Of a DNA stretch of 25,844 nucleotides, positions 1 to 25,844 are shown piece by piece. A model generated the notes under the pieces. The model was not told the DNA's origin. It ran no database searches and saw only the letters and a list, made by a program, of their open reading frames with translations. The stretch covers positions 1-25,844 of the IMG/VR virus record IMGVR_UViG_3300045885_000275, one strand, 5' to 3'. Both the position numbers and the translations under genes were made by a program. The stretch comes from a virus. How positions within the stretch are numbered: position 1 is the stretch's first letter; every line of letters starts with the position of its first letter.

Positions 1-167
1 AGGATCAGGAACCCGGCTGCATTGGTGAACTGGTTGGCGATGCCGACCGGCGCCGGCACCGCGGCGAGACGCGCCTCGATCCGTGCCTCGAAGCTGCGAA
101 TCCGTTCATCCACATAACGCTTCGCGCTGGAAACCAGCGCATCGGCCAGGCGGTCGACGTCAAGCAT
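1..167 (-). CDS. Phage protein downstream of portal, N-terminal part only
   Basis: Only the first 55 residues are in the window; the gene runs off the left edge. The ATG at 167 overlaps the portal stop by 8 bases, so translation is probably coupled to the portal gene. The visible part looks like one amphipathic helix rich in Arg, Glu and Ala (DERIRSFEARIEARLAAVPA), then a short Pro/Gly stretch and hydrophobic residues. Helical starts of this kind occur in minor head or tail-fibre proteins, but no family can be named from this fragment. The position suggests a structural or connector protein. Confidence 0.6.
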   Translation of the reverse strand, partial: MLDVDRLADALVSSAKRYVDERIRSFEARIEARLAAVPAPVGIANQFTNAAGFLI

Positions 168-1593
168 CGGCGATCTCCCAGCGTTTCTGCATGGCGCGGA
201 TCACCGCGTCGGTGGCGTCGGGCGCCGGCAGCGCGAGGCGACGCTCGGACGCCGGCAGCGCTTCCGCGTCGCCCTCGCCCTCGGAGGCCTCGTTGCCTTC
301 CGGCGGCTCGTTCGATCCCCCCGCCGGCGCCGGCGCCGTGCCCTTGGCGAATGGGTCCTCGCGCATGTCGCGTTTAGCGAGCGCCGCCAATGAATAGTTC
401 TGCTGTTGCAGATACGGGCTCGCGCCGCCCACGACCGGCCCATACCCGAGCCGGGCGCGGCCCTCGTTGGGCGCGATCAGGCCGGCAGACACGCCGTCCT
501 TCAGGACGCTCATCTGGGTTGCGGTATCCATCCGGAGGAGGCCCTCCAGATCGAACTCGACGGTGAGGGTCGGGCCGAGATCGAGGCCCTCATCGAGGCA
601 GAGCTCGGCCGCTTCAATCAGCGCCTGGAGGCACTGCGAATAATACTCGGTATTGAGCGCCTGAATGTTGTTGTAGGTGGGCATCGTGCCCAGCCCGATC
701 TTGTAGGGCGGCACATGGAAGGTCGAGCACACCACCTCGGCGGTCCATTTCAGCTGCTCGATCATCTGGCTTTCCTGGGCGCTGATCGGCAGCTTCTCGA
801 ATTTCAAACCGTCGCCGAGCACCGCGACACGCCCGGTGTTCGCCCCGCTGAAGTTCGTCTCCCACGCCTCCTTCAGCCGGGTTGCCGTCTCGTCCTTGAT
901 CGCCCCCGGCGCCGTGAGGATCCCGCCCGGCATGGAGCGGTTGCCGAAGAACCACGCCGCCTGCGTCATCATCGCGTTGCCGGCGGTCGCCGCCAGGCCG
1001 CTCGCGTAGATCGGCGAGGTGCCGCAGAGCGGGTGGAAGATGCAGTTAAAGCGGTCGTGGATAATCTCCCGCGCCGGCACCACCACCTGGTTACCGATGC
1101 CGGTAAGGTTGTCGGTGTTGAGCTCGTAGAAGACGTCGCCCTCGTCGGACACCAGCGGCCGGGTCCGCGTCGGGTCGAGGATGTAGAGGCGCTTCACCAC
1201 GCCGCGCTCGTCGCGCTGCTTCAGGCCGTAGGTGTTGCCGCGGCTGAGCTTCGACAGCATCCAGTTTTCCCAGAACTGGATCCGCGTCTGATAATTGTTC
1301 GGCTTGCGGAGGACCGGGCTGTAGGCCGGGTTCGTCGTCTCCTGCCAGATCCCGTCCTCGTCGGCGTCTTCCACCAGGCGGCAGCGCAACTTGGAAATAT
1401 CGGACGCGATCAGCGTCATGCACGCGTAGACCGCGTGGTAGGTGAGGATCAAATTCCGGTCGAGCGAGACGTTCTGCTGCCAGGCGCCGGTGTAGGGCTC
1501 GAGGACGAGCGGCCACCAGCCGCGCCCGCCCGCGACCGAATTAAGCGCCTTCTCCTCGCGTGCACGGGTGATACTGAACCCGAAGATCTTCAC
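160..1593 (-). CDS. HK97-family phage portal protein
   Basis: This is the 477-residue portal, the dodecameric ring at the capsid vertex through which DNA enters and leaves. The length is normal for HK97-type portals (PF04860). Family hallmarks seen include the N-terminal segment around YHAVYACMTLIASDISKLRC, the wing/stem region with WENWMLSKLSRGNTYGL followed by LYILDPTRTRPL, and the motif VVPAREIIHDRFN. The C-terminal 70 residues are Pro/Ala/Gly-rich and probably disordered. The start is a GTG with a weak ribosome-binding site, 11 bases after the preceding small gene, so coupling is likely. It lies downstream of the capsid gene, whereas most HK97-type phages place the portal upstream of the protease. 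Confidence 0.95.
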   Translation of the reverse strand: MKIFGFSITRAREEKALNSVAGGRGWWPLVLEPYTGAWQQNVSLDRNLILTYHAVYACMTLIASDISKLRCRLVEDADEDGIWQETTNPAYSPVLRKPNNYQTRIQFWENWMLSKLSRGNTYGLKQRDERGVVKRLYILDPTRTRPLVSDEGDVFYELNTDNLTGIGNQVVVPAREIIHDRFNCIFHPLCGTSPIYASGLAATAGNAMMTQAAWFFGNRSMPGGILTAPGAIKDETATRLKEAWETNFSGANTGRVAVLGDGLKFEKLPISAQESQMIEQLKWTAEVVCSTFHVPPYKIGLGTMPTYNNIQALNTEYYSQCLQALIEAAELCLDEGLDLGPTLTVEFDLEGLLRMDTATQMSVLKDGVSAGLIAPNEGRARLGYGPVVGGASPYLQQQNYSLAALAKRDMREDPFAKGTAPAPAGGSNEPPEGNEASEGEGDAEALPASERRLALPAPDATDAVIRAMQKRWEIADA

Positions 1594-1604
1594 CGGCGCG
1601 GCCC

Positions 1605-2027
1605 TTACTCGGTCTCGCCCTCATCGGCCGGCTCTTCCGCCCCGGCCGATCGCCGGGTCCGCCGGCGACGCGGCGGCGCGGCTTCCGCCGGCGGTGGCGT
1701 CAATCCCGAGCCCTCGCCCCGCATCGCCCCCACCGGGCGACCGCTGCCGCCGACACCCCCGGCGCCTCCGGAGGCGGCGCTGACGCGGCCACGCGTCTCC
1801 CGACCGCCGCCCGCGGTCAGATCGGTGGTGGCTGGGGACGCAGGAATGTCGCGGCGCTTGTAGACGCCGCGCCGATAGACCGGCTCGGGCGAATCCTCGG
1901 GAGCGACGGCGGCCTTCCTGGTCGCGATCATCATCCGGGCGTCGCGGTCGCTGACCTCGTAGGTCTCGCCGGCTTTCACCCGATGACCGCCGACCGGGTG
2001 GGTCTTCAGAGCGATCAGCTTGACCAT
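1605..2027 (-). CDS. Small head-region protein of unknown function
   Basis: This 140-residue protein lies between capsid and portal. The ATG at 2027 is preferred because it follows a purine-rich GGAAGGGA site; an upstream in-frame start at 2114 would overlap the capsid gene and gives a low-complexity leader. The first ~45 residues (KTHPVGGHRVKAGETYEVSDRD) look like a compact beta-rich domain, similar in style to small proteins next to capsid genes in other phages. From about residue 65 on it is Gly/Pro/Arg-rich and ends in an acidic tail after an RRRRTRR stretch, so it is probably disordered. A head-completion or capsid-associated role is inferred from position only. Confidence 0.7.
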   Translation of the reverse strand: MVKLIALKTHPVGGHRVKAGETYEVSDRDARMMIATRKAAVAPEDSPEPVYRRGVYKRRDIPASPATTDLTAGGGRETRGRVSAASGGAGGVGGSGRPVGAMRGEGSGLTPPPAEAAPPRRRRTRRSAGAEEPADEGETE

Positions 2028-2053
2028 CGTGAAATTCCCTTCCGCCAACGGAA

Positions 2054-2079
2054 GGGCCCAGCCGCGAGCGGCCGGGCCC
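2054..2079 (-). terminator. GC-rich stem-loop between capsid and small head gene
   Basis: GGGCCC at 2054-2059 pairs with GGGCCC at 2074-2079, and GCCG (2061-2064) pairs with CGGC (2069-2072), forming a strong hairpin 20 bases past the capsid stop. There is no clear T-run on either strand, so it may be an mRNA-stabilising or partial-termination element that keeps capsid mRNA high relative to portal. Function is inferred. Confidence 0.45.
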
Positions 2080-2098
2080 CCTTGATCGGCTTGGCTGG

Positions 2099-3508
2099 TT
2101 ACGAAGCTACCCAATCGACGTCGGTGAGGACCTGGACGCCGCTCGTGCGGCGACGCTTCCAGTTGATCGTCCGCTCGGCGCGAAGACCGACGCTATTGGT
2201 CTGCCAGAGCGAGACCATCGACGTCGCCGGCGTCGGCGGAATCGAATTCGCCACCGGGGCGTCGCTCATTTCCACCGAGGCCTCGGTGCTCATGTCGACG
2301 TTGATCCCGCCTTCGTCGGCCAGGTAGATGTCGCCGGCGTTGACGAGCTCGACCACTGCGCCCGTGCTCTCGTGCGGCATGTATTCCGACGCGATCACCG
2401 GCAGGCCGAAGAACGTCCCGCCATTGAGCGAGATGCCGGGGAATTCCGGCTGGCCGAGCGCGTTCTGCATCAGTGAGAGCTGGAGAGCGATCGATGACGG
2501 CATGAGCCACACGCCGCTCGTCGGCGGGTTGTTCGCGGCAATGAACGCGTTCATCACCGCCGCGACGTCGGTTCGCACGCCCGCGGCATCGGTGCCGGTC
2601 GACACGATCGGCGTAACGCCGTTGGCGATCGACGGCGGCTTGATCCCCGCCGTGCCGGCGTTGTTCGGATCAACGAAATCGCGGTCCAGACGATCGCGGA
2701 GCGCCTCGGCCAGGCCATCGCGGACAAGGACCTCGGCGTTCGGGCTGCTGTCGCGGAGGAGCTCCATCGTGATGATCGCAATGTTCGCGACCTTCAACGG
2801 TTCGAGCGTGGTCCGCGAGAAGTCGAACGAGGTGAGCGGCTTCGCCCGCCCCTCGCCAACCCAGTAGCCGGCGCCGCCGCCGATCTGGCTCACCAGCGGC
2901 GTCCGGAACGGCACGCGCCGCAGGCTCGGGATCCCGTTCGCCCCGAACTTGCCGAGGATCGTCATTGGCCGGAGGTAGGCGACGAAATCCGCGAACGGCC
3001 CGCTCTCGGTCGACACCAGGGCGCTGCCCCATCCGGCAGGGCTGTCCGTGCTGTCACCGCCGACGCTCCCGGCCGGCACCGCCGCCTTGAGGACGCCGAT
3101 GGTGACATCGTCGTGCTTCCACCGGTTCTCGGCGTAGGCGAGCGCCTGCAGGAGATTGCCCTTGGCAAACCCGACCGCCTTGGCGATGCGCGCGAACCGG
3201 ATGCCCGGCTCGAGCTTTTCGGTGTTCTTGACGATGATCCCGGCGCGCGCCTGGCTGCCCTCGCCTTCGCTCCGGGCTTCGTTGACCGGCTTCGCCTTCA
3301 CGGCGGTGACCCGCTCGAGCGAGCGGAGCCGGGTGAGATCGCCGTCGATCGCTTCGACCTCGGTCTGCAGGTTGTCGAATTCCTCCTGCTCGGCCTGGTC
3401 GGTCGAGCGGGCCTCGTCCATTCCCTTCTGCATCACCGCTGTCATGCGCGCGGCTTTGGCGGCGCGCGTGGTCTCGAGCGCGGTGATCTGTTCAGACACG
3501 GTCCTCAT
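2099..3508 (-). CDS. HK97-family major capsid protein
   Basis: The 469-residue protein is the head shell subunit (Phage_capsid, PF05065). Residues 1-75 are a charged coiled coil (LQTEVEAIDGDLTRLRSLERV), the delta/scaffold domain that the prohead protease normally removes. The remainder has the HK97-fold order: a region with YLRPMTILGKFG, an E-loop region (GGGAGYWVGEGRAKPLTSFDF), a long spine region (LKVANIAIITMELLRDSSP) and the C-terminal segment with GLPVIASEYMP. The ATG at 3508 is chosen because AAGGAGGGC stands about 14 bases upstream and because the preceding frame belongs to the protease, which overlaps it by 17 bases. An in-frame extension to 3628 would only duplicate protease coding sequence. 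Confidence 0.95.
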   Translation of the reverse strand: MRTVSEQITALETTRAAKAARMTAVMQKGMDEARSTDQAEQEEFDNLQTEVEAIDGDLTRLRSLERVTAVKAKPVNEARSEGEGSQARAGIIVKNTEKLEPGIRFARIAKAVGFAKGNLLQALAYAENRWKHDDVTIGVLKAAVPAGSVGGDSTDSPAGWGSALVSTESGPFADFVAYLRPMTILGKFGANGIPSLRRVPFRTPLVSQIGGGAGYWVGEGRAKPLTSFDFSRTTLEPLKVANIAIITMELLRDSSPNAEVLVRDGLAEALRDRLDRDFVDPNNAGTAGIKPPSIANGVTPIVSTGTDAAGVRTDVAAVMNAFIAANNPPTSGVWLMPSSIALQLSLMQNALGQPEFPGISLNGGTFFGLPVIASEYMPHESTGAVVELVNAGDIYLADEGGINVDMSTEASVEMSDAPVANSIPPTPATSMVSLWQTNSVGLRAERTINWKRRRTSGVQVLTDVDWVAS

Positions 3509-4112
3509 TTTTCCGGGCGCCCTCCTTGGGCGTAATTCGAACTTCGGGGGCCCGAGACGCCGGGAGGAGCTGCACTGCGAACGCCCTGCGCTTTTCGTTG
3601 CCTGACGCGGCTGGCGCAGCACGATCAAATGATTTGACGGTCTGAATGGTGGCTTCCTGGTTGGCGGGGATCGTCACCAGGCTGAGCTCGAGGACCTCGG
3701 TCTCAACGAACCGGATCCCGCCGTCGTCCATGAACGAGAATTCGATCGGCCTGAATCCAATCGAGACGCCGCGGACCAGGCCTGCCTTGATCTCGCCCCA
3801 AGCGGTGTCGACGCGATCGCGGAGCGGACCAGACTCCTCGATCCGCGGCAGCTTCGCCTCAAAGTCGACGCCATCCTTCGTCGGCTTGTCGAACCGGACC
3901 GTGCCGACCGGTTGGTCCGCCTGGTGCTGGTGGAGAAGCGGCAACGGGTTTTTGAACTTGACGCCCAGCGGCTCCACGATGTCGCCGAGGCGATCGGGCG
4001 TCGGCGTCGTCGCCGTGCCGCGGATCGTCCGCTGGTCTTCCTGCACCGCCTTAACGGCCAGGATCGAATAGGCGCGGCGGTTCACCGCCGGGTTGATCAC
4101 GGGGGTGCTCAT
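3492..4112 (-). CDS. HK97-family prohead protease (peptidase S78/U35)
   Basis: This 206-residue serine protease matures the prohead by cutting off the capsid delta domain. It has the family signature: a His region (LLHQHQ, H61/H63), the nucleophile in RGVSIGF (S117), and an acidic position in LELSLVTIPAN (E142). The N-terminal strand RTIRGTATTPTPDRLGDIVEP is typical. The C-terminus is Lys/Arg-rich and overlaps the capsid start by 17 bases. It is the first gene of the block that resumes after the plus-strand insertions, so it needs either read-through from upstream or a promoter in the insertion region. Confidence 0.93.
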   Translation of the reverse strand: MSTPVINPAVNRRAYSILAVKAVQEDQRTIRGTATTPTPDRLGDIVEPLGVKFKNPLPLLHQHQADQPVGTVRFDKPTKDGVDFEAKLPRIEESGPLRDRVDTAWGEIKAGLVRGVSIGFRPIEFSFMDDGGIRFVETEVLELSLVTIPANQEATIQTVKSFDRAAPAASGNEKRRAFAVQLLPASRAPEVRITPKEGARKNEDRV

Positions 4113-4162
4113 TGGTTGTATCCGTTCCGCTTGGGGGGCTTGATCAACGGGAGGAGCGAGCG

Positions 4163-4444
4163 GTGATCGCGAACAACAATCAGGAAGGCGAGGCGCGGGT
4201 CTGGTGGCAGTTCGCCGTCGGCTTCACGCGCGAGGCGGCGGTCATTGCCGGCACCTATTCGCCGTTCAGTTTTGGCCTCGCCCACGACGTCGCGAGCGGC
4301 CGCCTGTTCCAGACTTCGCACGAGCTCCTGGGGACGATCGTCACGGCCTACGATCCGGCGGCCACCGTCGAGGCGCTTACCTCGCAATCACTATCGGACC
4401 GCCTGCGACCACGCCGAGGGCTTGGAGCAAGGCCAAAAGGATGA
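4163..4444 (+). CDS. Small unknown protein on the opposite strand
   Basis: A 93-residue frame with a GTG start at 4163 after GGGAGGAGCGAG, a good ribosome-binding site. The visible protein (WWQFAVGFTREAAVIAGTY, then FQTSHELLGTIVTAYDP) has mixed polar and aromatic composition and looks like a real product, unlike the minus-strand frame across the same bases. The last ~22 residues overlap the 3' end of the convergent membrane-protein gene by 68 bases and look less protein-like. I recognise no family. It starts 50 bases from the divergent protease gene and interrupts the leftward head operon. Confidence 0.55.
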   Translation: MIANNNQEGEARVWWQFAVGFTREAAVIAGTYSPFSFGLAHDVASGRLFQTSHELLGTIVTAYDPAATVEALTSQSLSDRLRPRRGLGARPKG

Positions 4445-4604
4445 CCAGGGCCGCGACCGCGAAGATGACCCAGCGGATGATCTGCTTGATCGCGGCATCG
4501 ATCATCGGCGCGCGGTCGACGATCAGCGTGAGGACATAGGCGATCAGGCCGACGACCAGGGCCAGGATCACGAATCCGATGAGACCGGCGATTGAGATCG
4601 TCAT
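4377..4604 (-). CDS. Small two-segment membrane protein
   Basis: A 75-residue protein with an ATG at 4604 preceded by GAGGAAACCC. Two hydrophobic segments are seen: residues about 4-28 (IAGLIGFVILALVVGLIAYV) and about 43-66 (WVIFAVAALVILLALLQALG), joined by a short charged loop (DRAPMIDAAIKQIIR). This hairpin topology and size resemble class II holins, but also many small phage membrane proteins of unknown role. With no endolysin nearby a lysis role is not supported beyond topology. It is surrounded by plus-strand genes, and its 3' end overlaps one of them. Confidence 0.75.
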   Translation of the reverse strand: MTISIAGLIGFVILALVVGLIAYVLTLIVDRAPMIDAAIKQIIRWVIFAVAALVILLALLQALGVVAGGPIVIAR

Positions 4605-4618
4605 AGGGTTTCCTCGGG

Positions 4619-4624
4619 TTGACA
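4619..4624 (+). promoter_or_regulatory. Possible -35 box in a divergent intergenic gap
   Basis: A perfect TTGACA hexamer lies in the 64-base gap between the membrane-protein start and the YkgJ-like start. No convincing -10 box stands 16-18 bases downstream. It is the only candidate promoter for the plus-strand four-gene operon, but weak. Confidence 0.25.
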
Positions 4625-4668
4625 GTTTCGGGAGGGGCCGCGAGGTTCGGGTATCGCGTGGAGGCGAG

Positions 4669-5202
4669 ATGAGAAGCTGCGGCGGTTGCACCGCGTGCTG
4701 CAAAGTGATGCCGGTCTCCGAGCTCGGAAAACCGGCGCTGACCCGCTGCCAGCACCAGCGCACCGGCAAGGGCTGCGCGATCTACGATCGGCGGCCGCGA
4801 TCGTGCCGCCTGTGGGATTGCCTGTGGCTCAGCGACCCCGAGGCGACGGCCGAGCTCTCACGGCCCGACCGGTCGCATTACGTGATCGACATCCTCCCGG
4901 ACTACGTCACGTCGGTGAATAACGAAACCGGCGAGCGGAAAAACTGGTCGGTACTCCAGATCTGGATAAGCGCCGCGCATCCCCACGCACACCGCGATCC
5001 CCACCTCCGCGCCTTCCTCGAGAAGCACCGGCTGATGGCTCTCATCCGCGTCGGCTCGACCGACGGGTTCTTGCTCGTCCCGCCGGCGGCGAGCTCCACC
5101 GGCGACTGGATCGAGCAGACGTCGTACATCGATCCCGAGCGCGAGCACACCGCCGCGGAGCGCGCCGCGGTATTCCGGCAGCTGCGCGAGGCGGCCGAAT
5201 GA
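4669..5202 (+). CDS. YkgJ-type cysteine-cluster protein
   Basis: A 177-residue protein; the ATG at 4669 follows GGAGGCGAG. The N-terminus has the family pattern CxxCxxCC (C4, C7, C10, C11), followed by C27, C36 and RPxxC ending at C46, with C51 beyond. In the YkgJ/UPF0153 family such cysteines are thought to bind zinc or an Fe-S cluster; the biochemical function is mostly unknown. The C-terminal two thirds carry no motif I recognise. It heads a four-gene plus-strand operon whose genes overlap by 4 bases. A moron-type accessory gene inside the head module is the likely interpretation (inference). Confidence 0.8.
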   Translation: MRSCGGCTACCKVMPVSELGKPALTRCQHQRTGKGCAIYDRRPRSCRLWDCLWLSDPEATAELSRPDRSHYVIDILPDYVTSVNNETGERKNWSVLQIWISAAHPHAHRDPHLRAFLEKHRLMALIRVGSTDGFLLVPPAASSTGDWIEQTSYIDPEREHTAAERAAVFRQLREAAE

Positions 5203-5516
5203 CCGACGACGCGTCGATCGCCCGTTGGCTCAAGCGGATCGGTGCCCCCGCCAACGGCGGTCTGTCACCCGAGCTTCGGACGCTCTTACGGCCCGATCTC
5301 ACCGACTATGAAATTCTGATGCACTGCACGAAGGTTCTGGACAGCGACGCAATGCCGCATGATTTCGCGCGTGCTCTTGCCGAGCTCATTAAGCCCACAC
5401 CCGGCATTGTTTCGCCGTTCTCGTTCCGCCTTGACGTAGAACGGAACACGGATGCTTCGCGTGGAGTGCCCTGGCGGATTGTCGTTAAGCGACCGAAGAC
5501 ACGGAGGCGAAAATGA
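5199..5516 (+). CDS. Unknown 105-residue protein in plus-strand operon
   Basis: The start ATG overlaps the YkgJ-like stop as ATGA, so the two are translationally coupled. The protein has an N-terminal stretch (DASIARWLKRIGAPANGGLS), a helical middle (DYEILMHCTKVLDSDAMPH, then FARALAELIKP) and a strongly basic C-terminus (KRPKTRRRK), which could contact nucleic acid. I recognise no family. AT content in the middle of the gene is higher than in its neighbours, which could mean a different origin. Confidence 0.75.
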   Translation: MTDDASIARWLKRIGAPANGGLSPELRTLLRPDLTDYEILMHCTKVLDSDAMPHDFARALAELIKPTPGIVSPFSFRLDVERNTDASRGVPWRIVVKRPKTRRRK

Positions 5517-5743
5517 CTGACGCTCCGATGCGGCGGTGGACGATCGATTTCACCTTCACGGGCGACCGCGCGCAAACCGTCCTTGCCGAAGCGACCAACC
5601 CGTCCGACGCGTTCCACGCGGCGATCACCTTCGTCGCCCGGACGATGAAGCCCGGCGAAAATTACCGGCACGTCTACGTCGGCACCGAAAAGCCGAGCGA
5701 TAGCGATCCGAACATGCAGATGCCGGTCGCGTGGGCGCCGTGA
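5513..5743 (+). CDS. Unknown 76-residue protein in plus-strand operon
   Basis: The start overlaps the preceding stop as ATGA. The sequence reads as a small alpha/beta protein: a strand (RWTIDFTFTGDRAQTVLAEA), a helix (NPSDAFHAAITFVARTMK) and another strand (NYRHVYVGTEK). There are no cysteines, signal peptide or membrane segment, and no family I can name. Coupling to both neighbours suggests a shared role with the YkgJ-like protein. Confidence 0.75.
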   Translation: MTDAPMRRWTIDFTFTGDRAQTVLAEATNPSDAFHAAITFVARTMKPGENYRHVYVGTEKPSDSDPNMQMPVAWAP

Positions 5744-6003
5744 TCCGACGCTGGCACTGGCTCCGCGATGGCCCCTGCCCGACCGACCGCCCGTTCGTGA
5801 CCTCGCACCGGATGCTCGACGTGGGCTCGACCATGGTCGGGTCGATCATGAACGCGCCGGCGAATTGCGTCGCGGTCGCGATCCGGTGGGACCCGATCAA
5901 TCTCAGCGGCCGCGTCGTCGCCGATTGCGAGCGCGCCGCGCGCCGCAAAGGCATTCGGATTTTTTGGGTCCGACGGCGCCGCGCTTCACGCGTCCGGCAA
6001 TAG
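5740..6003 (+). CDS. Unknown 87-residue basic protein ending the plus-strand operon
   Basis: The GTG at 5740 is chosen because it overlaps the previous stop as GTGA, matching the rest of the operon; an in-frame GTG nine bases upstream is the alternative. It contains a conserved-looking core (VTSHRMLDVGSTMVGSIMN, then NCVAVAIRWDP) and a very basic tail (RRKGIRIFWVRRRRASR). No family recognised. Its stop lies two bases from the end of the convergent minus-strand gene, leaving no room for a separate terminator. Confidence 0.65.
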   Translation: MIRRWHWLRDGPCPTDRPFVTSHRMLDVGSTMVGSIMNAPANCVAVAIRWDPINLSGRVVADCERAARRKGIRIFWVRRRRASRVRQ

Positions 6004-6004
6004 G

Positions 6005-6289
6005 TCAGGCTATTCGCTTCCGGAGATGCGCCGGCACGATCTCGTCATCGTCGCCGCCAGCCATCGCCGTCGCGATGAACCGCGGATTAACCCAGACATG
6101 CAGCGCGTCCCTTTGCTCGACGTCGCCGATCACGATGCAGATTGCTTCCTGATCTTCCACAACATCGCCCGTCTCCGGCGGGGCGGGCGGCTGATAAAAG
6201 CCACTGATGACGCTGCCGTCCGAGAGCGTCACGATGACACGACCTCCCTCCGGCGGCATTTTGGCAGCTACGGCAGATAGTGCGTCCAT
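6005..6289 (-). CDS. Small unknown protein after large terminase
   Basis: A 94-residue protein whose ATG at 6289 follows AAAGGGGAC, 12 bases after the terminase stop. The sequence has a beta-strand-like segment (GRVIVTLSDGSVISGFYQP), an acidic middle and a second strand pair (AICIVIGDV, HVWVNPRFIATAM). This resembles small SH3-like or OB-like folds, but I recognise no family. Position between TerL and the protease suggests a late protein. Confidence 0.75.
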   Translation of the reverse strand: MDALSAVAAKMPPEGGRVIVTLSDGSVISGFYQPPAPPETGDVVEDQEAICIVIGDVEQRDALHVWVNPRFIATAMAGGDDDEIVPAHLRKRIA

Positions 6290-6301
6290 GGTGTCCCCTT
6301 T

Positions 6302-8029
6302 TCACGCGAAGATCAGCTGGTAGGTCTTCTCCGGCTCGGCGCTGGTCATGGTCGCGGCGCCGACCGCCATCGCGAGCGCAATCAACGCGTCGATCCGGTT
6401 CACCGCCCGCCGCTTCGAAAACCAGAAATTGCCGAACGGGTCGCCCTCGACTGCAGCCGACATCATCGCCGCGATCAGCACCGGGCTGCGCCGCAACCGA
6501 ATGCGCTTGTCGAGGATCAGCCCCTCGAGCGTCAGCTTGGAGCCCGGCATCCACAGCCCGCTCTCGGCGCCCTTCCGCTTGCCGCCCTGCGGGTGTTCCA
6601 CGATCGGTAGCGTCAGGCCGAGCGCGTCGAGCTCGGGCTGAAAGTGCTTGTTGAAACCATACGCATCGTAGGCCAGCGCCTTGACCTTGAAGATGCTGCT
6701 GACCTCGGCCACCCGCGCCGCCAGGAATTCGAAGCCGACGACCTTGCCCGGCGTCGCCGCGAGCCACCCGTCGCGAACCCAGAGCTCATAGGGCGCCTGG
6801 TCGCGGATCGCGCGCTCGCCGAGCGTGTCGGCCGGCGTCCAGGCCTCAACCCATCCATCGAACGTCGGGCGGCCCTGCTCGTCCTTGCCGGTTTCCACGA
6901 CGCCGGCGAGCGTCGACAGATCCTGCGTCGCCGACAGATCGAGCCCGAGCGCCACCTCCTTGCCGCGGTGCTCCCCCGGATCGAAGTCGGCGAGCACCGC
7001 CTCGATCGTCGGCCGCGCCATCCACGCCTGCTCGGCGTCGGTCCAGACGCAAAAGTGGTAGCGCAAGATCCCGTTGAGCTTGCCGGGGATGGCCTTTGCC
7101 TGGGCGACGACGTCGGCGAGATACGCGCGGGTGATCGTGACGTCGAGGAGCGGGTTTGCCTTCTCCCAGCATGCCGGGTCCTCGAGCGGATCGTCGCCCT
7201 CGTCCAGCGCGCAGACATACGAGAACGAGGTGTCGTCCTCGACGTCGCCGGCGGCCACGTTCACCGCGTGCTGATGCTCGGCCCAGCACACCGAATTCCG
7301 ATCGCTGCCGCTGTTGGTGATCATCACCAGGAGCGGCTGCCGGCGCCACTTAAACCCGCGCTCGAGCATTTCGATCACGCGGCCGTCGCGGTGCTCGTGG
7401 ATCTCGTCGCAGAGCGCGCAGCTGGGACGCGGGCCCGACTGTCCGTCCTCGGAGGAGATCGGCCGGAAGAACGAGCCGCTCTGCGTGTCGGTGAGATTCC
7501 AGACCGGGTTATTTCCCGACGTCAGGATCCGGGCGCTGAGATGCGGCGACTGCGCGCGCATCGCCACGGCGTCGCGGAACAGCACCATCGCCTGCTCGCG
7601 CTTCGACGCGGCCGCGTAGACCTCAGCGCGGGCCTCATGGTCCGACACCATGCAGTAGAGCCCGATCCCCGCGGCGAGCGGCGTCTTACCGTTCCCCTTC
7701 CCCTGCTCGATGTACGCCCGCCGGAATCGCCGCGCCCCATGCGCCCGCTTCCACCCGAACAACGAGCCGATGATGAACGCCTGCGACGGGTGGAGCTCGA
7801 AGACTTCCCCCTCGAACTGCCCGCCGGCCAGGCGGAGCACGCTCGGGAAGTAGCTGGTGACGTGCTTTGCCGCGGCCGGATCCCACACCAGGCCGCGCTT
7901 CGGACCATCGACCAGGTCGCGGAGATGGCGCTCGCAGCTGTGACGGACATGCGGGCCGGCGATGATCCGGCCGGCGGCGACGTCCCGCGCGTAGCGGGTT
8001 ACGACATCGTCAGGCGGCGGCCTGGGCAT
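6302..8029 (-). CDS. terL: Phage terminase large subunit
   Basis: The 575-residue packaging motor combines an N-terminal ATPase with a C-terminal RNase H-like nuclease; length and motifs fit Terminase_1 (PF03354) of HK97-like phages. The Walker A-type loop is EQGKGNGKT (residues 108-116). Walker B with the catalytic glutamate is in CALCDEIHEH (D208, E209). The nuclease domain shows LGLDLSATQD (D364, D370), AYDAYGFN and a late Asp in RIDALIALAMA. It overlaps the end of the methyltransferase gene by 20 bases and works with the P27-type small subunit encoded two genes upstream. Confidence 0.96.
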   Translation of the reverse strand: MPRPPPDDVVTRYARDVAAGRIIAGPHVRHSCERHLRDLVDGPKRGLVWDPAAAKHVTSYFPSVLRLAGGQFEGEVFELHPSQAFIIGSLFGWKRAHGARRFRRAYIEQGKGNGKTPLAAGIGLYCMVSDHEARAEVYAAASKREQAMVLFRDAVAMRAQSPHLSARILTSGNNPVWNLTDTQSGSFFRPISSEDGQSGPRPSCALCDEIHEHRDGRVIEMLERGFKWRRQPLLVMITNSGSDRNSVCWAEHQHAVNVAAGDVEDDTSFSYVCALDEGDDPLEDPACWEKANPLLDVTITRAYLADVVAQAKAIPGKLNGILRYHFCVWTDAEQAWMARPTIEAVLADFDPGEHRGKEVALGLDLSATQDLSTLAGVVETGKDEQGRPTFDGWVEAWTPADTLGERAIRDQAPYELWVRDGWLAATPGKVVGFEFLAARVAEVSSIFKVKALAYDAYGFNKHFQPELDALGLTLPIVEHPQGGKRKGAESGLWMPGSKLTLEGLILDKRIRLRRSPVLIAAMMSAAVEGDPFGNFWFSKRRAVNRIDALIALAMAVGAATMTSAEPEKTYQLIFA

Positions 8030-9404
8030 CCGGGGCCTTGCTCTGGACTACGCCCCGCTCCCCCGCGATCTCATCGAACGATCGACCGTCGCCCTCGAGG
8101 AGCGCGGCTTTGCCCGTGAACTCCTGCCAGCGGCGCACGGCGACGTCGACGTAGGCCGGCAGGATCTCAAGCGCATAGCAGCTGCGCGCCGTCATCTCGG
8201 CCGCGACGATCGTCGTCCCGGATCCGGAGAACGGCTCATACACCACCTCGCCCGGCGCCGAATTATTCTCGATCGGCCGCCGCATGCACTCGACCGGCTT
8301 CTGGGTGGCATGGCCGGTCTCCGACTTCAGGTGGTCGATCTCCCACACGGTCGACTGCCGGCGGCCGCCGTGCCAATTGCCGGTTCGCCCGAGCCGGATC
8401 ACGTAGGCGGCGAGCTCGTGGTCGAGGACGATCTCGACCGGCGGATCGGCCTCGCCTGGCCGCTCGGCGAAAAACGCCGGCTCGTGCTGCCAGTGGTAGT
8501 GGCCGCGCGAGAGGACGGCCCGATTTTTCACCCAGACGATCTGCGAGCGGACCACGAAGCCAGCGGCGCGGAGCGACTCCGCGACCGGCAGCGCATGCAG
8601 CGCGCCATGCCAGACGTAGGCGACGTCGCCAGGGAACAGCGCCCACGCCGCGCGCCAGTCGGCGCGGTGGTCGTTCGCCACCTTGCCGACCGCGGCACCC
8701 TTCGAACCGACGCCGGCGGCGCCCCGCCAGGCCGGGTCGTAGTCGACGCCGTAGGGCGGATCGGTGACCATGAGCAGCGGCACCGTCCCGTTCAGCGCTC
8801 GCGACACGTCGCGGGGCTTGGTCGCGTCGCCGCAGAGCAACCGGTGCTTCCCCAGGAGCCAGAGATCGCCCGGCACCGTGACCGGCTTCGCCGGCGCCGC
8901 CGGCGCCGCGTCAGGGTCGGTGTTCCCGACGGTCCCGCCCTCGGTGAGTAGCTTGGCGAGCTCGCCGGCGCCGAACCCGAGCGCGCCGAGATCGACGCCC
9001 TGCGCGTCCAGGTCCTTGAGCTCCATCCCGAGCAACGTGTCCTGCCATTCGGCGTTGAGCGCGACGCGATTGTCGAGGAGCGCGAACGCCCGGCACTGCT
9101 GCTCGGTCCACCCCTCGGCGATGATGATCCGGACTTCGGTGAAGCCCTCGGCCTTGGCCGCCTCGAGGCGACCGTGGCCGGCGATGATCGTGCCGTCGGG
9201 CTCGACCAGGATCGGCCACACCTGGCCAAAGGTCTTGAACGCCGAGCGCAGCTGCCGGATCTGCTCGGGCGGATGCTTCCGCGCGTTGCGCGCGCTCGCC
9301 TTCAGCCGTTCGATCGGCCAGAGCTGAATCGCGTAGGGCGGAAGCGTGGTCGCCGCCGGCGCCGACGGCTTCGCTCGCTTACCCGGTGAAATACTTTTCG
9401 GCAT
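8010..9404 (-). CDS. ParB-domain DNA methyltransferase fusion
   Basis: A 464-residue fusion. Residues ~25-110 are a ParB/sulfiredoxin-type domain (NARKHPPEQIRQL, then GTIIAGHGRLEAA). After a Pro/Ala linker (~165-178) comes an amino-methyltransferase: catalytic motif IV DPPY (215-218), then SAM-binding motif I FSGSGTT near 392-398. Motif IV before motif I is the beta-class order, also used by CcrM. It probably makes N6-adenine or N4-cytosine; the target site cannot be read from sequence. It sits between TerS and TerL and overlaps both genes, an arrangement I know from other alphaproteobacterial prophages. Likely roles are protection from host restriction, marking DNA for packaging, or interference with cell-cycle methylation (inference). 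Confidence 0.92.
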   Translation of the reverse strand: MPKSISPGKRAKPSAPAATTLPPYAIQLWPIERLKASARNARKHPPEQIRQLRSAFKTFGQVWPILVEPDGTIIAGHGRLEAAKAEGFTEVRIIIAEGWTEQQCRAFALLDNRVALNAEWQDTLLGMELKDLDAQGVDLGALGFGAGELAKLLTEGGTVGNTDPDAAPAAPAKPVTVPGDLWLLGKHRLLCGDATKPRDVSRALNGTVPLLMVTDPPYGVDYDPAWRGAAGVGSKGAAVGKVANDHRADWRAAWALFPGDVAYVWHGALHALPVAESLRAAGFVVRSQIVWVKNRAVLSRGHYHWQHEPAFFAERPGEADPPVEIVLDHELAAYVIRLGRTGNWHGGRRQSTVWEIDHLKSETGHATQKPVECMRRPIENNSAPGEVVYEPFSGSGTTIVAAEMTARSCYALEILPAYVDVAVRRWQEFTGKAALLEGDGRSFDEIAGERGVVQSKAPDAQAAA

Positions 9405-9846
9405 CGTCGTTGAACTGCCCCTGGCCTGCCGCGAGGTTCCGCTCGTCGGTCGGTGAGAGCCCGAGGCTCGCGGCGAGGCGGACCCACTGCCGCCACGTCT
9501 CGTTAACCTGGGCGACGAACGGGTGGCTCTTGATCTGCGCGCCGTTCCGGCCCTGCTCGATCCGGTAAACCTCGTTCCGGAGCTCGGGCATCATCGCGCG
9601 CAGCTTCCGGAGGCGGACCGCGGCGCGGCAGTATTCGGTGATCGTGTCGACGTAGTGCGGCTTCAGACGATCGACCGCCGGCGCGGCGAGGAGCCGCGCG
9701 ACGCGACGCCATTCCGACTGGAGCTCGGGCTCGAGGGCTTCGGGCTCGAGCGACGCGATCAGACGATCGGTGGCGGCCGCGCGGACCGCCGGGTCCATCC
9801 CCGGCAATGGGACAACGTTCCGCAGTTTCGGCTTTCGCCCGCGCAT
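9379..9846 (-). CDS. terS: P27-family phage terminase small subunit
   Basis: A 155-residue protein that recognises phage DNA and loads it onto the large subunit. It fits the P27 family (PF05119): N-terminal GRKPKLR, central helices (DTITEYCRAAVRLRKLR), and the C-terminal LAASLGLSPTDERNLA motif. The ATG at 9846 has GGAG about 12 bases upstream. It overlaps the methyltransferase start by 26 bases. It is the first gene of the leftward packaging/head module, so the late promoter should lie in the gap upstream, on the side of the C/G homopolymer. Confidence 0.93.
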   Translation of the reverse strand: MRGRKPKLRNVVPLPGMDPAVRAAATDRLIASLEPEALEPELQSEWRRVARLLAAPAVDRLKPHYVDTITEYCRAAVRLRKLRAMMPELRNEVYRIEQGRNGAQIKSHPFVAQVNETWRQWVRLAASLGLSPTDERNLAAGQGQFNDDAEKYFTG

Positions 9847-10012
9847 GCACGAGGTTCTCCAGTTGATCCGATTTCAGTTGCTATCCCCGCCGATGTGCCC
9901 CATTGAGGGCCGTCCTCGTTTGGGGACGGAAAGGGGAAGGGGCCACTAGCTCGGAGCGAGCGGTCCGGAGGCGAAAGCCCCCGACGCGGACGACCGGCAA
10001 GCGACGGCCCCT

Positions 10013-10051
10013 CCCCCCCCCCCCCCCCCCCCCGGCCCCCCCACCCCCCCC
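10013..10051. repeat. C21 homopolymer and flanking C7/C8 runs (G-quadruplex candidate)
   Basis: A run of 21 C (10013-10033), then GG, 7 C (10036-10042), A, and 8 C (10044-10051) lies in the 246-base gap between the divergent TerS and DUF3489-like genes. On the minus strand this is G8-T-G7-CC-G21, enough G-runs for a G-quadruplex, with i-motif potential on the plus strand. The rest of the gap shows no clear promoter. Homopolymer length is also the kind of thing that is misread or misassembled. Confidence 0.8.
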
Positions 10052-10092
10052 GCCCTCCCGAGGACACCACTCGAACCCAAAGGGGACATCCG

Positions 10093-10380
10093 ATGACTGA
10101 CATTCAGAACCCGAGCACCGCCAGCGACGCGCCGGCCCCGAAGGCCAAGCGCTCAACGAAGACGGCGCCCAAGTCGAAGACGGCGATCGTCGCCGCCATG
10201 CTGACCCGCGCCGGCGGCACCACCCGCCCCGAGATCCTGAAGGCAACCGGCTGGCCGACGGTCAGCGTTCAGGCGATCGCCAAGGCCGCCGGCCTCAAGC
10301 TGAAGATGGCGAAGAAGGCCGGCGAGCCGACCGTCTACAGCGCCCCCGCCCCGAAGCCCGCCAAGGCGAAGAAGGGCTGA
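10093..10380 (+). CDS. DUF3489-type DNA-binding-like protein
   Basis: A 95-residue protein with ATG after AAAGGGGAC. An N-terminal Lys/Ala/Pro-rich tail (PKAKRSTKTAPKSKTA) leads into a winged-helix-like domain: AIVAAMLTRAGGTTRPEILKA, then TGWPTVSVQAIAKAAG, matching the DUF3489 pattern (PF11994) where TGW starts the second helix. The C-terminus is a second basic tail (PAPKPAKAKKG). DUF3489 proteins are common in alphaproteobacterial genomes and phages; DNA binding is likely but unproven. It is the first gene of a plus-strand operon ending at the terminator near 11,570. Confidence 0.8.
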   Translation: MTDIQNPSTASDAPAPKAKRSTKTAPKSKTAIVAAMLTRAGGTTRPEILKATGWPTVSVQAIAKAAGLKLKMAKKAGEPTVYSAPAPKPAKAKKG

Positions 10381-10542
10381 GCCTCCCTGCCACCCGCGTC
10401 AGCGGCTGAAAATTGCGGCGTCGGCACCCCCGGCGCCGCGTCCGATTTTCTACCGATTTCGCTTGCTAGAGGCCGGCTTGTTCCCCATAAAAGGCACAAG
10501 GGAAGCGGCAAGAACGCCGGCCCAAACCGCCAGAGGACCCCG

Positions 10543-10794
10543 ATGACCAAGACCCCGAACACCACCGCCCCCGCCTTCACCAAGGGCGATCTGGTCCGAG
10601 AGAACCGCCAGGGCTCGCCGGTCGAGCGGGTGATCTCGGTGAACCACCCGATGGTCTACACCGACCGCAACCCGAACAGCGGCTACCACCACACCAAGCT
10701 GGTTCGCAGCGGCTCGGACGGCGGCACCTGGGGAACGGCCTTCAACCGCGAGGGCCGCCCGGTTCGCGTCTACATCCCCGGCCGCGACGAGTAG
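10543..10794 (+). CDS. Unknown 83-residue protein
   Basis: ATG preceded by CAGAGGACCCCG. The sequence starts MTKTPN, like the next gene, and contains a beta-rich middle: FTKGDLVRENRQGSPVERV, then VNHPMVYTDRNPNSGYHH and VRVYIPGRDE. The KGDLVR opening resembles small SH3-like or YodC-type phage proteins, a weak comparison. There are no cysteines, signal or membrane segment. The 162 bases upstream hold no ORF; they include TTTTCTACCGATTTCG at 10447-10462, similar to the possible -10 region of the two early promoters near 24.3 and 25.2 kb, but without a -35 box at proper spacing. Confidence 0.7.
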   Translation: MTKTPNTTAPAFTKGDLVRENRQGSPVERVISVNHPMVYTDRNPNSGYHHTKLVRSGSDGGTWGTAFNREGRPVRVYIPGRDE

Positions 10795-10806
10795 GAACCG
10801 CCCCCG

Positions 10807-11016
10807 ATGACGAAGACCCCTGACCTTCGGAAGACGAACCCCGACCAGCACCTCCGGAACGCCGGCGGCCGGCTCTGGAACAGCGGCGGGTTGAACGAGC
10901 GCGGTGTCCGCACCTGGTGCCGCGACAACGATCTGACCGAGCGCCAAACCGAACTGGTGCTCGAGGGCTGGCGGCTCGCGGTTCGCACGCGCGACGCGGC
11001 CGGCTTCAACCGCTAA
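10807..11016 (+). CDS. Unknown 69-residue protein
   Basis: The leader AGGAACCGCCCCCG before the ATG is nearly identical to that of the next gene. The protein starts MTKTPD and then has GGRLWNSGGLNERGVRTWCRDNDLTERQTELVLEGWRLA in one continuous helical region. It is hydrophilic and charged, with a helix-turn-helix-like rhythm, but I recognise no family. Only 12 bases separate it from both neighbours, so one transcript is likely. Confidence 0.7.
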   Translation: MTKTPDLRKTNPDQHLRNAGGRLWNSGGLNERGVRTWCRDNDLTERQTELVLEGWRLAVRTRDAAGFNR

Positions 11017-11028
11017 GGAACCGCCCCG

Positions 11029-11226
11029 ATGGCCCTGCCGATGAACCCCCGCTCCCGCCTCTTCCCCGAGCTCAACCCCGACGTCGTCCAGGTGACGGAC
11101 GCCCTGGCCGACCGCCCGGCCTACAGCCGGCGGATCGAGCCGCCCACGCCCCCGCCGGCGCGCCCAGCGCGCCAGGCCGCCCTGCCCCACACCGCCCACG
11201 CCGAGGCCCGCCGTGGCCGCCCGTAG
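11029..11226 (+). CDS. Unknown 65-residue protein
   Basis: ATG after AGGAACCGCCCCG. The N-terminal half (SRLFPELNPDVVQVTDALADRPAYSRR) looks like a folded or interacting helix; the C-terminal half is Pro/Ala/Arg-rich and probably disordered. Its last 14 bases overlap the next frame if the upstream GTG of that gene is used. No family recognised. Confidence 0.55.
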   Translation: MALPMNPRSRLFPELNPDVVQVTDALADRPAYSRRIEPPTPPPARPARQAALPHTAHAEARRGRP

Positions 11227-11527
11227 CCCCGCCAGGCGGCCGGCGCCCCGGAAGGCCCCCCCCCCCCCCCCCCCGGCCGTCGAGGCCCCGGCCATGACCG
11301 CCGTCGAGGTGACCCGGATCGGCAAGGTGCTGTTCGGCGAGCGCTTCCAGGTCGAGCTCGCCGGCGCCACCGGGCTGAGCCTGCGCCAGATGCACTACCT
11401 CGTCGCCGGCGAGCGGACGGTCACCTCGGTGACGGCCCAACTGCTGCGGAAGGTGGTCGAGCGCCGCCTCGAGGAGATCGCCGCGCTCGCCGCGGACCTC
11501 GGGATCGACCGAGCCCCCCGGCGCTAA
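11213..11527 (+). CDS. Helix-turn-helix-like protein with a poly-proline/C19 leader
   Basis: A frame of 104 residues from a GTG at 11213, or 77 residues from an ATG at 11294. The region after residue 28 looks like a real DNA-binding protein: RIGKVLFGERFQVELAGATGLSLRQMHYLVAGERTVTSV is a Cro/XRE-style helix-turn-helix, followed by a helix (LLRKVVERRLEEIAALAADLG). The longer form passes through a run of 19 C read as PPPPPP. Because that run breaks easily, the ATG at 11294, just past it, may be the working start, although its ribosome-binding site is poor. It is the last gene before a strong terminator. A small regulator of the early or late switch is possible. Confidence 0.65.
   Translation: MAARSPARRPAPRKAPPPPPPAVEAPAMTAVEVTRIGKVLFGERFQVELAGATGLSLRQMHYLVAGERTVTSVTAQLLRKVVERRLEEIAALAADLGIDRAPRR
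11256..11274. repeat. C19 homopolymer inside a coding region
   Basis: Nineteen consecutive C between the GTG (11213) and ATG (11294) starts of the HTH-like gene. Any change not divisible by three would shift the upstream frame but leave the ATG-started product intact. Confidence 0.85.
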
Positions 11528-11547
11528 TTTTCACCCGCTCGTTTGAG

Positions 11548-11584
11548 GGCCCCGGAGGAGCACCGGGGCCTTCCTCGTTTTCAG
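11548..11584 (+). terminator. Rho-independent terminator of the plus-strand small-gene operon
   Basis: GGCCCCGG (11548-11555) pairs perfectly with CCGGGGCC (11563-11570) around a 7-base loop, followed by TTCCTCGTTTT. It lies 20 bases past the stop of the HTH-like gene. Confidence 0.85.
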
Positions 11585-11613
11585 GCTCGGAAAATTGCTG
11601 TGGCCCCCCACAC

Positions 11614-11704
11614 CCCCTAGAGAGAGTCATGCCACGCCACAGACCAAGGAAGATCGCTAACGCTCCTTCTTCCGTGGCGCCGTGTGGCATTGCCACTCTA
11701 GGGG
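11614..11704. repeat. Large imperfect inverted repeat (~90 bp)
   Basis: CCCCTAGAG (11614-11622) is matched by CTCTAGGGG (11696-11704). Inside these ends the arms continue to match with small gaps: ATGCCAC, then GCCAC, then GGAAG-type blocks. The whole can fold into one long interrupted hairpin with its tip near 11655. Confidence 0.65.
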
Positions 11705-11815
11705 CTCTGCGGGTTTGAGGACGGAATCGATCGTCTGCCACGGCTCGCCACGACCGCTGCCACAGACCCCGAAAACGGCTCAGACGGCAAACCCCCTGCC
11801 ACAACCGTTTGCCAC
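11630..11815. repeat. Cluster of TGCCAC-type hexamers (iteron-like)
   Basis: TGCCAC occurs on the plus strand at 11630, 11691, 11736, 11758, 11797 and 11810, and inverted (GTGGCA) at 11684; the variant CGCCAC is at 11635 and 11746 and inverted at 11674. That is ten copies in about 186 bases. Two share a longer direct repeat, GCCACAGACC, at 11636-11645 and 11759-11768. GTGGCA-T-TGCCAC (11684-11696) forms a perfect dyad. Confidence 0.75.
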
Positions 11816-11826
11816 ACCTCGCTGCA

Positions 11827-11840
11827 CCGCGATATCGCGG
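11827..11840. promoter_or_regulatory. Perfect 14-bp palindrome, possible operator
   Basis: CCGCGATATCGCGG is self-complementary over 14 bases; the flanking GCA and CGC extend it with one mismatch. It follows the TGCCAC cluster and could bind a dimeric regulator. Confidence 0.5.
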
Positions 11841-12123
11841 CGCACAACCGGCCCCGAATCCGGGCCGCACCCGACGTTCATCATCCGGTCCATACCGCCC
11901 CTAGTGGGTGGCTTCCCCGAGGGACGCCAGGACCACCCCGAGCACACCAGCGGCGCATGTGGAAATGCCGGCACTCGCGGTCGCCCGCGCCGGCTGCGGG
12001 TGAACGTGGCTCGTTTCCACCGACCGCGAATGGGCTTCGCCTTTCAAATTCGGGATTCTGCACACGGAGGCCCACCGCCGGTCCCCAGGAAAGCGCTCTT
12101 CCGCGAGAACCACCCCCCCCCGG

Positions 12124-12444
12124 TCACCCGGCGAGCGTTCGATACTCGATCGGGATGCCCACTGCCTCGGCAGCGGCGATGCCACGGCGCATCCCCTCAC
12201 TGATCCCGCGATCGGTGTAGACCACGGACGCCTCGGCCACGGCGCACCAGGCAAGGCCGGCATCGATGCCCCATTGGCGCTCGCCCGGATCCTCGTCTCG
12301 AAGGATGCCGATCTGGGTGTAAAGCAGATGCGACGCGATCGGCGCCTCGCCACGAGCCAGGCTGTCGCGCATGCAACGCCGCGCATACACCACGTTCGCA
12401 GGGACGTCGCCGGCGAACGGGCTCTCGAGGATCACGCGGCGCAT
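12124..12444 (-). CDS. DUF7768-type protein (nucleoside deoxyribosyltransferase-like)
   Basis: A 106-residue protein; ATG at 12444 shares its A with the stop of the HNH gene (TGATG), so reinitiation is likely. Motifs I associate with this phage family are present: RRVILESPFAGD at the start, ANVVYARRCMRDSLARGEAPIASHLLYT, GIDAGLAWCAVAEASVVYTDRGISEGM, and a final IEYRTL. Related DUF4406-like proteins share the fold of nucleoside 2-deoxyribosyltransferases and are thought to act on nucleotides or NAD-like substrates; substrate unknown. It is the last gene of the leftward operon. I see no strong terminator after it. Confidence 0.8.
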   Translation of the reverse strand: MRRVILESPFAGDVPANVVYARRCMRDSLARGEAPIASHLLYTQIGILRDEDPGERQWGIDAGLAWCAVAEASVVYTDRGISEGMRRGIAAAEAVGIPIEYRTLAG

Positions 12445-12752
12445 CAGATCGGCCAGCCGTCCCTGCCGAGGGGTTGCCGGGGCTTGCCGCCGAGCTCGAG
12501 CCGCTGCTTCTCGCCATGGTGGACGTCGCAAAGGCTCTGCAGGTTCGCGGGATCCCAGAACAATACCGGATTACCGCGGTGTGGAATGACGTGATCGGCG
12601 GTGGTCGCCTTGGTGCGGGTGACGACGCACATGACGCACATGGGGTGGCGGACCAGCTGCTCGGCGCGCATTTCGCGCCAGCGCTTCGTCCGGTACCAGG
12701 ACCGGTAGATCTCGGCTTCCGGGCTGCGCTGGTCACCCGACGGGCGGGGCAT
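12444..12752 (-). CDS. HNH endonuclease
   Basis: A 102-residue nuclease. The zinc/nuclease signature is clear: C39-x2-C42, then TADHVIPH with catalytic D53-H54, then WDPANLQSLCDVHH with N70, C75 and H78/H79. The N-terminal WYRTKRWREMRAEQL helix is typical of phage HNH proteins that sit near terminase genes and help DNA cleavage during packaging. Here it is about 2.6 kb from TerS and separated by other genes, but the same packaging role is possible. The start overlaps the upstream Cys-rich gene by 20 bases. Confidence 0.9.
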   Translation of the reverse strand: MPRPSGDQRSPEAEIYRSWYRTKRWREMRAEQLVRHPMCVMCVVTRTKATTADHVIPHRGNPVLFWDPANLQSLCDVHHGEKQRLELGGKPRQPLGRDGWPI

Positions 12753-12966
12753 TGACGGTCCACGATCTGAAATCCGCCAGCACGGCTATCGGCCCGGTCG
12801 AATGCGCCTTCATGAGGTGGTGAACGCAAAGGGCCTGCAGCGGATCGTCCCAGCAATTGCAGCCTTCCGGCACATGGACGATGGCCACCACGGGATCATC
12901 GCAGCCGAACCGACAGGGCACCGCATAGAGCGCGGCCAGGTCGAGCCTGGGCGGGTTAGGGGTCAC
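12733..12966 (-). CDS. Small Cys-rich protein, copy 2 of a tandem pair
   Basis: A 77-residue protein started by a GTG at 12966 that overlaps the previous stop as GTGA. It carries C18, C22, C36, C38, C47 and H49/H50 in the pattern CxxxC ... CxCW ... LQALCxxH, probably a zinc site. It is clearly related to the protein encoded just upstream: the blocks LYxVxCRFxC, PVVAI, GCxCWxDxLQALC and a final VxDFR align without gaps. The C-terminal tail (SWTVNAPPVG) differs. I know no function for the family. Confidence 0.75.
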   Translation of the reverse strand: MTPNPPRLDLAALYAVPCRFGCDDPVVAIVHVPEGCNCWDDPLQALCVHHLMKAHSTGPIAVLADFRSWTVNAPPVG

Positions 12967-13190
12967 GCCGGCCCGCGAAAGTCGACAACGACACTGACGA
13001 CGCCGAGCGATTGCGCCTTCGCGAGATGCGCCTCGCAGAGCGCCTGCAGCCGATCGCTCCAGCAGGTGCAGCCTGGCGTCACGCGAGCGATTGCCACCAC
13101 GGGCAGATTGCAATCGAACCGGCAGCCGACCTCGTAGAGCTGCTCGACGTCGATCATCGGTGGCTGGCGCGTAACTTTTTTCGCGTTCAT
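12963..13190 (-). CDS. Small Cys-rich protein, copy 1 of a tandem pair
   Basis: A 75-residue protein with C23, C27, C41, C43, C52 and H55 at exactly the same spacing as the next gene. ATG at 13190 is chosen because it gives an N-terminus similar in length to the paralogue. An in-frame ATG at 13238 would lie only 12 bases after the membrane-peptide stop and would add 16 residues that include another Cys; neither start has a clear ribosome-binding site. A zinc-binding fold is inferred from the cysteines; partner or substrate unknown. Confidence 0.72.
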   Translation of the reverse strand: MNAKKVTRQPPMIDVEQLYEVGCRFDCNLPVVAIARVTPGCTCWSDRLQALCEAHLAKAQSLGVVSVVVDFRGPA

Positions 13191-13200
13191 CTGAGGGGCG

Positions 13201-13224
13201 CTATCCACAGGTTCTCCACAGGTT
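13201..13224. repeat. Tandem TCCACAGGTT repeats resembling DnaA boxes
   Basis: TCCACAGGTT is repeated at 13204-13213 and 13215-13224, an 11-base period. CTATCCACA (13201-13209) and TTCTCCACA (13212-13220) each match the DnaA box TTATCCACA at 8 of 9 bases. The repeats lie in the gap before the Cys-rich gene, or in its 5' end if the upstream start is used. Confidence 0.45.
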
Positions 13225-13250
13225 GTCCCAACCACCATGCGTTTAGGCGT

Positions 13251-13376
13251 TCAGGGCAGCGGCGGTGCCGACGCGAACTGCCAGACGATGATCACGACAA
13301 GCAACAGAACCGCGATCGCGACGACCGAACGTCCAAGCAGGCCCACGGCACGGATCCTCTGTTTCGGAATTCTCAC
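13251..13376 (-). CDS. 41-residue single-pass membrane peptide
   Basis: A short frame starting at a GTG (13376) that overlaps the glycosyltransferase stop as GTGA. It encodes a basic N-terminus (RIPKQRIR), one strong hydrophobic segment (SVVAIAVLLLVVIIVW, residues ~17-32) and a short Pro-rich tail. This fits an N-in single-pass inner-membrane peptide. Coupling to the glycosyltransferase suggests it may anchor or assist that enzyme (inference). Confidence 0.65.
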   Translation of the reverse strand: MRIPKQRIRAVGLLGRSVVAIAVLLLVVIIVWQFASAPPLP

Positions 13377-14212
13377 GCCGCCGCTGTTCCAGAGCCGGCG
13401 CGCAACCGTGGGCCGCCATGGTAGGCGCTCAGATCGCGTTTCCGGATGGCGCCATAGCGGGGCTGCTGATCGTAGCGATCGAGTGGGTACCCGGCCACGA
13501 GCGCGTCTTGCAGTTCTTGCTTGAACTGCGCGACGAGATCGGGCCGGGGATGCGGCACCGGCTGGCCCTCGAACCAATGCGACCGGCCTTCCGCTGCCAG
13601 CCGCTTCAACGCAAGCGGCAACTGCGGTTGTGTGGCGATGTCCGAAAAGTGGACGCACTTGATTGACGGGTCGCCTACCGGCAGGCCTTCGCCGTCGATG
13701 CAATTCCAGTTCTCGCCCTTGGGAAACGGCGCCCAGAGCTCCTTCCGCCAGGCCTTCAGGCGCAGCGGGCCCGAGCGCTGCAGTTCGGCGAGCAGCGGGA
13801 CATGCCGGCGCATGGCGGCATTGTCGAAGACGGTAACGCACAGCCGCTCGGGCGACTTCGCGAGGAACGCCTTCCCGCTCGGAATCGGCGCGTCGTTCAG
13901 CTTCGCGACGTCGTCCAGGAACATCACGTCGCTGTCGCAGTAGATCGAGCGGCCCTCGAACCCGCTGAGCTCGGGGATTGCGTAGCGGAACCAGCTGAAC
14001 GGCGTCGCCCAGCCGCGGCCCGCCTCGGTGTTCCACCCGCGACCACGGTCGGAATAGAACGGCGATGCCGGATCCCGTGACAGGCGCATCCAGGTGATCT
14101 CGACTGGGCGGCTCGCGCGCGACTTCAACGAATGCTCGACCACCGCCTGGCTCTCGGCATCGAGGCCGTCGGGCGCGCACGCGCAGAAGACGCGGATCGG
14201 AGCATCGGTCAT
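13373..14212 (-). CDS. GT-A type glycosyltransferase
   Basis: A 279-residue protein. The start IRVFCACAPDGLD and the block RGWATPFSWFRYAIPELSGFEGRSIYCDSDVMFLDD are typical of GT8-like GT-A enzymes; the DxD metal/nucleotide-sugar motif is D93-S-D95. It would transfer a sugar from a nucleotide donor; donor and acceptor cannot be told from sequence. No signal peptide or membrane segment, so it is cytoplasmic, though the coupled downstream gene encodes a membrane peptide. It is the last of three to four sugar-modifying genes in the cassette. Confidence 0.8.
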   Translation of the reverse strand: MTDAPIRVFCACAPDGLDAESQAVVEHSLKSRASRPVEITWMRLSRDPASPFYSDRGRGWNTEAGRGWATPFSWFRYAIPELSGFEGRSIYCDSDVMFLDDVAKLNDAPIPSGKAFLAKSPERLCVTVFDNAAMRRHVPLLAELQRSGPLRLKAWRKELWAPFPKGENWNCIDGEGLPVGDPSIKCVHFSDIATQPQLPLALKRLAAEGRSHWFEGQPVPHPRPDLVAQFKQELQDALVAGYPLDRYDQQPRYGAIRKRDLSAYHGGPRLRAGSGTAAA

Positions 14213-14215
14213 GAT

Positions 14216-14428
14216 TCAATCATCCCGCGTCCAAACATCCGCGCACCGAATGCAGTCACGATAATGGTCGCGTAATTCTGGCGGCTCACGAGCGCCCATT
14301 TGGAGGGCATGGTCGACGGCACTGTGTGCGTCGTCCTCGTCTGAGAATAATTCATCGCCACAAGAGCGACATTCCATCTTCATCGCGTATCGGGCCCAAC
14401 TTTCGAGGTTGATGTTCCTGTCGGTCAT
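14216..14428 (-). CDS. Small zinc-ribbon-like protein
   Basis: A 70-residue protein whose ATG (14428) overlaps the previous stop as ATGA. Two CxxC pairs (C20/C23 and C59/C62) frame a helical, acidic middle (DEDDAHSAVDHALQMG), consistent with a small zinc ribbon. Its role between two glycosyltransferases is unknown. Confidence 0.7.
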   Translation of the reverse strand: MTDRNINLESWARYAMKMECRSCGDELFSDEDDAHSAVDHALQMGAREPPELRDHYRDCIRCADVWTRDD

Positions 14429-15264
14429 GGAACGCTCCTGACGATGTCGTCGATAACCGCCCAGCATGCCGGCCGGGCGATCTCGGCCTCGCTCCACTGG
14501 AACCAGGCGAGGTTTCCGAGGAAGGCGGTGCGAACCTCGAGGGGAAGCGTCACTGGCAGGCGGCCAAGCGCCGGCTCGTTCGGGCACACTGCGGCGGCCG
14601 CGCCGTCCTCGGCGATCGCCGGGACGCCGGCGACGATGGCGTCGACCGCAACGTTCGAATGCCGGCAATAAACCGCGGCGGCACCGCGCAACAACTGCTC
14701 GATCGACACGGTCGGCGCCGCTATCGGAATGCCGTGGGGCGCGTGCGAGCCACCGCCGCGCTTGGGGCGGAAGATCACGCGCTGGCCAGGCCAGGCGGCG
14801 CGAATCCGCTCGAGCGTCCGATCCTCCCATGCGCCGGGCTGCTCGCCATAGGTGTCGGCCGATTTCCAGCCGATCCCGATGAGATAGACGGGCCCACCGG
14901 GATCGGCGTCCTGGCGAAGAACGAGGCCGTCGGCGTGGAGACGATCGAGCGGCCGCGCTTTCGCCATGACGTACTGACGCGGATGGGCGTCATTGATCGA
15001 AACCCGGAAATGGCTGGCGCGCTTCCAGTAGCCGAGATCCCAGCCGATCACGGTCACGCCGCGCCCGCGGGCTTCCCGGAGGAGCTCCTGCGCGCGTGGA
15101 TGGCCGAGCCCCCAGAGGACGATCCGCTCGGCATTGCTCGAGGGCTCGACCAGGACAGTGACGTCATGGCCGGCGGCGGCCAGGCCCTGCTGCGAGACCC
15201 GCGCGAGCCGTGCCGCGTTCGTGTTGTTGCTGAGCCATGAGGGAACGAGAACCTCGACCCTCAC
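14425..15264 (-). CDS. Putative GT-B type glycosyltransferase
   Basis: A 279-residue protein beginning at a GTG (15264) that overlaps the preceding stop as GTGA; a longer in-frame start would lie in the upstream gene. The N-terminal half has Rossmann-like VRVEVLVPSW and LAAAGHDVTVLVEPSS. The C-terminal half has GQRVIFRPKRGG, SIEQLLRGAAAVYCRHSNVAVDAIVAGVPAI, a donor-site pattern typical of GT-B enzymes and capsule-type transferases. Exact donor and acceptor unknown. Confidence 0.7.
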   Translation of the reverse strand: MRVEVLVPSWLSNNTNAARLARVSQQGLAAAGHDVTVLVEPSSNAERIVLWGLGHPRAQELLREARGRGVTVIGWDLGYWKRASHFRVSINDAHPRQYVMAKARPLDRLHADGLVLRQDADPGGPVYLIGIGWKSADTYGEQPGAWEDRTLERIRAAWPGQRVIFRPKRGGGSHAPHGIPIAAPTVSIEQLLRGAAAVYCRHSNVAVDAIVAGVPAIAEDGAAAAVCPNEPALGRLPVTLPLEVRTAFLGNLAWFQWSEAEIARPACWAVIDDIVRSVP

Positions 15265-16646
15265 GCCGGCCAGCCCCAGATCTCGTCCATCATCACCCGC
15301 TGCAGCGGCACCATGCCGAGCGCGCCGAGGAGCATGTGCGGCGCCTGGCGGGCGTAGCCGTAGCGGGCCCAAAGGCCCTTATCCTCGAACAGCACGATCG
15401 GCCGGCAGCGGCGGAGCGTCTGCTCGGCACCGGTGAGGGCGTCGACCTCGCTCCCCTCCACGTCCAGCTTCAGGAAATCGACGTCCTCGAGCTCCAGGGA
15501 ATCGAGGGCGATCACTTTCACCGCATCGCCCTTGGTGACGTACCGGGCACCGAGGTTGCCGGTGCGCTTGGCGCGATCATCGCCCTCGAGCGTCATGGCG
15601 ACGCGGCCTGGCGCAGCGCCAAGCGCCAGCTGCCGGGCCTCGACGTTCGTCGCCTGGCGCTTGGCGAGATTCGCCATCAGCGCCTCGTAGGTGTCGGCGC
15701 TCGGCTCGAACGCGACCACCCGCTCGAACTGCTTCGCCAGCGGTACTGACCAGGTGCCGACGTGGGCGCCACCGTCGATCGCCACCCGGCAGGCGCGGCG
15801 CGTCTTGGCGATCTTCAGCGCCGCCTCGAGGTGGGCGCGCTGGTAACCGCCGCCGGCGTCGAGCTCCTGGGCCATGAAGCGATCGCCGTCGGCGAAGAAC
15901 CAGCCACGCGCCTCGAGCATCGGGGGGAACGTCCTCTCGAAATAGGCGCGCATGTGAAGCTTCCGGAGGTACCGGAAATCGACCACCACGCCGTCGGGCT
16001 TGGGCTTCCGGAAAAGGGGCGTGGTGAAGGCCTTCAGCACTTGGTCGGCATCGAAGTAGCGGACGATCCCGAGCCGATGCACCACCCGGCTCCCCGGCCG
16101 CACCGGCTGGAACAATCGCGCGAACGGTATGGTGTCGCCACCCCAGACGACCTCGGCCTCGGTGAGGTTGCGCGTCTCCTCGAGCGCGGCGGCATAGAGG
16201 CGGCCGAGCGCCAGGCGGCGCGCGACCGGCCAGAACTGCACCGAATTGAGGAGCGGCCGATCGGGGTGCTCGCGCGCCACCAGGCCGAGATCGAAGTCGC
16301 CCACCCGGAACCAGCGCCCGAGATCCCCGAACACCAGCATGTCGGGCATCACCAGGATGGTGTCCCGGTCGAAGTCGGCGCTGCCGATGTAGCGGAGCGC
16401 CACCTCGATGATCCAGATCATCAACCGGCGGCTCAGCGTGTGATACCGGAACGTCGGGCCCGGCAGATCGGTGTCAACGTCGGTGAGCGTCACCACCTCG
16501 GCACCGCAGGCCCGGAGCACGCTCTCGCGCATCATCGCGATCGCCGCGAGCCAGTCGAACGGCCCGCCGTTCGTCTCGACGTCCTTCTGCTCCTTCGATT
16601 CCGGCTTGAACGGCCGGAACGGCGTCACGACCCGGAAGCTGGGCAA
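15261..16646 (-). CDS. Glycosyltransferase-like / FkbM methyltransferase fusion
   Basis: A 461-residue two-domain protein. Residues ~1-240 look like a GT-A-type transferase (FRVVTPFRPF; VVTLTDVDTDLPG; DRDTILVMPDMLVFGDLGRW; VVWGGDTIPFARLF). Residues ~270-461 are an FkbM-family SAM-dependent methyltransferase: motif I AIDGGAHVGTWSVPLA (D291), VVAFEPSADTYEALMANL, and VDFLKLDVEGSEVDALTG (D395). FkbM enzymes O-methylate sugars and natural products, so one polypeptide may add and then cap a sugar. It overlaps both neighbours (22 and 4 bases). Confidence 0.85.
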   Translation of the reverse strand: MPSFRVVTPFRPFKPESKEQKDVETNGGPFDWLAAIAMMRESVLRACGAEVVTLTDVDTDLPGPTFRYHTLSRRLMIWIIEVALRYIGSADFDRDTILVMPDMLVFGDLGRWFRVGDFDLGLVAREHPDRPLLNSVQFWPVARRLALGRLYAAALEETRNLTEAEVVWGGDTIPFARLFQPVRPGSRVVHRLGIVRYFDADQVLKAFTTPLFRKPKPDGVVVDFRYLRKLHMRAYFERTFPPMLEARGWFFADGDRFMAQELDAGGGYQRAHLEAALKIAKTRRACRVAIDGGAHVGTWSVPLAKQFERVVAFEPSADTYEALMANLAKRQATNVEARQLALGAAPGRVAMTLEGDDRAKRTGNLGARYVTKGDAVKVIALDSLELEDVDFLKLDVEGSEVDALTGAEQTLRRCRPIVLFEDKGLWARYGYARQAPHMLLGALGMVPLQRVMMDEIWGWPA

Positions 16647-17482
16647 TTGGCGTCCGCCATCACGGCCTCGAGGATCCGGGTGAGGTTCGCGGCGACGAAC
16701 GGCAGGCGGGGCGCCACGCCAAGCATCATCTCCCGCCGCCAGCGCCGCTCGAGCGGATCGGCCAGGACGTCGAGCATCATGCCGAACGCCGCCTCATCTT
16801 CGGCCCAGAGCTCGCCGCCCGAGGCCTGCTCGAGGTAGCCGGCCTCGTTTCGGCCGACGAACGGCACGCCGGCGACCTGGGCGTTGCTGAGCTTCAGGCC
16901 GGATTTCCAGTTGCGGGTGGCGTAGGTGTCGTAGGGCCCGGCGCGCATCGCCACCACGACATCGGCCATCAGGTAGTTGACCGGGTTCATCACGAAGCAC
17001 GCGCCGCGCTTCTCGCAGGCGCGGGTGAGCCAGGCGCGGGCGTCGCCGAGGTAGGCGGCGGCGCCCTCGTAGGCGACCACGCCGAGCCGCTCTCGGATCG
17101 GGATCACGCCCCGCTCCCACCCGTGGTGCACGAGCGAATAGGGCGAGCCAAGATCATCGGCCATCCGCCGGGTGGCGCCGATGATCGCCTTCGCGTTGAT
17201 CGAGGCGGCCCGACGCCTGGCGTCGGCCACCAGGGCGGAGCGTGGCGCCGGCGTCGTCTGCTCAAAGAAATCGAGGGCGTCCCACACCACCGGGCGACCG
17301 CAGGCCCGCAGCACCGCGGCCAGCTGGGGCGGAATCCGTTTGACGGCGATCACGACGTCGGCGAGCGACAGCACGCGGAGCGGGGCGTCGAGCACGACGG
17401 TCGCGCCGATCGCCCGGCCGAGCTGGCGGCCCCGGATCTGGAAGCTGGCGGCTTTCGAGGAGCCGGTGATCACGACGCGCAT
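16625..17482 (-). CDS. Putative GT-B type glycosyltransferase, first gene of the cassette
   Basis: A 285-residue protein beginning MRVVITGSSKAASFQIRGRQLG. Later blocks (LADVVIAVKRIPPQLAAVL, PVVWDALDFFEQ, and NWKSGLKLSNAQVAGVPFVGRNEAGYLEQ) fit a GT-B fold with a degenerate nucleotide-sugar site; a glycosyltransferase call rests on pattern and company. ATG at 17482 has no clear ribosome-binding site and stands only 20 bases after a terminator hairpin, so expression is probably controlled by read-through or antitermination. Confidence 0.65.
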   Translation of the reverse strand: MRVVITGSSKAASFQIRGRQLGRAIGATVVLDAPLRVLSLADVVIAVKRIPPQLAAVLRACGRPVVWDALDFFEQTTPAPRSALVADARRRAASINAKAIIGATRRMADDLGSPYSLVHHGWERGVIPIRERLGVVAYEGAAAYLGDARAWLTRACEKRGACFVMNPVNYLMADVVVAMRAGPYDTYATRNWKSGLKLSNAQVAGVPFVGRNEAGYLEQASGGELWAEDEAAFGMMLDVLADPLERRWRREMMLGVAPRLPFVAANLTRILEAVMADANCPASGS

Positions 17483-17501
17483 GGGCGGCGCCGGCCGGCA
17501 A

Positions 17502-17530
17502 CAAAAAACCCGCCGCGAGAACCGGGCGGG
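17502..17530 (-). terminator. Rho-independent terminator in front of the glycan cassette
   Basis: On the minus strand CCCGCC (17530-17525) pairs with GGCGGG (17514-17509) around a 10-base loop and is followed by TTTTTTG. It sits between the early operon and the first glycosyltransferase and should stop most leftward transcription. Confidence 0.75.
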
Positions 17531-17639
17531 CGCAAGAACTGCTGTCGGCTTTTTCCACTATTCGATCTGGAAAGCATCGTCAAGCGCCTTCAGGTAGTGC
17601 CTCAGTTTGAATTTCGGGGGTCCGTTCGGCTCGGTTGTC

Positions 17640-17660
17640 AACGCCTGAACGCATGGCGTT
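17640..17660. repeat. Short inverted repeat inside the MITE
   Basis: AACGCC (17640-17645) and GGCGTT (17655-17660) are complementary across a 9-base loop. They lie upstream of the possible promoter and could be a weak hairpin or binding site. Confidence 0.4.
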
Positions 17661-17675
17661 AAGTTGATCTAATAA

Positions 17676-17698
17676 CTTGACGCTAAGCATGCTTAGCG
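17676..17698 (+). promoter_or_regulatory. Perfect 18-bp palindrome overlapping a possible -35 box
   Basis: CGCTAAGCATGCTTAGCG (17681-17698) is fully self-complementary and directly follows/overlaps TTGACG (17677-17682), a near-consensus -35. It stands 18 bases before the ATG of the truncated gene. The arrangement suggests an autoregulated promoter carried within the mobile element. Confidence 0.5.
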
Positions 17699-17716
17699 CA
17701 AAGCATCGGAGGTTCC

Positions 17717-17887
17717 ATGCCCCGCGGCCCCAAGGGTGAGAAGCGTCCCGCCGACGTGATCGGATTTCAAACTGAGGCACTACCCGCCTTCACGGGCTCC
17801 GCTCGTAGAAGTCGGCGAGCGAGCCGAGGGCGATCCGAAGGCCTGCGCGGCCGGCGATCACCGCCTCGCGCGGATCCCGCACGTTGA
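17717..17887 (+). pseudogene. Truncated passenger gene start of the MITE, fused to antisense sequence
   Basis: ATG at 17717 follows GGAGGTTCC, an excellent ribosome-binding site. The first 16 codons read MPRGPKGEKRPADVIG, which I recognise as the conserved start of a short alphaproteobacterial protein (sometimes called histone H1-like or RNA-binding). After codon 16 the normal continuation is missing: the frame enters the right inverted repeat (FQTEALP) and then runs antisense through the DUF6456-like gene as an Arg-rich tail to a stop at 17887, 56 codons in all. The gene is therefore broken. It may still make a short peptide and an antisense transcript across the end of the early operon. Confidence 0.7.
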
Positions 17888-18353
17888 AGATGGCGTGGCC
17901 GAGGTGCTCGAGCGCCCGCTCCTGGACAACGCCGAGCCAGAGCACGTCCCACACCACCCCATTGATCGCGCGGCGGAGCCGGCGGTGGCGAATCCGGGCG
18001 TCGGCAATTTCCTGGGTGCTGAACACGCTCGGGACGCGCGGCGAAAATCCGGACCCGCCGCGCGCCCAGTCGACCGTCATGGCAGCAGGGTCGACCGCGG
18101 CCATGTAGGTGTCGGCGCGCAGCTTGTCGCCGGCGTCGTGCTCGCGCTGGGTCAGGAATCCGGCGTTCAACAGCCGGTCGATCGGCGCCGCGATGATGCG
18201 CTGCCGACCGCTGGGATCGAGCTCCAGCTCGGCCTCGCCCAGTTGGCGGATGCGCTCGGGCGTGGTCTTCACCGCCGGCACCGCCGGCACCGCCACAAGG
18301 GCGGCCGCCTTCCGGCGCCGCGCACGTCCCCGGCCGCGATGCTTCCGGGTCAA
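17790..18353 (-). CDS. DUF6456-like regulatory protein
   Basis: A 187-residue protein probably starting with TTG at 18353, which overlaps the helicase stop as TTGA; a downstream GTG is possible. A basic tail (RKHRGRGRARRRK) is followed by a helical domain: PIDRLLNAGFLTQREHDAGDKLRADTYMAA, DWARGG, and a C-terminal WLGVVQERALEHLGH ... GLRIALGSLADFYERSP. The AGDKLRAD motif and final LRxALxxLAxxY pattern resemble DUF6456, found in alphaproteobacterial DNA-binding proteins. Function unknown; a replication or regulatory role is inferred from context. Its stop lies inside the target duplication of the inserted element. Confidence 0.65.
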   Translation of the reverse strand: MTRKHRGRGRARRRKAAALVAVPAVPAVKTTPERIRQLGEAELELDPSGRQRIIAAPIDRLLNAGFLTQREHDAGDKLRADTYMAAVDPAAMTVDWARGGSGFSPRVPSVFSTQEIADARIRHRRLRRAINGVVWDVLWLGVVQERALEHLGHAIFNVRDPREAVIAGRAGLRIALGSLADFYERSP

Positions 18354-20278
18354 TCGTCCCGCTCCCGTTTGCCGGCGTCGCGGTTGAACTGAAGCTTCTC
18401 GGCCTCCTTCTTCCCCTTCTCGGTGAGGATCCAGGTCTGCTTGCGGTCCTGCTTGGTGAGGCCCTGATCCTTGGCGCCCAGCTTCGTGGCGTTGCGGTGG
18501 ACCTTGGTGCCATCCGGTTCGCCGTTGTTGAACCAGCCCAGCTTCGACGCGATCCCCCGGAGCGAGGCGCTGGGATTTTCGAGCATCGCGATCAGGACCG
18601 CGTCTTCGTCGCGCACCTTGCCGCGCTCGAGCTCGGCCCGTTCGTCGGCGTTGAGGACGCGGGCGATCACCGTCAGGATCATCCGGCCCTTGGCGTCCTT
18701 TAGGCGCTCGCACTTCACGCCGGCGTCCAGCTTGAAGATGATCGGATCGAAGTCGGGCCCGCGCAGCTTGCCCTGCCAGTGGAATTCCACGACCCCGTCG
18801 CGCTCGGTCGCGGTGAAGTTGCCGTCCATCTCGGCGAGGAAGGCGCCGCCACCGCGCGGCAGCAGATTGTCGCCGGCGGCCTTCTTCACCGGGTGACAGG
18901 CGACGAGGACGCACGGCCCCCCCTTCAACGTCGTCAGGCGCCGCAACATCGTCGCGTGTTTGCCGATCTGCGAGTTGTTGTTCTCGTCCTCGCCTTCGAA
19001 GAACGCAGCACTGGTATCGACCAAGATCAGCGCGACGCCACCGAGCGCCTCCACCTGGGCGGCGACGGTGTCGTAGAGCTCCTCGATCTTGAACCGGCCA
19101 TCGATGAAATAGACGTCGATCTCATCGAGGTTGAACCCGAGCACCGCGGCCATCGCGATCCACCGCTGCCGCGCATCGGTCGGGTTCTCGCCGGCCAGGA
19201 TCAGGACCTTGCCGCGATCGATTTGGTGCTTCCCGAGGGCCCGCCCCGTCGCCACGAGGTAGGCGAGGAGAAGCAGGATCGACGTCTTGCCGCTGCCGGT
19301 CTGGCCGGTGAACGAATAGATGAAGCTCTTCTGGGCGATTCCGTCGATCGCGTAGTCAGGCGGCACGAAGCCCTCCACGAACTGGCGGCTGGTGAGAATT
19401 TTGGCCGTGCCGGTGGTGGGAATTGCCGGGAGGTGCTCGCCGAAAGGGCGGGCGGTCTTCTCCACCAGGCGGTGCCAATCGTCGGCGGTGCCGCCGGCGG
19501 CCAGCCAATCGGAGGCGTCGCCCTTCTCGGCCAGGCCGGGCAAGAGGAGAACCCGAACGCGTTCGGCGCCGCCGCTGAGCGCGGCGCCAACCATCGCAAC
19601 GTGCTTCCGACCGGCGTCGTCATTGTCGGGGACGATCACGACGTCGGCGCCGTTGAAATACTGGTTCAGATCGTGCGGCCACTTCCCCGCCCCCATCGCG
19701 TTCGTGGTCGCCGGGATCCCGAGATCCCAGAGGTTATCGGCGTCCTTCTCGCCCTCCACGATGAAGACGGTCCGGTCGGACGCGATCGCCTCCTGGATTT
19801 CGGGAAGGCGATACGGCACTTGGCGGGTGCCCTTGATCGTGTTCACCCAGCCGTCGTGGACGCGGTCGGGTGGATCGGTCGGGAGCGCCCGCCTGCGCTG
19901 GTAGAACCGCTTCGGCTGCAGGCGGACCACCTGGAACTGCTGCGTCCCGAGCTCGTCGGTGTAGTCGTAGAGCGCAACGATCTTCGGCCGCGGAGCGTGC
20001 GCGCCGTTGCCGTTCGGCCGGAACCCCACCTCGCGCTCGAGCCAGGCCGGAACCTCGGCGCGCGGGATGCCGGTCTGCAGCATCACGAGAGCGACCACGC
20101 CGCCGCTGTCGCCGGTCTCGTGGTTGAAGAAGACGCCCTTCGGCAGATCGCAAGCGAGCGAGCCGTGGTTGCCGAACCGGAGCTCGGTCTTGCTCGAGAG
20201 GCGCGGGTTGGGATCCCCGAGGAGCCGCCGCGCGACCGCCTCCATCAAGTGGGCGAAGTCGTCGGCGTCGGCGGTCAT
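18350..20278 (-). CDS. Phage TOPRIM primase / RepA-type helicase
   Basis: A 642-residue replication protein. The N-terminus has FNHETGDSGGVVALV, typical of phage primases of the gp4-like/CHC2-lacking type. A TOPRIM domain follows with VFIVEGEKDADNL (E175) and VVIVPDNDDAGRKH (acidic residues 218-221). From ~315 a RecA-fold ATPase shows Walker A GQTGSGKTS (325-333) and Walker B VALILVDTSAAFF (D421), as in RepA/KaiC-like AAA_25 helicases. The C-terminal ~120 residues look like a winged-helix tail (NPSASLRGIASKLGW). ATG at 20278 overlaps the previous stop as ATGA. It should both prime and unwind at the phage fork. Confidence 0.92.
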   Translation of the reverse strand: MTADADDFAHLMEAVARRLLGDPNPRLSSKTELRFGNHGSLACDLPKGVFFNHETGDSGGVVALVMLQTGIPRAEVPAWLEREVGFRPNGNGAHAPRPKIVALYDYTDELGTQQFQVVRLQPKRFYQRRRALPTDPPDRVHDGWVNTIKGTRQVPYRLPEIQEAIASDRTVFIVEGEKDADNLWDLGIPATTNAMGAGKWPHDLNQYFNGADVVIVPDNDDAGRKHVAMVGAALSGGAERVRVLLLPGLAEKGDASDWLAAGGTADDWHRLVEKTARPFGEHLPAIPTTGTAKILTSRQFVEGFVPPDYAIDGIAQKSFIYSFTGQTGSGKTSILLLLAYLVATGRALGKHQIDRGKVLILAGENPTDARQRWIAMAAVLGFNLDEIDVYFIDGRFKIEELYDTVAAQVEALGGVALILVDTSAAFFEGEDENNNSQIGKHATMLRRLTTLKGGPCVLVACHPVKKAAGDNLLPRGGGAFLAEMDGNFTATERDGVVEFHWQGKLRGPDFDPIIFKLDAGVKCERLKDAKGRMILTVIARVLNADERAELERGKVRDEDAVLIAMLENPSASLRGIASKLGWFNNGEPDGTKVHRNATKLGAKDQGLTKQDRKQTWILTEKGKKEAEKLQFNRDAGKRERDD

Positions 20279-20550
20279 GGGGCGGCCCATTTCCGGCACG
20301 CTGGAGCGCGCGCCAGAATGTCGGTGGCGCGGCCGTTCGTCCAAGCCCGGCGCATCAACGCGCACTTGATCCAGCGCTTGCGCCCGCTCCGCTCGCGATC
20401 GGCGTGCTGGCAACTGCCGCACGTCTCGCCGGCGGGCCCGGAGCCAGGCGGGGCCGCGTAGCCGCGCGGCTCGACGTAGTGCTTCCCGCGTTGCGGGACC
20501 GTCACATCGGCGCCGGCGATCGTGCGGAAGGTGAGCTGCTCGCCGGTCAC
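20275..20550 (-). CDS. Small Cys-rich phage protein
   Basis: A 91-residue protein overlapping GcrA by 4 bases. The C-terminal half has C44-x2-C47, C63 and C85 in the order CGSCxH ... KCAL ... TDILARAPACRKW, a pattern seen in small phage proteins next to replication genes and probably a zinc or Fe-S site. The N-terminal half (FRTIAGADVTVPQRGKHYVEPRG) looks beta-rich. Function unknown. Confidence 0.8.
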   Translation of the reverse strand: MTGEQLTFRTIAGADVTVPQRGKHYVEPRGYAAPPGSGPAGETCGSCQHADRERSGRKRWIKCALMRRAWTNGRATDILARAPACRKWAAP

Positions 20551-21131
20551 GCCGCCCGCCTCCCGATCTGGTAGCAGCGGAGCGCGTGCTCCTTGCAGTA
20601 GGGCGTCCCGGCGAACGTCGCCTCGCCGCAGTAGAGGAACGGGCTGCGATCGGTGGTGATGAACCGGCAGGTGTTGCCGTTCAGATCATCGATCGTGATG
20701 GTGGGGCGGGCGACGGGCTCAGCCCCCTGTCGCGCGGCCGCCGCCTCTACTCGGCGGCCGCGCTCAATCCCCGTTGGCGCCGCAGGCGGCGCGACGGGAA
20801 TGCCGGGGGCCTTGCGAGCCGTACCGGATCGCCCTGGGGTATTCGGTTTCGGTGCCACCCACCGATACGACGGCTTCGGCCCGGTCGGGCCGCGGATCGG
20901 GATCGGGGGCGGCGGCTTAGGCCGCGGCGGCCCGGCACTGGGTTTCAATCCGCGCTTCAGGCGGAGCCGGTGCAGCTTCCCGAGGACGGCGTTCCGGGTG
21001 ATGCCGCCGAGCTCTGCGGCGATCGTCTTGGCGGACCACCCGTCGAGCCACAACCGCTTCAACCGCGCCAGGCGTTCCGGCGTCCAATCGGTGCCGCGGG
21101 GCGACTTGACCGCTTCGCGCAGCTTGCTCAT
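20547..21131 (-). CDS. gcrA: GcrA-family cell-cycle regulator
   Basis: A 194-residue protein. The N-terminal helix-turn-helix (TDWTPERLARLKRLWLDGWSAKTIAAELGGITRNAVLGKLHRL) is the GcrA signature. A long Pro-rich linker follows. The C-terminus has TCRFITTDRSPFLYCGE and TPYCKEHA, the Cys-containing region that in chromosomal GcrA contacts sigma-70. GcrA activates transcription at promoters methylated at GANTC. Phage copies could redirect host RNA polymerase to phage promoters or disturb the host cell cycle (inference). ATG at 21131 overlaps the resolvase stop as ATGA; a longer start would add Arg-rich nonsense. Confidence 0.92.
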   Translation of the reverse strand: MSKLREAVKSPRGTDWTPERLARLKRLWLDGWSAKTIAAELGGITRNAVLGKLHRLRLKRGLKPSAGPPRPKPPPPIPIRGPTGPKPSYRWVAPKPNTPGRSGTARKAPGIPVAPPAAPTGIERGRRVEAAAARQGAEPVARPTITIDDLNGNTCRFITTDRSPFLYCGEATFAGTPYCKEHALRCYQIGRRAA

Positions 21132-21679
21132 GCCCGCGCCTCGCCGAACATCACGAGCTCGCGCGGCGGGATCCGGCAGAGCGTCGCCGCCGCCCAATCG
21201 AAGACGCAGCACGCGTCGGCGCGGTCGTCGTCCTCGCAGCCGCGCGGGAGGTAGCCGAGCATCACGGCGCGCGAGACCACCGCCCGCTTGGTCTCCTCGC
21301 GGGTGCCGGCGCTCCCCCGCCCCATGAAGTGCTTCCGGGCGGTGGCGCTGTTCACCTCGACCAGGCGGATCGCGAACCGCTGGGTCATCGCCTGCACCAC
21401 GCCCGCCAGGCGGTGGAGGAGAAGCATCGTCTCCTCGGCGTTGTTGAGGCGGGCCATGGCGGCGATCGAGAGCGGCGCCTCGATCACCACCAGGTCCGGG
21501 CGCTCAGCCGTCCACCGCTCGCGGAGAAATTCGAGGAGATTTCCGAGCGCGACCGCGGCCGGCTCGGTCGGCTTCTTCAACACCACCGTCCCCGACACCG
21601 GCAGCGACCCGGCCGCACCGACGGCGAACCCGGTCCGCTGGCCGAGATCGAGGCAAAAGAGGTGGCGAGGCTGCGCCAT
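21128..21679 (-). CDS. RuvC-like Holliday-junction resolvase
   Basis: A 183-residue RNase H-fold nuclease. Acidic catalytic positions fit RuvC: D11 in LFCLDLGQRTGF, E67 in LVVIEAPLS, and the C-terminal cluster DDDRADACCVFDWA (D151-D155, D161). VNSATARKHFMGRG is a typical substrate-contact region. It probably resolves branched phage DNA before packaging. A gap of 26 bases separates it from the preceding gene; GcrA is coupled downstream. Confidence 0.85.
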   Translation of the reverse strand: MAQPRHLFCLDLGQRTGFAVGAAGSLPVSGTVVLKKPTEPAAVALGNLLEFLRERWTAERPDLVVIEAPLSIAAMARLNNAEETMLLLHRLAGVVQAMTQRFAIRLVEVNSATARKHFMGRGSAGTREETKRAVVSRAVMLGYLPRGCEDDDRADACCVFDWAAATLCRIPPRELVMFGEARA

Positions 21680-21705
21680 TGCGCGCGGCGATCCTCATCC
21701 GGCGG

Positions 21706-22275
21706 TTAGACGACCTGGTGGGTGGGCTTGGCGTCGCCGAGCGGCGCGATATCGGGCGGGGTCTTTCCGATCTTGAAGATGGCAGCCTGACCTTCCTGCC
21801 ACCCCTTCATCCACGCCTTGAACTGCGGGACCTCGGGCGCATGCGGCGGCTTGGCGGCCAGGCCTTCCATGCCGGCCTTCTTCCCCTCGGCAAAGGCGCG
21901 CTCGGTCGCCGGCCGCGGGTCGCTGGCGTCGGTGAACAGATCGCTCTGCTGCCCGAACGGGAGGTTCATCCACCGGGCGACCTGGAGCAGCCGCTCGACC
22001 TCGGCACGGAGATCCGCCTCGCCCTCGTCGGTTTCGAGCAGGATCGCGTCCTTGATCGATTTCACCGCCTTGTCGCCGAGCTCGGCCTTGGCCTGCTTGC
22101 AGACGTTCTTCAGCGCGGCGTCCGCCGTCTTCTTCTTCGCGAGCGCCGCCTGGTAGTGGCGCTTGTGCTGGAAGAACAGCGCCTGGCGCTGCTCGTCGGT
22201 GAGCTCCACCGCCTTGCTGTTGTGGCCGATGCCGTTGTCGCCGGCGTCGGCGTCCTTACGCTTGCGCGCCATCAT
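21706..22275 (-). CDS. Unknown protein with Rmf/CrpP-like C-terminus
   Basis: A protein of 189 residues (188 if the second of two adjacent ATGs is used; AAGGAGCCC precedes both, and the first overlaps the upstream stop as ATGA). Residues 25-110 are charged helices (EQRQALFFQHKRHYQAALAK). Residues ~128-166 carry AFAEGKKAGMEGLAAKPP and AWMKGWQEGQ, matching the ribosome-modulation-factor/CrpP pattern of GxxAGxxG ... P ... W..GW..G. Such domains pause ribosomes or modify drugs in other settings; here the fit is by pattern only. Confidence 0.7.
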   Translation of the reverse strand: MMARKRKDADAGDNGIGHNSKAVELTDEQRQALFFQHKRHYQAALAKKKTADAALKNVCKQAKAELGDKAVKSIKDAILLETDEGEADLRAEVERLLQVARWMNLPFGQQSDLFTDASDPRPATERAFAEGKKAGMEGLAAKPPHAPEVPQFKAWMKGWQEGQAAIFKIGKTPPDIAPLGDAKPTHQVV

Positions 22276-22778
22276 GGGCTCCTTGGTGACCTTGGTTGAT
22301 GACCAGAACCTCCCGCGGGCGGCGGCGGCTTATCGCCACCGCGATCGCGCGTGTCTCTGAGCTTGGTTCCGGGAGGAAATCCCTGGAGCGTAGTCCGCGC
22401 TTCCGCGATGCGACGCACCTTCCTCGCTTGCGCTTGGACGCTGGCCGCAAATTCATTGAGCTGGATCCGCTCGTAATCAGCGAGCAAGTCGATCGTCATG
22501 CAGTCCCAGCGCACCCGCTCCTTTTCGCCGACCGGCAATTGGATATCGTCAGGGAAAAAATCTCCCTCATTTGCGCGGCGCGCGTCATCGCGCTCCAGCT
22601 TTTCGATGTGGCGCGTGACCGTCTCGCGCGTCATGAAATCGACGTCGAGGCCGCCATGCTGCTTGCAGATAGCGATGCTCCCCTCGATCAGATCATCGAG
22701 GGGCCACGGAACCCCTGGAGCTCCCAAGTCCGCGCGCAACGCGCGGATTTCCTTCTTGATTGCGTCTGGCAATCTCAT
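22272..22778 (-). CDS. Unknown early protein of 168 residues
   Basis: ATG overlaps the ParB-like stop as ATGA. The protein is helical: an N-terminal region (RLPDAIKKEIRALRADLG), ICKQHGGLDVDFMTRETVTRHIEKLERDDARR, and a later helix (LLADYERIQLNEFAASVQAQARKVRR). The C-terminal ~30 residues are Pro/Gly/Arg-rich. No family recognised. AT content is above that of its neighbours. Confidence 0.72.
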   Translation of the reverse strand: MRLPDAIKKEIRALRADLGAPGVPWPLDDLIEGSIAICKQHGGLDVDFMTRETVTRHIEKLERDDARRANEGDFFPDDIQLPVGEKERVRWDCMTIDLLADYERIQLNEFAASVQAQARKVRRIAEARTTLQGFPPGTKLRDTRDRGGDKPPPPAGGSGHQPRSPRSP

Positions 22779-23629
22779 GGTGCTTCTGGCTCCTGCATCG
22801 CAGCGACCACCGCCGTCACGAAATTGACGGCCCGCCGAATTTGATCAGGGGTGACGGTGCCGCCGACGCCCTCGGCCCATAACGGGTCGTACTTTGTCGC
22901 AGCGGCTGTCGCGTCCTTCGGATCCCGTTCGAAGGCGTGAACGAATTCGACCAGGTGACGGGTGAAGGCCCGACGATCGAGCCTCTCGACTTCGGCGTCG
23001 TCGGCCGCCTGCTTCAACGCAGCCTCGAGTCCGATCTCTTCGACCTTGTCGGCCAGATCGGGGCGAGCCTTCCGGAGATCACGCAGCTGCTGTTGTGCGA
23101 CGTTGAGATTGCCGCTGGCGCGCTGCACTTCGCGGTAGGCCTCGTCGAGCGACTTGGCGCCATCGCGCACCGCTTCGGCGAGCGGGCGCGAGTATGCGAG
23201 CACGGTGCGGGCGTATGAAAGGCGTTGCGCCGAAACCCCGTGATCTACTGTTTCAGTAGAACCGGACCCCTTCCGTTTAAGCTTGGCCGGCTCCGGGTAG
23301 ATCATGGCGATCGCCACAGCCAAGGCACCCTTGGTCATGTGCCGGCGGTGCGCGTTGACAGAGATCACGAACGCCTTCGGATCCTCCCCGTTGAGGCGCC
23401 GGGTCTTTGGCTCGACACCGGCGGCCTTGCAGGCGGCGCGGCGGTTGCGACCATCGACCAGCATGTCGATCTTGGCGTCGTCGTCTCCGCCGACCTTAGC
23501 GACCACCAGCGGGTCGCGGAGGCCGTTGGCCTTGATGTCGGCCGCGAGCTCGGCGAGCTCCTCCTCCGACATCATCGGGAACACGTCCGCCGGCGGGAAA
23601 ACGGGCAGGCTGAAAACGTCGTCGGTCAT
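22775..23629 (-). CDS. ParB/Srx-domain phage protein
   Basis: A 284-residue protein. The N-terminal ~90 residues have the ParB nuclease/CTPase-like order: LAELAADIKANGLRDPLVV, then DGRNRRAACKAAGVEP. A helix-rich middle (GVSAQRLSYARTVLAYSRPLAEAVRDGAKSLDEAYREV in one run) resembles the ParB helix-turn-helix plus linker, where DNA specificity would lie. The C-terminus is helical. Without a ParA partner it is more likely a phage regulator or DNA-handling protein than a partition protein. Confidence 0.85.
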   Translation of the reverse strand: MTDDVFSLPVFPPADVFPMMSEEELAELAADIKANGLRDPLVVAKVGGDDDAKIDMLVDGRNRRAACKAAGVEPKTRRLNGEDPKAFVISVNAHRRHMTKGALAVAIAMIYPEPAKLKRKGSGSTETVDHGVSAQRLSYARTVLAYSRPLAEAVRDGAKSLDEAYREVQRASGNLNVAQQQLRDLRKARPDLADKVEEIGLEAALKQAADDAEVERLDRRAFTRHLVEFVHAFERDPKDATAAATKYDPLWAEGVGGTVTPDQIRRAVNFVTAVVAAMQEPEAP

Positions 23630-23970
23630 GGGGCGCCCTCGACTGCGGCCGGCGCCGCGGCAACGCCGATACCAACCACGACGCCGGCCGAGTTTGGCGG
23701 GGCCCTACCCGCCGAGGGAGGAGAAGTGCCCCGCCCGCCGCGTGGGATCTGGGGGGCTGTTGCGGCGAGCGGAGCGTACCGGCGCCGGTCAGGGATGGCG
23801 CCGATCTGGAATTGAGGCGCCCCGCCCGCGAGGTTTGGTGCGGCCTTGGGCGGGGCGCTATCGGTGCCGCCTGGATGGGGCCGGGCACCGATACGCCGGG
23901 GGCTCGGGAAACCGTGCGGCGGACCCCAGCACACCCGGCGATTTGAACGCACTGATACTGTTGCAGGCAC
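23626..23970 (-). CDS. Ala/Pro/Gly-rich unknown protein
   Basis: A 114-residue frame from a GTG at 23970 with GAGGAG seven bases upstream, starting 9 bases after the Cro-like stop and overlapping the ParB-like start as ATGA. The composition is low-complexity (TSPPSAGRAPPNSAGVVVGI), so a shadow frame cannot be fully excluded, but signals and operon spacing argue for a real gene. APQFQIGAIPDRRRYAPLA may be a short conserved core. No family recognised. Confidence 0.5.
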   Translation of the reverse strand: MPATVSVRSNRRVCWGPPHGFPSPRRIGARPHPGGTDSAPPKAAPNLAGGAPQFQIGAIPDRRRYAPLAATAPQIPRGGRGTSPPSAGRAPPNSAGVVVGIGVAAAPAAVEGAP

Positions 23971-23979
23971 GAGGGCTCC

Positions 23980-24249
23980 TCATCCGGCGCGGCGTTCGCG
24001 TTCTGCGACCGGACCGCTGCCCCCAGCGCCCTTCAGTTGCGGATAGAAATCGGCGGGCCCGAGCCGGATGCGCTGGCTCCGCGCGTAGCGGATCAGCGGC
24101 TCAATGTGCCGCTGCGGGATCATCCCGCCGCTGCCGCCGTCCCGGCGATCGATAAGCCACTTGCCGGGCGCGGATTTGCTGAGACCAAGAACGCCCGCGA
24201 CATTCAGCGCCCCGCCCAGCCGGTTGATTATCGATGCCGCCGGTTCCAT
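23980..24249 (-). CDS. Cro-like helix-turn-helix protein
   Basis: An 89-residue protein divergent from the repressor. SIINRLGGALNVAGVLGLSKSAPGKWLIDRRD is a Cro/YdaS-style helix-turn-helix; MIPQRHIEPLIRYARSQRIRLGPADFYP is typical of the following helices. It should bind operators in the 90-base divergent gap and favour lytic growth. No ribosome-binding site precedes the ATG, and the best promoter would give a leader of only a few bases. Confidence 0.85.
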   Translation of the reverse strand: MEPAASIINRLGGALNVAGVLGLSKSAPGKWLIDRRDGGSGGMIPQRHIEPLIRYARSQRIRLGPADFYPQLKGAGGSGPVAERERRAG

Positions 24250-24338
24250 CGTGGAGAGGTACGGTAGAGAAATTTTCCTACATGGGCAATGGTGCCCGCC
24301 CCTGAACTTGCGATTTTGTTAACTACCGCCAGGGGAGG
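24250..24338. promoter_or_regulatory. Divergent immunity control region
   Basis: The gap between Cro-like and repressor genes contains inverted copies of CTACCG/CGGTAG at 24262-24267 and 24323-24328, AT-rich by local standards. These are good candidates for operator half-sites bound by both regulators. Confidence 0.5.
24261..24289 (-). promoter_or_regulatory. Leftward early promoter with near-leaderless start
   Basis: On the minus strand TTGCCC (24289-24284) and TACCGT (24266-24261) are separated by exactly 17 bases. The spacer end AAATTTC before TACCGT also occurs at the rightward promoter near 25,190. The start of the Cro-like gene is only 11 bases past the -10 box. Confidence 0.5.
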
Positions 24339-24347
24339 ATGGGGACA

Positions 24348-25100
24348 ATGCAGCCTCTCAATCTTTGGCTTCAGGCCGCCCTGAAGCATGCGGGCCTCCA
24401 GCAGCAAGAGCTGGCCGCCCTGCTCAGCGACCATCTCGGACGGTTCATAGATCCGGCGACGATGCAGAAGATGACCATCGGCAAGCGCAACATCCGCGCC
24501 GACGAAATGCTCGCAATAGAGGAGATCACCCGATACCCGATCCCGTCACAAAACCGTAACGTGAGAGGGCCTGACGCAAACATGACAGAGCTCCTCGACA
24601 TCGATCCGCGAGGAGGAGCCGAGGCACCAGGAGGAGAACCTCGGCCGGGAGGGCTATCGGTCGGACAACGTCAAACTGGCAAACGCAGTAAACCCGTGGT
24701 CTTGGGAGGAATTGCCAGAATGAACGTAACACCTCGAAATCGCTACTTGTTTCCGGACGCTTTCGTCAGGGAGCACTTTCATATCAGCGGCGACAATCCG
24801 GCGCTGATGCTCGAGGTGGTCGGAGATGCGGGCTCCGATCCAGTAAATCCATACGCACCGGGATCGCTTCTCGCGGGCGAGCGGATCATCGTGGACGTCG
24901 GGGATCGTCACCCGATGCCGGCGGGAATATTCGCCTGCCATGACGGCGTGCACTTCTTCGTGAAGAATCTGGAGATGGTCCCCGGCGAGAAAGAGCAGGT
25001 GCGGATGTTCAGCCGTAACCCGCTCTATCCCTCGACCGTCGTGCCACTGAAGGCGATCGACATCGTCGGTCGGGTGCGCTGCCGGATCATGTGGATGTAG
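24348..25100 (+). CDS. Phage repressor, XRE helix-turn-helix plus S24-like domain
   Basis: A 250-residue protein. ATG at 24348 is preferred over 24339 because AGGGGAGG would touch the earlier ATG but stands about 9 bases from this one. Residues 5-65 form an XRE-type helix-turn-helix (LKHAGLQQQELAALLSDHLG; TMQKMTIGKRNIRADEMLAIEE). A linker (70-125) leads to an S24/LexA-like C-terminal domain: LEVVGDAGSDP, GERIIVDVGDR, GIFACHDGVHFFVKNLEM, SRNPLYPS and DIVGRV. The lysine (K206) is present, but GDAG (159-162) replaces the usual GDSM, so the serine needed for self-cleavage appears missing. It should hold the prophage silent; induction may not be by the RecA route. Confidence 0.88.
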   Translation: MQPLNLWLQAALKHAGLQQQELAALLSDHLGRFIDPATMQKMTIGKRNIRADEMLAIEEITRYPIPSQNRNVRGPDANMTELLDIDPRGGAEAPGGEPRPGGLSVGQRQTGKRSKPVVLGGIARMNVTPRNRYLFPDAFVREHFHISGDNPALMLEVVGDAGSDPVNPYAPGSLLAGERIIVDVGDRHPMPAGIFACHDGVHFFVKNLEMVPGEKEQVRMFSRNPLYPSTVVPLKAIDIVGRVRCRIMWM

Positions 25101-25108
25101 CCGCATCA

Positions 25109-25145
25109 GGGAGCGCCCTATTTTTTCGCGGGCGTTCCCCTTTTC
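25109..25145 (+). terminator. Rho-independent terminator of the repressor gene
   Basis: GGGAGCGCCC (25109-25118) pairs with GGGCGTTCCC (25130-25139) with one G-T pair, followed by CTTTTCTT. It lies 9 bases past the repressor stop. Confidence 0.85.
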
Positions 25146-25169
25146 TTGCTTGCCGAAATCGCCAGCGCA

Positions 25170-25199
25170 TTGACAGGCGATTGAAGAAATTTCTACCGT
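25170..25199 (+). promoter_or_regulatory. Rightward early promoter
   Basis: A perfect TTGACA (25170-25175) stands 18 bases before TACCGT (25194-25199). The AAATTTC-TACCGT block closely matches the leftward Cro-side promoter, suggesting shared control by the repressor. Confidence 0.55.
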
Positions 25200-25225
25200 C
25201 TCTCTCGGACCGAGAGGCCGGGAAG

Positions 25226-25549
25226 ATGTCGCGTGTTGCGTTCGGCGTTCCTTTTCGTCGTGTGGCTGTGATGGCGGAGCCCGTGGACTTCCCCGGCGCC
25301 ACGCGGACGCTCCTCGCTCCCGCCCCCGGTTACCCCACCACCCGCGTCTTTGCGACTGAGACCCTGACCGTCAGCTGCTGGCAATTGACGCCAGCCGAAC
25401 GCGACGAAATCGACCGCAACGGCCGCATTTGGATTGCCGTCCTCCAGGGTGACGGAACCCAGCCGCCGATGCGGGTCGGCACCGAGGCGGAGATCCGGAG
25501 CATCGCCGCGGACTACGGCGCCGTGTGGAACTCGGAGGACAGCCAGTGA
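25226..25549 (+). CDS. Unknown early protein of 107 residues
   Basis: First gene of the rightward early operon. ATG at 25226 follows GGCCGGGAAG; an ATG at 25271 is possible but has no ribosome-binding site. Upstream in-frame sequence includes the promoter and is not coding. The core (TRVFATETLTVSCWQLTPAERDEIDRNGRIWIAVLQGD) is a phage-type domain with strand-helix-strand order. No family I can name with confidence. Confidence 0.72.
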   Translation: MSRVAFGVPFRRVAVMAEPVDFPGATRTLLAPAPGYPTTRVFATETLTVSCWQLTPAERDEIDRNGRIWIAVLQGDGTQPPMRVGTEAEIRSIAADYGAVWNSEDSQ

Positions 25550-25746
25550 CCACCCTCCCCGCCACCCGCCGGGATCAACTTCTGAACCTCTGTCGCGATC
25601 TCGACCACGAGATGGCGATCAGGATGGTCGAGATTACCCGCGAGCGGTGGGCGCCCCCACCGGCACCCCCCGCCCCGCGGGTGCCGGTTCCGCTGCAGCC
25701 CGGCCTTCGGGCCAGGGCCCCGAGAAAACCGGCGCGGCGGCCATGA
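25546..25746 (+). CDS. Unknown 66-residue protein
   Basis: GTG at 25546 overlaps the previous stop as GTGA. The N-terminal half is helical (RDQLLNLCRDLDHEMAIRMV); the second half is Pro/Arg-rich and probably disordered. No family recognised. Confidence 0.7.
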   Translation: MTTLPATRRDQLLNLCRDLDHEMAIRMVEITRERWAPPPAPPAPRVPVPLQPGLRARAPRKPARRP

Positions 25747-25844
25747 CCTATATCGGGAGCCGCACCCGGACCGGCTGCGTCGTGCACGTCATGCCGGAAG
25801 GCAAGCGCCTGCCCCTCCGCCTCGACCTCGCCAACCATAGCCCG
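25743..25844 (+). CDS. DUF6166-like protein, N-terminal part only
   Basis: ATG overlaps the previous stop as ATGA; 34 codons are visible before the window ends. YIGSRTRTGCVVHV, then RLPLRLDLANHSP, matches the start of DUF6166 proteins common in phages and mobile elements; function unknown. Confidence 0.65.
   Translation, partial: MTYIGSRTRTGCVVHVMPEGKRLPLRLDLANHSP

Follow-up and report, generated by a model that had tools for sequence, protein, structure and literature searches.

A 192-bp MITE-like insertion in a viral contig, probably derived from IS1-like passenger transposons

The window, by which we mean the whole 25,844-nt stretch of DNA that was analysed, is a 25.8-kb virus contig encoding a portal protein, a head protease/major head protein, both terminase subunits, a primase/helicase, a RuvC-like resolvase and GcrA-like and CI/S24-like regulators, and it belongs to a tailed, probably temperate phage. 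The GcrA-like gene suggests that the host is an alphaproteobacterium. Two minus-strand genes of the early operon, at 20547-21212 and 21706-22275, code for a GcrA-like cell-cycle regulator (PF07750, E 1e-26) and a protein with an RMF-like (ribosome modulation factor) domain. Further along the leftward genes, a protein with a C-terminal FkbM methyltransferase domain is encoded at 15261-16646 on the minus strand; its gene adjoins a 285-aa gene without a family match, and the two make up what an earlier, sequence-only reading of this DNA called the glycan cassette. The insertion that is the subject of this study lies upstream of these genes and next to a gene with a DUF6456-like domain, whose core extends from a GTG at 18272 to a stop at 17790 (Table 1). 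Between the insertion and the start of the next leftward gene at 17482 the minus strand reads CCCGCCCGGTTCTCGCGGCGGGTTTTTTG, a likely intrinsic terminator that is absent from the consensus-scan list.

The insertion is a 192-bp element (17593-17784), flanked on both sides by a perfect 8-bp target duplication, CGCCTTCA. Its ends, GGTAGTGCCTCAGTTTGAA and TTCAAACTGAGGCACTACC, form inverted repeats that are perfect over 19 bp, and the inverted arms can be followed for 24 nt at 92% complementarity. The sequence-only reading had reported a 192-bp element with perfect ends and a perfect duplication, and repeat analysis bears this out. When inverted repeats of at least 14 bp spaced within 600 bp were considered, those of the element were the only ones in the whole window; a simulation put the chance number of 14-bp seed pairs at 0.59, and the sole 19-mer pair was that of the element. 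Folded as single-stranded DNA, the element is far better than its shuffles (z -5.7), and its GC content is 55.7%, compared with 67.7% for the window. Rfam gave zero matches for the element, and a consensus scan found no sigma-70 promoter in it. To judge from its letters, the element is more than two ends plus filler, and retains a putative operator and a leader, while a passenger gene of its parent family survives as its first 16 codons. Inward from the left end, CTTGACGCTAAGCAT is joined directly to TGCTTAGCGCAAAGCA, a cargo-type site, followed by GGAGG, an ATG, 16 codons and the right end. The ATG is located at 17717, the retained codons occupy element nt 125-172 with the right end next to them, and the reading frame opened here continues beyond the element to a stop near 17885.

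Table 1. Coordinates of the features at the insertion site (positions in the window)
Feature	Position	Strand	Remarks
Target-site duplication, left copy, CGCCTTCA	17585..17592		
Left terminal inverted repeat, GGTAGTGCCTCAGTTTGAA	17593..17611	+	Perfect over 19 bp; agrees with GGnnnTG of IS1-family ends
CTTGACGCTAAGCAT	17676..17690	+	Identical to the core of the transposase promoter (-35 plus operator) in the full-length relatives L238, L246, L254 and L258
Leader motif, ATGCTTAGCGCAAAGCA	17689..17705	+	Element nt 97-113; contains the palindromic site TGCTTNNCGNNAAGCA at 17690-17705
Shine-Dalgarno GGAGG and passenger-gene start (MPRGPKGEKRPADVIG), truncated	17709..17764	+	
Right terminal inverted repeat	17766..17784	-	Minus strand reads GGTAGTGCCTCAGTTTGAA
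Target-site duplication, right copy	17785..17792		Holds the TGA of the DUF6456 gene (17790-17792, minus strand)
Upstream phage gene, DUF6456-like C-terminal domain	17790..18272	-	PF20057, E 2.5e-5, narrowly misses the Pfam cut-off
Likely intrinsic terminator, CCCGCCCGGTTCTCGCGGCGGGTTTTTT	17502..17530	-	Separates the insertion from the glycan genes downstream; by eye and RNA fold

The exact 19-bp end is present in eight IMG/VR contigs and in at least 100 stretches of GTDB genomes from many phyla and groups, among them Alphaproteobacteria, Acidobacteria, Nitrospinota, Nitrospira, Chloroflexi, Bacteroidota and others. By pairing each left end with the nearest right end, 53 elements were defined among the matches listed. 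Of the 53, 36 are flanked by 8-bp duplications that have no more than one mismatch (27 are perfect), compared with 0.7 expected when the right flanks are shuffled; the duplications differ between elements, and 22 of the elements measure less than 600 bp. A single Nitrospinota genome contains 38 end sites, many of which belong to a 141-bp element with different duplications, and therefore small elements with these ends do multiply. This 141-bp MITE family (L042, L039, L113, L080, L024, L065), with the same ends, is present in many copies in that one genome (G004). The proposal of the sequence-only reading that the 192 bp are a MITE insertion is largely upheld, the same ends being found in dozens of genomes with different 8-bp duplications. 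The element is short (below 600 bp) with terminal inverted repeats, it has no transposase of its own and autonomous elements bear the same ends, and its duplication has the length seen with the cognate IS (8 bp, as in L228, L251, L258 and L262). As for the multiple copies that the sequence-only reading had suggested looking for, the same ends do occur elsewhere with different duplications, but searches of phage, plasmid and viral collections and of about 400 genomes from the order of the Bradyrhizobium locus gave no second copy of the exact 192-bp sequence, and the exact deletion junction is absent from 2.9 million viral contigs. L046, a Rhizobium element of 192 bp with the same ends, was considered as a second copy and rejected, as its interior is unrelated. 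The 25.8-kb record holds the window element as a single copy and no autonomous copy, and sibling MITEs that share its ends are present in multiple copies. Several copies are customary in amplified MITE families but need not be expected of a lone remnant. A scenario that had been named as fatal to a MITE, in which all related phages share the same segment and flanks and no second copy exists, is excluded by the ends found elsewhere and by full-length elements.

These full-length relatives (about 1-3.8 kb) have the same ends and encode a DDE-type transposase of about 295 aa, the kind of element that had been proposed as a search target, and perfect duplications flank L228 (2680 bp), L251 (3838 bp), L258 (2981 bp) and L262 (3210 bp). 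The best NCBIfam model for the transposase is IS1 (NF033558, E 5e-16), with a score of 59 that is under the curated cut-off of 100. The Pfam model DDE_Tnp_IS1 (PF03400, E 9e-7) exceeds its cut-off in one of two proteins, and IS1 is the best Pfam match for one of two transposases. IS6 was rejected as the parent family on account of a weaker match, and IS1595 was rejected since no DDE_Tnp_IS1595 model was among the hits up to E 0.1. IS1-family ends start with GGnnnTG and the duplications measure 8-9 bp (PMC6807381, PMC10425158); the parent has GGTAGTG and 8 bp. The two frameshifted ORFs and the length of 740-1180 bp of a classical IS1 were not seen in the parent. In the parent the transposase is encoded by a single ORF without interruption, and most elements (2.2-3.8 kb) contain passengers; for this reason we call the parent IS1-like rather than a classical IS1.

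Alphaproteobacterial and viral elements have a common layout, which from left to right consists of the left end, a leader motif (at a distance of 51-70 nt from that end in complete elements), a small variable ORF (sometimes none), a small ORF that opens with MPKGPKGEKRPADVIG, variable cargo, the transposase and the right end; the acidobacterial L069 and L090 share the ends, transposase and cargo without the leader motif. The transposase has its own promoter, typically ATGCTTGACGCTAAGCATAAAAGTTCATATATTAGGGGCATGAACAAG, and the palindrome TGCTTNNCGNNAAGCA recurs both in the cargo-leader motif and in the -35 region of the transposase promoter. Across the 1.86 Mb that were fetched, 28 of 28 TGCTTNNCGNNAAGCA sites are located in a cargo leader or a transposase promoter, a count that is partly circular as some loci were fetched by motif, and two scrambled control palindromes occur once each in the same sequence. 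A cleaner, motif-first search of 289 genomes from the class of the Bradyrhizobium locus gave nine exact sites; seven of these have, at a distance of 51-65 nt, an end that matches with up to 4 mismatches, six precede a KRPADVIG gene, and the remaining two lie in transposase promoters. Wherever it was found, the KRPADVIG passenger gene follows the left end on its inner side, always in one orientation; the exception in position is L266, in which a KRPADVIG fragment abuts the right end, its orientation unchanged. The natural reading of this arrangement is that TGCTTNNCGNNAAGCA serves as a shared operator of the cargo leader and the transposase promoter. Candidates for a protein that would bind it are the HTH domain of the transposase, for which InsA of IS1 provides a comparison (PMC12428005), and the KRPADVIG protein. 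At L228 962-3641, L251, L258 4375-7355, L262 2162-5371 and L035 238-2998, complete IS1-like cargo transposons were observed that have TGCTTNNCGNNAAGCA in the leader of the cargo and a site identical or nearly identical to it in the transposase promoter. We found no published description of a palindrome shared by a cargo leader and a transposase promoter, and the literature on ISMhu11 and on the IS1 family plus passenger genes yielded nothing useful.

It is very probable that the 192 bp in the window are a non-autonomous, MITE-like derivative of such IS1-like passenger transposons, which transposed into the phage with an 8-bp staggered cut, and internal deletion of a passenger-carrying parent is the simplest account of what is left. 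The parent would have consisted, in this order, of the left end, an operator-containing leader, a small passenger ORF starting with MPRGPKGEKRPADVIG, more cargo, the transposase and the right end, and everything from passenger codon 17 to the right end would have been lost. A full-length relative in the host or in a co-resident phage would then have supplied the transposase in trans, and the remnant would have moved into the phage, landing between the stop codon of the DUF6456 gene, the last gene of the early leftward operon, and the likely terminator of this operon. In L266 (1294 bp, 7/8 duplication) the passenger gene is cut at nearly the codon seen in the window and lies against the right end, and L257, a 573-bp element with a perfect duplication in a viral contig, is another leader-plus-fragment derivative, with the leader and MPKGPNGEKR only. 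Passenger truncations just after MPxGPKGxKRPADVIG were observed at L266 1501-1550, L255 near 1499, L110, L015 and window 17717-17764, two of which abut the right end. This recurrent breakpoint may reflect a preferred site or a search bias, as the motif search was able to detect only truncations that keep the passenger-gene start. No exact parent was found among the relatives: the operator is 97 nt from the left end in the window element, compared with 51-70 nt in the relatives, and element nt 20-96 have no close match to any parent. This unmatched stretch would also fit a chance pairing of ends around unrelated DNA, that is, a captured host promoter and gene start with no passenger-carrying parent, and many small elements, such as L046 (192 bp), do have unrelated interiors. 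However, the family's own operator, Shine-Dalgarno sequence and passenger start are present inside the window element, where their order and orientation are correct with respect to the left end, and the 15-mer CTTGACGCTAAGCAT is identical to the transposase-promoter core of relatives, which makes chance pairing unlikely.

The TGA (17792-17790) of the leftward DUF6456 gene falls within the duplicated 8 bp, so that this gene was left intact by the insertion, and the sequence-only reading was right in stating that the upstream stop codon had been kept. Within the early operon the element seems to occupy the untranslated 3' end, and because it lies between this stop codon and the likely terminator, the insertion is probably near-neutral for the phage. 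A benefit to the phage would be a different reason for the presence of the remnant, with the leader and operator either driving an antisense RNA into the early operon or titrating a host repressor of resident transposons. The Shine-Dalgarno sequence, ATG, palindromic site and leader are retained and are antisense to the DUF6456 and primase genes, and candidate anti-phage genes stand behind the same site in full-length relatives; yet the promoter scan was negative, and the element is a single copy that is not conserved across phages, so that we regard retention for function as still less likely than chance pairing. Least credible is a native regulatory or structural RNA of the phage, a long hairpin after a gene such as a terminator or attenuator: the hairpin is strong and directly follows a stop codon in an intergenic gap, but identical 19-bp arms serve across phyla as paired ends of elements of 112-3838 bp with differing duplications, the GC content is unlike that of the phage, Rfam has no match, a separate likely terminator is located downstream, and matching duplications in unrelated genomes refute such an origin. 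Returning to the transposed deletion derivative, the perfection of the ends and duplication makes it plausible to describe the insertion as fresh, but the event is undatable, as no empty-site relative was found. Queries with the 285-aa downstream gene, the DUF6456 gene (160-aa core) and the primase returned primase relatives only, mostly with 30-48% identity over the best segment and without neighbouring genes, and the related phage lacking the insertion that had been hoped for was not among these flank-gene matches.

The cargo of complete elements was scanned using 18 non-transposase ORFs of at least 120 aa, a small sample of which the first eight were chosen by eye. PADLOC models matched six of the 18, namely PD-Lambda-2_B (L069, L090), RmrA (L262), HEC-04 (L251) and, more weakly, PD-T4-5 (L251, L067), compared with one of ten flanking genes at the same loci, an ABC-transporter ATPase that matched generic ATPase models. 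We consider defence-like cargo in this family to be a lead that these model matches suggest. Anti-phage-like passengers were observed at L069 332-3507, L090 2941-6641, L251, L262 2162-5371 and L067 1553-2562, in two cases within viral contigs. The end plus leader is present in 17 viral contigs, and L251, L258 and L262 are viral contigs with a complete element, a transposase and a perfect duplication; the L262 contig also encodes a major head protein and the L258 contig a tail protein. Because phages carry full-length copies as well as remnants, the helper transposase could have been provided by a co-infecting phage or a prophage as well as by the host. The viral contig L005 contains, at 981-2419, a 1439-bp element with perfect ends and without a matching duplication, in which a GNAT acetyltransferase and a small passenger ORF are encoded next to what remains of the promoter and start of the transposase (MNKLPAEKR).

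The insertion event itself is ordinary in kind. Less ordinary is the fixed architecture, with a palindrome common to the cargo leader and the transposase promoter, in bacterial genomes and in viral contigs with structural genes. We tentatively suggest that the window MITE may be a relic of an undescribed, cross-phylum IS1-like group in which the palindromic operator TGCTTNNCGNNAAGCA couples expression of the cargo, often candidate anti-phage genes, with that of the transposase, and of which phages carry both complete copies and remnants, a wider proposal that is possible but that we hold with clearly less confidence than the deletion origin. If true, this IS1-like group would act as a mobile and self-regulated carrier of defence genes between bacteria and phages. 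The cargo of interest includes homologues of PD-Lambda-2, PD-T4-5, RmrA and HEC-04, and the motif together with the 19-bp end is a simple and specific probe for finding such elements and for testing their regulation and the movement of defence genes via phages.

Among known systems, the IS1 family, including IS1 and ISAba3, is similar in its GGnnnTG ends and 8-bp duplications, and IS1 is the closest model of the parent transposase; the ISAba3 end reads GGTGGTGTTTCAAAAAG... and its duplications are 8 bp (PMC6382973). However, the parent has a single ORF of ~295 aa in place of the 232-aa frameshifted InsAB' of IS1 (PMC12428005), and parent elements reach 3.8 kb with several passenger genes. In the terms used by ISsaga (PMC3129680), the full-length relatives are transporter IS, in that IS ends enclose passengers unrelated to transposition, and several relatives with cargo and ends but without a transposase are mobile insertion cassettes. 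The window copy differs from both in having neither cargo nor transposase, and the relatives differ in the palindrome that is shared by cargo leader and transposase promoter. MITEAba12 (PMC6382973) is likewise short, with inverted ends and a target duplication and without a transposase, and an IS that has the same ends presumably mobilises it in trans, whereas the window element is GC-rich rather than AT-rich, keeps the parent's leader/operator and a gene start, is located in a phage and was found in one copy. Very small mobile elements within phage genomes are also represented by the mycobacteriophage elements MPME1 and MPME2 (PMC3029335); MPME1 (439 bp) adds 6 bp of unexplained origin at one end, whereas the window element has a clean 8-bp duplication and an IS1-like parent family.
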